Shown here piece after piece: positions 1-64,000 of a stretch of 64,000 nt of DNA. The notes beneath the pieces are model-generated. The model saw nothing but the letters and a program-made list of their open reading frames with translations, had not been told where the DNA came from and did no database searches. The position numbers and the translations under genes are program-made. Position 1 is the first letter of the stretch; every line of letters begins with the position of its first letter. Source of the DNA: Epilithonimonas lactis (lineage in GTDB: Bacteria > Bacteroidota > Bacteroidia > Flavobacteriales > Weeksellaceae); contig NZ_FOFI01000001.1 of assembly GCF_900110605.1 (NCBI RefSeq), forward strand, positions 620,001 through 684,000. The letters are read 5' to 3'.

Positions 1-612
1 GGAGCGTCCAAAAGGGTTGCGGAGTTATTTGTACAGTCATTGCAAAACTTGGAAGGCACACGCACAAAGTTCATCACAACCCGTTTTGGTAATGTTTTAG
101 GTTCCAACGGTTCTGTGATCCCACACTTTAGAAAACAAATAGCAAAAGGAGGTCCAGTCACGATCACGCATCCTGATATTGTGAGATATTTCATGACCAT
201 TGCCGAAGCCTGTGAATTGGTTCTAAATGCCGGAACCATGGGACAGGGTGGTGAGATCTTTGTTTTCGATATGGGAGAGCCGGTAAAGATCATGGATCTC
301 GCAAAACGGATGATCAAACTTTCCGGTTTCGAGCCAGATATTGATGTCAAGATAATCTGTACAGGACTGCGACCTGGTGAAAAGTTGTACGAGGAGTTGC
401 TAAGCAACAATGCCAGCACGCTGCCAACGTCCCACGAAAAGATCATGATCTCCAAGGATCCTTCCATGCATTTCAATGAAATTGATGAGTTGACAGAGCT
501 TGTGATAGACTTTTCCAGAAAGGAGGAAAAGCACGAAATTGTAAGAGTATTAAAAACTATCGTAAAAGAATTTAAAAGCAATAATTCTATTTATGAATCG
601 TTAGATAAATAA
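1..612 (+). CDS. CapD/FlaA1-like nucleotide-sugar epimerase/dehydratase, 3' part
   Basis: The reading frame is open from base 1, so the gene begins left of the window; about 203 C-terminal residues are present. They start at the catalytic-lysine end of the SDR YxxxK motif (GASKR) and continue with RFGNVLGSNGSVIPHF, a TITHPDIVRYFMTI segment and the GLRPGEKLYEELL signature. This is the C-terminal half of the membrane-anchored CapD/PglF/WbpM family, which makes 4-keto-6-deoxy UDP-N-acetyl sugars for surface polysaccharides. The N-terminal membrane and NAD-binding parts are outside the window, so the exact subfamily cannot be fixed. It lies upstream of the export gene at 654 and is probably the first visible gene of the polysaccharide cluster. 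Confidence 0.9.
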   Translation, partial: GASKRVAELFVQSLQNLEGTRTKFITTRFGNVLGSNGSVIPHFRKQIAKGGPVTITHPDIVRYFMTIAEACELVLNAGTMGQGGEIFVFDMGEPVKIMDLAKRMIKLSGFEPDIDVKIICTGLRPGEKLYEELLSNNASTLPTSHEKIMISKDPSMHFNEIDELTELVIDFSRKEEKHEIVRVLKTIVKEFKSNNSIYESLDK

Positions 613-619
613 GAATCCC

Positions 620-627
620 TATATTTG
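620..627 (+). promoter_or_regulatory. -7 box TATATTTG upstream of the Wza-like gene
   Basis: TATATTTG matches the Bacteroidota -7 consensus TAnnTTTG. It sits just after the stop codon of the upstream gene and 26 bases before the export gene start. No clear -33 TTG is present at 17-23 bases upstream, so this is a likely but not certain internal promoter. Confidence 0.5.
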
Positions 628-653
628 CAGACCTTAAATTTAAGACAACATTT

Positions 654-1457
654 ATGAAAAGAGTTTTATCCATAATTTTTATGGCTTCATTGTTTTGTGT
701 AATCTTTTCATGTAAATCGAAAGATAATATCGATTACATGACGAATATTGAACAGACAGCGATCAATACGTCTCTTCAGACATCTACTTTCACAATACAG
801 CCAGGAGATCAATTGATGATATCGGTGACGGCTAAAGATAATGACGTGGTGAAACCTTTCAACCAGAATTATTCTTCTGGAGAAATTTCACAATATTCAC
901 TTTCCAGTAGTAACTTGCCAATGCAAGGGCAGACTTCTGTCTCTGGACCTTCGTACCTTGTTGATTCTAAAGGCAACATTCAATATCCTATCCTAGGGGA
1001 GTTGAGTACAAGTGGCAAGACCATCGAACAGTTTCGTGATGTGGTAAGAGAAAGATTGAAACAATATGTAAAGGATCCGGGAGTCAATGTGCGAAATACA
1101 AATTTCAAAGTAACAGTTCTTGGAGAAGTTAGCAAAACTGGAACCTTTTTGATTCCGGATGGACAATCTGTGACCATTCTCAGCATGCTGGGTATGGCAG
1201 GAGACCTCACGATCTACGGACAAAGACAGAATGTTCTAATTGTTAGGAATATAGATGGTACTACTACGAAAGAATATATTGACCTTACCAACGCAGAGTT
1301 CATCAACTCACCTTATTACTATGTGAAACAAAATGATGTCATCTATGTTGCTCCAAATAAAGCAAAAAAGGGATCGTCTTCATTCGGACCACAGACTGGT
1401 ATCTTCATCTCCGTTGCATCGGTTGTTGTAGGGCTTTTGGCTTTGCTATTCAGATAA
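654..1457 (+). CDS. Wza-like polysaccharide export lipoprotein
   Basis: 267 residues. It begins with a lipoprotein signal peptide ending at a Cys near residue 20 (IFSC). A polysaccharide export (Poly_export) domain follows: FTIQPGDQLMISV around residues 46-58 and YLVDSKGNIQYPILGEL around 101-117. An SLBB-like domain comes next (FKVTVLGEVSKTGTF, then VTILSMLGMAGDLTIYGQR), and a C-terminal hydrophobic stretch (about residues 250-266) could be a membrane helix. The family forms the outer-membrane channel for capsule or exopolysaccharide and works with a Wzc-type inner-membrane partner, encoded immediately downstream. It is shorter than E. coli Wza, as is usual in Bacteroidota. Confidence 0.92.
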   Translation: MKRVLSIIFMASLFCVIFSCKSKDNIDYMTNIEQTAINTSLQTSTFTIQPGDQLMISVTAKDNDVVKPFNQNYSSGEISQYSLSSSNLPMQGQTSVSGPSYLVDSKGNIQYPILGELSTSGKTIEQFRDVVRERLKQYVKDPGVNVRNTNFKVTVLGEVSKTGTFLIPDGQSVTILSMLGMAGDLTIYGQRQNVLIVRNIDGTTTKEYIDLTNAEFINSPYYYVKQNDVIYVAPNKAKKGSSSFGPQTGIFISVASVVVGLLALLFR

Positions 1458-1470
1458 CACACAGTACATA

Positions 1471-3804
1471 ATGATGGAAAAAAACACAAATAACACTTCA
1501 GATTTTGATATTAATTCGTTGATAAAGCCGTACCTCACAAGATGGTATTGGTTTCTTATCAGCATTGTATTGGCTGTAATTTTGGGCCTTTTGTTTATTA
1601 AAACGTCCGTGCCAGTTTATAACGTGAAAAGTGCAGTCCTTATCAAAGATGCCCAAAAGTCTCTGGGAGCAGGTGTTGATGATATGGGCGTTCTGGGAGG
1701 ACTTTCTGGTTTCGGAGGGATGAGCACCAATAGTATAGAAAATGAGGTTGAGGTTTTTAAAACCAAAAAGCTGGCGCGAGATGTTGCAGCTATCAATCAT
1801 CTTCAGACCTCTGTGTTTTCAAACCAGGAATTCCAGAAGAGAGAACTTTTTGGCGATACTTCTCCGATTATTATTCATGTGATCAATGAGAAGAAGAACA
1901 AAGATTTTCCTACGGAGTCTTTCTTGATCAGTTTTGAAAAAAACAAGGTAAGTTTGAGATCGGAAGAATTTAACTTTGATCAAAATGTTGAATATGGCAG
2001 GTCGATAAGTCTTCCTTTTGCTAATATAATCATCACAAAGAACGCAGCTTTTGATAAGGAAAAAGCAGGGAAGATCGGGGATGAGTTGGAAATTGATTTT
2101 GCGCCTTTGGAGTCTGCAGCATCAAACATTCAAAAAATGGTGCAGGTGGATCTTGCGGATAAGGATGCAACTGTGATCAATCTTAATATCGATCATCCAC
2201 AAACGGACAAGGCTAAGGCCATATTGAGATCATTGGTCGATTCTTATAATAAGGATGCCATCGTGGACAAGAATTCTGAATCTCACAAGACAAAAGAATT
2301 CATCGACGAAAGAATTGGTAAAATATCTGTGGAACTCGGAAATGTAGAGTCAGAAAAAGAAAGATTCAAAACCGAGCACAAGATCACAGACCTAATGACA
2401 GAGGCCAAGATCAACTTGGAAAGCTCTGCAGATGCAAAAAAGAAACAGTTGGAATTGGATGCCCAGCTAGAACTTAATAATAACTTGATAAATTATCTTA
2501 GCAAGCAAAATACATATCAGCTGTTACCTGTCAATATAGGACTGGATAATCAGGAATCTAATGCCAGTATTGCCAATTATAATAAAATGGTGATGGATAG
2601 AAACAGGTTGTTGGAAAATGCTACACCACAGAATCCACTGGTCCAAGAGATCACGCAGCAGATCAATTCTATGAAGCGATCGGTTTCGGAATCTTTAAAT
2701 AAAAATAAAGTAGCTTTGCAGCTTGCTTTAAACGAATACCAATCTGAGCAAAATAAGATAGGGTCAAGGATTACAAAGATCCCTTTTCAAGAAAAGCTGT
2801 TCAGAAGTTTGGAAAGACAACAGCAGATCAAGGAAAATCTTTATCTTTTGTTGCTTCAGAAACGTGAGGAGACCGCTATTTCGTTGGCTGTAGTTGCACC
2901 AAAGGCGAGAATCGTAGAACCGGCTTTTGTAGGAGATAAGCCTGTTGCGCCAAAGAAAATGATCATTCTTTTGGCGAGTTTGGTTCTTGGGATCTTATTA
3001 CCTTTTGTGTTTATCTATTTGAAAGAATTGACCAATACGAAGATCACATCCAAGGATGATCTGAAGAGATTGACAAATACACCTGTTGTGGCAGAGATTC
3101 CGTCGGTGAAGAAAAACATTGCGCATGTTATTAAACAAAATGATTTCTCACCACTGGCAGAAGCATTTAGGATTTTAACTACGAATATCGGCTTTATGTT
3201 ACCAAAGATAAATAGTGGTAAGACGATATTTGTGACGTCATCTATCAAAGGAGAAGGTAAGACTTTCGTGTCCATGAATCTGGCATTGTCTCTGTCCCAG
3301 TCTGACAGTGATAAAGTTATAATTATAGGTGCTGATATTAGAAATCCGCAATTGCAAAGATATAACCAAGGGAAAAACCCAGGAAAGGGCTTGACAGAAT
3401 TCCTATATGACAAAAGCACAACTGTAGATGAGATCATTTTCCAAAACCCTAACAATGTCAAGTGTGATATCATCTATTCTGGAACCATTCCGCCAAACCC
3501 AACAGAATTGTTGAAGAATGGAAGACTAGAAGCTTTGTTGGAAGAACTTAAATCAAAATACCAATATATCATTGTGGATACAGCTCCATTGCTATTGGTG
3601 ACAGATACTTTGACCATTATTCAACATGCAGATCTTAAACTTTATGTTACGAGATCCAATTTTACAGACAAGGCATTGATCGACTTCGCTAATGACACGA
3701 TGGAGACCGGTAAATTGGACAATGTAGCTTTTGTGCTGAATGATGTTACAAAAGAAAATTTTGGCTACGGCAACAAGTATGGCTATGGCTATAACAATAA
3801 ATAA
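1471..3804 (+). CDS. Wzc-like polysaccharide co-polymerase / BY-kinase (copy 1)
   Basis: 777 residues. A Wzz-type N-terminal membrane helix lies at about residues 24-47, followed by a long periplasmic part with coiled coil, a second helix near residues 500-520 (MIILLASLVLGILLPFVFIY) and a cytoplasmic bacterial tyrosine kinase domain. Visible motifs are Walker A GEGKT (594-598), Walker A' IIIGADIRNPQ and Walker B IIVDTAPLLLV. The first Asp of the classical Walker A' (hhhDxDxR) is Gly here, while the second Asp and Arg remain. The tail is tyrosine-rich (NFGYGNKYGYGYNNK), the expected autophosphorylation cluster. A second Met lies one codon after the annotated start. It controls polymer length and export with the Wza-like protein. 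No Wzb-type phosphatase gene is seen in the window. Confidence 0.93.
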   Translation: MMEKNTNNTSDFDINSLIKPYLTRWYWFLISIVLAVILGLLFIKTSVPVYNVKSAVLIKDAQKSLGAGVDDMGVLGGLSGFGGMSTNSIENEVEVFKTKKLARDVAAINHLQTSVFSNQEFQKRELFGDTSPIIIHVINEKKNKDFPTESFLISFEKNKVSLRSEEFNFDQNVEYGRSISLPFANIIITKNAAFDKEKAGKIGDELEIDFAPLESAASNIQKMVQVDLADKDATVINLNIDHPQTDKAKAILRSLVDSYNKDAIVDKNSESHKTKEFIDERIGKISVELGNVESEKERFKTEHKITDLMTEAKINLESSADAKKKQLELDAQLELNNNLINYLSKQNTYQLLPVNIGLDNQESNASIANYNKMVMDRNRLLENATPQNPLVQEITQQINSMKRSVSESLNKNKVALQLALNEYQSEQNKIGSRITKIPFQEKLFRSLERQQQIKENLYLLLLQKREETAISLAVVAPKARIVEPAFVGDKPVAPKKMIILLASLVLGILLPFVFIYLKELTNTKITSKDDLKRLTNTPVVAEIPSVKKNIAHVIKQNDFSPLAEAFRILTTNIGFMLPKINSGKTIFVTSSIKGEGKTFVSMNLALSLSQSDSDKVIIIGADIRNPQLQRYNQGKNPGKGLTEFLYDKSTTVDEIIFQNPNNVKCDIIYSGTIPPNPTELLKNGRLEALLEELKSKYQYIIVDTAPLLLVTDTLTIIQHADLKLYVTRSNFTDKALIDFANDTMETGKLDNVAFVLNDVTKENFGYGNKYGYGYNNK

Positions 3805-3812
3805 TTACTTTA

Positions 3813-6167
3813 ATGGACGTAACGAGGAAAGAAGATGAATTTAATTTAAGAGAACTAATAAAACCCTATATCAAGAAGTGGTACTGGTTTTTCATATCTG
3901 TGATAATTACCTTAGCCCTTGCTATACTATATATTAAGTACACGACGCCGATCTACATGGCGCAATCTTCTGTTTTGATCAAAGATGCTAAAAAAATGTC
4001 CAATGCATCTGGTGATTTTGGTGTTTTATCTGGCTTAGGTGGATTTGCCGGTATGGGAACCAATAGCATCGAAAATGAATTGGAAATCTTCAAATCAAAA
4101 AAAATAATAGAAGATGTCACCAAAAATCTTAAATTACAAGTCTCTATCTTCTCTCGTGAAAAATACCACGATGTGGAGCTCTACAAGGATACTAATCCTT
4201 TCAACGTTTTAGTCGTAAATGAAAAAGAAGACGAAGCACTTCCAACCAAACCGATCAATATAAAAATTGAAGGACAGAAGATCACCTTGTCTTCAGAAGA
4301 ATTGAAAAAGGACATCATCACGACGTTTGATAAAACGGTAAGCTTGCCTTATGCTAATTTTATCATCACCAAAAATCAAAATTACAAACCAAAAAAGGTA
4401 AAAAAACTAAGTCTTAATGATATCTATTTTACCTACAGCGATTTTGTAGGTACCGTAAATGGCTACCAAGAATCTGTAGATGTTGGTTTGGTGGACAAAG
4501 ATGCGACTGTTATCGGTCTTTCTATGGCACATGCCAACAAAGATAAGTCTAAAGACATTTTGAACAATCTTGTCGATATTTATAATGAATATGCGATCAA
4601 CGACAAAAACACAGAATCAAAGAAAACAAAAGATTTCATAGATGAAAGAATTGTTTTGATCTCTAAAGAATTGGGTGATGTAGAGAGTGATAAGGAGCGA
4701 TTCAAACTGGATAATGATATCATCGATATCCCGTCCGAGGCCAAACTGAATATGGGGATCTACAACGAGACGAGAAGAAGAGGCATCGAATTGGAAACCC
4801 AGATAGAAGTCAGCAGAATGCTTCTGTCGTACATCGATAATCAAACCTCTACATTTCAAATTTTGCCAACGAACGTTGGGCTGGATAATCCTTCTGCAAC
4901 ATCCAACATTACCGCCTATAACAAATTGGTGATGGATAGAAATCGACTCTTGGAAAATGCGACGCCCGAAAATCCTTTGGTGAAAGAGGTTTCTAAAGAT
5001 TTGATAGGACTTCGTGTTGCTATGCGAGAAAGTCTTCAACAATTCATTACCAACTTAATTTCTACAAAAAATCTAAATGAAAGAGAAAATTACAGAAGTG
5101 ATAACGAGGTAAAAAAGGTTCCAGGACAAGAGAAACTTTTTAGAAACATAGAACGTCAACAGCAGATCAAAGAAAACCTGTACCTGCTACTATTGCAAAA
5201 GAGAGAAGAAGCTGCAATCTCTATGGCGATGTCAGACAACAAGGCAAGAGTTGTAGACCATGCGTATATCATGAAAAATCAGGTCGCACCCAAAAAAATG
5301 ATCTCGTTGCTTGCAGCTCTGGTTATAGGGTCGCTGATACCTTTCTTGTTTATCTATATCAAAGAATTGTTGAATAATAAGTTGATAAGCAAGCATGATC
5401 TGGAAAAACTTACAACAACGCCGATACTTTCAGAAATACCGAGATTATACAAAAGAGATGGTGAGATTATTAAAAACAATGATGTATCCCCGTTGGCAGA
5501 ATCGTTCAGGATCTTGGTCACCAATTTGAATTTTATGCTACCAAAGGATCGTTCTGCAAAAACTGTTTTTGTGACATCCACGATCAAGGGAGAAGGTAAA
5601 ACATTTGTGTCCGTCAATCTAGCTCTTGCACTTGCGAGTGCCACCAAAAAAGTCTTGGTGATTGGTTCCGACATTAGAAACCCACAACTGCAAAGATATA
5701 ATCCGGCAATGAAAAATGTCAAAGGACTATCTGAATATCTTTATGAAGAGATTGAAAACGCAAAAGAGATCATCCACCCAAGCGGTTATCATCCGAATTG
5801 TGATTTTATATACTCTGGCGTCATACCGCCTAATCCTACAGACCTGTTGCAGAACGGACGTTACTCGCAATTGATAGATTCTGTAAAGGACGATTATCAT
5901 TTCATTATTCTGGATACAGCACCGTTGATGCTGGTAACAGATTCCTTCCTGATCTCAGATACTGCAGATGCTACAGTATATGTCACGAGATCGGAGGTTA
6001 CACAAAAAGATTTTATTAATTTTGCCAATAACAATATTGATGCTGCGAAGATCAAGAATGTAGGTTTCGTGCTCAACGATGTTCATAAGAATAATTTTGG
6101 CTATGGTAATAAATATGGTTATGGCTACCAGGCTGAAGAAAAAAAATGGTGGCAAAAAATTTTGTAG
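3813..6167 (+). CDS. Wzc-like polysaccharide co-polymerase / BY-kinase (copy 2)
   Basis: 784 residues, a full-length paralogue of the gene just upstream, separated by 8 bases. Domain order is the same: N-terminal helix near 24-45, periplasmic coiled-coil part, helix near 503-523, kinase domain with Walker A GEGKT (593-597), Walker A' VIGSDIRNPQ and Walker B IILDTAPLMLV. The tyrosine cluster (NFGYGNKYGYGYQ) is almost the same as in copy 1, but here it is followed by a basic/aromatic extension, EEKKWWQKIL. Both copies keep the ATP-binding lysine, so neither looks like a dead kinase. Two complete co-polymerases in one cluster suggest either division of labour or recent tandem duplication with divergence. 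Confidence 0.92.
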   Translation: MDVTRKEDEFNLRELIKPYIKKWYWFFISVIITLALAILYIKYTTPIYMAQSSVLIKDAKKMSNASGDFGVLSGLGGFAGMGTNSIENELEIFKSKKIIEDVTKNLKLQVSIFSREKYHDVELYKDTNPFNVLVVNEKEDEALPTKPINIKIEGQKITLSSEELKKDIITTFDKTVSLPYANFIITKNQNYKPKKVKKLSLNDIYFTYSDFVGTVNGYQESVDVGLVDKDATVIGLSMAHANKDKSKDILNNLVDIYNEYAINDKNTESKKTKDFIDERIVLISKELGDVESDKERFKLDNDIIDIPSEAKLNMGIYNETRRRGIELETQIEVSRMLLSYIDNQTSTFQILPTNVGLDNPSATSNITAYNKLVMDRNRLLENATPENPLVKEVSKDLIGLRVAMRESLQQFITNLISTKNLNERENYRSDNEVKKVPGQEKLFRNIERQQQIKENLYLLLLQKREEAAISMAMSDNKARVVDHAYIMKNQVAPKKMISLLAALVIGSLIPFLFIYIKELLNNKLISKHDLEKLTTTPILSEIPRLYKRDGEIIKNNDVSPLAESFRILVTNLNFMLPKDRSAKTVFVTSTIKGEGKTFVSVNLALALASATKKVLVIGSDIRNPQLQRYNPAMKNVKGLSEYLYEEIENAKEIIHPSGYHPNCDFIYSGVIPPNPTDLLQNGRYSQLIDSVKDDYHFIILDTAPLMLVTDSFLISDTADATVYVTRSEVTQKDFINFANNNIDAAKIKNVGFVLNDVHKNNFGYGNKYGYGYQAEEKKWWQKIL

Positions 6168-6192
6168 AATAAAAACAAACAAATGATTTATT

Positions 6193-7215
6193 ATGTTTAA
6201 GGATAAAACACTTTTAATTACAGGAGGTACAGGCTCTTTTGGAAACGCAATGTTGAAAGGTTTTCTTAATTCCGACCTAAAGGAAATAAAGATCTTTTCC
6301 CGTGATGAGAAAAAACAGGAAGACATGCGGATCGAATATAAAAATGACAAATTAAATTTTGTGATTGGAGATATTCGAGATTTTAATAGTATTAATGCAG
6401 CAATGAACGGCGTAGACTTTGTGTTCCATGCTGCGGCATTGAAGCAAGTCCCTTCTTGTGAATTTTATCCGATGCAGGCAGTGCAAACCAATATCTTGGG
6501 TGCAGAAAACGTATTAGAAGCTGCTGCTAGAAATAATGTACAAAGAGTGGTCGTCCTAAGTACAGACAAAGCGGTCTATCCGATCAATGCGATGGGAATT
6601 TCCAAAGCGATGATGGAAAAGATGGCAGTTGCAAAGGCCAGAGACCGAAGAGTGGAAAACGCAAATGCAATTTACACAGCCACTAGATATGGTAACGTGA
6701 TGTGTTCCCGTGGATCTATCATTCCTCTTTTTATCAAACAAATTAAAGAAGGAAAACCTTTGACAATCACGAACCCGGAAATGACACGTTTCATGATGTC
6801 ATTGGACGATTCTGTAGAGTTGGTGATGTTTGCATTCAAAAATGGTAAGCCAGGTGATATTTTCGTGCAGAAATCCCCAGGTGCCACGATCCATGTGCTT
6901 GCTCAAGCGCTGAAGGAATTATTCAATGCTGACAACGAGATCAATATCATTGGTGAAAGACATGCAGAAAAAATGTACGAAACTTTGTGTTCTAAAGAAG
7001 AGATGTCCAAAGCAGAAGACTTGGGTAGATTCTACAGAGTTCCTGCAGATTTCAGAGATTTGAACTACACCAATTATGTTCAGAAAGACGGTCCGAAATT
7101 AATAGATCAAGAGTACAATTCTGACAACACAGAGAGATTGAACGTTGAGGAATTGAAAGAACTTCTTCTTACTCTAGATTACGTACAAGACGAATTAGCC
7201 ACTCACAACAAATAA
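6193..7215 (+). CDS. UDP-GlcNAc 4,6-dehydratase, CapE/WbjB/FnlA type
   Basis: 340 residues, soluble extended SDR. It has the Rossmann glycine motif TGGTGSFG (10-17) and a STDK segment (123-126). The catalytic position M134-G-I-S-K138 has Met where most SDR enzymes have Tyr. The Met-Lys form (SMK) is known for CapE and its relatives; PseB keeps Tyr, so a pseudaminic-acid dehydratase is less likely. The C-terminal region (YNSDNTERLNVEELKELL) also fits the CapE/FnlA group. The product would be a UDP-4-keto-6-deoxy HexNAc, possibly C5-inverted. The usual L-FucNAc partners (CapF/CapG) are not next to it; two DegT proteins are, so the keto sugar is probably aminated at C4. Confidence 0.88.
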   Translation: MFKDKTLLITGGTGSFGNAMLKGFLNSDLKEIKIFSRDEKKQEDMRIEYKNDKLNFVIGDIRDFNSINAAMNGVDFVFHAAALKQVPSCEFYPMQAVQTNILGAENVLEAAARNNVQRVVVLSTDKAVYPINAMGISKAMMEKMAVAKARDRRVENANAIYTATRYGNVMCSRGSIIPLFIKQIKEGKPLTITNPEMTRFMMSLDDSVELVMFAFKNGKPGDIFVQKSPGATIHVLAQALKELFNADNEINIIGERHAEKMYETLCSKEEMSKAEDLGRFYRVPADFRDLNYTNYVQKDGPKLIDQEYNSDNTERLNVEELKELLLTLDYVQDELATHNK

Positions 7216-7221
7216 TAAAAC

Positions 7222-8310
7222 ATGCTACCATTAGTACAGACTTCCATTCCGCCAAGAGAAATTTTGATGCCGAAATTGGAAGCAATTTTATACAGCGGCT
7301 ACGTTGCACAAGGTGAAGCAGTAGAAGAGTTTGAAAGAAAATTTGAGGAATACATTGGAGGTGGTCACACGCTTTCACTTAATTCTGGGACAGCAGCTTT
7401 GCACATCGCATTGATACTTGCTGGTGTAAAAGAAGGTGATGAGGTGATCAGTACCGCTTTAACAGCAGAGCCTACAAATACTTCTATCAAAGCAGTTGGA
7501 GCAAAAATTAGATATGCAGATGTGGATCCAGAAACCGGAAATATTTCTCCGGATGCAATCGAAAAATCTATCAATCCCAAGACAAAGGCGATCATCGTAG
7601 TAGATTACGCTGGGATTCCTGTCGATATCCAACGCATTCAGGAGATTTCTGAGAAATATAATATTCCCGTAATTCAGGATGCTGCGCACGCTTTGGGTTC
7701 CAAATTCAATGGTAAAAAAGCAGGAAACCATTTCCCGTTTACAGTCTATTCTTTCCAGGCGATTAAGCATTTAACTACTATTGATGGTGGTGCTTTGCAG
7801 ATCCAGGACAAAGAATTGTATGAAAAAGGAAAAGTGATCCGCTGGTTCGGTTTGGATAAAAAACTGAGCCGAATGGATAATAATATTACCATCCAAGGTT
7901 ACAAATACCACATGAACAATGTGAATGCTACGGTAGGATTGGTACAATTAGAAAATATCGAGGAGCTTGTACAAAAGTACATTACCAACGGAAAATATTT
8001 AGATGAGCAACTAAAAGGTGTTGATGGTGTAGAACTGATCCAGTACTATCCAAACACAGAACCTTCGTACTGGCTTTACACCATCAAAGTGGAAAACAGG
8101 GAGGCTTTCATCAAAAAAATGGCTGACAATGGAATCATGGCTTCCGAACTTCACAAGAGAAGTGATTCTCACACCTATTTGAATGATTTTAGTTTAGAAT
8201 TACCAAACCTGGACGAATTCTACAGCAAAATGGTGCATCTTCCTTGTGGATGGTGGGTGACCAAAGCGGACTGCGACAAGATGGTAGAAATCATAAAAGG
8301 CGGTTGGTAA
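7222..8310 (+). CDS. DegT/DnrJ/EryC1/StrS sugar aminotransferase (intact)
   Basis: 362 residues. PLP-dependent fold-type I sugar aminotransferase. The phosphate-binding S55-G56-T57, the ring-nitrogen Asp D153 with stacking H156 (QDAAHALG) and the Schiff-base lysine K182 (SFQAIKHLTTIDGG) are all present. It starts 6 bases after the dehydratase stop, so the two are translated together. The expected reaction is glutamate-dependent amination of the 4-keto sugar made by the upstream enzyme, giving a UDP-4-amino-4,6-dideoxy-HexNAc. Stereochemistry cannot be read from sequence. PseC is a related alternative, but no other pse genes are nearby. Confidence 0.9.
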   Translation: MLPLVQTSIPPREILMPKLEAILYSGYVAQGEAVEEFERKFEEYIGGGHTLSLNSGTAALHIALILAGVKEGDEVISTALTAEPTNTSIKAVGAKIRYADVDPETGNISPDAIEKSINPKTKAIIVVDYAGIPVDIQRIQEISEKYNIPVIQDAAHALGSKFNGKKAGNHFPFTVYSFQAIKHLTTIDGGALQIQDKELYEKGKVIRWFGLDKKLSRMDNNITIQGYKYHMNNVNATVGLVQLENIEELVQKYITNGKYLDEQLKGVDGVELIQYYPNTEPSYWLYTIKVENREAFIKKMADNGIMASELHKRSDSHTYLNDFSLELPNLDEFYSKMVHLPCGWWVTKADCDKMVEIIKGGW

Positions 8311-9371
8311 TGGTCTCTATTTACAAACCCTTCATGCCGGAGAACATTACGGAAGGCATTAACGAGATTTTATATTCAGGGCAGTTGGCCTATGGAAAAT
8401 ATGGTAGGGAGTTTGAAAAAACTCTCTCTCAGTTTATTGGCAATCCAGATGTTCTGACCGCTGCCACATACAATCAGGCACTGTTGATGGTTTTGTCGAT
8501 TCTAGATTTGAAACCTGGCGACGAGATTATTGCAAGTCCTGTAAGTTGTCTTGCCAGTAATCAACCATTTGCCGTGAAAAATCTTCGCGTAAAATGGATC
8601 GACGTAGACCCGGAAACCAGTGCAATGGATGTTTCACAGCTGAGATCACTCATCACAAAAGATACAAAAGCTATCTTCAACAATCTTTTTTGTGGCTATG
8701 CCGGAGAACTGGATGAAGTTTATAAGATCGGAAAAGAATTTGGAATTCCTGTAGTAGACGATTGTATAGAAGCTTTCGGGACAGAATATAAAGGAAAGAA
8801 GACAGGAAATACCGGCGCCGATATGACGGTATTCTCATTTCAGACCGTGCGTTTGCCGAACACTATTGATGGTGGTGCCATCGCTTTTAATAATAAAGCC
8901 TTCTTTGAAAAAGCAAAGCTGGTAAGAGATTACGGTATCGAAAGAGCCAATTTTCGTCTGCAAAACGGCGAGATCAATCCCAATTGTGACATTTCTATCG
9001 AGGGATATGGTGCGACAATGAGCGAGATCAATTCGTACATTGGAATGAAACAGATGGAGGAAATAGAAGTTTTGTTTGCTAAGCAAAAAGCCAATGCCGA
9101 AAAATGGAATTCTTTTTTTGAAGACCACGCGGACGCAAAAACTCTGAAAATTAATAAAAATGTCAACCCAAACTATTGGGTCTATGGCGTTTTGGCAGAA
9201 AACAAAACCGAGTTCCTGCAGCAGATGAAGGATAAAGGCTTCTATGCGACCGGCGTGCATATCAACAATAACATTTATTCTGTTTTTCAGAATGACAAAG
9301 ATCTTCCGGGCGTGAACGAGTTTATGAAAAAATATGTGGCAATACCATCTGGCTGGTGGGTAAATTTATAA
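8310..9371 (+). CDS. DegT-family aminotransferase homologue lacking the PLP lysine
   Basis: 353 residues. The start is taken at the ATG that overlaps the previous stop (TAATG); an upstream in-frame ATG would lie inside the preceding gene. It is clearly homologous to its neighbour over the whole length (ILYSG near the start, VDPET, GKKTGN, TIDGGA, SGWW at the end). However, the residue aligned with the catalytic lysine is R181 (SFQTVRLPNTIDGG, codon CGT). The phosphate-binding SGT is T53-Y54-N55, and the His/Gln that stacks on PLP is E154, although D151 is kept. It ends right after the GWW motif, without the last helix of its neighbour. It is probably not a normal aminotransferase: a pseudoenzyme subunit, or an enzyme with altered chemistry (ColD-type dehydratases use His at this position). 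Confidence 0.88.
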   Translation: MVSIYKPFMPENITEGINEILYSGQLAYGKYGREFEKTLSQFIGNPDVLTAATYNQALLMVLSILDLKPGDEIIASPVSCLASNQPFAVKNLRVKWIDVDPETSAMDVSQLRSLITKDTKAIFNNLFCGYAGELDEVYKIGKEFGIPVVDDCIEAFGTEYKGKKTGNTGADMTVFSFQTVRLPNTIDGGAIAFNNKAFFEKAKLVRDYGIERANFRLQNGEINPNCDISIEGYGATMSEINSYIGMKQMEEIEVLFAKQKANAEKWNSFFEDHADAKTLKINKNVNPNYWVYGVLAENKTEFLQQMKDKGFYATGVHINNNIYSVFQNDKDLPGVNEFMKKYVAIPSGWWVNL

Positions 9372-9376
9372 TTGAA

Positions 9377-9880
9377 ATGAAATTTACAACGACACTTATA
9401 AAGCATTCTGACATCTCCGAGGAACAACTGACGGAGATCTGTAAGCTCAAAGCAATACGCTGGGATTACACGTTGGATCAGCACAAAAAATGGATGATCG
9501 AGAATATCCAGGCCAATGATTTCCATATTCTAATAAACGATGGTGAGAAACCGATTGCCTACACCAATTTAGTCGACATCACTGCAATCATCAACGATGA
9601 AAATGTGCAAGTTAGAGGAATAGGAAATGTCTGTACTTCAGAAACTGGAAAGGGTTTTGGAAATGTTTTGATGAAAGAAGTGAATACCGTATTGACGCAA
9701 AACCAATGGAAAGGCATTTTGCTTTGTAAAGACCACCTTGTTCTCTATTACGAAAAATTTGGGTGGAAACTAATTGATAAACATTCGGTACAAGCCGAAA
9801 AGTATAATGAGATCAATTTCATGATCTATGATTTCCCTCAAGTGGTAGTATCGTTGACATATAATGATAGGAATTTCTAA
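9377..9880 (+). CDS. GNAT family N-acetyltransferase
   Basis: 167 residues from the ATG at 9377, 5 bases after the preceding stop; an earlier in-frame ATG at 9356 would overlap the upstream gene. The acetyl-CoA-binding motif is visible as RGIGNVCTSETGKGFGNVLM (residues 79-98), and motif B as LYYEKFGWKLI. Placed after a dehydratase and an aminotransferase, the most economical role is N-acetylation of the new amino group on the nucleotide sugar. GNAT substrates cannot be read from sequence, so this is inferred from context. Confidence 0.82.
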   Translation: MKFTTTLIKHSDISEEQLTEICKLKAIRWDYTLDQHKKWMIENIQANDFHILINDGEKPIAYTNLVDITAIINDENVQVRGIGNVCTSETGKGFGNVLMKEVNTVLTQNQWKGILLCKDHLVLYYEKFGWKLIDKHSVQAEKYNEINFMIYDFPQVVVSLTYNDRNF

Positions 9881-9908
9881 AAATCAATGATTTTGACTTG
9901 ACATAAGG

Positions 9909-11402
9909 ATGAAAAAAAACATAATAGCTAATTTTGTCGGAAGATTTTGGGGCATACTCTCAAATTTTTTATTTATTCCACTTTATATAAAATACCTTGG
10001 TTTTGAAAGTTATTCTGTCATCAGTTTTACACTGATGATTGCTGGTATAATGGCAGTTTTGGACGGTGGCCTTACTGCTACATTATCCAGAGAATTTGCG
10101 CGAAGGGATAATGATATTACCGAAAAAAGAAATATTTTCAAGAATTTAGAGACACTATATTTCATTGTAATTTTCATTTGTATCCTCAGTATTTTTGTTT
10201 CATCAGACTATGTGGCTGATAAGTGGCTAAAGATAAATACAATAACTCCTGATAGAATTTCTTTTTTTTTAAAAATCATCAGTTTTGAGATTGGTTTTCA
10301 ACTTCTTTTGAGGTTCTACATGGGTGGTCTTTTAGGTTTAGAAAAACAAGTTGAAGCCAATATTGTTCAAGTTGGATGGGGTATTTTTAGAAATGGTCTC
10401 GTCGTGTTGGCTATTATCTATTTTCCCACTTTAGAAATGTTTTTTGCTTGGCAAGCCATCGCAACCATTGTATTCACAATAATTACTAAGATTTTTTTAG
10501 ACAAGATTGTTCTTGGAATATATACACTCAATTTCAACTTTAAAATAGAAAAACAGATCCTTTCGAAGGTCTGGCAATTTGCGTCAGGAATGTTACTTAT
10601 CGCTCTGGTGTCAGCGTTCAATACACAGATGGACAAATTGGCTATTAGTAAATTATTGTCTATAGAAAATCTTGGATATTACACTTTGGCTGTTTCGCTT
10701 TGTCAAGGCCTTATCATTTTGGTAAACCCCATTGCAACGGCATTGTTACCTAGATTTACTGCCTTTTTCTCTACTGACAAACATCAAGAAGCAAGATTAC
10801 TCTTCACAAGAATGAGTGTTCTCGTTTCTATTTTAGTATTCTCAATTATGATGGTTATGTCTTTCTTTGCCAAGGATTTGATTTGGGTTTGGACAGGTAA
10901 TGAATTATTGGCGGAGAAAACACGTCATCTTGTTCCAATTGTGGCAATGGCCTATGCTATGTTTGCGATACAGTTTTTACCGTACAATATTGCTATTGCA
11001 AATGGCTATACTAAGCTGAATAATGTATTAGGGATTATTAGCCTTTTCGCAACTATTCCAGGATACTTTTTTGTTACAAAATATTATGGAGCCATAGGGG
11101 CAGCTTCAGTTTTTTGTGGTGTTCAGATAGTTACCACGATTATTTATTTGTTTTTTATTAATAAAAAATTTATCAAAAGTGATATCATCAAGGATATCTA
11201 TTGGAGACAATTCGTTTTACCGTTTTTAATTGCGGGAATCGTAGCTTATCTATTTTCCAAGATTCCTATTCTGGTAGATAATAGCAGAATCTTTTCTTTA
11301 GTTTGGATAGGTATTGCTACATTTGCAACCTTAATGATATCATTGTTTGTTTTGGTTCCCATTAAAGATATAAAGCAATTGATCAATCTGAAAAAAAAAT
11401 AA
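9909..11402 (+). CDS. Wzx-like oligosaccharide flippase
   Basis: 497 residues, almost entirely hydrophobic, with about 12-14 predicted membrane segments and a basic N-terminus (MKKNIIANFVGRFWGILSNF). It fits the MOP-superfamily polysaccharide transporters (Wzx/RfbX). It would flip undecaprenyl-diphosphate-linked repeat units across the inner membrane for the polymerase encoded at 12565. It follows the acetyltransferase by 28 bases in the same direction. Confidence 0.88.
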   Translation: MKKNIIANFVGRFWGILSNFLFIPLYIKYLGFESYSVISFTLMIAGIMAVLDGGLTATLSREFARRDNDITEKRNIFKNLETLYFIVIFICILSIFVSSDYVADKWLKINTITPDRISFFLKIISFEIGFQLLLRFYMGGLLGLEKQVEANIVQVGWGIFRNGLVVLAIIYFPTLEMFFAWQAIATIVFTIITKIFLDKIVLGIYTLNFNFKIEKQILSKVWQFASGMLLIALVSAFNTQMDKLAISKLLSIENLGYYTLAVSLCQGLIILVNPIATALLPRFTAFFSTDKHQEARLLFTRMSVLVSILVFSIMMVMSFFAKDLIWVWTGNELLAEKTRHLVPIVAMAYAMFAIQFLPYNIAIANGYTKLNNVLGIISLFATIPGYFFVTKYYGAIGAASVFCGVQIVTTIIYLFFINKKFIKSDIIKDIYWRQFVLPFLIAGIVAYLFSKIPILVDNSRIFSLVWIGIATFATLMISLFVLVPIKDIKQLINLKKK

Positions 11403-11416
11403 TACCTATTTTAACA

Positions 11417-12565
11417 ATGCAACCATTATTAAGCATAGCAATAGCAACCAAAGATCGAGAACAATACTGTATCAAGACCATTCAGTCTATTCTTTCATTT
11501 AAGGATGATAGGATTCAGATCACAGTTGCAGACAATAGCAATACAACTAAGGTCAAAGAATTCGTGGATGCTCTGGCATCACCGCAGATTGCATATCTTT
11601 ATGATAATAGTCCGATCTCATCTATAGATAACTTCAACCGTGCTATGGAAATGACCACAGGTGAATACATCTGTCTGCTAGGTGATGATGACGGCATCTT
11701 GCCAGAAGCCATGGACTATCTGGAATGGGCGAAATTGAATAATATTGATTCTTTCTGCTGCAAAGACACTATCCCATATTTTTGGCCGGGCGCACATCCA
11801 AGTTATGAAAGCGGTGGATTGTTTGTGAGCAAATTTACAGAAGGAAAGAAGAAAGTAGATGCCAAAAAAGAATTGGTCAAGTTATTGGAAGCTGGCATTG
11901 TAAATTATATGTTCTTTGATCTTCCCAAATCCTATCATGGTTTTGTGAAAAAAGACATAATGCTTGAGATAAAGGAAAAATCGGGTAATTTTTACGGAGC
12001 GCTTAGTCCAGATATTTTTTCTGTGGTGGCGATTGCACTTTCTTGTAAAAATCATTATATTATTGATAAACCTTTGACGATTGCAGGTGTTTGTAGAACA
12101 AGTACCACAGCAGATCAGTTCAAGGGTTTACACAGTGGTGAACTCAAGGATATGCCTCACCTGAGGAATCGTAAAGTTCCATATGTTTGGGATAAGGACA
12201 TTCCGGAATTCTATAGTGTGACCACAATCTGGGGAGACAGTGGGCTCAATAGTATAGATGCCATGAAAATGCCTGAGTACCGCCAATATTTTAATATTTA
12301 TCCATTGGTGGCACAAGCTCTTCTTATGAATAGAAAGCAGATTCTAAACTACATGATTGAAAAGTGTGAAAAATTAAGGAAGGAAAAGAAGATTGGCAAA
12401 CTGGTCTTTTGGAGTCGAGTATCTTTTTCTGTGCTTGGTCTAGTTATAGATAAAGGCAAGAGAATGTACAGAGATTCTTTCGCTTCCAAATCTGTCGTGA
12501 TAGAGAATGTAGAAGATATTCTACAGGCCTTCAAATTATATAACCAAACGGTAAACAAGTCTTAA
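11417..12565 (+). CDS. Glycosyltransferase family 2
   Basis: 382 residues. The GT-A N-terminus reads LLSIAIATKDREQYCIKTI, with the nucleotide-binding VADNS and the metal-binding acidic motif LLGDDDGILPEA near residues 92-103. The C-terminal half has no recognisable domain and ends in a basic helix region. It probably adds one sugar of the repeat unit; donor and linkage are unknown. Its stop overlaps the start of the next gene (TAATG at 12563-12567). Confidence 0.87.
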   Translation: MQPLLSIAIATKDREQYCIKTIQSILSFKDDRIQITVADNSNTTKVKEFVDALASPQIAYLYDNSPISSIDNFNRAMEMTTGEYICLLGDDDGILPEAMDYLEWAKLNNIDSFCCKDTIPYFWPGAHPSYESGGLFVSKFTEGKKKVDAKKELVKLLEAGIVNYMFFDLPKSYHGFVKKDIMLEIKEKSGNFYGALSPDIFSVVAIALSCKNHYIIDKPLTIAGVCRTSTTADQFKGLHSGELKDMPHLRNRKVPYVWDKDIPEFYSVTTIWGDSGLNSIDAMKMPEYRQYFNIYPLVAQALLMNRKQILNYMIEKCEKLRKEKKIGKLVFWSRVSFSVLGLVIDKGKRMYRDSFASKSVVIENVEDILQAFKLYNQTVNKS

Positions 12566-13602
12566 TGGGTTTCTTAGTCTATTTATTACCATTTTTATTT
12601 TTGGCCGGTGTTACGTTCATGACGTATGTCTCCAAACTAAACCTAAAATCCTACAAAGCAATATTGTTCCTGGGTCTACTGCCTGCTGCTTTAATAGCGA
12701 TATTAAGTGGTGATTCGGGTACAGATAAGTCTAGTTACTACATTTGGATTTCCAATACTTTCGAAGGGGATATAGATAAAATTGCCTATGAGCCAGGCTT
12801 CAAATATTTGACCTATTGGTTATCACTGATCTATCCTAGTGAATACTTTATCATTCCGGTAGTAGGGTTAATTACAACCATATTTCTTTGGTTAGCCTTT
12901 TCGGATAGCAAATGGCGTTTGATTGTTTTTACCTTCCTCCTGTTTCCATTCTTCTATTTCGATATGACAATGAATGGTCTTAGGTACGGTCTAAGTTTTG
13001 CGATCAGTGCCTATGCTGCAAAACTAATTCTAGAGGATAAGGTAAAATCATTTTTCTTCTTCGGACTTTTGGCCGTCAGCATGCAATATTCCTCAATTAT
13101 CATTATTGCTATGATCTACTTTTCGAGAATTAACTTCAAAAAAATTCATACCGTCCTGTTGATTGTTGTCGTTTACGTCCTTTTCAACGTTCTGGATCTT
13201 AGTTATTTTGATAATAAGGTCGATATGTACAAAGACCTTACAAAACCCTCAGGTATTTCTGGGATCACGCCGCTTATATTGTTTACGCTTATCTTTGGCC
13301 TCAATTGGTTTTTAAATAAAAAGATAAACAAAATATTTTTCATCATATTTGGGCTTCAGATCGCATCGTTTATATTATCGCTTAGCTCATATTCTGGATT
13401 AAGATTCCAGAGTTTGTTTATTTTCACACTGTTGATCTACATTGCATTTTTTCAGGAGATCAAAGAATTCAAAAAACGATATTTGATCTATTTCATTCTG
13501 ATTGGCTTTATGAGTTTTTCACTGAAGATAAGAAACTTTATGAACGAAGAGAAAGAAGTAACAACACCATTCCTGCCTTATGAGTTTTATTGGGAAAGAT
13601 AA
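12565..13602 (+). CDS. EpsG-like polysaccharide polymerase (Wzy role)
   Basis: 345 residues, about 9-10 hydrophobic segments. The EpsG-family signature is visible after the second helix: a Gly-Thr-Asp followed by spaced tyrosines (SGTDKSSYYIWISNTF, around residues 51-66), then EPGFKYLTYW and later MNGLRYGLSFAI. EpsG proteins are the usual Wzy-type polymerases of Gram-positive and Bacteroidota exopolysaccharide clusters. No other polymerase candidate is in the cluster. The start overlaps the upstream stop and the 3' end overlaps the next gene by 23 bases, so translation is coupled. Confidence 0.85.
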   Translation: MGFLVYLLPFLFLAGVTFMTYVSKLNLKSYKAILFLGLLPAALIAILSGDSGTDKSSYYIWISNTFEGDIDKIAYEPGFKYLTYWLSLIYPSEYFIIPVVGLITTIFLWLAFSDSKWRLIVFTFLLFPFFYFDMTMNGLRYGLSFAISAYAAKLILEDKVKSFFFFGLLAVSMQYSSIIIIAMIYFSRINFKKIHTVLLIVVVYVLFNVLDLSYFDNKVDMYKDLTKPSGISGITPLILFTLIFGLNWFLNKKINKIFFIIFGLQIASFILSLSSYSGLRFQSLFIFTLLIYIAFFQEIKEFKKRYLIYFILIGFMSFSLKIRNFMNEEKEVTTPFLPYEFYWER

Positions 13603-14392
13603 CTTGGTCAGCGTCATTGTTCCTTTGTACAATGCGCAAGATTCGATTGTACTTAGTTTACGATCTGTATTGGAACAGACCTATACCAATTGGGAAGTTG
13701 TCATCGTAAATGATGGCTCTACAGACGACAGCAAACAGATCGTAGAAAATTTCATCAATTCCCAAAACGATGAGATCAGATCAAGGTTTAGTTTGTTCGA
13801 TCAGCCCAATGCTGGCCCATCACGAACCAGAAACAGAGCGATCGATCTGGCAAAAGGAACTTATATTGCATTCCTGGATTCCGATGATGTCTGGATCCCA
13901 AGCAAGTTGCAAGAGCAGCTTGATCTGGCACTTCAGTATCCAGAGGTTTCTATCATCGCAGGCGCCTTTTATCATGAGGTGGAGGAGAATGTGCCTTACT
14001 TTGAAAAGATCACATTTGACCAATTGTTGTTCAAGAACTATTTCGCGACGCCTATGGTTTTTATCAAAAAAGAATACCTTTTGGAGATGGATCACTTTTT
14101 TGACGATAACAAAAGATACGGCGAAGATTATGATCTTTGGTTAAGGTTGTTACAGAAACGGGATGCTATTTTCATTAATAAGATCCTCGGAAAAAACGCT
14201 TTTGGAAAAGCTAACTTTGGACAAAGCGGATTGTCTGCCCATCTTTTCGCCATGCAAAAAGGGGAAATATCCACGTATAAAGATCTTTATCATGCAAAAG
14301 CGCTTGGTTTTGGTAAGTTGGTAAAAGTTTTATTATTTTCATATCTCAAATTTTTTAGAAGATTATGCTTAGTTTATTTAAAACGAAAATAG
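13580..14392 (+). CDS. Glycosyltransferase family 2
   Basis: 270 residues. Typical GT2: VSVIVPLYNAQDSI at the N-terminus, EVVIVNDGSTDDS, GPSRTRNRAIDLAKGTYIAF and the metal-binding FLDSDDVW near residues 95-102, then a GEDYDLWLRLL segment carrying the catalytic acidic residues. It overlaps the polymerase gene by 23 bases and the beta-helix gene downstream by 28 bases. A basic C-terminus may attach it to the membrane. Confidence 0.9.
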   Translation: MSFIGKDNLVSVIVPLYNAQDSIVLSLRSVLEQTYTNWEVVIVNDGSTDDSKQIVENFINSQNDEIRSRFSLFDQPNAGPSRTRNRAIDLAKGTYIAFLDSDDVWIPSKLQEQLDLALQYPEVSIIAGAFYHEVEENVPYFEKITFDQLLFKNYFATPMVFIKKEYLLEMDHFFDDNKRYGEDYDLWLRLLQKRDAIFINKILGKNAFGKANFGQSGLSAHLFAMQKGEISTYKDLYHAKALGFGKLVKVLLFSYLKFFRRLCLVYLKRK

Positions 14393-15603
14393 GTTCCGTA
14401 CTACTCGTCATTACAATCGTATTTGTGAACTGCACCTCATTACCAACATCTATAAAGGTGGCGGCTAAAGATGATACACAATTTCTTCAAAACAAGATCA
14501 ATACTCTTGGGAATAATGGTGTTTTGGATGGAGGAAATAAAACATACTACGTTACAGCATTATGGTTGAAAAGTAATATGACGATACAAAATATGAAGCT
14601 GGTGTCCATTCCCACTTCTATTTCAGATGTAAGTGTCATCAATGTTGGAAATGATCTGGAGACAAACACATTCAACAAATCCTCGGTCGCAAGAACAAGT
14701 ATTGAAACATCGCGTAACAATGGAGGTTTTAAAAATATAACCATCAAGAATATATCCATAGATGGCAACCGCTCTCTTCAGAAAAAATTGGCTGTTGAAG
14801 ATAGGGATGGAGGAAAACATGGAATAGCGGTCAAAGGTTTTGCAACAAATATTACGATTGTAGATGTTAATATTAAAAACTGTGCAACAGATGGTATTTC
14901 GCTATATAGGGGATTGCACACCAACTTAGATTCTGGTAAAGAGATCTTCGCCATCAGAAATGTTACCCTAAGAAATGTGACATGCACCAACAACAGAAGA
15001 CATGGCGGTTCTGGAGAATCAATCGATGGATTGATCATGGAGAATTGCAGATTCAATAGCAATGGATTGACCATCAATGGAGGAAAGCAGGAGGGCGACA
15101 TAGGTGCTATATACAATGGTAACCTCTATGGCAATGGTTGGGATATGGAAGGCTACGGGCTTGGGTCAGGGATGAGAAATATCAAAATTTCAAATACAGA
15201 ATTCCTTAAAAATATGGGAGGAGGCATCGTCTTCTACGATATTACAGATAGCAGAAACAACAAGTTCATAAATCGTGGAAACATTACGCTTGATAATTGT
15301 AAAATAGATGCTGGCGTCAAAAATCCTACTGGATACTTCTCTTTGGTCTTCAGTAGCACAATTGAAAATAAAAAGAACAAGACCAAATTGTTTTCCAATA
15401 TCAATATCCTCAACTGTACTCTGTATGGAAAATTATTATTGAGGTCGGTAGCGAATATCAATATTAGCAATACAAAGATTATCAAAGGCAATGAGCGTTT
15501 TGACGGCCTTTTGGACAATGTAAGCAACCTTATGAATGGACGGGCGGACGCCGTGCAAAGTGGCTCATTCTCTTGGGACAACTATGATTACAGCAAAAAA
15601 TAG
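14365..15603 (+). CDS. Secreted right-handed beta-helix (pectate-lyase-like) protein
   Basis: 412 residues. A hydrophobic N-terminus (residues 10-22) ends in VNC, a weak lipobox, so it may be a lipoprotein; a plain signal peptide is the alternative. After that, short beta-strand repeats rich in Asn, Gly, Ile and Val (for example NITIKN-, ITIVDVNIKNC-, IRNVTLRNVTC-type rungs) fit a right-handed parallel beta-helix, as in pectate lyases and GH28 enzymes. No catalytic residues can be assigned by eye. It sits inside a glycosyltransferase run and overlaps the upstream GT2 gene by 28 bases, so it is part of the operon and may trim, modify or bind the exported polymer. Confidence 0.8.
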   Translation: MLSLFKTKIGSVLLVITIVFVNCTSLPTSIKVAAKDDTQFLQNKINTLGNNGVLDGGNKTYYVTALWLKSNMTIQNMKLVSIPTSISDVSVINVGNDLETNTFNKSSVARTSIETSRNNGGFKNITIKNISIDGNRSLQKKLAVEDRDGGKHGIAVKGFATNITIVDVNIKNCATDGISLYRGLHTNLDSGKEIFAIRNVTLRNVTCTNNRRHGGSGESIDGLIMENCRFNSNGLTINGGKQEGDIGAIYNGNLYGNGWDMEGYGLGSGMRNIKISNTEFLKNMGGGIVFYDITDSRNNKFINRGNITLDNCKIDAGVKNPTGYFSLVFSSTIENKKNKTKLFSNINILNCTLYGKLLLRSVANINISNTKIIKGNERFDGLLDNVSNLMNGRADAVQSGSFSWDNYDYSKK

Positions 15604-15682
15604 TTTTTCGATTCCATTTTTGGTGAAGGTCAAAAAATAATTTTGCCAAAATAATGGTAACTTTCGCAATTATTAAAAAAAC

Positions 15683-16738
15683 ATGAAGATATTACAAGCT
15701 ATTACTTTAGCAGATCTGGGTGGAGCACAAAGCGTGTTGATCAACCTTTCCAATAAAGCCGTTGAAGATGGACACGATGTGTATGTGGTTTCCGAGGAAA
15801 ATGGTGCAATGTGGGACCTTCTTTCCCCGAAAGTTCGCAAGATAAAAGTTAAAGAGCTTCAGCGAAGCATTAGCCCGGTCAATGATTTTAAAGCATACCT
15901 GGCTCTTAAGAAAATTTACCGCCAGATCAAACCAGATGTTATCCATCTCCACAGTTCCAAGATAGGAGCGCTAGGACGTTTGGCCTTTCCAAAAGAAAAA
16001 ATAATATTTACCGTACACGGTTTTGACTCTGTGAGACTTGCGAACCCAAAATTTTTGATCATCGAGAAGCTTTTGAAAAGCAGGGTGAAAAAGATTGTAG
16101 CCGTAAGTGAATATGATAAGGTGATTCTCAAAGAAGAAGGTATAGACAAGTCCGTCGTAACGATTTATAATGGTATTCAGGACATCGATGCGGGTAAGAA
16201 ATTATCTCCGACAGTTGATTTTGAAACGTTGAGAAAGGACTACAAGATCGTGATGTGTATTGCCAGACTTAGTCCTCAAAAGAAATTCGACCTGTTTTGT
16301 GAGATCGCGGAAAAAATGAGAGGCGAGAAGTTAAAATTTGTTTGGATTGGTAACAAAGAAGATGTAAGGCCGTTAAGTGACAATATCATGATGCTTGGCG
16401 AGATCTCAGATGCAAAAGATTATTTACGTTACGCCGATCTGTTTATCTTACCAAGTAATTATGAAGGGCTTCCGATTTCGATCATAGAATCATTAGCGTA
16501 TAGAAAACCAGTGATTGCCTCCAATGTTGGAGGTGTTTCAGAAATTCTTAACGGGAAAAATGGCTTTGCTTTAGAAAATGATGCGGATTTGTTCGTAGAG
16601 AAAATAAAGCATGTTCTCCTGGACGAAGGCAGATATGAACAATTTTGCGCAAATGCTAGGGACACTTATGAAAGTCATTTTACAATTGATCAGATGTACA
16701 ACAATTATTTTTCACTCTACGAAGAAGCAAACCACTAA
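15683..16738 (+). CDS. Glycosyltransferase family 4
   Basis: 351 residues, GT-B fold. The N-terminal part carries LADLGGAQSVLINLS and DVIHLHSSKIGALGRL; the C-terminal donor-binding half carries IARLSPQKKFDLF and the EX7E motif region YEGLPISIIESLAYRKPVIA. It is related to CapM/PssF-type capsule glycosyltransferases that use UDP-sugars. A gap of 79 bases separates it from the beta-helix gene, larger than elsewhere in the cluster. Confidence 0.9.
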   Translation: MKILQAITLADLGGAQSVLINLSNKAVEDGHDVYVVSEENGAMWDLLSPKVRKIKVKELQRSISPVNDFKAYLALKKIYRQIKPDVIHLHSSKIGALGRLAFPKEKIIFTVHGFDSVRLANPKFLIIEKLLKSRVKKIVAVSEYDKVILKEEGIDKSVVTIYNGIQDIDAGKKLSPTVDFETLRKDYKIVMCIARLSPQKKFDLFCEIAEKMRGEKLKFVWIGNKEDVRPLSDNIMMLGEISDAKDYLRYADLFILPSNYEGLPISIIESLAYRKPVIASNVGGVSEILNGKNGFALENDADLFVEKIKHVLLDEGRYEQFCANARDTYESHFTIDQMYNNYFSLYEEANH

Positions 16739-16929
16739 TATTTGTGTAATTTAAAAATGAACTCAAAAAATGCAGATTTATTACTAACATGACTTGTTTT
16801 TAACTAATATCGGAAAAAAAATAATCTTAAGTGATTTTTTTATCAATATTGATGATAGATTCTTTTGATCAAACTATTGAGTGCATAAAGTTCAAGATGT
16901 ATTATTTAGAATAACTGTTAAAAAAATAA

Positions 16930-16937
16930 TATATTTG
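16930..16937 (+). promoter_or_regulatory. -7 box TATATTTG before the phosphoglycosyltransferase gene
   Basis: TATATTTG matches TAnnTTTG and lies in a 272-base AT-rich gap, the largest within the cluster. A transcript would start near 16943 and would first meet the 17-codon reading frame at 16961. No convincing -33 TTG is present at the usual spacing. The gap also holds the short palindromes ATCAATATTGAT (16842-16853) and TTTGATCAAA (16864-16873). Confidence 0.45.
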
Positions 16938-16960
16938 CAGACAAAATACAAGTGAGAGTA

Positions 16961-17014
16961 ATGAAACAAAAAACTAACAACTTAGGATTCGATTATTTAA
17001 TAAAAGTTTTATGA
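16961..17014 (+). CDS. Possible 17-residue leader peptide
   Basis: ATG at 16961 opens MKQKTNNLGFDYLIKVL and stops at 17012-17014. The stop overlaps the ATG of the next gene in the form ATGA, the usual geometry for translational coupling. It is the first ATG downstream of the -7 box at 16930. Nothing in the peptide is recognisable, and such a short frame can arise by chance. Confidence 0.3.
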   Translation: MKQKTNNLGFDYLIKVL

Positions 17015-17967
17015 TAGTGAAAACTTATTTGAAAGTATCCAATCCTGTACAAAGATGCCTTTTCATAAATGTAAGTGATATCTCTCTGAAACTTTTCCGA
17101 GGGACGAAGCTGAGAAGGTCATTTAAAGTGATTAGATATAATTCCGAAATCAACACAAAAAGTATTTTGGAATATGTGAACCGTTTGAATATCAAGACAA
17201 TTGTAATCGAAACTTCAAATTTGAATCATTTGCCAGAAAACTTAACAAACGATATTATCGATGCAAGGCTTAGTGGGGTAAGGGTTTTTGATGCGCAGGA
17301 ATTTTACGAGATCGTCAACAGACGGATACCGCTCGTAAAACTAAGTTCTAACGAATATTTAGCCGATGATATCTTTTCCATCGGTCTAAAACACCATTCT
17401 GGATTGTCATCCAAAAGGATTATCGATCTGTTGGTGGTATTGTCCATATTGCCAGTTGCCTTGCCTCTTGTTGTCCTTGGTTGCTTGCTTACACTGTTGT
17501 CATCTTCGGGAAATGTACTCTTTGTCCAAGAGAGAATCGGAGTGGGTTCCAAGAAATTCAAGATCTACAAGATCCGAACGATGAAATCCAAGCATAACGG
17601 AGGATACACCACGTCCAATGATGACAGAATTACAATCGTTGGAAAATTTTTGAGATTGTCCAAGATTGATGAATTACCACAGCTGTACAATATTTTGCGA
17701 GGTGACATGAGTCTAATAGGTCCTAGACCAGAAAGACCGGAGTTTGTGGATCTGTCCAATGAGGAAAATGCTTACTTCGACCTCAGACACGTGATCAAGC
17801 CAGGTGTTACCGGTTGGGCACAGGTCAATCTTCCGAAAGCTACGCCAGATGATAACTTGAAAAAGTTAGAATATGACCTTTATTACATCAAAAACTATTC
17901 GCCAAGATTGGATATCGAAATTCTTCTTCGTACCATCAAAGTTGTAATGACCATGAACAGTAACTAA
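17011..17967 (+). CDS. Undecaprenyl-phosphate sugar phosphotransferase (initiating PGT)
   Basis: 318 residues. About 130 N-terminal residues have no membrane segments and resemble a nucleotide-binding-like domain. One hydrophobic re-entrant segment (about 139-162) and the bacterial sugar transferase domain follow. Conserved blocks are FVQERIGVGSKKFKIYKIRT, the catalytic KIDELPQLYNIL with its Asp-Glu pair, SLIGPRPERPEF and GVTGWAQVN. It transfers a sugar-1-phosphate to undecaprenyl phosphate to start repeat-unit synthesis. The four N-terminal membrane helices of WcaJ are absent, so this is an intermediate, PglC-plus-domain architecture. Confidence 0.9.
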   Translation: MIVKTYLKVSNPVQRCLFINVSDISLKLFRGTKLRRSFKVIRYNSEINTKSILEYVNRLNIKTIVIETSNLNHLPENLTNDIIDARLSGVRVFDAQEFYEIVNRRIPLVKLSSNEYLADDIFSIGLKHHSGLSSKRIIDLLVVLSILPVALPLVVLGCLLTLLSSSGNVLFVQERIGVGSKKFKIYKIRTMKSKHNGGYTTSNDDRITIVGKFLRLSKIDELPQLYNILRGDMSLIGPRPERPEFVDLSNEENAYFDLRHVIKPGVTGWAQVNLPKATPDDNLKKLEYDLYYIKNYSPRLDIEILLRTIKVVMTMNSN

Positions 17968-17978
17968 AGCCTTTTATC

Positions 17979-18419
17979 ATGAAAACTGACAAAATTGGGA
18001 TTACTTTTTCTGCATTTGACCTGTTGCATGCTGGACATATCAAGATGCTCGAGGAAGCAAAGACGATTTGTGATCATTTGATCGTTGGATTGCAGATCGA
18101 TCCTACCATTGATAGGCCATTTAAAAACAGGCCCACCCAATCCGTTGTTGAAAGGTATATCCAATTAAAGGCTTGCCGATCCGTAGATGAGATCATTCCG
18201 TATAATACAGAAGAAGATCTGATGGATATTCTGAAATCATTTGTAATAGATGTTAGAATCATTGGAGATGATTATAAAGATGTCAATTTTACCGGAAAAG
18301 AATATTGTGAGGAGAAAGGCATTCAAATATATTACAACAAAAGAGACCATAGATTCTCAAGCTCCGCACTTAAAAAAGCTGTTTTTGACCAAGAATTAGA
18401 AAAATTAAACAGAAAATAA
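17979..18419 (+). CDS. TagD-like cytidylyl/adenylyltransferase
   Basis: 146 residues. Nucleotidyltransferase fold with ITFSAFDLLHAGHIKML; the HAGH motif (around residues 17-20) binds the nucleotide triphosphate. Family members such as TagD make CDP-glycerol from CTP and glycerol-3-phosphate. The C-terminal RTxGISTT motif of TagD is replaced by HRFSSSALKK, which keeps a Ser-rich loop but not the exact signature, so substrate and nucleotide are uncertain. Between the initiating transferase and rfbC, it may activate a polyol phosphate or similar group for decoration of the polymer. Confidence 0.8.
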   Translation: MKTDKIGITFSAFDLLHAGHIKMLEEAKTICDHLIVGLQIDPTIDRPFKNRPTQSVVERYIQLKACRSVDEIIPYNTEEDLMDILKSFVIDVRIIGDDYKDVNFTGKEYCEEKGIQIYYNKRDHRFSSSALKKAVFDQELEKLNRK

Positions 18420-18422
18420 TTT

Positions 18423-18968
18423 ATGAAATTAAAGGAGACGCCGCTGAAGGATTGTTATATTGTAGAACCTACGATTTATGATGATGATAGAGGCTATTTC
18501 TTTGAGAAATATAACGAGAGGAGATTTGAGGAATTGACGGGTTTCAATGGCCATTTTGTACAAGATAATGTTTCCAGGTCAACATATGGCGTGTTGCGCG
18601 GATTGCATTTGCAGAAGGGAGAACATGCACAGGCCAAATTAGTTTCTTGCTTAGAAGGCAGTGTTTACGACGTTGCACTTGACCTAAGAAAGGAGTCACC
18701 AACATTCGGTAAATGGTTTGGAATAGAACTTACAGGCGAAAACAAATTGCAGTTGTATGTTCCAAGAGGCTTTGCACACGGATTTGTGGTCCTGAGTGAA
18801 AATGCGACCTTTACCTACAAATGTGATAATTTTTACAACAAACAATCAGAGGGAAGTGTTCTATGGAATGACCCAGATCTCAATATTGACTGGCAACTAC
18901 CAGCTGACGACGTCGTACTATCCGACAAAGACAGGATTGGTCCAACTTTCAAGGAAGAAAATTTTTAA
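18423..18968 (+). CDS. rfbC: dTDP-4-dehydrorhamnose 3,5-epimerase
   Basis: 181 residues, normal length for RmlC/RfbC. The cupin motifs are VLRGLHLQKGEHAQAKLVS with the catalytic His, GSVYDVALDLR, LYVPRGFAHGFVVLSE and the Tyr-containing TYKCDNFYN. It is the third enzyme of the dTDP-L-rhamnose route; rfbA, rfbB and rfbD are not in the window, so they lie elsewhere, or the enzyme acts on another dTDP-keto sugar. Only three bases separate it from the upstream gene. It ends the polysaccharide cluster: a strong hairpin terminator follows. Confidence 0.92.
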   Translation: MKLKETPLKDCYIVEPTIYDDDRGYFFEKYNERRFEELTGFNGHFVQDNVSRSTYGVLRGLHLQKGEHAQAKLVSCLEGSVYDVALDLRKESPTFGKWFGIELTGENKLQLYVPRGFAHGFVVLSENATFTYKCDNFYNKQSEGSVLWNDPDLNIDWQLPADDVVLSDKDRIGPTFKEENF

Positions 18969-18980
18969 TATAATATATAA

Positions 18981-19007
18981 GGAATCAAAATTTTGATTCC
19001 TTTTTTT
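18981..19007 (+). terminator. Rho-independent terminator ending the polysaccharide cluster
   Basis: A perfect 20-base palindrome, GGAATCAAAATTTTGATTCC, is followed by seven T residues. It lies 12 bases after the rfbC stop. Its right arm also contains the TTTTG that fits as the -33 element of the rimO promoter. Confidence 0.85.
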
Positions 19008-19020
19008 ATTACTAAATTTG
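18991..19020 (+). promoter_or_regulatory. rimO promoter overlapping the upstream terminator
   Basis: TTTTG (18991-18995), 17 bases, then TAAATTTG (19013-19020), matching the Bacteroidota TTTG / TAnnTTTG pattern. The expected start is near 19026, leaving a leader of only about 12-15 bases before the rimO ATG at 19040. Confidence 0.65.
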
Positions 19021-19039
19021 CAACCTCAAATTTTTATGA

Positions 19040-20341
19040 ATGCGTACTAAATCAACAGGTAAGAAAAAAATTAATATCGTCACCCTTGGATGTTCCAAAA
19101 ATGTCTATGACTCAGAAGTCCTCATGGGTCAGCTGGAAGCCAATGGCAAAAAAGTGGTGCACGAGGAAAAAGGCGATATTGTGGTTATCAATACTTGTGG
19201 ATTTATTGATAATGCAAAAGAAGAAAGTATCAACACGATTCTGGAATATGTAGACCTCAAGAATCAGGGTGTTGTAGAAAAAGTATTCGTGACAGGTTGT
19301 CTTTCCGAAAGGTACAAGCCGGATCTTATTCGTGAGATTCCGGATGTAGACCAATATTTTGGAACACGAGATCTTCCGATTTTGTTGAAACATCTTGGTG
19401 CTGACTACAAACATGAGTTGGTTGGCGAGAGATTGACGACCACACCAAAGCATTACGCTTACCTCAAAATTTCCGAAGGTTGTGACAGACCTTGTTCTTT
19501 CTGCGCAATCCCTTTGATGAGAGGGAATCACATCTCTACGCCAATCGAAAAATTGGTCATCGAGACTCAAAAACTGGCGAAGAAGGGCGTGAAGGAATTA
19601 ATTCTTATCGCTCAAGATCTGACTTTCTACGGTCTTGATATTTATAAGAAAAGAGCTTTAGGTGAATTACTTCAGGAATTGATAAAAGTAGAAGGCATCG
19701 AGTGGATCAGACTTCATTATGCTTTCCCAACAGGCTTTCCAGAGGATGTTTTGGATATCATCAGAACTGAGCCTAAGATCTGTAACTACATCGATATTCC
19801 GCTTCAGCACATCAATACAGAACTTTTGAAGGCGATGAAACGTGGAACGACGTTCGAAAAAACGAACGCACTTCTTGATAAGTTCCGTGAGAAAGTGCCA
19901 GATATGGCGATCAGAACAACATTGATCGTTGGTTTCCCAGGCGAGACAGAAGAGAAGTTCGAAGAGTTGAAACAATGGGTGAGAGATCAGAGATTTGACC
20001 GTTTGGGTTGTTTCACTTATTCTCACGAAGAAAATACGACGGCTTACGTTTTGGAAGATATTATTTCTGACGAAGAAAAGCAAAGTAGAGTAGAGCAGAT
20101 CATGGAGATCCAGCAACAGATCTCTTGGGAAAAGAATCAGGAGAAAATCGGAAAGACCTTCAAATGTATCTTTGATAGAAAAGAAGGTGATTATTTCGTC
20201 GGTAGAACGGAGTACGATTCGCCGGATGTAGATAACACTGTTTTGGTTCCTGCAAAAGATGTTTATATTTCCATTGGAGAATTTGCAAACGTGAAAATTA
20301 CTTCGGCAGAAGATTTTGATTTGTACGGAGAGCTAGTATAA
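19040..20341 (+). CDS. rimO: Ribosomal protein S12 methylthiotransferase
   Basis: 433 residues, usual length. Radical-SAM methylthiotransferase with an N-terminal UPF0004 domain (NIVTLGCSKNVYDSEVLMGQ, CGFIDNAKEES), the radical-SAM cluster C148-x3-C152-x2-C155 (SEGCDRPCSFC), a TIM barrel with LIVGFPGETEEKFEEL, and a C-terminal TRAM domain. It methylthiolates the conserved Asp of ribosomal protein S12. The SEGCDRPCSFCAIPLMRG form is that of RimO rather than MiaB. It is flanked by terminators, so it is probably monocistronic. Confidence 0.95.
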   Translation: MRTKSTGKKKINIVTLGCSKNVYDSEVLMGQLEANGKKVVHEEKGDIVVINTCGFIDNAKEESINTILEYVDLKNQGVVEKVFVTGCLSERYKPDLIREIPDVDQYFGTRDLPILLKHLGADYKHELVGERLTTTPKHYAYLKISEGCDRPCSFCAIPLMRGNHISTPIEKLVIETQKLAKKGVKELILIAQDLTFYGLDIYKKRALGELLQELIKVEGIEWIRLHYAFPTGFPEDVLDIIRTEPKICNYIDIPLQHINTELLKAMKRGTTFEKTNALLDKFREKVPDMAIRTTLIVGFPGETEEKFEELKQWVRDQRFDRLGCFTYSHEENTTAYVLEDIISDEEKQSRVEQIMEIQQQISWEKNQEKIGKTFKCIFDRKEGDYFVGRTEYDSPDVDNTVLVPAKDVYISIGEFANVKITSAEDFDLYGELV

Positions 20342-20362
20342 ATGCAATTTTAACTAATAATT

Positions 20363-20389
20363 AAGCCTTCAAATCTTGAAGGCTTTTTT
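20363..20389 (+). terminator. Terminator after rimO
   Basis: AAGCCTTCAA / TTGAAGGCTT stem (10 base pairs) with a three-base loop and a following T run. It lies 21 bases after the rimO stop. Confidence 0.85.
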
Positions 20390-20866
20390 GTTTTCTGTTA
20401 AAATTTTAGACGTTTTCATTTAACGTATTGAAAATGAATTATTTATAATATAATGACCACTTCTAATTAAGCTTTTGTATAAATTAATATTGATTTGATA
20501 TTAATATCACTTTTGTATAATTATAATACTATCAATTATGATTAATTATTAATTTATTTTAGCTAAAAAACATTCAGAATTATTAAATATGAAATTAAAG
20601 CATTGATTGTAAATTGGCTTAATTTACTTAATTTCCTGTTATATAGCGTTTTATATATTTAAAGTGTTACTATCATGTTGTATGTAATTAACAAAATATG
20701 AATTAAATTAACATATTTTAACAAATCTTGCGATTGACTTACAGTAAGTAGTTGTAGAAGATTGAAAATTTGGAAAATGCCCGATTCATGCGTGGTTTCG
20801 CAGAATGTGAGGTTCGGAATGCCATTCCTGGTATCTTTGCGGAGTCAAAACCAATAAAAATCCAAC
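20390..20866. other. AT-rich intergenic region with palindromes
   Basis: No convincing gene is seen here. The region contains an inverted repeat ATTAATAT / ATATTAAT (20483-20490 and 20498-20505), the overlapping palindrome GATATTAATATC (20497-20508), and CTTTTGTATAA in direct repeat on either side (20472-20482 and 20510-20520). Closer to the next gene, 20790-20833 is less AT-rich and has small imperfect hairpins. It may be a regulatory region for the RlpA-like gene. Confidence 0.4.
20832..20839 (+). promoter_or_regulatory. -7 box TATCTTTG for the RlpA-like gene
   Basis: TATCTTTG matches TAnnTTTG and lies 27 bases before the ATG at 20867. Only a weak TTC is found at the -33 position (20813-20815). 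Confidence 0.55.
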
Positions 20867-21235
20867 ATGATAAAAAGAATTCTTCTTGTAATCATAATGA
20901 TGATTTCAACACTTGGTATTTATTCTTTCAAGAGTTATGCCACAGATGCCAAAACAAGTTTTGCATCGTTCTACCACGATAAGTTTAACGGTAGAAAAAC
21001 AGCAAGCGGGGAAATTTTCAGCAACAAAGCACTTACCGCTGCGAATAAAACACTTCCTTTCGGGACAGAAGTAAAAATTACAAATTTGATCTCTGGGAAA
21101 AGTGTTGTAGTTAGAGTTAACGACAGAGGACCATACCACTCATCTAGAGCCTTTGATCTCTCGAAAGCTGCATTTGATTCGATAGGCGACACCAGAAAAG
21201 GGACCATCGCAATCGAATACGAAATTATCGACTAA
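20867..21235 (+). CDS. RlpA-like septal ring lytic transglycosylase / DPBB protein
   Basis: 122 residues. An N-terminal signal peptide (MIKRILLVIIMMISTLGIYS) is followed by a single double-psi beta-barrel domain: SFASFYHDKFNGRKTASGE, TAANKTLPFGTEVKITNL, VVVRVNDRGPYHSSRAFDLS. RlpA proteins act on peptidoglycan, some as lytic transglycosylases on denuded glycans. There is no SPOR domain, so septal targeting is not evident and this is a minimal member. No lipobox is visible. It is flanked by its own promoter and a terminator. Confidence 0.88.
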   Translation: MIKRILLVIIMMISTLGIYSFKSYATDAKTSFASFYHDKFNGRKTASGEIFSNKALTAANKTLPFGTEVKITNLISGKSVVVRVNDRGPYHSSRAFDLSKAAFDSIGDTRKGTIAIEYEIID

Positions 21236-21257
21236 GATCCAACTTATTTTAAAGTTT

Positions 21258-21286
21258 AAAAGCCATCCGATCCGGATGGCTTTTTT
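21258..21286. terminator. Bidirectional terminator between rlpA-like gene and antiporter
   Basis: AGCCATCCG / CGGATGGCT stem with a three-base loop, flanked by A and T runs. It lies between two convergent genes and can serve both. Confidence 0.85.
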
Positions 21287-21311
21287 AGTTGGTATGAGAT
21301 GGATTCGAATC

Positions 21312-23432
21312 CTATCTGAAAATCTTCTTGATGATATTCCCGATCTCTACGAAGTCATCGTGGTTTCGTACAGACCGTATCTCTGTGTTTTCTTCATCAA
21401 CCTTTGAATACGGATAGATCAGCAGATAATTCTTGTTCGGAAGTTTTGAGTTGAGGAAATCCGGAATGTATCGCATCTTCGGAAAGTACGACGTCATTCC
21501 ACGTTTGGCCAAGATCAAGATCAAGCCTTCATTGTCCTTTATCTTTTCCGCTTTTTTCTCTGCATCTGCCCAAGAATCGGTGATGATGAAATCTGCCTCA
21601 ATATTGACTTTTTTGATGATCTTTTTCAAGACATTGATGATGTTTTCAGGCGCATAGAAACTGATCACAGCACCAGAGTTTTTTCCAATATTCCAAACTC
21701 TTGCCAGAGAATGGAAAAATCCAGATTCCAAATGTGCATTCTCCGGAATCATCACCAAATAACGTTTCACTGTAGAAAGTGGTTGTGCGGCGTGGTAAAC
21801 GAAGATATTGATATCATTGTTCTGCAGATAACCATTATAAAGATTGTCTGCGAATGACGCGGAGAAACCTTTCTCATCTTCCAAACCAATAATAAGATCC
21901 GTGATCTTCTGTTCTTTCACCACATTATTGATTCCGTTGATCACATCATTGTCATAGCGTGTCAATGGTTTTAATTTGACATCTGCTGCAGAAGCGGTGT
22001 TCACGGCATAGCTCAGGATCTTCTCAGCGTTTTTGATAGAGGAATCATTTTTATCTTCATTAATGACATTCAGTCCGAACATATTCTCTGTGTTCGCGTG
22101 ATTTTTAACCAATAATCCAAGGTTGACGGTCTTATCAACCATTCCCTCATAATTTAGCGCCAAAAGGATATTTTCCTGCTCGTGATTGTTTCCGGTGAGT
22201 GTATCTTCATTTTCTGCTTCTGCGATCTTTTCCGCGCTTGCCATCGAGATGAAAGATGAAATGGTACACGAAATCAATATTAATAAAATACTGCCGTTCA
22301 AAACGTGTTCGTTCAATAATCTGACAGGTTCACCCGCTTCGTTCTCAAAGAGGATTATGTTATAACCAACCATTACTGCGGCCAGAGTTGCAGCAGCCGA
22401 GGCGGAACTTAATCCAAAGATCAATTTTCCTTCATGCTTTGTTAATCGAAATGTTTTCTGGGTCAGAACGGCCGCAACATATTTTCCTAAAATGGAAGCC
22501 ACCAACATGATAGACGCGACTTGCAGAGTTTCCCAACTTTTGAAAAAGACTTTGAAATCGATCAACATTCCAACGCTGATCAAAAAGAAAGGAATGAAAA
22601 TCGCGTTCCCGACGAACTCGACCCGATTCATCAATGAAGAAGTGTGCGGAATCAATCGGTTTAATGCCAATCCCGCCAAGAACGCGCCGATAATGGCTTC
22701 AACGCCCGCTAATTCTGCCAAAAGTGCCGCCAGGTAGATCATTACCAATACAAAAATATACTGCGAGATCTTATCATCCACTTTCTTGAAAAACCATCTG
22801 CCGATGATTGGAAATATTAATAAAACCACCAATCCGAAAGCTAAAACCGAAGCGGAAAGCTTGATCCAAAATTCGCTCCCAACTTCACCCTGCGACATTC
22901 CAACGACAACCGCCAAAACCAATAGGGCAAGCACATCGGTGATCATCGTTCCGCCAACGGTGATGTTTACAGAGAGATTCTTCGCAACGCCCAACTTGCT
23001 AACAAGCGGGTAAGCGATCAAAGTGTGTGATGAAAAGAGACTGGCAAAAAGGACTGAAGTTAAAAGTGAAAATCCTAAAATATAATAGCCTCCCAGAAAT
23101 CCAAGCACAAAGGGAACCACGAAGGTGTAAAGTCCAAAGGTCAAACTTTTCCATTTGTTCTTTTTGAAGTCGCCCATATCGATCTCCAGACCGGCTAGAA
23201 ACATAATATAGAGTAATCCTGTAGTTCCAGTCACCACAATACTACTATCTCGAGAGAGTACATTGAAGCCGTTTGGTCCAATGATGGCGCCTGCGATGAT
23301 GAGTCCGAGAAGATGTGGAACTTTGATTTTGTTGAGTAATAATGGCGCGCTGAGAATGATGATGAGAACCACCAAAAACTTCAGAACGGGATCTTCCAAT
23401 GGAAGACTGAGGTTGTGAATACTTAAAAGCAT
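21312..23432 (-). CDS. CPA2-family monovalent cation/proton antiporter
   Basis: 706 residues. The N-terminal ~400 residues carry about 12 membrane segments, with the opening block KVPHLLGLIIAGAIIGPNGF, LAGLEIDMGDFKK and later GAFLAGLALNRLIPH and FIPFFLISVGMLIDF, as in KefB/NapA-type Na+/H+ or K+/H+ antiporters. The remaining ~300 residues are cytoplasmic and look like a universal-stress-like domain (ENILLALNYEG at the start), not a TrkA-N/RCK domain. It probably controls pH or ion balance; the ion cannot be told. A lipoprotein gene lies 11 bases upstream in the same direction. Confidence 0.88.
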   Translation of the reverse strand: MLLSIHNLSLPLEDPVLKFLVVLIIILSAPLLLNKIKVPHLLGLIIAGAIIGPNGFNVLSRDSSIVVTGTTGLLYIMFLAGLEIDMGDFKKNKWKSLTFGLYTFVVPFVLGFLGGYYILGFSLLTSVLFASLFSSHTLIAYPLVSKLGVAKNLSVNITVGGTMITDVLALLVLAVVVGMSQGEVGSEFWIKLSASVLAFGLVVLLIFPIIGRWFFKKVDDKISQYIFVLVMIYLAALLAELAGVEAIIGAFLAGLALNRLIPHTSSLMNRVEFVGNAIFIPFFLISVGMLIDFKVFFKSWETLQVASIMLVASILGKYVAAVLTQKTFRLTKHEGKLIFGLSSASAAATLAAVMVGYNIILFENEAGEPVRLLNEHVLNGSILLILISCTISSFISMASAEKIAEAENEDTLTGNNHEQENILLALNYEGMVDKTVNLGLLVKNHANTENMFGLNVINEDKNDSSIKNAEKILSYAVNTASAADVKLKPLTRYDNDVINGINNVVKEQKITDLIIGLEDEKGFSASFADNLYNGYLQNNDINIFVYHAAQPLSTVKRYLVMIPENAHLESGFFHSLARVWNIGKNSGAVISFYAPENIINVLKKIIKKVNIEADFIITDSWADAEKKAEKIKDNEGLILILAKRGMTSYFPKMRYIPDFLNSKLPNKNYLLIYPYSKVDEENTEIRSVRNHDDFVEIGNIIKKIFR

Positions 23433-23443
23433 TTGTGTGTTTT

Positions 23444-24013
23444 TTATTTTGGACGTACCAATTCTACAGAAAATACAGCAGAACAGTTGTTGTTGACGGT
23501 GATCGTTCTCTTGCCGCGAATCTTTTCGGGCGAGATCTCATTAAGCAAAATGTTCATATCAACCAATTTGGAAGAGGTAGAATCGGTTTTGAAATTGAGT
23601 TTGATCTCGTTGTTTTCCAGCTTTCCGGCGTAGGTTCGCACGAGATTGTTTTTGCTGTACACGTTGACCGAAGTTTGCAAAGAATCATTCACAAATTCCC
23701 AGATGTCCGTTCTCTGGTCGCCGATCACGTAGTCGGAGCAGTTGGATTCCGTGCAGATCACCTTTCCGGTCCATTTCCCGAGAATGTCTTCTGGCCAAGT
23801 CGGGATCACGATGGAATCTACTTTTTTTGCGTAGAGACTGTCTCGCATTTTCAACAGCGCATCAAATTCTGCTTCCTTTTGCGAGAAGACATTTTCTTTT
23901 TCAGACAAGAGTTTTTCCCTTGCATCCAGCTGTTTTTCGCGTTCGTTCTCCTTGCAGGAAAATAAAAATATTGACAGACAGCATAACAGCAGGATTTTCG
24001 TACTTCTCGGCAT
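23444..24013 (-). CDS. Putative lipoprotein with N-terminal coiled coil
   Basis: 189 residues. The lipoprotein signal is clear (LLLCCLSIFLFSC, Cys at 20). The next ~45 residues are highly charged (EREKQLDAREKLLSEKENV) and should form a coiled coil. The rest is a globular domain of unknown family, with ILGKWTGKVICTES suggesting a lipocalin-like/beta-sandwich opening. It is likely anchored in the envelope, and is 11 bases upstream of the antiporter gene, so the two are probably co-transcribed. The opposite strand has a long open frame over the same DNA, which looks like a shadow because this strand has the signal peptide. Confidence 0.75.
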   Translation of the reverse strand: MPRSTKILLLCCLSIFLFSCKENEREKQLDAREKLLSEKENVFSQKEAEFDALLKMRDSLYAKKVDSIVIPTWPEDILGKWTGKVICTESNCSDYVIGDQRTDIWEFVNDSLQTSVNVYSKNNLVRTYAGKLENNEIKLNFKTDSTSSKLVDMNILLNEISPEKIRGKRTITVNNNCSAVFSVELVRPK

Positions 24014-24244
24014 AATTTGATTTATTTTTGAATTTCAATATAATAAAAAATATCCAAAGTCGCAACTGCAGAAAACGCTGGATTGTTGGTTTTGATTAAA
24101 TATTTTCTCTCAAATTGCTAGAATATTGGAAGTTGTGGTGGTTTTATAAAAAGAAAAATTGTAATTTTTAATTTATGATCATTTGTTTTTTAAGACGTTT
24201 TTCAATTTTCAAAATCATTTTTTCATTAAGATTGATTTTAAATA

Positions 24245-24511
24245 TCAAGAAAGTTTCACCAATCTCACGATCTGATAGACCGCGTGATTTTTCAGAGACA
24301 AAGATTTTGTGATTTCCGGAATCGCCTGCAGGTTGGCCTCGCACAAATATCCAAATTCCAGTTCTTTGATGACTTTGCAATGTTCCGATATTATCTTCTT
24401 CAGCTTTTTGTCCGCCTTGTAAAGCTCGACGTAAACGAGATATTTGCTATCAGAATATTCGTTTGGATTACCGATATTCTTAATGTATTTTTCCAGATCT
24501 TTCTTTTTCAT
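24245..24511 (-). CDS. Hypothetical small protein
   Basis: 88 residues, rich in Lys, Glu and Leu, starting MKKKDLEKYIKNIGNPNEY and mostly helical in appearance. No signal peptide, membrane segment or known motif. It lies 20 bases downstream of the Pr6Pr gene in the same direction, which supports it being real. Function unknown. Confidence 0.6.
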   Translation of the reverse strand: MKKKDLEKYIKNIGNPNEYSDSKYLVYVELYKADKKLKKIISEHCKVIKELEFGYLCEANLQAIPEITKSLSLKNHAVYQIVRLVKLS

Positions 24512-24531
24512 TTTGATGAAATTTAAATTAA

Positions 24532-25137
24532 TTAATGTTTTTCAAATCTATTGTTAATAGCAATGAGCGCAGATCCGCTGGCTAAAAATACGAAAAGCAT
24601 CAACACAATATTGATACTGACCTGTTCATAACCAAGTTTCTGAGCATCCAAAAAAGGGTAGGGATACCAATGCACGATGGCACCACGGATCAGAGAATAG
24701 ATCAAATAAATTAATGGAAAGATCAACCAAAAAAATCCGTGCTTCCAACGCAATTTTTGTTTTTTGACAAAGAGTATCCAAAACAAAATATATGAAATCG
24801 GAATGACGACGTGCAGCATATTATCCAAGAACAATTGCCAGCCGGTGGGTTTCCAAATGCCACGCAAAACGATATTATAAACTACAAAAACGACGAAAAT
24901 GTAGAGCGCGATTGCTGTTTTGACGGAAAGGCTGGCGAAAAAATTTCCCAGTTTCGTTCCGTGGAAAAATGTTGAAAAAGTCAAACTAAGCGCAACCAAT
25001 AGATTGCTTAAAATTGTAAAATAACTTATCACATTCGAAAAAGTTCCCTCTGTGATGTAGAATTGGAGTATCACGCAAAACCAAGCAAGCAAAGCAATTG
25101 TGGAAGCGAAGATGGTATTGGTGTTTAGTTTTTTCAT
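24532..25137 (-). CDS. Pr6Pr family membrane protein
   Basis: 201 residues with six hydrophobic segments. Features of the Pr6Pr (FAR-17a/AIG1-like) family are visible: TILSNLLVAL in the second helix region, LDNMLHVVIPISYILFWILF with the central His, and HWYPYPFLD in the penultimate loop. The family is related to FAR-17a/AIG1 hydrolases of fatty-acid esters of hydroxy fatty acids, but the role of bacterial members is unproven. Confidence 0.8.
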   Translation of the reverse strand: MKKLNTNTIFASTIALLAWFCVILQFYITEGTFSNVISYFTILSNLLVALSLTFSTFFHGTKLGNFFASLSVKTAIALYIFVVFVVYNIVLRGIWKPTGWQLFLDNMLHVVIPISYILFWILFVKKQKLRWKHGFFWLIFPLIYLIYSLIRGAIVHWYPYPFLDAQKLGYEQVSINIVLMLFVFLASGSALIAINNRFEKH

Positions 25138-25245
25138 TAATGTCAGTTTTGGTTATTGAATTATAAAAAAACTGGTAGTTTTATTTTTAATTAGATCAAT
25201 GATGACTCTAAAATTATCGATTTTATTTCGGAGACGAAAATCTAC

Positions 25246-25278
25246 AAAAAAACCGCCCAGAATCATTGAACGGTTTTT
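25246..25278 (-). terminator. Terminator after the M48 protease gene
   Basis: Read on the minus strand, ACCGTTCA / TGGGCGGT forms an 8-pair stem with two G-T pairs, followed by seven T residues, just beyond the protease stop codon. Confidence 0.75.
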
Positions 25279-25283
25279 GAAAT

Positions 25284-27353
25284 TTAAAGTGATGAAATCT
25301 CAGGCTGAACTCTTTTCTTTTCCAAGCCAGACATTTGGTCGATGAGCTTTTTTTTCAGCAGGAAAAAATTTCTTCCGAGGTAATACTGATAATTGTTGAT
25401 CGCGAAAAAAAGATGCTGCAGATTATCATTGAAGTATTCGTTGTTGTTAAAATAGATCAAATCGTTTTTGGAATAATAATCCAGGTCTTTTCGGCTTTGC
25501 TCAGTGATCTCGGTCTCGAAATTAGGATCCGCCAAGATCTGTTTGATCTCTTCTTTTAGTTTTGATTCTAAAGGCTGGTGCTTTCTAAAATTCTTTTTGA
25601 TCTGATCAAAAGGTGTTGTGATACTTACAAAAGAAAATGCCTCATTGAGCTCCAGATACAATTTGAATCGGTCTTCATAGGATTTTTCATAGTTTGCAAA
25701 GTCTGAATAGCGCGTTCGGAATTCATATTCGCTGTTCTGATCTTTCGAAAGCTTGAGAAAATAATGGTAGATATTGATGTCATTCTCAGTCACTTCTTCC
25801 TTCAAAGATGCGATCTCACTTTCCAGTTTTGGAATCAGATTTTTGGCTTCGGAAGCTTTGTATTTTGTCCCGTCGTAATCGAATGTTTTAATGTCCAATT
25901 CTTTTTTTGAGATGGCCTCGATCGTGCTTTTGTCATTTTCCAACGCTATCAAATTGTACGCAATTTCAACTTTGTCTTTGCCAAAAAGTTCTTCGAAACT
26001 TAGATTTTCATTGGAAGGATTGGATGTTTCCAGATCAAAACGGTCCGGACTTTTGTTGTCGTAATAGTTGTTGAAAATCTTGTCAAAAGTATCTTTGTTG
26101 TAATTCGCTTCAAATTCTTCTTTGAAGTGATCAAATTCCAAATTGGATCGTTCGCTTTCGTACTGCACATTTGAGAATAATTTTTGGGTCAACTTCTCCT
26201 CGGTTTGTTCAAAGTTTTTGAATAATGACCTTGCTGGAACATTATCAGATTCTTTTTGGATATTCAGTTTTCTAAGTCTGGCAACGCGGTCTTCTGTGGA
26301 TGGATGCGACGCCCATTGGTTTTCTATATTCAGTTTGGATTTGTTGAAAATTCCTGCTTCCTCAAGTTTTACGACTGGAAGATCATGTTTCATTTCCAAT
26401 TCACTTTCCTTGGCCAAAAATCCCATGACGAAAGCCTGTTCCTTGTAAATATTTTTGCTGGCTTTGTTTTCCTGGATCTTGGCATCGTAGAAATTAAGAA
26501 CATTATTGTAAGAATTATCTGCCAGATCCATTCTCAGCAGTGATTCTTCCAAAGCTATTGATCCCGCAATATTGGCCGCAACTTCATCCGCATGGAACTC
26601 CATCTCTCTGGAAAGTGCCATGTGACGGATGTTGACATAAGAATACATCTTGGCCAGGATCCATTGGATTCCTCTGGTAAACTTCAGTGCCAGCTCTGCG
26701 AAGATCGCAAAATAACCACTTGCGCTGGCCCAACTTTGAATCGTGTTTCTGTAAGATTCGTCGTCATTCACCAAATTAAAAATAATTTGATTCACGTTGT
26801 AAACATAACTTCCGACTTTCATCGACCGTTGGGAAAAGTGTCCGAACTCGTGGGCAAGGATTGCTTTCAGTTCCTGTTTTGTACAAACATTCACAAGTCC
26901 GATTCCAATCGTCAGATTTTTCTTGATGGGTAAAAACATGCTCCAAAAATTGGAATCGTAGAAAACACTCGCATTGACATCATAACTCAGGTAAACTTTT
27001 TTCGGAAAATCAGTTTCCGTTTCTTTCACAATTTCGCTGATCATGGCAAAAAGTTCGGGTTCATCTTTTTGGGTGATCTCTGTGAGATAACTTCTATCGT
27101 TGATGTGTTTTTTGAAAAGGAATTTGATCAAGAAATAGAAGATGAGCAATCCGAAACTGGCAAGTCCAAGTCCGATCATCAAAGTGAAAAACATGGGTTT
27201 TGCCGCAATCAACATGATTCCGCCAGTCACGCAAGCAGCCGTCAACGCAATAGCGGAAATGAAAAGTAAGATGTAAACAATAACGAATAGAATGATAGAA
27301 AAAATGGCGGCTTGACCTTTTTTCCGAAAATCATTTGAAGTTTGAATCAGCAT
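25284..27353 (-). CDS. M48 family membrane metalloprotease
   Basis: 689 residues. Two membrane segments (about 17-50 and 55-80) precede a zinc metalloprotease domain with H168-E-F-G-H172 and the third ligand in SREMEFHADEVAANIAGS, plus the HPSTEDRVARL motif typical of M48/HtpX relatives. A further ~300 charged residues follow without a recognisable domain, so it is about twice the length of HtpX. It probably cleaves membrane or envelope proteins. No obvious partner gene is adjacent; groEL lies upstream with its own terminator. Confidence 0.88.
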   Translation of the reverse strand: MLIQTSNDFRKKGQAAIFSIILFVIVYILLFISAIALTAACVTGGIMLIAAKPMFFTLMIGLGLASFGLLIFYFLIKFLFKKHINDRSYLTEITQKDEPELFAMISEIVKETETDFPKKVYLSYDVNASVFYDSNFWSMFLPIKKNLTIGIGLVNVCTKQELKAILAHEFGHFSQRSMKVGSYVYNVNQIIFNLVNDDESYRNTIQSWASASGYFAIFAELALKFTRGIQWILAKMYSYVNIRHMALSREMEFHADEVAANIAGSIALEESLLRMDLADNSYNNVLNFYDAKIQENKASKNIYKEQAFVMGFLAKESELEMKHDLPVVKLEEAGIFNKSKLNIENQWASHPSTEDRVARLRKLNIQKESDNVPARSLFKNFEQTEEKLTQKLFSNVQYESERSNLEFDHFKEEFEANYNKDTFDKIFNNYYDNKSPDRFDLETSNPSNENLSFEELFGKDKVEIAYNLIALENDKSTIEAISKKELDIKTFDYDGTKYKASEAKNLIPKLESEIASLKEEVTENDINIYHYFLKLSKDQNSEYEFRTRYSDFANYEKSYEDRFKLYLELNEAFSFVSITTPFDQIKKNFRKHQPLESKLKEEIKQILADPNFETEITEQSRKDLDYYSKNDLIYFNNNEYFNDNLQHLFFAINNYQYYLGRNFFLLKKKLIDQMSGLEKKRVQPEISSL

Positions 27354-27455
27354 AGGAATTTAATTGGTTATTAATTTTTAATAAAAATAAAAAATCTGCT
27401 GAAAACTCCCGAATATTTTGTGAATTTAATTACAAATTAATTTTATCATTAGAAC

Positions 27456-27490
27456 AAAAAAAACCGCTCAGAAAAATCTGAACGGTTTTA
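27456..27490 (-). terminator. Terminator after groEL
   Basis: On the minus strand, AAAACCGTTCAGA and TCTGAGCGGTTTT form a long stem (one mismatch position) followed by T residues, 20-odd bases after the groEL stop. Confidence 0.85.
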
Positions 27491-27512
27491 TATATTTAGT
27501 TGTCGTTGACTA

Positions 27513-29174
<1,662 letters not shown>

Positions 29175-29237
29175 AATGTTGTATTCACGAAAATTTAAAT
29201 CATTTTTCGTAAATACATTTTACTTTTTACAAATTTT

Positions 29238-29516
29238 TTACCCAATAATTCCAAGTAGATCTCCCTCTTTCACGATAAGATAATCTTTCCCTTCAAACTT
29301 AAGTTCTGTTCCTGAATATTTTCCATAAAGCACTTTGTCACCAACTTTTACAGTGGTTGGCTCATCTACTTTTCCTGGACCAACTGCTACAACTGTTCCT
29401 TCCTGAGGTTTTTCTTTTGCAGTGTCTGGGATGATGATTCCTGATGCTGTTTTAGTTTCTGCAGGTGTTGGTTCTACCAAAACTCTGTCCGCTAATGGTT
29501 TGAAATTTACTGACAT
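29238..29516 (-). CDS. groES: Co-chaperonin GroES (Hsp10)
   Basis: 92 residues from the ATG at 29516; an in-frame start 11 codons upstream would add a non-conserved, basic extension ([11 protein letters not shown]), so it is not used. Conserved features: [38 protein letters not shown] region including the mobile loop, [16 protein letters not shown], and [13 protein letters not shown]. It caps the GroEL ring. No CIRCE element (the HrcA target) is seen upstream. Confidence 0.97.
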
Positions 29517-29557
29517 AATTATATTTGATTTTTTAATATTTATTCTCATTCCTACAT

Positions 29558-29574
29558 CTCCAAGAATGTGCCAA
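29558..29574 (-). promoter_or_regulatory. Possible sigma-54-like site upstream of groES
   Basis: The minus strand reads TTGGCACATTCTTGGAG. This gives GG, ten bases, GA, one base off the sigma-54 GG-N10-GC rule, with a strong TTGGCAC -24 element. Spacing would put the start about 30 bases before the groES ATG. No TAnnTTTG box is better placed. Weak evidence by itself. Confidence 0.3.
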
Positions 29575-29652
29575 TGATGAAGGAAGTTGGAAGTTGGAAG
29601 ATGGATGTTCTATTTGGCAGAGTTTTATTCTTGATGCTGAAATTTTGGCAGA

Positions 29653-29686
29653 AAAAAAGTCATTCGGTTTTGAATGACTTTTTTAA
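29653..29686 (-). terminator. Terminator after the M1 peptidase gene
   Basis: AAAAAGTCATTC / GAATGACTTTTT stem of 12 pairs with a six-base loop, flanked by A and T runs, 12 bases beyond the peptidase stop codon on the minus strand. Confidence 0.85.
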
Positions 29687-29697
29687 GTTTTAATGAA

Positions 29698-32079
29698 TTA
29701 ATTTTTCTTTCCTGCAGCCTGCATCGGATTCACCTTCCCGCTCGCGCCGCCTCTTGCGGTCTCTCTTTGAGCTTGTTTGAAAATCTGAAACTTCGAAGGT
29801 GCTTCTGTGGATGACGTTGCTGCCCAATAATTGTTGGAAGTGTCAATATCAGCGGTTTCTTTCATTGGATCCAATTGGATGGATTTTACTTTTTTTCCGA
29901 AATAATAAGTTTTAGAAACTTTCTGCTCATTGGATCTCCAGATCTGAACATTGATTTTGTCATTCAATTTGGAGCCATCTTCAAAAGTGAACTCCAGAAT
30001 GATCGGCATTACCAATCCGCCTTTGTTCTTAAAATCGATTTGATAAGCAGTGATATTATTTTTGATTCCTTGAGACTTATCCTGAGGTGATAGTTTGTCA
30101 GTAGCTGGAGCTTTTAAAGTATACTCTTTAGATGTATCCACTTTTTCCTCGCCTCGGTCATATCTGTAATAGAAATCCTGAACCTCTTTGTCGCCATCCA
30201 CATAGAATTTGATCTTCTCATCTCTGTTTCTAACTTTCGAGATGTCTTCAAACTCGTTAAGCGCTGGCGCATCGGTTTTATATTTTACTTCCGTTGCTTC
30301 TTTTGGCGTTGCATCGTAATCTGGTGTTGCGATAGAAACTTTGTCAATAGCGATATCTACAGGGTCTGTGCTGTAGAACCAACCTCTCCAAAACCAATCC
30401 AGGTCTTCGCCGCTCGCATCTTCCATTGTTCGGAAAAGGTCTGCAGGTTCTGGATGGCGGAATGCCCATCTTTGCGCGTAAGTTTTGAAGGCTTTATCAA
30501 AAAGTTCTCTGCCCATAATGGTTTCACGAAGGATATTCAATCCAGTGGCTGGTTTGGAATATGCGTTTGGTCCAAAACGAGCGATGTTTTCTGAGTTGGT
30601 CATAATCGGTTCCAATTCGTCTTTCGGAAGTTTCATGTAATCTACGATGGTCCAAGCTGGTCCACGTTTCGAAGGGAATTTATTGTCCCATTTCTCCTCG
30701 GTCAAATATTCAACAAAAGTATTAAGACCTTCATCCATCCAAGACCATTGTCTCTCGTCTGAGTTGATGATCATTGGGAAAAAGTTGTGTCCAACTTCGT
30801 GGATGATCACGCCCAACATTCCGTTTTTGATGGCTTCAGAATAGGTTCCGTCTTTTTCAGTTCGTCCATAATTGAAACAGATCATCGGATATTCCATTCC
30901 GTTGGAAGCCTCAACAGACTGCGCCACTGGATATGGATAAGGAATCGTGAATTCTGAATAGGTTTTGATGGTGTGAGCCACCGCTTTCGTAGAGAATTTT
31001 CTGTAAAGTCCGTAAGCTTCTTTTCCGTAGAAACTCATCGCCATCACCTTATTGTTGTTTTCTGGGATCAAAACTTTCATGCCGTCCCAAACGAATTTTC
31101 TTGATGAACCCCAAGCAAAGTCACGCACATTTTCCGCCTCGAATTTCCAGGTTTTTCTTTCCTTGGATTTGTTCTTTTCTGCTTTTTTAGCTTCATCAAG
31201 TGTTACGATTTCGATGGGCTCATTAGAATTTTCAGCTTGTCTGTATCTTGCCAATTGAGCCGAAGTCAAAACTTGGTCATAATTTTTGCAAACACCAGTT
31301 CCTCCAATGATGTGATCCGCTGGAACATTCATAGAAACTTTGAAGTTTCCAAAAACCAATGCGAACTCGCCACGACCTGTAAATTGATGGTTTTGCCAAC
31401 CGTGGAAATCGCTGTAAACGCACATTCTCGGATACCATTGTGTCATCGTGTAAAGGTCATTGCCATCTTCCGGGAAGTTTTCGTAACCACCACGACCGCC
31501 TTTTTCCATTCGGTTCGGGATGTTGTAGTTCCAGTCCACTTTGAAGGTGAATTTCTCTCCAGCTTTCAAAGGTTTTGCCAGGTCGATCCGCATCATCGTT
31601 TTGTTCACGACATATTTGATCGGCGAACTGTTGGCGTCGGTCACTTTTTCTAGATTTACACCGTAGCCATCGTCTTTTGCAGGAAGTTCAGATGTTTTTA
31701 ATCTATCGATGTTTGCTGCTTTGGGTAGAGTGGAAGAGGAAGGGTAATCTGCATTTTTTACAGAAGATTGCTGATTCTCATCCAGTTGAAGCCACAGGTA
31801 TTCTAAAGTGTCGGGAGAATTATTATAATAAGTAATCGTTTCGGAACCTTTAAGATTTCTTTTGTCTTCGTCCAAATAGGCGGAAATATCGTAGTCCGCA
31901 CGTTGCTGCCAATATTGATTTCCTGGCGCACCAGAAGCCGTCCTGTAAGTATTTGGCGTTGGAAGGATTGTGCCGAGTTGTTCAAACTTATTCCCGTGAT
32001 TGCTCCCAGGATTGTTTTGAATATTTTGAGCACCAACAAAAACACTGGCAAATAGAAGACCTAAAACTTTTAATTTCAT
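29698..32079 (-). CDS. M1 family metallopeptidase, secreted
   Basis: 793 residues. A signal peptide (MKLKVLGLLFASVFVGAQ) is followed by an M1-type N-terminal beta domain, GMEYPM (394-399, in place of the GAMEN motif), and the zinc site H427-E-V-G-H431 with E450 (WMDEGLNTFVEYL). The catalytic domain continues to about residue 590, after which a beta-rich C-terminal region has no clear match. It ends in a basic segment without a T9SS signal. It is probably a periplasmic or outer-membrane-exposed aminopeptidase. Its terminator separates it from groES. Confidence 0.9.
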   Translation of the reverse strand: MKLKVLGLLFASVFVGAQNIQNNPGSNHGNKFEQLGTILPTPNTYRTASGAPGNQYWQQRADYDISAYLDEDKRNLKGSETITYYNNSPDTLEYLWLQLDENQQSSVKNADYPSSSTLPKAANIDRLKTSELPAKDDGYGVNLEKVTDANSSPIKYVVNKTMMRIDLAKPLKAGEKFTFKVDWNYNIPNRMEKGGRGGYENFPEDGNDLYTMTQWYPRMCVYSDFHGWQNHQFTGRGEFALVFGNFKVSMNVPADHIIGGTGVCKNYDQVLTSAQLARYRQAENSNEPIEIVTLDEAKKAEKNKSKERKTWKFEAENVRDFAWGSSRKFVWDGMKVLIPENNNKVMAMSFYGKEAYGLYRKFSTKAVAHTIKTYSEFTIPYPYPVAQSVEASNGMEYPMICFNYGRTEKDGTYSEAIKNGMLGVIIHEVGHNFFPMIINSDERQWSWMDEGLNTFVEYLTEEKWDNKFPSKRGPAWTIVDYMKLPKDELEPIMTNSENIARFGPNAYSKPATGLNILRETIMGRELFDKAFKTYAQRWAFRHPEPADLFRTMEDASGEDLDWFWRGWFYSTDPVDIAIDKVSIATPDYDATPKEATEVKYKTDAPALNEFEDISKVRNRDEKIKFYVDGDKEVQDFYYRYDRGEEKVDTSKEYTLKAPATDKLSPQDKSQGIKNNITAYQIDFKNKGGLVMPIILEFTFEDGSKLNDKINVQIWRSNEQKVSKTYYFGKKVKSIQLDPMKETADIDTSNNYWAATSSTEAPSKFQIFKQAQRETARGGASGKVNPMQAAGKKN

Positions 32080-32183
32080 TTCCGAAAAATTAATGACTAA
32101 TAAAATTATATGTCATCAAATTTAAGAAATAGTTACTATAAAATTTGAAAAGGAAAAGGCTTATTGCTGTTTTGTTTGCAAAA

Positions 32184-33191
32184 TCAATTTTTAAACCACA
32201 GATTTTCGCCTTTTAGAATCAGTGGACTTGGAAAATTATTGGTAAATAATCCGCCAGTTCCCAGACCTTGCGGCATTGGATTCTTTTTGTTGTAAGTATA
32301 TTGTGCGATGGCGTTCAGTCCGATATTGCTTTCCAAGGCGGAAGTGATCCACCAATCGATGTTGTTTTTTTCTGCCAAATCGATCCATTCATCTGAACCG
32401 GAAAAACCACCGATCAAACTTGGCTTCAAAATAATGTATTGAGGTTTGATCGCCTTCAGAAGTTCTTTTTTTGATTCGATATTTAGAACGCCTATTAATT
32501 CCTCATCGAGAGCAATTGGCGTTGGTGTATTTTTACAAAGTTCGGCCATCGCTTTCCAGTTTCCGGCTTGTATTGGCTGTTCTATAGAATGGATTTCTAA
32601 CTCTGCCAATTCTTCCAAAACCAATTTTGCCTGTTCCGGAGAGAAAGCACCGTTTGCGTCCACACGAAGTTCGATTTGTTCTTTCGGGAATTTATTTCTT
32701 ATTGATTTGATCACTTCTTTTTCCGATTGCCAGTCCACGCCGATCTTCAGTTTGATACAAGTGAAATGATCTTTTAATTTTTCTTGAATTTGAGATTGCA
32801 TAAACGCTGCATTTCCCATCCAGATCAAACCATTGATTTTAATTGAATCTTTACCTTCAGTAAAATCACTCGGGAAATAAAGATTGCCTTGGTGTTTCAA
32901 ATTGGCAAGCGCTTGTTCTATCCCAAAAATAATTGATGGATGATTCACCAATTCTTCCTTCAATTCTTCCAAACTCAAATTGATGTTCCGACAAGCCCAT
33001 TCCAAAGCGGCTTCGTAATCTTCGTCGTCATCAAAACTCAATCCTCGGAAAAGTGCACATTCTCCAATTCCTTTTTTGTCGTCTTCGGTAATTTCTATGA
33101 AATAAGTTTCTTTCGTATTCAAAATACCTCGCGAGGTTCCACTTGGCTGTTTGAAATTAAGAATGTATTGGTTGAATGTCGCAGTCTTCAT
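32184..33191 (-). CDS. menC: o-Succinylbenzoate synthase (enolase superfamily)
   Basis: 335 residues. Enolase-superfamily barrel: catalytic K147-L-K149 (CIKLKIG), metal ligands D178 (RVDANGAF), E204 (SIEQP) and D229 (ALDEEL), and a second catalytic lysine K256 (YIILKPSLIGG). The end, SALESNIGLNAIAQY and QGLGTGGLF, is that of MenC proteins of Bacteroidota. It dehydrates SHCHC to o-succinylbenzoate in menaquinone synthesis. Dipeptide epimerases of the same superfamily are the main alternative. No other men gene is adjacent. Confidence 0.87.
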   Translation of the reverse strand: MKTATFNQYILNFKQPSGTSRGILNTKETYFIEITEDDKKGIGECALFRGLSFDDDEDYEAALEWACRNINLSLEELKEELVNHPSIIFGIEQALANLKHQGNLYFPSDFTEGKDSIKINGLIWMGNAAFMQSQIQEKLKDHFTCIKLKIGVDWQSEKEVIKSIRNKFPKEQIELRVDANGAFSPEQAKLVLEELAELEIHSIEQPIQAGNWKAMAELCKNTPTPIALDEELIGVLNIESKKELLKAIKPQYIILKPSLIGGFSGSDEWIDLAEKNNIDWWITSALESNIGLNAIAQYTYNKKNPMPQGLGTGGLFTNNFPSPLILKGENLWFKN

Positions 33192-33205
33192 CCTACAAAA
33201 ATAAG

Positions 33206-33230
33206 AAAAGACCGAGAAAATCGGTCTTTT
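33206..33230 (-). terminator. Terminator after fbp
   Basis: AAAAGACCGA / TCGGTCTTTT perfect 10-pair stem with a five-base loop, between the fbp stop and the menC start. Confidence 0.8.
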
Positions 33231-33251
33231 GTATAGTTTAAAATTTTAATT

Positions 33252-34271
33252 CTAATTTTTGCTGACAGCTTTTGCCATAAATTCCTCAGCCTGCGTCACC
33301 ATTGCGGCACTTCCGCAGAAAAACGGAACACGCTGATGCAATTCTGTTGGCTCGATCTCCATGATCCTTTTGAAACCGTCGCTACATTTTCCGCCAGCCT
33401 GTTCTGCTAAGAAAGCCATTGGATTGGCCTCGTAGAGCAATCGCAATTTTCCATTTGGTGAATGTGAAGTTTGCGGATAGATGTAGATTCCACCTTTCAA
33501 CATATTTCTGTGAAAATCTGAAACCAAAGATCCAATATATCTTGAAGTATAAGGTCTGTCGCCTTCTTCTTCCTGACAATATTTGATGTAATCTTTCACA
33601 CCTTGAGGAAATTTGGCATAATTTCCTTCATTGATGGAATAGATCTTTCCCATCGTTGGGAATTTGATGTTCTCGTGAGATAAATAATAAGTTCCGATAG
33701 AGGGATCCAAAGTAAATCCATTCACGCCATTTCCTGTCGTGTAGACGATCATTGTAGAAGAACCGTAAACCACATAGCCTGCAGCCACCTGATTCACACC
33801 TTTTTGTAAGAAATCTCTCAATTCTACTGGGCTTCCTGGATCGGACACTCTTCTGTAAATAGAGAAAATCGTTCCCACAGAAACGTTCACGTCGATGTTG
33901 GAAGAACCGTCCAAAGGATCGATCAAAACAACATATTTGCTAAGGTGGGCATTTTCTGTGCATTTCACCTCGATGAAATCATCACTTTCTTCTGATGCGA
34001 TGCCGCATACAACTTCTCTTTGGGAAAGCGCGGCGATGAAGATATCATTGGCCAAAACATCCAACTTTTGCTGATCTTCACCTTGGATATTCATGTTTCC
34101 AACGTTCCCGATGATGTCTGCAATTCCGGCTTTGTTCACTTCGCGGTTAACGATTTTGGTCGCAATTCTGATAGAACTGATAAGACGGGAAAGTTCTCCG
34201 GTGGAATATTTGAAATCATCTTGTTTATCGATGATGAATTCTCCTAAAGTTTGCAAAGCTTGTTTTGACAT
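33252..34271 (-). CDS. fbp: Fructose-1,6-bisphosphatase, class I
   Basis: 339 residues from the ATG at 34271 ([13 protein letters not shown]); an upstream in-frame ATG adds 18 unconserved residues. The class I metal site is visible as [25 protein letters not shown], with the substrate-binding [15 protein letters not shown] and [20 protein letters not shown]. It removes the 1-phosphate of fructose-1,6-bisphosphate in gluconeogenesis. It is divergent from the aspartate kinase gene. Confidence 0.96.
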
Positions 34272-34437
34272 GGATTTATTTTTGAGATTTACAAAACTAT
34301 CATATTTTTTAATTAAATGAAACAAAATTTATCACTAATTGATGATAATTATCATAATCCTATTAATATGGTTTAATGTTTCATTTTGAGTCATTAAAAA
34401 AAGCAAGGTGCAATTTTTATATTTCGTTCATTATTAA

Positions 34438-34445
34438 TATTTTTG
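34438..34445 (+). promoter_or_regulatory. Possible -7 box for the aspartate kinase gene
   Basis: TATTTTTG matches TAnnTTTG and lies 65 bases before the ATG at 34511. No TTG is found at -33, so it is a weak candidate. Confidence 0.35.
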
Positions 34446-34510
34446 TGGGTTAATAAAAATTTAACAGTCTTTTTATCTTATTATAATTGATTTAACGGTT
34501 AAAAAATCTA

Positions 34511-35749
34511 ATGAAAATCTACAAATTTGGGGGTGCATCTGTAAAAGATGCAGAAGGTGTGAAAAATGTGGCCTTGGTTCTGGAAACGCAAGGGTTTGAA
34601 AAATGTCTGTTGGTAGTTTCTGCCATGGGAAAGACCACGAATGCTTTGGAAAAAGTCGTGGAGTATTACTTCAAGAAACAGGATTACCAGAAGGAGATCG
34701 AACTGATAAAGAACGACCACATCGCCATCGCCAAAGGTTTATTTTCTGAGAATCATCAGGTTTTTGGCGAGATCTCATTATTTTTTGATGACATCGACTC
34801 TTTCCTTAGAAGAAACAAATCACCGAATTACAATTTCGTTTACGATCAGGTTGTAAGTTGTGGGGAGATGATCTCTTCTAAAATATTAAGCGAATATCTT
34901 AATGAAATTCAATTCTTTAACCATTGGTTGGATGCGAGAGATTACATCAAAACCGACAGCAATTACAGAGAAGGAATCGTGAACTGGCAGGAAACTGAAC
35001 AGAATATTTCCAAGTTGGATAAGATCAATTGTTATGTCACTCAGGGATTTATCGGTTCTGAAACCAATAATTTCACAGTTACTTTAGGAAGAGAAGGTTC
35101 CGATTACACCGCTGCGATTTTCGCTTATTGCCTTAATGCAGACGAGATGACGATCTGGAAAGATGTTCCAGGTGTGATGACCGGCGATCCTAGGAAATTT
35201 GATAACGTGGAATTGTTGTCCTTCATTTCTTACGAAGAGGCAATCGAGATGGCTTATTACGGTGCATCCGTCATTCACCCAAAAACTTTGCAGCCGCTTA
35301 AACAGAAAAATATTCCATTCTTTGTAAAATCTTTTGTAGAACCAAAGGAACCGGGAACCAAAGTGGGGAACTCTGCAGAGAACGAATCTGTGGAAAGTTA
35401 CATCCTCAAGGAAAATCAAACTTTGCTGAATGTTGAAACGAGAGATTTTTCTTTCATAGCCGAGGATCACATCAGTTTGATCTTTACACTTTTGGCTAAA
35501 TATAAAATTAAAGTTTCTTTGATGCAGAATTCGGCAATTTCATTAGCTTTATGTTTGGAAGACAAATTTGGAACGGCGAATGAATTCAATGAAGAATTGC
35601 AACAGAGTTTCATCACTCAAATGACGAAAAATGTATCCTTGTTCACCGTAAGAAATGCGGAACTGGACAAGTTGGAGAAATTCTACAAAGACAAAAAAGT
35701 ACTTCTGGAGCAGATCTCGAAAAAAACCTTCCAAATGGTAACCATGTAA
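34511..35749 (+). CDS. Aspartate kinase (monofunctional)
   Basis: 412 residues. It opens with the kinase motif MKIYKFGGASVKDAEGV and continues with VVSAMGKTTNALE, TLGREGSDYTAA and the aspartate-binding DVPGVMTGDPR. The last ~120 residues form an ACT-type regulatory region (HISLIFTLLAKYKIKVSLMQNSAIS). There is no homoserine dehydrogenase domain. It phosphorylates aspartate at the start of the lysine, threonine and methionine pathways. It is followed after 7 bases by the acyltransferase gene, so the two are probably co-transcribed. Confidence 0.93.
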   Translation: MKIYKFGGASVKDAEGVKNVALVLETQGFEKCLLVVSAMGKTTNALEKVVEYYFKKQDYQKEIELIKNDHIAIAKGLFSENHQVFGEISLFFDDIDSFLRRNKSPNYNFVYDQVVSCGEMISSKILSEYLNEIQFFNHWLDARDYIKTDSNYREGIVNWQETEQNISKLDKINCYVTQGFIGSETNNFTVTLGREGSDYTAAIFAYCLNADEMTIWKDVPGVMTGDPRKFDNVELLSFISYEEAIEMAYYGASVIHPKTLQPLKQKNIPFFVKSFVEPKEPGTKVGNSAENESVESYILKENQTLLNVETRDFSFIAEDHISLIFTLLAKYKIKVSLMQNSAISLALCLEDKFGTANEFNEELQQSFITQMTKNVSLFTVRNAELDKLEKFYKDKKVLLEQISKKTFQMVTM

Positions 35750-35756
35750 AAACACT

Positions 35757-37601
35757 ATGAGCTTAATTTCCAAAGAAGACTTGATAAAAGCAGCCGGACT
35801 CGATAAAATTGGTTTTCTCAAGAGACCCGTTGCGTCCGCGATCATGAATCTTACAAAAATAAATGAGGTCAATGCACTTTATAACAAATTGATTCATACA
35901 AAAGGCGTCGAGTTTTTTGATGAATTTGTAAGAGAACAAGAACTGAGTTACATCGTCTTCGAAGAAGATCTTGCAAAAATTCCTAAAACCGGACCGTTCA
36001 TCATTGTTTCCAATCATCCGCTAGGCGCATTGGATGGGATTTTGATGTGCAAAATCATCTTGCGCGTTCGTCCAGATTTCAAAGTGATGGGAAATTTTCT
36101 CCTGTCTAAGATAAAACCGATGGATCCTTTTGTGATCTCCGTCAATCCATTTGAAGAAAGAAAAGATGCGTACAGCAGCTCAACCGGGATGAGAGAGACT
36201 TTCAGACATTTGTCAGAAGGTGGTTGTCTCGGAATTTTCCCCGCGGGTGAAGTCTCCAATAAAAATAATGAATACGGTGAAATCCTAGACAGACCTTGGG
36301 GCAAAACCGCTTTGAAGATCATCAAGAAAGCAAAAGTGCCTGTGGTTCCGATGTATTTCCATGCGACCAACAGCAAAATCTTTTATAATGTCGCCAAGCT
36401 GCATCCAGACCTACAAACCCTGATGCTGCCGACAGAAATGATGCGAAAGAGAGATAAACCGATCAGGATCAGAATTGGGAAAGCTATATCTGTAAAACAG
36501 CTGCAGGAAGAGGAAAGCATAGAAGAATTGGGCGATTATCTTTACAACAAAGTCTATATGCTCAAATCTTATTATGAAAAAAGAAAAAGCATTACCGAAA
36601 AGCTGAAACTCCCAAATATGTCGCTCAAAAATCCATTGGTGAAGCAAAATAATATCGTTCAGAATATTATTGATGAAACGCCAACCGAGGATCTGATAAG
36701 AGAAATAGAGATCCTGAAAGCTGCAGAAAACAAAAAGCTCTTTTCCCACGGAGATTACGACGTGTTTTTCACAAAATCAGAAGAGATCCCTTCCATCATG
36801 AGGGAGATCGGGCGACAGAGAGAACTCACTTTCCGAGCAATTGGAGAAGGTACCAATCTGCCTTTTGACCTGGATGAATATGACAACCATTACCACCATC
36901 TTTTTATGTGGGACAATGCCGCAAAAAAACTGGTTGGTGCGTACAGGATGGCTTTGGGTTCAGAGGTGATGAAGAAGTTTGGGATCGATGGATTCTACAC
37001 CAGTTCACTCTTTGAGTATGATCCAGAGCTTCAACCGTTTTTCCGAAAAGTGATCGAGATGGGACGCGCCTACGTTTCTGTAGGATATCAACAAAAACCT
37101 TTTCCTTTATTCTTGCTTTGGAGAGGAATTGTACACGTCTGTTTGAGAAATCCGGAACACAAATTCCTGATGGGCGGCGTGAGTATTAGCAACAAGTTTT
37201 CAGAATTTTCGAAGTCATTGATGATAGAATTTATGCGTTCCCATTATTACGATTCTGCTGTGGCGCAGTACATTCATCCAAAAAATGAATTCAAAGTGGT
37301 GATGAAAGAGCGCGATAAGGCTTTGTTTTTTGAAGATATGGATGCTGACCTTAATAAGTTGGATAAGATCATTGATGACCTGGAGCCAGAGCTTAGATTG
37401 CCAGTTTTGATCAAGAAATATATTAAGCAAAATGCGAAAATGATCGCCTTTAATGTGGATCCAAACTTCAACGATGCGATTGATGGATTGATGTATATCC
37501 GAATCAGTGATTTGCCGGAGGACACGATAAAACCAGTTTTGGAAGAGTTGAGCGATTTTTTCAAAGCACAAACTGAAAAAAAATCGTCTGAAAATCAGTA
37601 A
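35757..37601 (+). CDS. OlsF-like bifunctional acyltransferase (PlsC + GNAT), ornithine-lipid synthesis
   Basis: 614 residues with two fused catalytic domains. Residues ~60-280 are a PlsC-type lysophospholipid acyltransferase with IIVSNHPLGALDGILM (the NHPxGxxDG form), NPFEERKD and GIFPAGEVSN. Residues ~330-590 are a hemolysin/OlsB-type GNAT N-acyltransferase (LTFRAIGEGTNLPFDLDEYD, VGAYRMALGSEVM, EMGRAYVSVGYQ). This arrangement matches OlsF, shown in Flavobacterium johnsoniae and others to make ornithine lipids: the GNAT part makes lyso-ornithine lipid and the PlsC part adds the second acyl chain. The assignment is by architecture. Confidence 0.85.
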   Translation: MSLISKEDLIKAAGLDKIGFLKRPVASAIMNLTKINEVNALYNKLIHTKGVEFFDEFVREQELSYIVFEEDLAKIPKTGPFIIVSNHPLGALDGILMCKIILRVRPDFKVMGNFLLSKIKPMDPFVISVNPFEERKDAYSSSTGMRETFRHLSEGGCLGIFPAGEVSNKNNEYGEILDRPWGKTALKIIKKAKVPVVPMYFHATNSKIFYNVAKLHPDLQTLMLPTEMMRKRDKPIRIRIGKAISVKQLQEEESIEELGDYLYNKVYMLKSYYEKRKSITEKLKLPNMSLKNPLVKQNNIVQNIIDETPTEDLIREIEILKAAENKKLFSHGDYDVFFTKSEEIPSIMREIGRQRELTFRAIGEGTNLPFDLDEYDNHYHHLFMWDNAAKKLVGAYRMALGSEVMKKFGIDGFYTSSLFEYDPELQPFFRKVIEMGRAYVSVGYQQKPFPLFLLWRGIVHVCLRNPEHKFLMGGVSISNKFSEFSKSLMIEFMRSHYYDSAVAQYIHPKNEFKVVMKERDKALFFEDMDADLNKLDKIIDDLEPELRLPVLIKKYIKQNAKMIAFNVDPNFNDAIDGLMYIRISDLPEDTIKPVLEELSDFFKAQTEKKSSENQ

Positions 37602-37635
37602 TTTTCATACAAATATTGACTAATTTTCAATATAA

Positions 37636-37667
37636 TTTGCATCGTAAGGATAAAGACTATATTTTTG
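37636..37667 (+). promoter_or_regulatory. Promoter of the tRNA-Phe pair
   Basis: TTTG (37636-37639), 20 bases, TATTTTTG (37660-37667), a good match to the Bacteroidota consensus. The -7 box ends 28 bases before the first tRNA. Confidence 0.7.
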
Positions 37668-37695
37668 CACCACTCAAAATAACAATGCGAGTGAT

Positions 37696-37768
37696 GGTTT
37701 CTTAGCTCAGTTGGTAGAGCAATGGATTGAAAATCCATGTGTCCCTGGTTCGATCCCTGGAGAAACCA
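37696..37768 (+). tRNA. tRNA-Phe (GAA), copy 1
   Basis: 73 bases without encoded CCA. Acceptor GGTTTCT pairs with AGAAACC; D arm GCTC/GAGC; anticodon stem ATGGA/TCCAT with loop TTGAAAA, giving anticodon GAA; T arm CCTGG-TTCGATC-CCTGG. The T stem has a U-U mismatch at its middle pair. The discriminator base is A. Confidence 0.95.
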
Positions 37769-37838
37769 CAATAAGATGTTGATTTTTACAATTGACATTT
37801 TGAAACTAATAAATGAGTTCATTGCTCAAAAAAACAAT

Positions 37839-37911
37839 GGTTTCTTAGCTCAGTTGGTAGAGCAATGGATTGAAAATCCATGTGTCCCTGGTTCGATCCC
37901 TGGAGAAACCA
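37839..37911 (+). tRNA. tRNA-Phe (GAA), copy 2
   Basis: Identical over all 73 bases to the copy 70 bases upstream, including the T-stem U-U mismatch. It has no promoter of its own that I can see, so it is probably made from the upstream promoter, and is followed by a terminator. Confidence 0.95.
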
Positions 37912-37914
37912 CTT

Positions 37915-37943
37915 AAAACCGTCTAACTTCAGGCGGTTTTTTT
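37915..37943 (+). terminator. Terminator after the tRNA pair
   Basis: AAACCGTC / GGCGGTTT stem with one G-T pair and an eight-base loop, followed by seven T residues, starting three bases after the second tRNA. Confidence 0.8.
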
Positions 37944-37977
37944 GTTTATATTAGAAATATTAGATTTAAAGTAAAAT

Positions 37978-38008
37978 AAAAAGAGCGGGTTTTGATCCGC
38001 TCTTTTTT
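37978..38008 (-). terminator. Terminator after the T9SS cargo gene
   Basis: AAAGAGCGG / CCGCTCTTT stem of 9 pairs with flanking A and T runs, 17 bases beyond the stop codon of the minus-strand gene. Confidence 0.85.
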
Positions 38009-38024
38009 AGTTTGTCTATTTGCC

Positions 38025-41000
38025 CTACTGCTTTATGATCTTAATTATATGTTCCGAATTATTGATCCTGATAAGATAATTTCCTGTTGAAAGGTCGGAA
38101 AGGTCGGTTTGCTTATTGTTGAACTTTCCGTTCTTGATCAATTGTCCAGCCATATTATAGATCTGATAATGGTATTCTTTATTATCCTTTGCATCCAAAC
38201 TTAGCAAGTTCTTTACGGGATTAGGGAAAATAATTAATTTATTATTAGCCATATCGCTCACATCTTGTGCTGTCAAGGTATCTGGTGGTCCATTGCCATC
38301 AGCTGTTACGGGCAGTTTTGGAATGGCTCCCTGCTCATTTCCGTTGTCTCCTATTTTGATTTTGACACATCTACAACTTGCACCGAAATAGGGATCTGCA
38401 TCATCTTCATAGGTTTGCGTAAGTCTGCTGCTTACATTGGCAGCCATCGTAATAGGTCTTCCGTATCCACCAGAAAGGCCTGCCATCCAGATCTTGTAAA
38501 AACCGATATCGACCGTTGAGTTGATCGTACTGTTAGGATTGATGCTCACCGGCCTCATTCCCCTTACGCCTGCAATGGGATAATTGCCGATTTTATAAGC
38601 AGTGTTGTCATAGATGAATGCCCAATGCCCGCTGTAATTAAACACTCGGCCAAGAAATGTATCGGTAACACTTCCGTACGCCGACTCATTAACCGCTTTT
38701 TTGTAGAAAGGTGTGTAGCCATAATTTGTATTTGCCAAATATGTCGATGTAACGTCTGGGATTTTCCAGCCTTCGGGGCAAGGGTCAAAAGGAGATTTGT
38801 TCTCGCCGCGTCCCCATCTGTCTCCAGCCATATTGGCCTCTGTGCTTATCCAATCTGTTCCTGTCGTTTGTCCGCCTTTGTATATTTGTTTGCTGCTTGG
38901 TTTCATAAAGACCAAAGGCTTGGCCACGGAATATGCCAGCACCTTTGCTATTTTATCAGAGATCTTGTCTGCCGCTAATACATTAGCATTAGATGGATCT
39001 CTGTAAACATTTGATTCGACAACATAATTGGTATTGTAAGCTGCTGGAGTTACCTGGGTAGGATAGGTCACGGATCCGTCAGCGGCTACACTTCCTAGGA
39101 GAATATTATACGTGCCTTGCCCAATATTGAAAAAAGGAGGGATTGGATCTTTTCTTCCCCATTGGTAATGCAGACCTCCGGAAGCTCTAATTTTAGCGAG
39201 GTCACTTGCGTTAGGCGTTCCTACAACCGCTGGAAATTGGTCTTGAGCACCTAGATTTCTATCCATGATCTCTGTCTTTAAAACAAATCCTTGCTTAATA
39301 TAATTAACATAATTCGGCGCTTCTGCTACCGGTAATTCAGTGTTATAATTCACGCTGGTCAACGGTGTGTTGGATACCCAAATGTGCCAACTCCAGTAAA
39401 CCGGATTTGAAGTACTACCGTTATGCAAAGTCACCAACGCATTACCGCTTTGATTGGCCGCTACTTTTACAAGGATATTGGTGTGGGAGATATCTGCCAA
39501 AGAACCAGGATTCGGATTGGAAAGGGATACTTTTGATATCAAACCATTGCGGTCACTCCAAAGAATATTCACTTTCAGATCATTGAAATTGGATGGCAAA
39601 AGAATCTCCTTGTTCCCTAATAACTGGCTTTGAACAGAAAATGCTTTGCTGATGGGAATGCTGATCTCGGTCTCGGTTGTAGCCTTTACAACATTGTAGC
39701 TATTCGGATTGTTGACACCAATCGTGTAGGAATCTTCATACATAAATTGTGTCGGGAAATTGTAATCATTTACAATATGGAGCGGATCTTTGATACATCT
39801 GCAACCTGCAGCATCTGATGTGATACCTCCAGATAATGGATTGTAGTAGAACTGTCCGCTAACGTTCGGTAAACTTGGATCAGGAATAGATGATTGTCCT
39901 TTGTCTGGTATCAATGAGAGTAAACCAGCAGAGATTGAAGGTGCTTGATCATTATCCGCAAATTTCAACATCGTGGAGGTCCACAATCCAGTATGGTGCT
40001 GGTCTGTATAATTTCCGCCGTGGTACTTTCGAAGGATTGCGCCTGTACCTGGAAACATGCCCATATAGTAACCGCCGACATTGGTCATGTCCACTCCAAA
40101 GTTGGAATATACTTTGAAGCCTTTGAGGTAATTCGCTGTATTGTTGTCGTTTGGTTTTATGATATGCAGATAAGTTCCAGTTGTAGATCCTGGAGCATTG
40201 GGAATAAAATCCAGTTGATTCAGCTTAATGTCATTCTTAATACCGTACGGACTGAAATCCAGTCTTCTGTCATCACCCAGATTTGCTATTAGCATAGAAG
40301 GGATTCGCCATCCATTCGGGCATGGGTCATAAGGAGATTTGTTGCGATACGGCGCTGCGTTGGAATCGTCGTTGTAATTTGGGCCTGTGACCAATCCCAT
40401 AGAATTGTCCGACCACAGGTTCAGCTCGCTTAATTTGGCAGGATTGCTTCCCGGAATGTCTCCGAACCAATTGACGGCCCAATTCAAATTATCTGTATTT
40501 GTATTGAGGATTTTGTAGTAAGCCTGTCCCGAATTATCTTCTTTGTTGACGTACAAAAGGCTCAAAGGATTTTTGACAGACAATCGCAAATTATTTTGAA
40601 CAGTGGCTTCGGATAATTTTACATATTTATAGAACGTATTGAATTTCTGTGAAACGACAGTGTTCGTATGGTCTATAAAGCCAGGATGTCTTACACGGCC
40701 TACAGATCCAGAAACTTCATAAAAATCATTGCCTTTATATTGCAATGGTGGCATGGGATCTTTTCTTCCCCATTGGTAGAGGAGGCCTCCATTTTTGATC
40801 CAATTGCCAGAGGTGATAGAGCTTCCGGTTGCTCCCAGATTTCTGTCCATCCATTTCCAATCGGATTCTGGGATGAGTTCTACGGTTCCATCATTTTTTC
40901 TTCTTTTAAGAGCATCAAAGCTTTTGTAGGTTGGTCCATTCGTAGGATCGTCGGTCACCCAAACATGCCAAGACCAATAGATGATTCCATCCACTTTAAA

Positions 41001-41546
41001 AGCAATCACAGCATTGCCTTTCTTGATCTTATTGATAGGAACTTCTATGGTTGCATCTTCTCCGGAACCGTTGATGGCAAGACTATAGCTTTCTCCAGAT
41101 TTTATCAATCCTGGAACGTCTTCCCAATAAACATCGGCAGTGACAGTTCCTGTTGGGATGGCAGAATTCCCCATGAGTTGGTCGTTTTGCCACATCTTAT
41201 AAGCCTTTTTTACAGGAATGTACAATCCATCGGCGTCATTTCCTTCATCATCTTTTCCTGTGAAAATGTAGCTGTTAGGTGCTTTGGTCCAATCTTCAAT
41301 CGTTTTCTTTTGTCCAATGTTTACCGTCAAGTCCGACCGTAACTGTTGATTGGATTTCAGTTTCAAAGTGTCAAAATTACCTAAGTGATCAATTGATTTT
41401 TCAATATTAGGATTTTTGTGCCCGATAATTTTGCCCCAAACAGTGCGCATCAGATTGTGCGTGTCGGTTGGTGAGCTCGAATTTGCACGAATGGATACAG
41501 CAAAAGACATTGCTGCCATGGTGCATAGCAGAGAATTTTTTTTCAT
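38025..41546 (-). CDS. Large secreted protein with duplicated FISUMP-like module and T9SS type A sorting signal
   Basis: 1173 residues. A signal peptide (about 1-21) is followed by two homologous modules. Both contain YWSWHxWV, MDRNLGA, GGLxYQWGRKDPxPP, SPxDPCPxGWxIP and a final CRCxK; the first runs from roughly 85 to 610 and the second from about 625 to 1085. The modules resemble Fibrobacter-succinogenes-major-paralogue (FISUMP) domains. The last ~75 residues are a type A T9SS signal (IIFPNPVKNLLSL, then YQIYNMAGQLIKNGKF and GNYLIRI...IIKQ). It is therefore exported by T9SS to the cell surface or medium; the biochemical role is unknown. A divergent HxlR-type regulator lies upstream. Confidence 0.87.
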   Translation of the reverse strand: MKKNSLLCTMAAMSFAVSIRANSSSPTDTHNLMRTVWGKIIGHKNPNIEKSIDHLGNFDTLKLKSNQQLRSDLTVNIGQKKTIEDWTKAPNSYIFTGKDDEGNDADGLYIPVKKAYKMWQNDQLMGNSAIPTGTVTADVYWEDVPGLIKSGESYSLAINGSGEDATIEVPINKIKKGNAVIAFKVDGIIYWSWHVWVTDDPTNGPTYKSFDALKRRKNDGTVELIPESDWKWMDRNLGATGSSITSGNWIKNGGLLYQWGRKDPMPPLQYKGNDFYEVSGSVGRVRHPGFIDHTNTVVSQKFNTFYKYVKLSEATVQNNLRLSVKNPLSLLYVNKEDNSGQAYYKILNTNTDNLNWAVNWFGDIPGSNPAKLSELNLWSDNSMGLVTGPNYNDDSNAAPYRNKSPYDPCPNGWRIPSMLIANLGDDRRLDFSPYGIKNDIKLNQLDFIPNAPGSTTGTYLHIIKPNDNNTANYLKGFKVYSNFGVDMTNVGGYYMGMFPGTGAILRKYHGGNYTDQHHTGLWTSTMLKFADNDQAPSISAGLLSLIPDKGQSSIPDPSLPNVSGQFYYNPLSGGITSDAAGCRCIKDPLHIVNDYNFPTQFMYEDSYTIGVNNPNSYNVVKATTETEISIPISKAFSVQSQLLGNKEILLPSNFNDLKVNILWSDRNGLISKVSLSNPNPGSLADISHTNILVKVAANQSGNALVTLHNGSTSNPVYWSWHIWVSNTPLTSVNYNTELPVAEAPNYVNYIKQGFVLKTEIMDRNLGAQDQFPAVVGTPNASDLAKIRASGGLHYQWGRKDPIPPFFNIGQGTYNILLGSVAADGSVTYPTQVTPAAYNTNYVVESNVYRDPSNANVLAADKISDKIAKVLAYSVAKPLVFMKPSSKQIYKGGQTTGTDWISTEANMAGDRWGRGENKSPFDPCPEGWKIPDVTSTYLANTNYGYTPFYKKAVNESAYGSVTDTFLGRVFNYSGHWAFIYDNTAYKIGNYPIAGVRGMRPVSINPNSTINSTVDIGFYKIWMAGLSGGYGRPITMAANVSSRLTQTYEDDADPYFGASCRCVKIKIGDNGNEQGAIPKLPVTADGNGPPDTLTAQDVSDMANNKLIIFPNPVKNLLSLDAKDNKEYHYQIYNMAGQLIKNGKFNNKQTDLSDLSTGNYLIRINNSEHIIKIIKQ

Positions 41547-41628
41547 AATTGTGTTTTTTGTTTCGTGTGAGTCTTTTTAAGTTTTGAAGAAGGATACGTT
41601 TTATTTATTCATATGGTTTTATAAATTG

Positions 41629-41660
41629 TTGCTTAAAATTATCAATAATGACTAAATTTG
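41629..41660 (+). promoter_or_regulatory. Promoter of the HxlR-family gene
   Basis: TTG (41629-41631), 21 bases, TAAATTTG (41653-41660). An in-frame ATG at 41648 lies inside this promoter, which supports the later start at 41720. Confidence 0.6.
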
Positions 41661-41719
41661 TAAAAATTAAATGCATTGTTTGTAGTTTCCAAATATGCAT
41701 TTTTTTAATAAAAAACACA

Positions 41720-42046
41720 ATGAGTCAAGAAAAGAAGACTACCGCTAATTCGGTAGAGAACGAAGAAATGTGTCCCGCACAAAAGCTGTTGAAATTGCTC
41801 TCGGGAAAATTGAAACCGGAGATATTCAGCCTGGCGACCAGGTCAACATTGCGCTTCAATAGTATATTACGTGAAATAAAAGGCGCAAACAAACAGTCGC
41901 TGTCAATTGCCCTGAAAGAATTGGAAGAAGAAGATCTGTTGAAAAAAGTGGTGATCCGACAGAAGCCGTTACACATCGAATATTACCTTACGGAAAAAGG
42001 AAATGCACTCATCCCGATCTTCAAACAATTAGAAGGAATATTATAA
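41720..42046 (+). CDS. HxlR family transcriptional regulator
   Basis: 108 residues from ATG 41720; the longer frame from 41648 starts inside the promoter and adds unconserved hydrophobic residues. The winged helix-turn-helix of the HxlR family is visible: EMCPAQKLLKLLSGKLKPEIF with the conserved Cys, LRFNSILREIKGANKQSLSIALKELEEEDLL and IEYYLTEKGNALIPIF. Family members sense redox or small electrophiles, often through that Cys. It is divergent from the T9SS cargo gene, 173 bases between starts, so it may control it. Confidence 0.87.
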   Translation: MSQEKKTTANSVENEEMCPAQKLLKLLSGKLKPEIFSLATRSTLRFNSILREIKGANKQSLSIALKELEEEDLLKKVVIRQKPLHIEYYLTEKGNALIPIFKQLEGIL

Positions 42047-42235
42047 AAAATAATTATGATGTTTTTTTTGATAAATCATTGAATCGCAATATGATTTGAC
42101 AATGTAAATGTCAATTGAATATTTCTAAAATCTTAAATAAATTTTCTAACACATTGCGCAAATCTCACCATCAGTTTTGACTGAGTTATGAGATTGTAAA
42201 AGACTAAAGGTGGATTTTTTCTGAATTAAATTTAA

Positions 42236-42697
42236 TTACACTCTCACCGCATCCGGAACCATGATCTGATAGTTTCCGCCATAAGAGATGATTTCTCGAA
42301 CAATGCTACTGCTGATGTATGATTTGCCTGAAGATGTCAGAAGGAAAATTGTTTCAATGGTGTTTTCTCTTGTCAAAGCTCGGTTGGTTTGGGCAATTGA
42401 CTTTTCAAATTCAAAATCGGCTGGATTTCGCAAGCCTCTCAAAATGAAATTCACGTTTTTACTTTTACAGTAATCGATGGTCAATCCTTCAAAATCATCG
42501 ACTTCCACATTAGGAAATTTTTCAAAAGTTTTTCTGATGAATTCCTTGCGTTGCTCGAGAGAGAACATATATTTTTTCTGAGAATTCTTTCCGATGGCGA
42601 TGATGATCTTGTCAAAAAGCGGAACGGCGCGCTCTACGATATCGTAATGTCCAAGTGTGATGGGATCGAACGATCCGGGAAAAACAGCAATTTTCAT
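42236..42697 (-). CDS. coaD: Phosphopantetheine adenylyltransferase
   Basis: 153 residues, normal length. AVFPGSFDPITLGHYDIVERA carries the TxGH nucleotide-binding motif; FILRGLRNPADFEFEKSIAQTNR and the SSSIVREI motif near the C-terminus are typical. It makes dephospho-CoA from phosphopantetheine and ATP. It follows ddl on the minus strand, but a terminator lies between them. Confidence 0.96.
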   Translation of the reverse strand: MKIAVFPGSFDPITLGHYDIVERAVPLFDKIIIAIGKNSQKKYMFSLEQRKEFIRKTFEKFPNVEVDDFEGLTIDYCKSKNVNFILRGLRNPADFEFEKSIAQTNRALTRENTIETIFLLTSSGKSYISSSIVREIISYGGNYQIMVPDAVRV

Positions 42698-42711
42698 TTA
42701 TTTCAGATTTA

Positions 42712-42744
42712 AAAAAAATTAAGCCAAAGACTTTTCTCTGGCTA
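42712..42744 (-). terminator. Terminator after ddl
   Basis: On the minus strand, AGCCAGAGA / TCTTTGGCT pair over 9 positions with one G-T, followed by an eight-T run. Confidence 0.7.
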
Positions 42745-42752
42745 ATTTATAA

Positions 42753-43736
42753 TTATTTATTTAAAGCTTTCTCAACTTCGCTTCCACAAAGGTCTTTGAT
42801 GGAGATTCCATAGATTTTCGCTTGTTGCGGAAGGATACTTGCCGGCGAAAATCCAGGATTTGTATTCATTTCCAAAAGATAAGGAATTCCGTCTACAATG
42901 ATGAATTCTGACCTCGAGAATCCACTCATTCCAAGTGATTTATAAGCTTTGATGGAAATCTCTTCCACCTTCTTTGTCGTCTCTTCGTCAATTCTTGCAG
43001 GGGTGATCTCCTGAGAAGCGCCTTCATATTTGGCTTCATAATCGAAGAATTCTTTGTCCGGGATGATCTCCGTAATTCCAAGCACGATGACTTCACCTTT
43101 GTAATCCAAAACACCCACAGAAACCTCGGTTCCGTTTAAAGCGCTTTCAATAAGGATTTCGTCATCTTCTTTATAAGCTATTTCTAGTGCAGTTTTCAGT
43201 TCATTTTTTTCTTTGACCTTGGAAATTCCGAGTGAAGAACCGCTTTGATTGGGCTTCACGAAAAGTGGCAGTCCTAGTTCTTCCACGATTTTGTCATCAG
43301 AAATATCTTCGCCTTTTCTTAAGTAAATACTTTTTGCTGATGGAATTCCGTATTTTGAAAGAACCGCTAAAGTATCTTTTTTGTTAAAGGTCAAGGCACT
43401 TTGATAGAAATCACAGCCAGTATATTTTTGTCCAACTGCGTCCCAATAAGCTTGTAGGATTCCGTTTTCGCCAGGCGTTCCGTGGATGATATTGAAACAA
43501 GCATCGAATTTCAGACTTTCTCTATTTCCTAGATCGGCAGAAAAATCAGCTTTGTTGATTGGTTTTTTTTGATCGTTTTCATCGAGGAAATACCACTCAT
43601 CTTTCAGGATGACCACTTTGTAAACATTATAGATTTCACGGTCCAAAGAATCGAAAATCAATTGTCCACTTTTTAGAGAAACTTTGTATTCATCAGAATA
43701 TCCGCCCATTACGACGGCGATGTTTTTTTTGCTCAT
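42753..43736 (-). CDS. ddl: D-alanine--D-alanine ligase
   Basis: 327 residues. ATP-grasp ligase with an N-terminal IAVVMGGYSDEYKVSLKSGQ, the HGTPGENGILQAYWD block, LPLFVKPNQSGSSLGISKV and the C-terminal LEMNTNPGFSPASILPQQA metal/ATP site. It makes D-Ala-D-Ala for peptidoglycan. The serine-clamp of standard Ddl (GxxxEYxVSL) is seen in altered form as GGYSDEYKVSL. Confidence 0.94.
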   Translation of the reverse strand: MSKKNIAVVMGGYSDEYKVSLKSGQLIFDSLDREIYNVYKVVILKDEWYFLDENDQKKPINKADFSADLGNRESLKFDACFNIIHGTPGENGILQAYWDAVGQKYTGCDFYQSALTFNKKDTLAVLSKYGIPSAKSIYLRKGEDISDDKIVEELGLPLFVKPNQSGSSLGISKVKEKNELKTALEIAYKEDDEILIESALNGTEVSVGVLDYKGEVIVLGITEIIPDKEFFDYEAKYEGASQEITPARIDEETTKKVEEISIKAYKSLGMSGFSRSEFIIVDGIPYLLEMNTNPGFSPASILPQQAKIYGISIKDLCGSEVEKALNK

Positions 43737-43839
43737 TCTAGAATTATATTGAAAACAAATGTAAAAATTTTATGTAGAAAATAGGATTAAATCTTTTCTA
43801 ATTTTTAAAATATAAACTTAATATGAAATCAAAAAAAAA

Positions 43840-43969
43840 ACAAAGGCACAAGATCATTTATAATTATTGATTTATTTAAGGCACAAAGTTTAATTTCATT
43901 AAATAAAAATCTCTGATTTTCCTCGTGCCTTAAAAGCAGTAAAATGTTAAAAGAATATTGTGCCTTTGT
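43840..43969. repeat. Nested inverted-repeat element (130 bases)
   Basis: Outer arms ACAAAGGCACAA (43840-43851) and TTGTGCCTTTGT (43958-43969) are exact complements. Inner arms TTAAGGCAC (43876-43884) and GTGCCTTAA (43925-43933) are too. All four share the core GGCAC/GTGCC. It lies between the dgk stop and the ddl start, both on the minus strand. No coding capacity. Confidence 0.7.
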
Positions 43970-43985
43970 GTTAAACAAATTTATA

Positions 43986-44351
43986 TCAATAAAAATACAA
44001 CTTCAAATAAGGCCAATAAACCAAAGCCCCAACACAGATTGCAGAAATAGTCGCCAGCAAAACCGCTCCGCCAGCCAAATCCTTAACAATTCCAATTCTC
44101 AGATCAAATTCCGGCTGGATATAATCGCAGATCTTCTCAACACAAGTATTCAAAGTTTCCGTCACCAAGACGAAGAACGAAACCAGAATGATTAACGCAC
44201 TTTCAAAATTTGAAAGTCCAAAATAAACGATCAGAAAAAGATTAATGGTCAATCCCAAAATATGGATCTGGAAATTACGCTCGTTCTTCAAAATCCACAG
44301 GATCCCACGGATTGTGAACTGAACGCTTTTATGAAATGGCGGTTTTTTCAT
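43986..44351 (-). CDS. Diacylglycerol/undecaprenol kinase (DgkA family)
   Basis: 121 residues with three membrane helices. The DgkA signature is visible: KNERNFQIHI in the first amphipathic part and the active-site block LVTETLNTCVEKICDYIQPEFDLRIGIVKDLAGGAV. In bacteria with this short form the lipid substrate is usually undecaprenol or diacylglycerol; which one here cannot be told. Confidence 0.92.
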   Translation of the reverse strand: MKKPPFHKSVQFTIRGILWILKNERNFQIHILGLTINLFLIVYFGLSNFESALIILVSFFVLVTETLNTCVEKICDYIQPEFDLRIGIVKDLAGGAVLLATISAICVGALVYWPYLKLYFY

Positions 44352-44435
44352 TGGAATAATATCAACAAAGATAGATAAATCTAAAAATTGTTAATAACTA
44401 AATAAATACAGCTTTTAAAATCACATCAAATTCAT

Positions 44436-44443
44436 TATCTTTG
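44436..44443 (+). promoter_or_regulatory. -7 box TATCTTTG for dnaN
   Basis: TATCTTTG matches TAnnTTTG, 23 bases before the dnaN ATG. The -33 element is not clear. Confidence 0.55.
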
Positions 44444-44466
44444 TAGAATTGAAATAAATACAGTTT

Positions 44467-45597
44467 ATGAGATTTATTGTTGCCAGTGGCGATTTGCAAA
44501 AAGCTTTACAGACCGTTAGCGGTGTGATTTCCGGTTCACAGTCCAGACCGATTTTGGAGAATTTTCTTTTCGAGTTAGATCAGAACTTGTTGACTGTTAC
44601 CGCATCAGACGGCGAAACAACGCTAATCACTTCTTTGGAAGTGAAGTCAGATGACAAAGGAAAAATAGCAGTTCCCGGGAAGATCTTTCAGGATTTCTTG
44701 AAGACTTACGGCGAGCAACCTTTGACTTTGGCCGTGAAAGATTCCGAAGACGGAAACGGGAGCGTGCTGGAGATCTTGGATGAGAAAGATAACTTTGCAG
44801 TAGCGCTAGACAATGCGGACGATTATCCGGAATTGCCGGAATTCGATGCGTCTCAGAAAGTGTCCATCTCTGGTGGCGTTTTGGCAGAAGCTTTGGCGAA
44901 CACTTTGTTTGCGACGAGTAACGATTCTCTTCGTCCAGTGATGACGGGTGTTTTGTTTCAATTCAAAGAAGATGAGACCAATTTTGTGTCCACAGATTCT
45001 CACAGATTGGTGGTTTACAAAAGAACAGATGTTACGCATCCTGAGACTTTGGAATTCATTATGCCGAAAAAACCATTGGCGATCTTCAAAAATATCCTGA
45101 ACAATTCAACGGAAGATGTGTTGATCGAGTTCAGCGACAATATGGCGAAATTCACCTTTGGAAACAACACTTGGATCTGTCGTTTGATTGATGGAAAATA
45201 TCCGAACTACAACGCTGTTATCCCGAAAGAGAATCCAAACGTTTTGACCATCAACAGAGGTCTGCTTTTGAGTTCTATCCGTAGAGCGTCCATTATGTCA
45301 AACAAATCGACCAATCAGGTAAGATTCAAATTGTCTGGAAACGTGCTTCACCTTCATGCAGAAGATACAGAATACGCAAATAAGGCAGATATGCAGATTC
45401 CTTGCGACTACAACGGTGATGATATCAACATCGGTTTCAGTTCAAAATTCCTGACAGAGATGTTATCCGTTTTAGCTTCTGACGATGTGACGATGAAAAT
45501 GTCTCAGCCAAACAGACCAGGAATCGTAGAACCAGTTGACGGATTGGAAGAGAACGAAAGTATCCTGATGCTGTCAATGCCAGTGATTGGTTTATAA
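44467..45597 (+). CDS. dnaN: DNA polymerase III beta sliding clamp
   Basis: 376 residues, standard length, three-domain clamp. It starts MRFIVASGDLQKALQTVSGVI and contains ITSLEVKSDDKGKIAVPGK, RPVMTGVLFQFKEDETNFVSTDSHRL (the conserved TDxHRL motif) and ends ILMLSMPVIGL, matching the usual MPM(R/x)L end loosely. dnaA and recF are not adjacent, as is common in Bacteroidota. Confidence 0.97.
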   Translation: MRFIVASGDLQKALQTVSGVISGSQSRPILENFLFELDQNLLTVTASDGETTLITSLEVKSDDKGKIAVPGKIFQDFLKTYGEQPLTLAVKDSEDGNGSVLEILDEKDNFAVALDNADDYPELPEFDASQKVSISGGVLAEALANTLFATSNDSLRPVMTGVLFQFKEDETNFVSTDSHRLVVYKRTDVTHPETLEFIMPKKPLAIFKNILNNSTEDVLIEFSDNMAKFTFGNNTWICRLIDGKYPNYNAVIPKENPNVLTINRGLLLSSIRRASIMSNKSTNQVRFKLSGNVLHLHAEDTEYANKADMQIPCDYNGDDINIGFSSKFLTEMLSVLASDDVTMKMSQPNRPGIVEPVDGLEENESILMLSMPVIGL

Positions 45598-45644
45598 GTA
45601 ATAAACGATAATTGATGAATGATTATTTATCAATTTTATAAATA

Positions 45645-45680
45645 AAAAATGCGATTTGAGTTTTCAAGTCGCATTTTTAT
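45645..45680 (+). terminator. Terminator after dnaN
   Basis: AAAAATGCGATTTGA / TCAAGTCGCATTTTT stem of about 15 pairs with one G-T, ending in a T run. Confidence 0.85.
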
Positions 45681-45705
45681 TTTTCGATACATTTATAGCA
45701 ATATT

Positions 45706-45724
45706 TGTCATTCCGTAGGAATCT
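45706..45724. repeat. Short REP-like palindrome
   Basis: TGTCATTCCGTAGGAATCT contains ATTCC-GTA-GGAAT. It resembles the TGTCA-type ends of the repeats at 60383-60507. Probably a remnant of a dispersed intergenic repeat. Confidence 0.4.
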
Positions 45725-45746
45725 CAATCCAGTTTTATTTTTACTT

Positions 45747-46085
45747 TTAAAAAGGATCAAATTCTAAATATATTTTTTCATTTTCATCTTTAAATAGAAT
45801 TGTAAATCTAGGAGCTAGATGGTAATTATCATAAATATTTAGTTGGGTATAGTCATCATAATAATCCCAATATTGTTTTTCAAGTTTGATTTCTCTAAAT
45901 CCATCCTTCATCTCCAATTTTAAAATTTCATATTTAAAAGCTTCATAGAATTTTGTTTTATTCCAATAGTCTACAAAAACATTTTTAGAAAGTATAAATG
46001 GAATAAAATATTTTGGGTCTTTTTCTAAAAAGGATTTGATAATTGCATTTTTAATTTCTTTGTTACCGTATTCTTGAATTTTCAT
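45747..46085 (-). CDS. Hypothetical protein, partner of the LRR gene
   Basis: 112 residues from the ATG at 46085, which overlaps the LRR gene stop as ATGA; an ATG two codons earlier (46091) is possible. No signal peptide, no membrane segment, many aromatic and charged residues (YWDYYDDYTQLNIYDNYHL). No family recognised. The coupling to the LRR gene and the same AT-rich base use suggest they arrived and work together. Confidence 0.65.
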   Translation of the reverse strand: MKIQEYGNKEIKNAIIKSFLEKDPKYFIPFILSKNVFVDYWNKTKFYEAFKYEILKLEMKDGFREIKLEKQYWDYYDDYTQLNIYDNYHLAPRFTILFKDENEKIYLEFDPF

Positions 46086-47488
46086 AGCCATTGAAAATCT
46101 AATATTTTATATCCAATCAATTTTTCATAATTTAATATTTCATCGGTATCAATATCATTATTAAATCGCATATCAAATATTTTTAAGCTTTTCATAGGTG
46201 TTAATGACTTTAATTTACAATCACAACAAATTAATGTTTCTAAATTATCATTTGTATATAAAGGAAGTATGCTTTCGATTTGTGTTTTACCAATGTTAAG
46301 ATATGACAATTCTTTAAAATTACTAAGTCCTTCCGTACTTGTGATTTCAGTAGCATATAAGTCAAGTGTTTTTAATTTTGAAGAGTTTTTGATAAATTCA
46401 TAGTTGTTAAAAGCTGTAAATGAAATATCTAACTCTTCTAATTTTGTGAAATTTAAAAGTATGTTAAAATCTTTGAAATTGGTTTTATGAATTTTTAAAA
46501 CTCTTAAATTTTTAAAATTTTTTAAGAAGTTGTATGACTCAAAATTGCATTTGGAGATGTCTAAATATTCGAGTTTATCCATATTAAAATTTGTGTCATT
46601 AAAGATATTTTGGTTTCTGATTATTACTTCGGATAAATCTAATTTTTTTAAATTTTTTAGACTTTTTATAAAAGAAATATCATCAATAGTAGAGCTTGAT
46701 AAATTTATCGTTTCTAAATTCTCTAAATTTTCAATATAGCGAGCGTTAATAATATTCTTTCTTTTTATAATTAAACTTTTAAGCTTACTGAAAAATTTTA
46801 GATAATTTATATCTAATTCTGAATTATACACCATTTCTAGTTTATCAAAATCTAAAATATCAGTTTGAAAAATAGACTTTGTTAATTCTTTAGTTGTTTG
46901 ATAATTATTAAATATACCTCCCAAAGGACTTATAATGAGTTTTTTCCAATTTAAGGGTAACTCTTCCCATAGATTATTAAAATAAATATCATCTTCAGAA
47001 AAATTAAATTCACTTTCATTCTTATCAAGCCAAACACCATTAAAAATTAAGGAATTTATATCTAGAGTTTCTTCATCATCACAATCTCCTAAGAATGAAA
47101 GAATTTTTTGAGTATTTAAACTTGCAAAGGAATAATTTCCAATTAAAATTTGATTAATTGCTTGAATGATAAATCTTGAATATTTAGAATTGAAATTTGT
47201 TTGTTGATAATAAAAGGGTCTACGGTCTGTGTTCTCTATTACTAATCCACAATAACTTATAAATTCGTTCAAATCAAACGCATTCCTAAATAGTAGGCTT
47301 AATGTTAAGTCATTTGTTATAATAGTTGGTTCAAGATGATAGGGAATTGAAAAAGAAATATTGTTGCAAAATGCAGGAGAATTATTTTGGATTAGTTCAA
47401 CAGCTTCCTCATAATCTACATTTCTTAACCAAATTATTGATTCGTTAAAATCCCCAATTGTTTCTTGAATGTGTATGTAATAAAGCAT
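46082..47488 (-). CDS. Leucine-rich-repeat protein, probably cytoplasmic
   Basis: 468 residues. The first ~230 residues match nothing I recognise and have no signal peptide. From about 230 to 455 there are roughly ten leucine-rich repeats of about 22 residues with the pattern LxxLxLxxTxIxxxxFLxN (for example NLKKLDLSEVIIRNQNIF, LEELDISFTAFNNYEFIKN, LSYLNIGKTQIESILPL). LRR domains bind proteins. The gene is visibly more AT-rich than dnaN and pheT on either side, with heavy use of AAT, ATT and TTA codons, suggesting transfer. Function unknown. Confidence 0.78.
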   Translation of the reverse strand: MLYYIHIQETIGDFNESIIWLRNVDYEEAVELIQNNSPAFCNNISFSIPYHLEPTIITNDLTLSLLFRNAFDLNEFISYCGLVIENTDRRPFYYQQTNFNSKYSRFIIQAINQILIGNYSFASLNTQKILSFLGDCDDEETLDINSLIFNGVWLDKNESEFNFSEDDIYFNNLWEELPLNWKKLIISPLGGIFNNYQTTKELTKSIFQTDILDFDKLEMVYNSELDINYLKFFSKLKSLIIKRKNIINARYIENLENLETINLSSSTIDDISFIKSLKNLKKLDLSEVIIRNQNIFNDTNFNMDKLEYLDISKCNFESYNFLKNFKNLRVLKIHKTNFKDFNILLNFTKLEELDISFTAFNNYEFIKNSSKLKTLDLYATEITSTEGLSNFKELSYLNIGKTQIESILPLYTNDNLETLICCDCKLKSLTPMKSLKIFDMRFNNDIDTDEILNYEKLIGYKILDFQWL

Positions 47489-47672
47489 TTGTGTTATAGT
47501 TTTGAATAGTTTTGTAATTTATAAAACATTCTTGAAATAATAAAATTAAATCATTTTTCAGTATAGTATTTGTGGAAATTTTAGCTTTTCAGTTTCTCAA
47601 AAAATCACGATATTTGCAAGCTTAAAGGTTCTGGAATTTTGAATTTCAAACCTCAAATTTCAAATCAATCAA

Positions 47673-50102
47673 ATGAAAATCTCAAATAATTGGCTTAAGG
47701 ATTATATCAAAACTGAACTTTCTACGGAGAAGATCAGTGCGTATCTTACAGACATCGGTCTGGAAGTGGAAGGCGTGGATAAATTCGAAAGCGTAAAAGG
47801 TAGCTTGGAAGGAATCGTTGTTGGCAAAGTTTTGACTTGCGAAAAACATCCAAATGCAGATAAACTCAACAAAACAACCGTCGATGTTGGCGGAAAAATT
47901 TTAGAGATTGTTTGTGGCGCACCAAATGTGGCTGAAGGACAAACCGTTCCCGTGGCAGTGGTTGGAACTAAGATCTATGCAAAAGACGGCACTTCTTTCG
48001 ATATCAAAAAAGCAAAGATCCGTGGCGAAGTTTCCGAAGGGATGATCTGCGCAGAAGACGAATTGGGTTTAAGCGATGATCACGGCGGAATTATGGTTTT
48101 GGATTCAGAAAAATTCGAAGTTGGAAAGAATTTCGCAGACTATTTTGAATTGACAAACGATGAGGTTTACGAGATCGGATTGACGCCCAACAGAACCGAC
48201 GCAATGTCACATTACGGCGTTGCCAGAGACTTGCAGGCTTTCTTGGTTTCCAATAACCTGAAATCAGAATTCACAAAAATCGAATCCAAAGTTTTAAATA
48301 TCGAAGGTTCTCACGATTTCAAATTACAAATAGAAAACTCTGAACTTACACCAAGATATTTGGGTGCAGTAATTGAAAATGTAGAAGTGAAGACTTCTCC
48401 AGATTGGTTGAAAGCAAGATTGAAAGCCATCGGACTTTCGCCGATCAATAATGTGGTAGATATTACCAATTATATCCTTCACGGCCTTGGACAACCGCTT
48501 CACGCTTTTGACGCAGACAAAATTGCAGACAAGGTCGTGAAAGTTGGAACAGTTCAGGAAGGAACAAAATTCAAAACTTTGGATGGTGTGGAAAGAACTT
48601 TAAACGGTTCCGAAATCATCATCAAAGATGGAAAAGACAATCCGCTTTGCATCGCCGGCGTTTTTGGCGGAAGTGAAAGTGGCGTTTCTTTTGAGACAAA
48701 AACGATATTTTTGGAAAGCGCTTACTTCAATCCGGTGGCAATCAGAAAAGCTTCGAAATTCCACGGACTCAATACCGACGCATCTTTCCGTTTCGAAAGA
48801 GGTGTGGATCCGAACAATGCAAGAACCGCTTTGACACACGCGATCCGGTTGATCGAGGAATTGGCTGGCGGAAAATTGGTTGGCGAAATCTTGGAAAGTT
48901 ATCCAGAGAAGATCAAAGACCATTACGTCGTTTTCAGATATTCGAAGATCGATCAGATTCTTGGAACTAAAATTCACAGAGAAAAGATCAAAGAGATTTT
49001 AAAGTCTTTGGAAATTACAATTCTTAATGAGATTCAAAACGGACTAGAATTATCGATTCCAGTTTACAGAGCCGATGTCACAAGAGAAATTGACGTCATC
49101 GAAGAAGTTCTAAGAATCTACGGTTACAACAAGATCGAAGCACCAAAGAAAATCTCCTTCACGCCTGTGAAATTGGATTTTGAAGATCAGGACGCTTTGG
49201 AAAACGCTTGGGCAAGGACTTTACAAGGAAACGGCTTCAACGAGGTGATGAACAATTCACTGACTTCTGTGAAAGACGAGACGGATGCAGTAAAGTTGTT
49301 GAATCCATTGAGCAACGATCTGGCATTTATGAGAAAGTCTTTGTTAGAAGGACTTTTGGGAAATGCGATCTACAATATCAACAGAAAATCAGCCGACATC
49401 AAGTTTTTCGAATTAGGGAAAATTTATCATAAAAAAGAATCAAGCGAAGCGTATCTTGACCAAAGGGAAAAAAAGTACGAAGAGAGAAAACAGTTAGCAA
49501 TTTTGACGACTGGGAGAGAAGTTGCAGAGAACTGGCTTCAGCCAAAAAGCGCGACAGATTTCTACCATTTGAAAGCTTATGTGAAAATTCTTTTGGAAAA
49601 ATTAAACCTTGACCTTCACGAATCCGCTTTGGAAGATCCACGTTTCTCCGACGCTTTGGAAATCTCGGCAGAAGGCAAAACTTTGGCAAGATTAGGGAAG
49701 GTTTCCCCACAATTGTTGAGGGATTTCGACATCAGCCAAGACGTTTTCTACGCAGAGATCGAACTGGAAAATTGCCAGTCTTTCAGAAGCAACGAAAACC
49801 TGAAATTTGTCGATATTCCAAAATTCAACAAGATCAGAAGAGACCTTGCGTTGTTGGTGGATAAGACGATTTCTTACTCAGAATTGTACGAGTTGGCGAA
49901 GAAGAACAAGTCGCCTTTCCTCAAGAAGATTAACCTTTTCGATGTTTACGAAGGCAAAAATCTTCCAGAAGGCAAGAAGTCCTACGCAATGAGTTTCGAA
50001 CTCTTGAACGAGGAGAAAACCTTGGAAGACAAAGACATCACAGAAGTAATGAACTCGCTCATCAAGTCCTTCACAAAAGAATTGAACGCAGAATTGAGAT
50101 AA
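47673..50102 (+). CDS. pheT: Phenylalanine--tRNA ligase beta subunit
   Basis: 809 residues, full length. It has the tRNA-binding EMAP/OB domain (GIVVGKVLTCEKHPNADKLN, VCGAPNVAEG), B3/B4 with LTPNRTDAMSHYGVARDL, B5 with KIHREKIKEILKSLEI, the catalytic-like core (VIEEVLRIYGYNKIE) and the C-terminal ferredoxin-fold anticodon-binding domain (FVDIPKFNKIRRDLALLV). It pairs with PheS, whose gene is not next to it. It sits some 10 kb from the two tRNA-Phe genes. Confidence 0.97.
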   Translation: MKISNNWLKDYIKTELSTEKISAYLTDIGLEVEGVDKFESVKGSLEGIVVGKVLTCEKHPNADKLNKTTVDVGGKILEIVCGAPNVAEGQTVPVAVVGTKIYAKDGTSFDIKKAKIRGEVSEGMICAEDELGLSDDHGGIMVLDSEKFEVGKNFADYFELTNDEVYEIGLTPNRTDAMSHYGVARDLQAFLVSNNLKSEFTKIESKVLNIEGSHDFKLQIENSELTPRYLGAVIENVEVKTSPDWLKARLKAIGLSPINNVVDITNYILHGLGQPLHAFDADKIADKVVKVGTVQEGTKFKTLDGVERTLNGSEIIIKDGKDNPLCIAGVFGGSESGVSFETKTIFLESAYFNPVAIRKASKFHGLNTDASFRFERGVDPNNARTALTHAIRLIEELAGGKLVGEILESYPEKIKDHYVVFRYSKIDQILGTKIHREKIKEILKSLEITILNEIQNGLELSIPVYRADVTREIDVIEEVLRIYGYNKIEAPKKISFTPVKLDFEDQDALENAWARTLQGNGFNEVMNNSLTSVKDETDAVKLLNPLSNDLAFMRKSLLEGLLGNAIYNINRKSADIKFFELGKIYHKKESSEAYLDQREKKYEERKQLAILTTGREVAENWLQPKSATDFYHLKAYVKILLEKLNLDLHESALEDPRFSDALEISAEGKTLARLGKVSPQLLRDFDISQDVFYAEIELENCQSFRSNENLKFVDIPKFNKIRRDLALLVDKTISYSELYELAKKNKSPFLKKINLFDVYEGKNLPEGKKSYAMSFELLNEEKTLEDKDITEVMNSLIKSFTKELNAELR

Positions 50103-50127
50103 AATAAAAAAATCTTAGATATATATA

Positions 50128-50167
50128 AAAACCCAGTCATAGTTTCCAATTATGGCTGGGTTTTTTC
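50128..50167 (+). terminator. Terminator after pheT
   Basis: AACCCAGTCATA / TATGGCTGGGTT stem of 12 pairs with one G-T, followed by a T run. Confidence 0.85.
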
Positions 50168-50182
50168 TTTAAAAACTTTTTA

Positions 50183-50292
50183 GGAGCTTGATCCCGCTAT
50201 CCACTATATCTTTTTTGCTTTTACATATTTTGTAATCAAAAGAAAGTTTGTACCAAAAAGCAAAAAAGGATGCCGTTCCTATCGGGGCTATG
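50183..50292. repeat. Dispersed hairpin element A
   Basis: The exact inverted repeat CTTTTTTGCTTTT (50211-50223) / AAAAGCAAAAAAG (50257-50269) is flanked by weaker complementary GC-richer ends (GATCCCGCTATCC on the left, GGATGCCGTTCCTATCGGGG on the right). A related element is at 56891-56985. Noncoding; it lies between the pheT terminator and the hemN promoter. Confidence 0.55.
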
Positions 50293-50385
50293 GACTTTGT
50301 CGTTTTATAGAAATTTGGACATCCGTTATAGAAACTACCAATCAAAAGTCATCCTAATTCAAATTCATTCCAAACTCAAATTTTG

Positions 50386-50393
50386 TAACTTTG
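50386..50393 (+). promoter_or_regulatory. -7 box TAACTTTG of hemN, start codon at the predicted +1
   Basis: TAACTTTG matches TAnnTTTG and ends only 5 bases before the ATG at 50399, so transcription should begin at or next to the start codon (leaderless). Confidence 0.55.
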
Positions 50394-50398
50394 CTCCA

Positions 50399-51757
50399 AT
50401 GAATTCTTTAGTTGACAAATACAATATTCCTGGTCCGCGTTACACCTCTTACCCGACTGTTCCTTATTGGAATGAGGAAGGTTTTACCGCAGATCTTTGG
50501 AAAAAATCAGTAATAAGATCTTTCTCGGAAAGCAATTCTGAGGAAGGGATTTCCATTTATATTCACCTGCCTTTTTGTGAGGCGCTTTGTACGTTTTGTG
50601 CGTGTCACAAGAGAATCACAAAGCAACATTCGGTAGAAGTTCCATATCTGGAAAGCGTTTTGAAGGAGTGGAAATTGTACTTGCAATTGTTCGATCACAA
50701 ACCAAAACTGAAAGAACTTCATCTTGGAGGTGGAACTCCGACTTTCTTCTCACCAGAAAATTTGAGAACACTTTTACAAGGCATTTTTGATACTGTAGAA
50801 ATTGCCGAAGATCAGGAATTCAGCTTTGAAGGTCATCCGAATAATACAACTCGTGAACATCTTCAAACCTTGTTTGATTTAGGATTTACGAGAGTTAGTT
50901 TTGGTGTTCAGGATTATGATCCGAAAGTTCAGAAGGCGATCAACAGAATTCAGCCTTTCGAAAATGTCGAAAATGTGACCAATTGGGCAAGAGAAATTGG
51001 CTACAAAGGCGTGAGTCACGATTTGATCTTCGGATTGCCACATCAGACTTGGGAAGCCATGGAATTCACGATCCGTAAAACAATGGAATTGAAACCAGAC
51101 CGATTGGCATTTTATTCTTATGCGCACGTGCCGTGGGTAAAAGGCGTTGGACAACGTGGTTTCGATGAAAATGATTTGCCAAGTGGCGACGAAAAACGAA
51201 GACTTTACGAAGACGGAAAAAAATTATTGGAAGATCTTGGATACATAGAAATTGGGATGGATCATTTCTCTTTGGAACATGATGATCTTTATCAATCTCA
51301 AATCCAGAAAAAACTGCACCGTAATTTTATGGGTTACACGTCCAGCAAAACCCAGCTGATGGTTGGTTTGGGAATGTCCGCGATTTCAGATTCCTGGTAC
51401 GCGTTTGCTCAGAACGTTAAAACGGTGGAGGAATATCAGAAATTGGTGGAAGAAGGACAAATTCCTGTTTTCCGAGGCCATATTTTGGATGCAGAGGATC
51501 TGAATATCAGAAAACATATTTTAAATCTGATGTGTCAGCTGGAAACCAGTTGGAATCTGCAGAATTCTTTCCCAGAGATTGAAAACTCCATTGAAAAACT
51601 GAAAGAAATGGAATCTGATGGATTGGTAGAAATTTCGAAAAATCAAATTAAGATCACGGAAAAAGGAAGAGCTTTCACGAGAAATGTCGCGATGGTCTTT
51701 GACCTCAGAATGTTGAGAAATAAACCGGAAACACGGATTTTTTCGATGACGATATAG
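50399..51757 (+). CDS. hemN: Oxygen-independent coproporphyrinogen III oxidase
   Basis: 452 residues from the ATG at 50399; a longer frame from 50270 would begin in the repeat element and cross the promoter. HemN features: KYNIPGPRYTSYPTVPYW at the N-terminus, radical-SAM cluster C60-x3-C64-x2-C67 (HLPFCEALCTFCACHKR), HLGGGTPTFFS, SFGVQDYDPKVQKAINRIQP and FYSYAHVPWVKGVGQRGF. It oxidatively decarboxylates coproporphyrinogen III without oxygen in haem synthesis. The opening Pro-Tyr-Ser region is that of HemN proper rather than HemW. Confidence 0.94.
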   Translation: MNSLVDKYNIPGPRYTSYPTVPYWNEEGFTADLWKKSVIRSFSESNSEEGISIYIHLPFCEALCTFCACHKRITKQHSVEVPYLESVLKEWKLYLQLFDHKPKLKELHLGGGTPTFFSPENLRTLLQGIFDTVEIAEDQEFSFEGHPNNTTREHLQTLFDLGFTRVSFGVQDYDPKVQKAINRIQPFENVENVTNWAREIGYKGVSHDLIFGLPHQTWEAMEFTIRKTMELKPDRLAFYSYAHVPWVKGVGQRGFDENDLPSGDEKRRLYEDGKKLLEDLGYIEIGMDHFSLEHDDLYQSQIQKKLHRNFMGYTSSKTQLMVGLGMSAISDSWYAFAQNVKTVEEYQKLVEEGQIPVFRGHILDAEDLNIRKHILNLMCQLETSWNLQNSFPEIENSIEKLKEMESDGLVEISKNQIKITEKGRAFTRNVAMVFDLRMLRNKPETRIFSMTI

Positions 51758-51762
51758 CATTT

Positions 51763-51794
51763 AAAGGAAGTTTTCATTAACTTCCTTTTTTATT
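51763..51794 (+). terminator. Terminator after hemN
   Basis: AAAGGAAGTT / AACTTCCTTT perfect 10-pair stem with a six-base loop, then T residues, starting 6 bases after the stop. Confidence 0.85.
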
Positions 51795-51810
51795 TTAATT
51801 CAATCTCAAA

Positions 51811-52638
51811 ATGAACTTGATCAAACAAAAAAATATTGTTCTAAAAGGTGAAAGAGAATTCTTGGCGGATGCCTTTTTTCCGGAATCAGAAGAAAAGCTT
51901 CCACTAATAATATTTGTTCATGGTTACAAAGGCTACAAGGATTGGGGAACTTGGAAATTGATGGGAGAGAAGTTGGCGAATGCAGGATTTTATTTTGTGA
52001 AATTCAATATGTCGCATAATGGAACCACGATCGAAGACCCAAACAACTTTGGCGATCTGGAAGCTTTTGGACAAAATAATTATTCCAAAGAATTAGATGA
52101 TCTGGAAATTGTCATCGATCATTTCAAAAATCAAAAAGAAGTTGACGCTGAAAATATAACGTTGTTGGGTCACAGCCGAGGTGGCGGAAGTTCGATTGTT
52201 AAAGCTTCAGAAAATAAAAGCATTACCAAATTAATGACGCTTGCAAGTGTTTCGACGCTTGACAGATTTCCAAAAGATGAAGCCTTTGAAAACTGGAAAA
52301 GAGATGGCGTATATTTCATCGAAAATGCCAGAACCAAGCAAAAAATGCCTCATTACTTTCAATTCTACAAAGATTATGAAAATAATAGGGAAAGATTTGA
52401 TATTGAAGAATCTTGTAAAAATCTGAAAATTTCGGCTTTATTCATTCACGGAACTGATGACGAAGCGGTTGCAATCGACCATTCCGAAAATCTACATCAT
52501 TGGACAAAGGATTCACAGTTCAAAATGATAGAAAAAACCGGTCATACTTTTGGCGCAAAAGAACCATGGGAAAGTGATATTTTACCCAAGGAATTAGATG
52601 AAGCCGTTGAAATGTGTATTGATTTTCTAAAGTCCTAA
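51811..52638 (+). CDS. Alpha/beta hydrolase
   Basis: 275 residues. The oxyanion region is LIIFVHGYKGYKDWG, the nucleophile elbow LLGHSRGGGSS puts Ser at about residue 122, the acid lies in LFIHGTDDEAV, and the base in EKTGHTFGAKEPW. No signal peptide. It belongs to the dienelactone-hydrolase/acyl-peptidase-like esterases; substrate unknown. Confidence 0.88.
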   Translation: MNLIKQKNIVLKGEREFLADAFFPESEEKLPLIIFVHGYKGYKDWGTWKLMGEKLANAGFYFVKFNMSHNGTTIEDPNNFGDLEAFGQNNYSKELDDLEIVIDHFKNQKEVDAENITLLGHSRGGGSSIVKASENKSITKLMTLASVSTLDRFPKDEAFENWKRDGVYFIENARTKQKMPHYFQFYKDYENNRERFDIEESCKNLKISALFIHGTDDEAVAIDHSENLHHWTKDSQFKMIEKTGHTFGAKEPWESDILPKELDEAVEMCIDFLKS

Positions 52639-52665
52639 AACTTTACCCCTGAATTATTAAAAAAA

Positions 52666-53133
52666 TTATTTCTTCTTTTTGATCAAGTTGTTGTTCTCGA
52701 TCCAGCGTTTGTTGGTGTTGATATCTTTTAGATACCAAATGTCACCAGCATTCATAATGTAAAGATTGTATACCAAGGGCATCGCAATTTTTTTTCCTTC
52801 TAGAAAGTTGGCATTGACAGAAACTGCATTTTTCTTACGGATGTAATCGCCACTGAAAATATTAGAAAAACTTTGACCACTTGATTTGTCATCGATCAAT
52901 TCGATCAATGTCAAACTTCCATCAGCATTGAATTCCAAAACATGACGCTCACCGTGATCTTCGAAATCTTCTACCAAAACGAACTTTTTCCCTTTGAGGT
53001 CGTAGCTGCTAGCATCTTTTAATTTTTTGCCTTTCTCCTCGATTTTTTCAAGGATCTTATTGATGCCGGAGAAATCTTGTGAATAAAAGTAAACGGAGGA
53101 AAGTAAGCTTAGGAAGAAAATTGTTTTTTTCAT
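52666..53133 (-). CDS. Hypothetical secreted protein
   Basis: 155 residues from ATG 53133 (MKKTIFFLSLLSSVYFYSQ), chosen because it gives a clear signal peptide; an upstream ATG adds 22 unconserved residues. A helical charged part (residues 25-45) leads into a beta-rich domain with YDLKGKKFVLVEDFEDHGERH and ends in IKKKK. No known family. Convergent with the hydrolase gene. Confidence 0.7.
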   Translation of the reverse strand: MKKTIFFLSLLSSVYFYSQDFSGINKILEKIEEKGKKLKDASSYDLKGKKFVLVEDFEDHGERHVLEFNADGSLTLIELIDDKSSGQSFSNIFSGDYIRKKNAVSVNANFLEGKKIAMPLVYNLYIMNAGDIWYLKDINTNKRWIENNNLIKKKK

Positions 53134-53221
53134 TTTATAGGTTGTGTTTTGAGTTACAAAAATAGGCAATTGCAGAGATGAAGGCAAATCTTTTACCAAA
53201 ATAATAAAACGGATTTTTGAT

Positions 53222-53229
53222 TATCTTTG
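53222..53229 (+). promoter_or_regulatory. -7 box TATCTTTG of queD, start codon at the predicted +1
   Basis: TATCTTTG matches TAnnTTTG, with the ATG of queD 4 bases after it at 53234; the message is predicted leaderless. Confidence 0.55.
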
Positions 53230-53233
53230 CAGA

Positions 53234-53677
53234 ATGATAAGGATAACCAAGATCTTCACTTTCGAGACCGCTCACGTGCTTTACAATTATGATGGGAAAT
53301 GCAAAAATATGCATGGCCATTCGTATAAATTATTTGTCACGGTCAAAGGAGAACCGATTGACGATCTGGAAAACCAGAAGAACGGGATGGTTGTGGATTT
53401 TGGTGATATCAAGAAAATTGTAAAGGATGAGATCGTGGATTTGTGGGATCATTCGGTTTTGGTGAATGGCGCTTCTCCGCACAAAACACTTGGTGAAAGT
53501 CTCCAAGATCAAGGTCATAAAGTGATCTTCTGTGATTACCAGCCAACTTGCGAGAATATGCTGTACGAGATTGCTTCCAAGATCAAATCAAAACTTCCAA
53601 GCCATGTGCAGTTGGCCTATCTCAAACTTCACGAGACCGAAAATTCCTACGGTGAATGGTTAGCCGAGGAGAATTGA
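53234..53677 (+). CDS. queD: 6-Carboxytetrahydropterin synthase
   Basis: 147 residues. QueD/PTPS fold: FTFETAHVLYNYDGKCKNMHGHSYKLFVTV supplies the zinc histidines (AH and HGH) and the catalytic Cys of the CxxxHGH form; MVVDFGDIKKIV and LWDHSVLVNG are also typical, as is LHETENSYGEW near the end. It makes 6-carboxytetrahydropterin in queuosine/7-deazaguanine synthesis. No other que gene is adjacent. Confidence 0.93.
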   Translation: MIRITKIFTFETAHVLYNYDGKCKNMHGHSYKLFVTVKGEPIDDLENQKNGMVVDFGDIKKIVKDEIVDLWDHSVLVNGASPHKTLGESLQDQGHKVIFCDYQPTCENMLYEIASKIKSKLPSHVQLAYLKLHETENSYGEWLAEEN

Positions 53678-53718
53678 TTTTCATATACATAATTTTTTAT
53701 CATTTTTTTTGTTGAATA

Positions 53719-53749
53719 TTTGGAGTATTAATAAATTTTAATACTTTTG
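53719..53749 (+). promoter_or_regulatory. Promoter of the outer-membrane barrel gene
   Basis: TTTG (53719-53722), 19 bases, TACTTTTG (53742-53749): both elements and spacing match the Bacteroidota consensus. The start codon is 21 bases further on. Confidence 0.75.
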
Positions 53750-53770
53750 CACCCTAAAATTTAACAAACT

Positions 53771-54400
53771 ATGAAAAAATTATTAGTTCTAGGTGCGATT
53801 GCACTTTTCGGAGCAATGAACGCTCAAACAGAAAAAGGATCATGGGTTGTAGGTGGTTCTACTACCTTAGGATTTAATTCCGCCAACACAAAGTATAAGT
53901 ATGATAACAACTCCACAGATGGACCAAAAGTATCAACTTTTACAATCACACCTTCAGCGGGTTACTTTGTGATCGATAAATTAGCTATTGGTATTGATTT
54001 AGGTTACACATCACTTACTACAAAAATGGAGGACACTTTTATGGGGACAAATTACTCTGCAAAAACCACATTGTCCACATTTTCTATCTTGCCAACTGCA
54101 ACTTACTACTTTAAATCAGACTCTAAAGTTTTACCTTATTTAGGTGCTAGTGCAGGATATTCTACTTCTAAAGAAAAATTCACACAGACTGGAACAGGGT
54201 CTAACAATTACGAAGATAACCTGAACGGATTTGCTTGGAAAGGAAAAGGTGGAATTGTTTTTCTTATCACACCTTCAATCGGTATCGACCTTGGGGTTTC
54301 TTACATGGGAACTAACGGGAAGTACGATGATGACAGCGATGTGAAAGTACAAACAAACACTTTCGGTGTAAACGCTGGTATTTCAGTTTTCTTGAAATAA
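53771..54400 (+). CDS. Outer membrane beta-barrel protein
   Basis: 209 residues. Signal peptide MKKLLVLGAIALFGAMNAQ, then alternating hydrophobic strands (GSWVVGGSTTLGF, LAIGIDLGYTSL, FSILPTATYYF, LPYLGASAGYST) of an 8- to 10-stranded barrel, ending in the aromatic/hydrophobic ISVFLK. The family (OmpW/OprF-N-like, PorT-like) is structural or a small channel; the substrate is not known. Strong promoter, own terminator. Confidence 0.87.
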   Translation: MKKLLVLGAIALFGAMNAQTEKGSWVVGGSTTLGFNSANTKYKYDNNSTDGPKVSTFTITPSAGYFVIDKLAIGIDLGYTSLTTKMEDTFMGTNYSAKTTLSTFSILPTATYYFKSDSKVLPYLGASAGYSTSKEKFTQTGTGSNNYEDNLNGFAWKGKGGIVFLITPSIGIDLGVSYMGTNGKYDDDSDVKVQTNTFGVNAGISVFLK

Positions 54401-54416
54401 TAGAATGATAAAAAAC

Positions 54417-54446
54417 AAAAACCTCGCAACTCGCGAGGTTTTTTTT
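54417..54446. terminator. Bidirectional terminator between the barrel gene and namZ
   Basis: AACCTCGC / GCGAGGTT stem with a five-base loop and A and T tails. The T tail overlaps the stop codon of the minus-strand gene at 54445. Confidence 0.85.
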
Positions 54447-55641
54447 AGTTTGGATAAGAAATATATTTCTGTCTTATCTTTTCAAAATTTTCTAGATCTT
54501 TTTTCCAGCTTTCGCGTATTTCTTTTTCAGATTTTCCACCGATCATTTGCTTTCGCAATTCGTCACTTCCAGCTAACTTATCGAAGAAGAGATTTTTTAG
54601 GAAATAATTTTGCTGCGGATTTTTATAATCTTTATACGATTTTAAAAGCCACTCGAGGTTCAAACTGCGTAGGTCTTTGTCGTAATTGCTGAGGTTTTCT
54701 CCATAGCAAAGTTTTCCATTGAGGAAAGGGTCTTTGGCGCCAGAAGTTGGTTTCGGCGTGAATTGATAATCAAAACTTTTCGTCCAAGGACTTCCATAGA
54801 TCTGGAAAGGTAATTCCGTTCCGCGTCCAACAGAAACCTGCGTGCCTTCGAAGAAACAAAGACTTGGATAGAGATTGATGGATTTGTCATTAGGTAGGTT
54901 TGGAGACGGCTTATCCAATACGCCATATCGTTTTTGCTTGTGATAATTCAGCATCGGGATCACAGTATATTTTGCGGTCACATTATTCCTTAGCCACTTT
55001 TCACCGTTCACCATGTTTCCATATTCTCCGATTGTGAGTCCGTAAACGACAGGAACATTGTGAAGTCCGATAAAGCTTTTCCATTGGTTTCGCATCATCG
55101 GGCCATCTGTGTAGCCGTCGTGTGGATTTGGTCTGTCGAGGACGATGACCTCGATATTATTTTCAGCCGCCGCTTCCATGATGTAAGTCAAAGTCGAAAT
55201 ATAAGTGTAAAACCTCACGCCCACATCTTGGATATCAAACAAGATCACGTCTGCACCTTTCAGATACTCTGCTTTTGGCTTCTTGTTGTCGCCGTAGAGG
55301 GAAACGATTGGTAATCCTGTTTTTGTATCCACGCCGCTTTTCACGTGTTCGCCTGCGTCGGCAGTTCCACGGAAGCCATGTTCTGGTGCGAAGATGGATT
55401 TGATCTTGACCTTATTCTCGACCAAAAAGTCCACCAGATGTTTTTTATCTTTCAAAAGACTGGTCTGGTTGGCTGCGATGATCACATTTTTATTCTTCAA
55501 AAGTGGAAGATACAGTTCTGGTCTGTCGGCAGCTGTCGCAAACCGCTCTTTTGCAGCATTCTGAGAACGCATTAAAGTGATTGAACTAAAATAAATTAGC
55601 AGGATAAAAACTAAAGTTTTATTTTTGAGGCTTAAAATCAT
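54445..55641 (-). CDS. NamZ-like exo-beta-N-acetylmuramidase (DUF1343)
   Basis: 398 residues from ATG 55641, which gives a hydrophobic signal sequence (LVFILLIYFSSITL); a longer frame to 55719 would reach into the divergent gene. DUF1343 hallmarks are NVIIAANQTSLL, SIFAPEHGFRGTADAGE, GLPIVSLYG, ADVILFDIQDVGVRFYTYIST, VLDRPNPHDG and FFEGTQVSVGRGTELPF. NamZ of Bacillus releases N-acetylmuramic acid from peptidoglycan fragments, so a role in wall recycling is likely. The annotation rests on family. Confidence 0.88.
   Translation of the reverse strand: MILSLKNKTLVFILLIYFSSITLMRSQNAAKERFATAADRPELYLPLLKNKNVIIAANQTSLLKDKKHLVDFLVENKVKIKSIFAPEHGFRGTADAGEHVKSGVDTKTGLPIVSLYGDNKKPKAEYLKGADVILFDIQDVGVRFYTYISTLTYIMEAAAENNIEVIVLDRPNPHDGYTDGPMMRNQWKSFIGLHNVPVVYGLTIGEYGNMVNGEKWLRNNVTAKYTVIPMLNYHKQKRYGVLDKPSPNLPNDKSINLYPSLCFFEGTQVSVGRGTELPFQIYGSPWTKSFDYQFTPKPTSGAKDPFLNGKLCYGENLSNYDKDLRSLNLEWLLKSYKDYKNPQQNYFLKNLFFDKLAGSDELRKQMIGGKSEKEIRESWKKDLENFEKIRQKYISYPN
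55620..55627 (+). promoter_or_regulatory. -7 box TATTTTTG for the FtsX-like gene, inside namZ
   Basis: TATTTTTG matches TAnnTTTG. It lies within the 5' end of the divergent namZ gene and covers an alternative TTG start at 55625, which makes the TTG at 55646 the better start. Confidence 0.5.
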
Positions 55642-55645
55642 TGAT

Positions 55646-56875
55646 TTGAATTTTCCGTTATATTTCTCGAAAAAGATAGCGTTTTCCAAAGATAACAAAA
55701 ATAATCTCTCGAAGGTCATCGTCTACATCGGCAGACTTTCCGTAGCGTTGGGCATCATTGTTTCTTTGATTACGATATCAACTGGTCTTGGTTCCAAAAA
55801 GGCCATAGAAGACCGAATCTCAAATTTCAGCGGAGATATTTCTGTGAAATCCACACGTTCCAATTCCTCCTACAATTCCTCCGTTTTGGAAACGCAGGGT
55901 TTGGACATCAACGCTGTGAAAAAGATTCCTGGCGTTGCTGGTTTGCAATCTTACGCTTCAGTAAGTGGGATCCTGAGAACTGAGACCAACTTCGCAGGCA
56001 TTATTCTGAAAGGTGTAGGCAAAGATTTTGACAAAGCCAGATTCCAGCCATTTATGATTTCGGGTTCAATTCCAGATTATAAGGAAGACGGTTATAATAA
56101 TGAGATCATCCTCTCAGAAAAAATCGCAAACGACCTTTCCCTGAAACCGAATGACAGTATTGTCACTATTTTCTCAAAAGAAGACCAAAAACCGATTTAC
56201 AGAAAATTTGTTGTCAAAGGGATCTACAAGACCGATATCAAACTTGTGGATGACCTCTACATCATTGGCGATATCAACCACGTCCGAAAAGTGATGAACA
56301 TGGAGGACAAGCAAGTCGGCGGACTCGATATTTTCTTGGATGATACAGACCAGATCGACCACGTTTTCCCAGAGATCGAAAAATACATCGGTTATAAAAA
56401 CTACGCCGAGAAGGTCACGGAAAAGTATCCACAGATCTTGGATTGGATCAACATCTTCAACCAGAACATCTCCTTGATCATTGCCATTATGCTCATCGTT
56501 GTGGTCATCAATGTCATTATGATCCTGCTGATCCTTATCATCGAAAGAACGAATTCCATCGGTGTTTTGAAGACCATGGGCGCATCCAACGCACAGATCA
56601 GGTCCATTTTTATCAATTACACTTTGCTAATCATGGTTCCAGGTCTGGTGGCGGGAAACATCATTGGATTAGGCTTGTTGTTGATCCAAAAATATACAGG
56701 ATTTATCAAGTTGGATCCGGAGAATTACTTTATCAGCACAGTTCCGGTGGATCTCAATCCGCTTTACATCATTGCGGTTTCCGTCGGCATCTTTATTGTA
56801 TCAGGGATTGCGATGATCTTGCCAAGTTATCTCATCAGTAAAATATCACCAGTAAGAGCCATCAAGTACAGTTAA
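55646..56875 (+). CDS. FtsX/LolE-like ABC transporter permease
   Basis: 409 residues if started at the TTG at 55646 (read as MNFPLYFSKKIAFSKDNKNN); no ATG is available near the conserved N-terminus, and an alternative TTG at 55625 falls in the -7 box. One N-terminal helix (about 36-56), a long periplasmic MacB-like domain (LPNDSIVTIFSKED-like segment, FVVKGIYKTDIKLVDDLY), then three C-terminal helices with the FtsX signature (IIERTNSIGVLKTMGASNAQIRSIF). LolC/LolE-type proteins extract lipoproteins from the inner membrane. The ATPase is not adjacent. Confidence 0.87.
   Translation: MNFPLYFSKKIAFSKDNKNNLSKVIVYIGRLSVALGIIVSLITISTGLGSKKAIEDRISNFSGDISVKSTRSNSSYNSSVLETQGLDINAVKKIPGVAGLQSYASVSGILRTETNFAGIILKGVGKDFDKARFQPFMISGSIPDYKEDGYNNEIILSEKIANDLSLKPNDSIVTIFSKEDQKPIYRKFVVKGIYKTDIKLVDDLYIIGDINHVRKVMNMEDKQVGGLDIFLDDTDQIDHVFPEIEKYIGYKNYAEKVTEKYPQILDWINIFNQNISLIIAIMLIVVVINVIMILLILIIERTNSIGVLKTMGASNAQIRSIFINYTLLIMVPGLVAGNIIGLGLLLIQKYTGFIKLDPENYFISTVPVDLNPLYIIAVSVGIFIVSGIAMILPSYLISKISPVRAIKYS
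55687..55694 (-). promoter_or_regulatory. -7 box TATCTTTG for namZ, inside the FtsX-like gene
   Basis: The minus strand reads TATCTTTG, 45 bases before the namZ ATG and inside the coding part of the divergent permease gene. No clear -33 was seen. Confidence 0.4.
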
Positions 56876-56890
56876 AAAATTATTGTAATT

Positions 56891-56985
56891 TGGGCAGCTT
56901 TTCCGCCTTCCGTTCCCGCTTTTTTTTGCCAAGGCTTTTCCCAATGCAAAAAAAGAGCTCCACTCAAGTCGGGCTGCAGATCCAA
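56891..56985. repeat. Dispersed hairpin element B
   Basis: GCTTTTTTTTGC (56918-56929) and GCAAAAAAAGAGC (56946-56958) form the arms around a short loop, with TTCCCGC on the left and GTCGGGC on the right as complementary outer blocks. Organisation matches element A at 50183. Noncoding. Confidence 0.5.
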
Positions 56986-57126
56986 GATAAATACAAGGTT
57001 TTGTCATCATTTAGAACCAGTTACAATTAAAAATATAAAACACAATTAAAAATATCAGATAGTTATTAAGCGATTCTTCAATCATCGTCGATCATTTATC
57101 AACTATCAATCATCAATTATACAATT

Positions 57127-58110
57127 ATGAAATATTACAACAACATCGTAGAAACAATTGGTAACACACCATTGGTCAAAATAAACAGAGTTTTGGGAGA
57201 AGATTTCCCAGCTTTGGTCTTGGCAAAAGTTGAAACAACGAATCCAGGAAATTCCGTAAAAGACAGAATGGCTCTCAAGATGATCGAGGATGCCGAGAAA
57301 GACGGCCGTCTAAAACCAGGCGGAACCATCATCGAAGGAACTTCTGGAAACACAGGGATGGGATTGGCTTTGGTCGCCATTCAAAAAGGTTACAAATGTA
57401 TTTTCGTGACCAACTCCAAGCAATCCAAAGAAAAATGTGACATTCTCCGCGCCGTTGGTGCAGAAGTGATCGTCTGCCCAACCGATGTGAAGCCTACGGA
57501 TCCACGTTCTTACTATTCGGTTTCCAAACGGTTGGCTGCGGAGACTGAGAATGGTTGGTACGTGAACCAATACGACAATCTTTCCAACAGGCTTGCCCAT
57601 TACGAAAGCACCGCGCCAGAGATCTGGGAACAAACTGAAGGTAAACTGACACACTTCGTCGCAGGTGCCGGAACAGGCGGAACGGTTACAGGCTGTGGAA
57701 CATTCTTCAAAGAAAAAAATAAAGACATCAAAGTGATCGGTGTGGATACCTACGGTTCTATCTTGAAAGAGATCCACGAAACAGGAGAGATCCATTTGAA
57801 TCACGCATACACTTACATTACAGAAGGAATTGGCGAAGATATTCTGCCGGAGAATTACGATATGAGTGTCATCGACCATTTCGAAAAAGTGACGGACAAA
57901 GACGGCGCAATCTATGCAAGAAGACTGGCGAAAGAGGAAGGGATCTTTTGCGGTTATTCTGCCGGAAGTGCGATGTCGGCTTTGGTTCAGATTAAAGATC
58001 AGTTCACGAAAGATGATATCATCGTCGTTCTGCTACATGATCATGGAAGCCGTTACGTAGGAAAGATCTACAACGATGATTGGATGCAGGAAATGGGTTG
58101 GCTAGACTAA
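57127..58110 (+). CDS. PLP-dependent cysteine synthase / cystathionine beta-synthase-like enzyme
   Basis: 327 residues. Fold-type II PLP enzyme: IVETIGNTPLVKINR, the Schiff-base lysine K45 in NPGNSVKDRM, the EGTSGNTGMGLAL substrate loop, AGAGTGGTVTGCG phosphate loop and GYSAGSAMSAL. Over its whole length it looks closer to the catalytic domain of cystathionine beta-synthases (NQYDNLSNRLAHYESTAPEI, GVDTYGSILKE, EGIGEDILP, DWMQEMGWL) than to CysK, but has no C-terminal CBS-domain pair. It could use O-acetylserine with sulfide, or serine with homocysteine. Confidence 0.9.
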   Translation: MKYYNNIVETIGNTPLVKINRVLGEDFPALVLAKVETTNPGNSVKDRMALKMIEDAEKDGRLKPGGTIIEGTSGNTGMGLALVAIQKGYKCIFVTNSKQSKEKCDILRAVGAEVIVCPTDVKPTDPRSYYSVSKRLAAETENGWYVNQYDNLSNRLAHYESTAPEIWEQTEGKLTHFVAGAGTGGTVTGCGTFFKEKNKDIKVIGVDTYGSILKEIHETGEIHLNHAYTYITEGIGEDILPENYDMSVIDHFEKVTDKDGAIYARRLAKEEGIFCGYSAGSAMSALVQIKDQFTKDDIIVVLLHDHGSRYVGKIYNDDWMQEMGWLD

Positions 58111-58140
58111 CGATCAACAATACATGATCAGCGATAAATA

Positions 58141-58176
58141 AAAAAACCGTCTTGTTTTGCAGGACGGTTTTTTTTG
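58141..58176 (+). terminator. Terminator after the cysteine-synthase-like gene
   Basis: ACCGTCTTG / CAGGACGGT 9-pair stem with one G-T and a T run; it may also serve the convergent minus-strand operon. Confidence 0.85.
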
Positions 58177-58202
58177 TTTTTTTATAATAGTTGGTTCTGA
58201 AT

Positions 58203-58451
58203 CTAAAAGATTCCGCCGCCTAAAAATAATCGGATGAGTCCAAAAAATGCGGCTGCACCACACATGAGGATTCCTGCCAAGGCATTTCCCTTTGGTAGAT
58301 TATCTTCTTTGACGTAAGCAATGATGCTAATGATCAATCCAATTCCTGCGAAAGGGATATTGATCCAGTTGAACGCTCCCAAACATGGAATGAATCCGAG
58401 GAACATTCCGCAAATTGCTAGAATTCCAAAGACAAGACTTAATGTTTTCAT
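58203..58451 (-). CDS. Small membrane protein
   Basis: 82 residues with two or three hydrophobic segments and no obvious motif except a Gly-rich C-terminus (GLIRLFLGGGIF). Its ATG overlaps the stop of the DUF2752 gene (ATGA), so it is translated from the same message. Function unknown. Confidence 0.75.
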   Translation of the reverse strand: MKTLSLVFGILAICGMFLGFIPCLGAFNWINIPFAGIGLIISIIAYVKEDNLPKGNALAGILMCGAAAFFGLIRLFLGGGIF

Positions 58452-58771
58452 AGTTTAGTTTTATAGTTTTTGAACAGATATTTTAGAAATACAAGCGAAT
58501 TTATGATTAATAAAATAAATATAAATGGACTTAGCTTATTTATTGCAAAAGCACCACTGAAATTCAGTTTTTTAAGTTCGATAAAAGCGTGAGTTGATCC
58601 GCACAGAAAGCATTCCTCGCCATTAGCCTTGTATTCACAAATCGGAACTGTAGAAAGGATGATCTTCTCATCCACAAAAAATAAAACCAATAAAATTGCG
58701 ATAGATAGAATTGCTGAAATTTGCCAGACAATCCTGATTGCATTTTTGAGCTCTTGGTTTTTATGGATCAT
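58448..58771 (-). CDS. DUF2752 membrane protein
   Basis: 107 residues with two membrane segments. The DUF2752 core is visible: VPICEYKANGEECFLCGSTHAFIELKKLNFSGAFAINKLSPF, with the C-x-x-C-G-S/T-H and a later Asn-Pro/Leu-Ser-Pro turn. The family is of unknown function, and the two-Cys motif could bind a metal or be redox-active. It overlaps the downstream small membrane gene by 4 bases. Confidence 0.85.
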   Translation of the reverse strand: MIHKNQELKNAIRIVWQISAILSIAILLVLFFVDEKIILSTVPICEYKANGEECFLCGSTHAFIELKKLNFSGAFAINKLSPFIFILLIINSLVFLKYLFKNYKTKL

Positions 58772-58821
58772 CTTTTCAATTCAAATATTCTTCGACCAGT
58801 ATTTTGACCTTAAGCAAAGAT

Positions 58822-59487
58822 TTAATCTTCGGTAAATAATTTAAACTTTAATAATTCGGATTGATTCGGAATTTCAACTAGTACCCAATAATAATTATCT
58901 TCTTTGCTAATAACTTGATAATTATATCGATCACCTTTTTTACTAAAGTTTTTTCGTGTTTTGTTATTACTTTCAACAAAAATCAACTCAAATGAATTAG
59001 TAGTAATCCAATTATAATTGAGCTTTGAAAAAGTTCCGTCTGAGAAAGTTTCAGTCCAATATTTATTGTCTGTTTGAACTTTTGTTATTTCACCAGCATA
59101 TTCATAGTAATAAAATTTACTTGTTTTTTTAAATGTTTCAATTTGTTTATCAGTAATTTCAATTGAAGGCTTTGCATCAAGTCGAATCCAATTATCATCC
59201 TTTGGAGGATCTACTCGATATAAGTATTCTCTGAATTCTTGACAGTTTTTCTGCAATCTAAAATAAATCTGATTACCAATCTCAGACGCGTTGTCTTCAG
59301 ATTGATTCTTCAAAGTAGGCCAAATGAATTTTTCGTTTAGGATTTTTATTCGAGTAGAATCTGTGAGATTTTTATTCTCTTTAAAATTAGTGCACATTTC
59401 ATTTACCAAAACATCAATGCTATGATCTCTATTTTGTGCCGTTGACATCGATGAAATTAGAAATGCTAAAAGAAAGATATTTTTCAT
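58822..59487 (-). CDS. Hypothetical secreted protein
   Basis: 221 residues from ATG 59487 (MKNIFLLAFLISSMSTAQ), which gives a signal peptide; the longer upstream frame would overlap iaaA by more than 100 bases. The rest has no recognisable domain: a helical part to about residue 90, then beta-rich segments with many Tyr and Lys. It starts 28 bases after the iaaA stop and may share that operon. Confidence 0.72.
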   Translation of the reverse strand: MKNIFLLAFLISSMSTAQNRDHSIDVLVNEMCTNFKENKNLTDSTRIKILNEKFIWPTLKNQSEDNASEIGNQIYFRLQKNCQEFREYLYRVDPPKDDNWIRLDAKPSIEITDKQIETFKKTSKFYYYEYAGEITKVQTDNKYWTETFSDGTFSKLNYNWITTNSFELIFVESNNKTRKNFSKKGDRYNYQVISKEDNYYWVLVEIPNQSELLKFKLFTED

Positions 59488-59515
59488 AGAAGATCTTCTG
59501 AGATTAATAATAAAA

Positions 59516-60358
59516 TTACCCAAAAACCTCAAAATCCACCCCATCAAAACTTGCGAAAACCATCGTAGGATAAGAATCCTGATGGAACACATTTCCCTCA
59601 GAATCAATTCCAATGGCGCCCGCAAAACCGTCAATTTCTTTCAACTCTTCAAAAGTTCTGTCGAAGGCATTTTCTATCGTCAGTCCGTCTGTCACTCGCG
59701 TAACGATTTTTGCCGAGGTCGCATTGCTCACAATGTCTTCGCCAACACCAGTACAGCTTACCGCACAAAATTGGTTGGCATAATTGCCGGCAACCGTCGC
59801 AGAATCTGAGATTCTTCCCGGGATTTCAAAACCTTTTCCACCAGTAGAAGTAGCAACAGCTAATTTTCCATGTTTATCCAGAGCAACTGCGCCAACGGTT
59901 CCTTTTCCGCCGGTTTTCAGTTTTTCTTCGTATTCTTTTCTTCGCTGTGGGATTTCGGTTGAGAAATCTCCAAAACCATTTTCATTGGCGTATTTTTTCG
60001 CACCATTTCCGCCGAGAACGCGGTCGTCTTCTTTCATCAATTCCTTAGCCACAAAGATTGGATTCTTCACATTCTGGATATTGATGACGCCGCTCATCTT
60101 CTGCGTTTCTCCATCCATGATTGCCGCGCTCATTCTGATGATTCCGTCACTTTGGATCTGAGAACCAATGCCAGCGTTGTAAAGATCATCGTCTTCCAAC
60201 AGTGAAACGGCATAAGCAACGGTATCAAAAGCCGAATTGTTTTGTAGGAAATCGTAGGACTTTTTCGCAATGGCTTTCAGAGAATCTTGCTTGGCAACTT
60301 TCACTTCATGGCTTTGGTTGCTTTCGGAAAAGAATCCGCCGTGGATGATTATTTTCAT
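59516..60358 (-). CDS. iaaA: Isoaspartyl peptidase / L-asparaginase (Ntn-hydrolase)
   Basis: 280 residues, plant-type asparaginase family. The precursor is cleaved before the nucleophile T154 (KTGGKGTVGAVAL), which starts the beta chain. Other conserved parts are NAGIGSQIQSDGIIRMSAAIMDG, VAVATSTGG-type KLAVATSTGGKGFEIPGRISDSATVAGNY and CTGVGEDI. It hydrolyses beta-Asp-Xaa dipeptides. Beside a cyanophycinase, its likely substrate is the beta-Asp-Arg dipeptide released from cyanophycin. It is shorter at the N-terminus than E. coli IaaA. Confidence 0.9.
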   Translation of the reverse strand: MKIIIHGGFFSESNQSHEVKVAKQDSLKAIAKKSYDFLQNNSAFDTVAYAVSLLEDDDLYNAGIGSQIQSDGIIRMSAAIMDGETQKMSGVINIQNVKNPIFVAKELMKEDDRVLGGNGAKKYANENGFGDFSTEIPQRRKEYEEKLKTGGKGTVGAVALDKHGKLAVATSTGGKGFEIPGRISDSATVAGNYANQFCAVSCTGVGEDIVSNATSAKIVTRVTDGLTIENAFDRTFEELKEIDGFAGAIGIDSEGNVFHQDSYPTMVFASFDGVDFEVFG

Positions 60359-60382
60359 AAATGGAATTTTAGTTTTTTATGT

Positions 60383-60507
60383 CTTCGAGAGCCTCAGACT
60401 GACAAAAGAATTTTTTATATGTTTTCCCTTCATCAGGCTCAGGATAAACTTCGCATCAGACTGACAATCTTAAATTCTAAAATTTGTCACACTGAGCGGA
60501 GTCGAAG
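60383..60507. repeat. REP-like repeat mosaic between iaaA and cphB
   Basis: CTTCGAGAGCCTCAGACTGACA (60383-60404) is roughly inverted by the segment 60485-60507, which starts TGTCACACTGAGC and ends GTCGAAG. In addition, TCAGACTGACAA occurs twice in direct repeat (60394-60405, 60456-60467). The CTTCGA and TGACA ends are of the kind common in intergenic repeats of this group. Confidence 0.55.
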
Positions 60508-60512
60508 AGTTT

Positions 60513-61421
60513 TTAATCGCTCGTATAATTACTCGGAATCACCTGCGGAATCGGGTTGTACTGTGAATTCACAATCGTCATTTCTCTGGATTTCAAATCA
60601 AAAGTATCATTCATAGAAAGGACGTCCACAACCAAGTTTTTAATGGAAATTGGTTGTCCGAGGTCAATATTGGTCAAGTTGGTATCTTTGATTTGAAGTC
60701 CATCCACAATGATGACCAGACCAGAACCGATCGCGGTCATTGTATCATCCTCGATAAATAAACCTGTATCTTCACCAAGACCAATTCCTAATGTTCTCGG
60801 ATTGTTGACAACGGCCTGAAACAATCTTCCAATTCGTCCTCGCTGCACGAAATGCGTATCGATGATCACATTTTCTATAAATCCAAGACCTTGCGTGGTT
60901 TTGATCTCGCCTTTCAACAAGGCTTCAGAACTGGAACCTTGGTAGATCATATTTTCAGAAGCGGCAGCAGCACCGGCAGAGGTTCCCGCGTAGATGAAAT
61001 CTTCGGTCTGATATTTTGTTAAGATCGCATCGTGGAATCGCGTTCCACCAAGAATTGAGGTCAAGCGCAACTGGTCGCCGCCAGTGAACATCACAACATC
61101 AGCTGCGTTGGCTCTTGCAACGATGGCGTCACTATTCGCCTGTTCACGGTTTTGGATGTCTAGGATGTTACAGTTTTTAATGCCAAGATACTCGAACGCC
61201 TTTTTATATTCTGGTCCCACAATGTCTGGGATCTGAGAAGCTGTAGTAATCACTTCGATGACAGAATCTTCTTTGTTTTTAGATTCATCGATGATCTTTC
61301 TGAGGATTCCTCGTTCAAAAAAGTTGAGGTTTTTTTCGACGTTTTGGTCAAAACTGGTCTCTGTAAAACTACCTTTGTTTACAGCGCCTCCAATGATGAC
61401 TAGTTTTCCTTTTGATTTCAT
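60513..61421 (-). CDS. cphB: Cyanophycinase
   Basis: 302 residues from ATG 61421 (MKSKGKLVIIGGAVNKGSF); an upstream TTG frame start is not needed. S51-type peptidase: VVMFTGGDQLRLTSILGGT and the nucleophile S148 in YAGTSAGAAAAS, then GLGFIENVIIDTHFVQRGRIGRL with the catalytic His region and GIGLGEDTGLFIEDD. It cuts cyanophycin (multi-L-arginyl-poly-L-aspartate) into beta-Asp-Arg dipeptides. The adjacent iaaA completes breakdown, and cphA opposite makes the polymer. Confidence 0.93.
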   Translation of the reverse strand: MKSKGKLVIIGGAVNKGSFTETSFDQNVEKNLNFFERGILRKIIDESKNKEDSVIEVITTASQIPDIVGPEYKKAFEYLGIKNCNILDIQNREQANSDAIVARANAADVVMFTGGDQLRLTSILGGTRFHDAILTKYQTEDFIYAGTSAGAAAASENMIYQGSSSEALLKGEIKTTQGLGFIENVIIDTHFVQRGRIGRLFQAVVNNPRTLGIGLGEDTGLFIEDDTMTAIGSGLVIIVDGLQIKDTNLTNIDLGQPISIKNLVVDVLSMNDTFDLKSREMTIVNSQYNPIPQVIPSNYTSD

Positions 61422-61427
61422 AGTTAA

Positions 61428-61435
61428 CAAAAATA
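61428..61435 (-). promoter_or_regulatory. -7 box TATTTTTG of cphB, start codon at the predicted +1
   Basis: The minus strand reads TATTTTTG followed by six bases and the ATG at 61421, so the message is probably leaderless. No clear -33. Confidence 0.5.
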
Positions 61436-61775
61436 ATAAATCATAATAGAATATACGTCATATTTAGAAGGTTAAAATCAGGAACTCACATTTAAAGTTT
61501 TAATTATTAAATATTTATTTAATGTAAAAATCGGATTTAAATTAACAAATCATTAATTATTTTATAAAAATGATAAAGAATCTGTTTTATAACAAAATAT
61601 TTATTTCTAAATTTTCTTGATTTAAATGCTTTTCTATTATCTTTGATAAAACTAGAATTTAGGAACGGCTTTGGTAAGTGTTTTTGATTGTCTGAGGTCA
61701 CTCATTATAAAATTTCAAAGCATTGATTTTAAGACCAATTACTGAAATCTAATATCTAACAACTACTTTTTAAAT
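61436..61775. other. Divergent cphB-cphA intergenic region
   Basis: AT-rich, no gene seen. It holds the cphA promoter (61617-61645) and an unusually long leader of about 125 bases before cphA, in which I recognise no known riboswitch. Confidence 0.5.
61617..61645 (+). promoter_or_regulatory. Promoter of cphA
   Basis: TTG (61617-61619), 18 bases, TATCTTTG (61638-61645), a good match to the consensus. Confidence 0.7.
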
Positions 61776-64000
61776 ATGAAAATCGAAAAAATACAGGTTC
61801 TAAGAGGTCCGAATATCTGGAGCATCACTAGAAAAAAATTGATACAGATGCGTTTGGATCTGGAAGAAACAGAACATTTCCCAACCAATAAGATAGATGG
61901 TTTCCGAGAAAGAATCGAACAATTGCTTCCATCATTGATCTCCCACAGATGTTCCGAAGGCTGCGTTGGCGGATTCTTCAAACGTGTGGAGATGGGAACT
62001 TGGATGGGGCACGTGATCGAGCATATCGCTTTGGAGATCCAAACGCTGGCTGGAATGGACGTAGGATTTGGAAGAACCCGCGAAACCAAAACACCAGGCG
62101 TGTACAACGTGGTTTTCAATTATAGAGAAGAGCAGGCCGGGATTTACGCTGCGGAAGAATCCGTAAAGATCGCCGAGGCGTTGATGGCTGCAACAAAATA
62201 TGATATCGACAAATGTATCCATAATCTGAAAGAACTCCGTGAAAGCGAAAGATTGGGACCATCTACAGGCAGTATCGTTGAAGAGGCCGTTTCCAGAAGA
62301 ATTCCGTGGATCCGATTGGGGAAAAACTCTTTGGTTCAATTGGGTTATGGGATCAATCAACAGAGATTTCAGGCAACGATTACAGGTAACACGAGTAGCA
62401 TTGCCGTAGACATCGCCTGCAACAAAGAACTGACGAAAAAGATGTTGGAAGATGCCGCAATTCCTGTTCCTTCCGGAAGTTTGGTAGTTGACGAGGAAGG
62501 TTTGGATCTTGCAATCAGAAAAATAGGTTATCCGATAGTGATCAAACCATTAGATGGCAATCACGGGAAAGGTGCTTCCATCAATGTGAATGATTATGAG
62601 ACAGCTGTGGTTGGGCTGACACACGCGCAACAATATTCCAGAAAAGTAATTGTTGAAAAATATATCACAGGTTTCGATTTCCGAGTTTTGGTCATCAATC
62701 ATAAAATGGTGGCAGCGGCGAGAAGGGTTCCAGCTCACGTGGTTGGCGATGGCGAGTTGAACATCCAAGAACTCATCGATAAAGAAAATACGGATCCAAG
62801 AAGAGGTTATGGACACGAGAATGTCTTGACCGAAATTGATGTGGACAAAGACACTAACGAACTTCTTGAAAAATTAAATTATACTTTAGAGACCATTCCT
62901 CAAAAAGGAGAAATCGTGTATCTAAAATCAACTGCGAATTTATCTACTGGCGGAACATCCATTGATGTGACCGATATGATCCATCCAGAGAATGTTCAGA
63001 TGGCAGAACGTGTTTCCAGAATTATCGGATTAGATGTTTGTGGGATTGATATTATGGCAGAAAACCTGACGCAACCTTTGAAGGAAAGCGGCGGCGCGAT
63101 CTTGGAGGTCAACGCAGCACCAGGTTTCAGAATGCACCTTGCGCCAAGCGAAGGTTTGCCAAGAAATGTTGCAGCGCCGGTTGTAGATATGCTTTATCCA
63201 CCAGGAAAAGAATTCAGGATTCCAATCATTGCTTTGACGGGAACGAATGGAAAAACGACGACCACGCGAATCCTTGCGCACATTGTTAAGAACAACGGAA
63301 AAAGAGTAGGTTTCACGACATCTGACGGCATCTACATCCAAAATACATTGCTTCAAAAAGGCGATACGACCGGACCACAATCTGCCGAATTTATCTTAAA
63401 GGATCCAACCGTGGAATTTGCTGTTCTGGAAACGGCGAGAGGTGGAATTCTGCGTTCTGGGTTAGGTTTCGGAACTTGTGATATTGGTGTTTTGACCAAT
63501 ATCAAAGAAGATCATTTGGGAATCAGCGATATTCATAATCTTAAGGATTTGACGCGCGTTAAACGTGTGGTTCTGGACAGCGTCAAAAAAGATGGCTGGT
63601 GTATCCTGAATGCTGATGACGAATATTCTATGAGATTGGTCGATGATCTCAAATCAAAAGTGGCCTTGTTTAGTTTGGATGAGAACAATCCGCACATCAA
63701 ACGCTTTGCTAAAGAGGGTAGAATTACCTGCGTTTATGAAGATGGATATGTGACCATCAAAAAAGGCGAATGGAAGATCCGCATCGAAAGGGTGAAAAAT
63801 ATCCCAATAACGATGGAAGGCAAAGCGAAGTTTATGATTGCCAACGTTTTGGCAGCGTCATTGGCCGCTTACGTTTACGGTTTCGAAATTCCAAACATTG
63901 CTTTGGCACTGACAACGTTTATCCCAAGTGCGCAATTGACACCTGGACGACTGAATATCTTCAACTTCAAAAACTTCAAAGTGATGATCGATTTCGCACA
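61776..64000 (+). CDS. cphA: Cyanophycin synthetase, 5' part (gene runs off the window)
   Basis: 741 residues visible, open at base 64000; about 130 more are expected from the family length of ~870-900. The N-domain starts MKIEKIQVLRGPNIWSITRKKL and contains CVGGFFKRVEMGTWMGHVIEHIALE. The ATP-grasp domain follows (VIKPLDGNHGKGASINV, LEVNAAPGFRMHLAPSEG). The Mur-ligase-like domain has its P-loop at 489 (GTNGKTTTTRI) and FAVLETARGGILRSGLGF. It adds Asp and then Arg to the growing cyanophycin chain, using ATP. It is divergent from cphB. Confidence 0.96.
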   Translation, partial: MKIEKIQVLRGPNIWSITRKKLIQMRLDLEETEHFPTNKIDGFRERIEQLLPSLISHRCSEGCVGGFFKRVEMGTWMGHVIEHIALEIQTLAGMDVGFGRTRETKTPGVYNVVFNYREEQAGIYAAEESVKIAEALMAATKYDIDKCIHNLKELRESERLGPSTGSIVEEAVSRRIPWIRLGKNSLVQLGYGINQQRFQATITGNTSSIAVDIACNKELTKKMLEDAAIPVPSGSLVVDEEGLDLAIRKIGYPIVIKPLDGNHGKGASINVNDYETAVVGLTHAQQYSRKVIVEKYITGFDFRVLVINHKMVAAARRVPAHVVGDGELNIQELIDKENTDPRRGYGHENVLTEIDVDKDTNELLEKLNYTLETIPQKGEIVYLKSTANLSTGGTSIDVTDMIHPENVQMAERVSRIIGLDVCGIDIMAENLTQPLKESGGAILEVNAAPGFRMHLAPSEGLPRNVAAPVVDMLYPPGKEFRIPIIALTGTNGKTTTTRILAHIVKNNGKRVGFTTSDGIYIQNTLLQKGDTTGPQSAEFILKDPTVEFAVLETARGGILRSGLGFGTCDIGVLTNIKEDHLGISDIHNLKDLTRVKRVVLDSVKKDGWCILNADDEYSMRLVDDLKSKVALFSLDENNPHIKRFAKEGRITCVYEDGYVTIKKGEWKIRIERVKNIPITMEGKAKFMIANVLAASLAAYVYGFEIPNIALALTTFIPSAQLTPGRLNIFNFKNFKVMIDFA

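Follow-up and report, generated by a model that had tools for sequence, protein, structure and literature searches.

Sugar aminotransferases of the DegT family are treated as homodimers and are assigned their function on the strength of the family match; we know of no lysine-less partner gene for PseC, ArnB or Spr1654 and of no need for a paralogue in CalS13 or AtmS13. PseC acts after a dehydratase of the PseB/CapE type, while the dehydratases ColD and E1 have the DegT fold with a histidine in place of the lysine and bind PLP or PMP. CalS13 and AtmS13 (PDB 4zas, 4zwv, 4xau) transfer amino groups to sugars in pathways of the calicheamicin and AT2433 type. Spr1654 is described as a homodimer (PMC5936713). 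Fold-type I systems that combine a lysine-bearing subunit with a homologous lysine-less one belong to other families than DegT, and include the LCB1/LCB2 pair of serine palmitoyltransferase (PMC3794620) and the alpha and beta halves of glycine decarboxylase (PMC7259800). In those enzymes the complex is established, whereas for the gene pair described here we infer it. Among the matches listed from the open-licence literature, no report of a lysine-less DegT partner was found.

The window, by which we mean the whole 64,000-nucleotide stretch analysed (620001-684000 of contig 7 in the 4.09 Mb genome of Epilithonimonas lactis, phylum Bacteroidota), contains four co-directional genes at 6193-9880 within a polysaccharide locus: a CapE/FnlA-type gene, two DegT paralogues that we call A and B, and a GNAT-like gene. 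The features needed below are as follows.

6193..7215, + strand: CapE/FnlA-type UDP-GlcNAc 4,6-dehydratase (5-epimerase); PF02719, 335 bits; FnlA model 513 bits and PseB model 310 bits, both below the curated cut-offs
7222..8310, + strand: A, predicted Lys-bearing DegT/CalS13-type sugar aminotransferase, 362 aa; PF01041, 299.5 bits
7765..7767, + strand: K182 codon (AAG) of A, PLP Schiff-base lysine position by alignment with ArnB K188
7849..7896, + strand: cross-dimer loop of A, 16 residues, G210-Q225; 16 aa in 21/21 paired A
8308..8312, + strand: TAATG junction, overlap of the A stop and the B start
8310..9371, + strand: B, Lys-less DegT paralogue with Arg at the PLP-lysine position, 353 aa; PF01041, 194.7 bits
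8850..8852, + strand: R181 codon (CGT) of B, replacing the Schiff-base lysine
8934..9002, + strand: cross-dimer loop of B, 23 residues, G209-E231, with FR and a GEI insertion absent from A; 23 aa in 20/20 B
9377..9880, + strand: GNAT-like acyltransferase; PF13527, 21.5 bits, below the cut-off of 25

A sequence-only reading of this DNA had described A and B as tightly coupled tandem DegT paralogues, preceded by a CapE-type gene, of which the second has lost the PLP lysine, and each element of that description was borne out. The two proteins are 30% identical (BLASTP, E 1e-64) and both exceed the PF01041 cut-off of 19.8 bits in a Pfam profile search; the membership of B in the DegT family, to which the UDP-sugar 4-aminotransferases PseC, ArnB and Spr1654 also belong, is further supported by the DegT fold in a single-chain structure prediction. 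The best PDB sequence matches of A are AtmS13 and CalS13, which carry the lysine as A does, in contrast to the arginine of B. Alignment of A with ArnB, numbered by hand along the alignment, equates K182 with K188, D153 with D160 and H156 with H163. The active-site residues of A (S55-G56-T57, D153, H156, S177 and K182) correspond in B to T53-Y54-N55, D151, E154, S176 and R181, with the stretch from the serine to the Lys/Arg position ungapped in the pairwise alignment of A and B. As had also been noted, B ends just past its GWW, in GWWVNL, three residues beyond the motif.

We collected B homologues from family, phylum and order genome samples, which overlap, together with one MAG contig. These sources gave 18 close B proteins including that of the window (B1), and two distant ones (B2) come from genome G635 and from the alphaproteobacterial Sphingomonadaceae plasmid CP099620. 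Arginine occupies the PLP-lysine position in 18/18 B1 and 2/2 B2 proteins. By comparison, a background set of 90 further DegT proteins, drawn from 31 genomes in the phylum (matches with E up to 1e-40, 94 rows, of which window A, window B and two partial matches were left out), has lysine in 89 cases, histidine in one and arginine in none. An alternative Schiff-base lysine elsewhere in B was considered and rejected, as none of the lysines of B is shared by all 20 proteins and only the K6 and K120 columns reach 90%. The sequence-only reading had also allowed that orthologues might restore the lysine and so expose B as one decaying copy, and 0 of the 20 B proteins do so. An oddity confined to the window was likewise rejected, since B homologues occur in family, phylum and order genomes and on a plasmid.

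The pairing of the two genes is equally constant. B lies directly 3' of a Lys-bearing A in all 20 loci, at gaps of -4 to +6 bp, and no B apart from A was found among them; K182, D153 and H156 are present in all 21 paired A proteins, the additional A being that of G783, which stops 29 bases short of the locus end, so that its B is not judgeable. (L009 and L010, whose contigs match G178:C12 and G198:C2 in length, were treated as repeats and entered the counts once.) B was found in 13 of 246 family genomes, and the A query, run on a sample of the same size with the same genomes listed, returned the same 13. In the phylum sample B occurs in 5 of 395 genomes, and a close A (E below 1e-180) occurs in the same five; the lysine is also present in the three A-like proteins that rank next (E 1.6e-103 to 1.2e-89), with no DegT neighbour in their 1.5 kb flanks. 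In the order sample 11 of 395 genomes match, one with A only, at a locus end, and one with a distant B. These searches scored the best 5 or 8 candidates per genome, with E cut-offs between 1e-30 and 1e-85, and can therefore miss weak copies of A or B; the genome samples all come from the phylum of the window, which sets the limit of the reported host range. A tblastn search of plasmids with B had as its best match, of 903 matching records, the A-B pair of CP099620. The corresponding phage search gave 76 matching records, with lysine in the two examined (H20 and H16), and a viral-contig scan with B gave four weak relatives, all with lysine; further distant pairs may be present among the other plasmid and phage matches. 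Within the genus of the window, the family, phylum and order samples gave no B match beyond the window genome, while other genera of the family do match, and the cassette is thus patchy and probably transferred.

In a tree of 49 proteins the paired A proteins form one clade (support 0.97), as do B1 (1.0) and, under a midpoint root, B1 together with B2 (0.71). The first split of the A clade and that of the B clade separate the same two groups, which suggests that the pairing probably predates its spread between phyla. Taken alone, the trees of A and B are correlated (r 0.58, Mantel p 0.0001, 18 pairs). Comparison with CapE over 18 pairs gave 0.54 for A-B, 0.54 for A-CapE and 0.66 for B-CapE, with an A-B correlation given CapE of 0.30, falling to 0.21 in the 13 loci in which CapE is adjacent. 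Because the A-B value is no higher than those with CapE and its partial value is only 0.30, the tree correlation is no evidence of contact here.

In homologous DegT dimers one region reaches into the active site of the partner subunit. In a model of Spr1654 with UDP-sugar (PMC5936713), the mobile region 235-248, Tyr249* and Gln234* reach the ligand from the other subunit, and the uracil touches Gly28*/Ile30* of that subunit; in the crystal structure of Pcryo_0638 the UDP is contacted by Tyr229 and Lys215 of subunit B (PMC8040287). We placed the loop on Spr1654 by sequence offset rather than superposition. In B the loop runs between two conserved glycines, G209 and G232, and has 23 residues in 20/20 proteins, with F215, R216, E221 and I222 invariant. 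As a reference we used 69 non-redundant, Lys-bearing unpaired relatives (61 from a viral scan, 5 phage/viral and 3 genomic), which are not phylogenetically independent and for which "unpaired" means that the flanks examined, some of them ended by contig ends, hold no Arg-bearing DegT gene. Their loops measure 19 (42 proteins), 20 (15), 22 (7) or 26 residues (2), with one each of 18, 21 and 30, so that 0 of 69 has the length found in A or in B; the loop of CalS13 and AtmS13, counted by eye, has 18. An FR motif is present in the loop of 41/69 unpaired relatives, 0/21 A and 20/20 B. Compared with most unpaired relatives, therefore, the A loop is shorter, by 3-4 residues from the usual length, and has no FR, whereas the B loop is longer, with FR fixed and GEI added. 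Such a pattern would be expected of a B loop that contributes to a site common to both proteins.

The residues that follow the loop point the other way. K228 and Y229 are present in 21/21 A proteins and their counterparts in 0/20 B. They lie in the segment that in homologues works across the dimer, and their equivalence to the trans tyrosine of Spr1654 and Pcryo_0638 is our own mapping. The unpaired relatives have Lys at the K228 position in 69/69 and Tyr at the Y229 position in 67/69 (Phe in two), counts that hold partly by construction, as the viral scan took 80 of 204 relatives partly through the pattern G[YF]KY[HA]MN, which contains these residues; the eight relatives found without the pattern have Lys in 8/8, Tyr in six and Phe in two. 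As A keeps both residues, the active site of an ordinary A homodimer could be complete with no contribution from B, which argues against a heteromeric enzyme.

On balance, we assign a probability of about 50% to the reading, based on sequence comparison, that A and B form a heteromeric aminotransferase acting on the 4-keto sugar of the CapE-type enzyme, with B as a cofactor-free pseudo-subunit. The two proteins would be halves of one amino-sugar step of a surface-polysaccharide locus: CapE would make UDP-4-keto-6-deoxy-HexNAc, and A would transaminate this product with PLP on K182. B, in which no aldimine is possible and the SGT phosphate-binding motif is lost, would join A in a complex, for which an A-B heterodimer is the most likely form and A2B2 a possible one. 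Its long conserved loop (FR...GEI...D) would lie at the shared interface and hold or shield the labile keto sugar or set the specificity, and the adjacent acyl- or formyltransferase would then N-acylate the product. By analogy, B may work like the lysine-less subunits of serine palmitoyltransferase and glycine decarboxylase. Two observations put this reading ahead of the others: A and B did not occur separately in any locus found, and the cross-dimer loops of the two proteins diverge in opposite directions from those of the unpaired relatives. A Lys-less paralogue is encoded with a Lys-bearing one in 20/20 loci and in 13/13 family-sample genomes that have the pair, which stays intact in 20/20 loci while the genes before and after it vary.

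If this is correct, reconstitution of the amino-sugar step may require both gene products, and the A-B pair would offer a bacterial test case for PLP enzymes becoming pseudo-subunits. B is a conserved Lys-to-Arg branch that accompanied its Lys-bearing twin wherever it was found, so that the annotation "DegT/DnrJ/EryC1/StrS aminotransferase", which the plasmid B also bears, is probably mistaken for some proteins. The sequence-only reading had offered either a heterodimer partner or an enzyme with new chemistry on the CapE product, and its premises (the arginine, the pair, the coupling and CapE) stand while both of its alternatives survive.

The second of these alternatives is the main rival and a serious one, but we consider it rather unlikely. 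Here B would be an independent, homodimeric and PLP-free enzyme that acts on the same nucleotide sugar either ahead of A or following it and catalyses a different reaction, such as keto-sugar epimerisation or isomerisation, at a new site composed of Arg181, Asp151, Asn184, His317 and the FR/GEI loop. The residues of B that correspond to the PLP-site lining of homologues (C80, S83, D151, S176, R181, N184 and H317) are invariant; C80, D151 and H317 are common to the unpaired relatives, whereas R181 and N184 set B apart from A as well as from those relatives. Such conserved polar residues suit a ligand site of B's own and count against the heteromeric enzyme, as does the retention of the trans K228/Y229 by A and their absence from B, and most of the tree correlation is explained by co-inheritance at the level of the cassette. 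A free-standing B enzyme leaves unexplained why the A loop is also unusual, with 16 residues and no FR, and why B is never seen without A when other steps of the cassette are swapped between loci. More broadly, and tentatively, B may represent a fold-type I scaffold that lost its PLP and was rebuilt, with the conserved pocket kept and remade around the arginine and the cross-dimer FR/GEI loop. The outcome would be a sugar enzyme that works without a cofactor, or else one half of a heteromeric DegT aminotransferase, the first of its kind, to which A contributes the lysine, PLP and the K-Y pair and B the long loop.

A doubtful possibility is that B binds PLP or PMP non-covalently and acts as a dehydratase of the ColD/E1 type with the arginine as base. 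D151 and S176, at the positions of the pyridine-N1 and phosphate contacts, are retained in 20/20 B proteins, and ColD and E1, which like B combine the DegT fold with a replaced lysine, are among the fold matches. Furthermore, non-covalent PLP binding is predicted for the Lys-less half of glycine decarboxylase by the authors of PMC7259800. The remainder of the cofactor site is difficult to reconcile with this proposal. Of the residues that mark a DegT PLP aminotransferase, B keeps the aspartate and lacks the Schiff-base lysine, the SGT motif and the His/Gln at Asp+3. The SGT region reads [TS][YF][NS] in B1 and D[ML]T in B2, so that the glycine is lost in all 20 proteins, to Tyr/Phe in 18/18 B1 and to Met/Leu in 2/2 B2, and the serine has become Asp in B2. 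The His/Gln at Asp+3, which contacts O3', is replaced by Glu in 15 and Asp in three B1 proteins and by Asn and Ala in one B2 protein each. Enzymes of the ColD type have histidine where all 20 B proteins have arginine, and the PDB titles name ColD H188N and E1 H220K; the single His-bearing protein of the DegT control set retains SGS, while B is also without SGT.

The genes around the pair bear on a further explanation, in which B, without catalytic activity, would regulate or bind sugar and work through some other partner, such as CapE or the acyltransferase, instead of dimerising with A. CapE lies immediately upstream of the pair in 13 of 18 B1 loci; the other five have a UDP-sugar 6-dehydrogenase there instead (by clustering, one tested by Pfam), with a CapE homologue of 60-65% identity located on the same contig, 8-13 kb downstream. 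The gene after B encodes an acyl- or formyltransferase in 16 of 18 B1 loci by Pfam or clustering. It is GNAT-like in 11 loci, eight by clustering with the weakly matching protein of the window and three by Pfam, of which only G367 passes a cut-off; hexapeptide-type in four (one by Pfam, three by clustering); and a formyltransferase in one. In one further B1 locus the next protein has no Pfam match and precedes a PglD-like one, and another (G206, L043:10718-13473) has SDR, GNAT and KAS III genes behind B, which suggests that the amino sugar carries a longer acyl group. The sphingomonad plasmid has the order GNAT-A-B-CapE. In G635, a genome 88% complete, no CapE was found, and a formyltransferase-like gene lies downstream of the pair on the opposite strand. 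Formyltransferase-domain genes near an A-B pair (L076:3239-3910 in G635 and L080:10977-11819 in G721) suggest N-formyl versions of the same sugar. The retained fold, the missing catalytic residues and the frequent acyl- or formyltransferase neighbour would all suit a regulator, but we regard this explanation as quite improbable: A is the only invariant neighbour, and the genes after B belong to different families between loci, which makes a conserved B interface with them unlikely.

That B is a decaying duplicate, as its lost catalytic residues might suggest, is scarcely tenable, given arginine in 20/20 proteins, including one on a plasmid of another phylum, and B dN/dS values of 0.033, 0.042 and 0.057 (computable in 3 of 5 comparisons; 0.021-0.077 for A in 5 of 5), which are rough because 6 of 8 dS values exceed 1. 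The conservation of the arginine in 18/18 close and 2/2 distant B proteins makes chance or decay unlikely, and B is a conserved protein, unusual for the DegT family.

Other features of the window were noted in passing. Two adjacent Wzc-like genes of the chain-length/tyrosine-kinase type (1471-3804 and 3813-6167) encode proteins 51% identical over 761 columns; a Wzc-like gene is present in 12 of 13 neighbourhoods (19-20 kb, nine genes on each side) and is doubled only in the window. The same polysaccharide locus encodes a 412 aa protein at 14365-15603 with no Pfam match at 1e-8. Further away, an Asparaginase_2 (isoaspartyl-peptidase-like) gene adjoins a peptidase S51 gene (59516-60358 and 60513-61430, both on the - strand), an arrangement that presumably resembles a cyanophycin-degradation pair.
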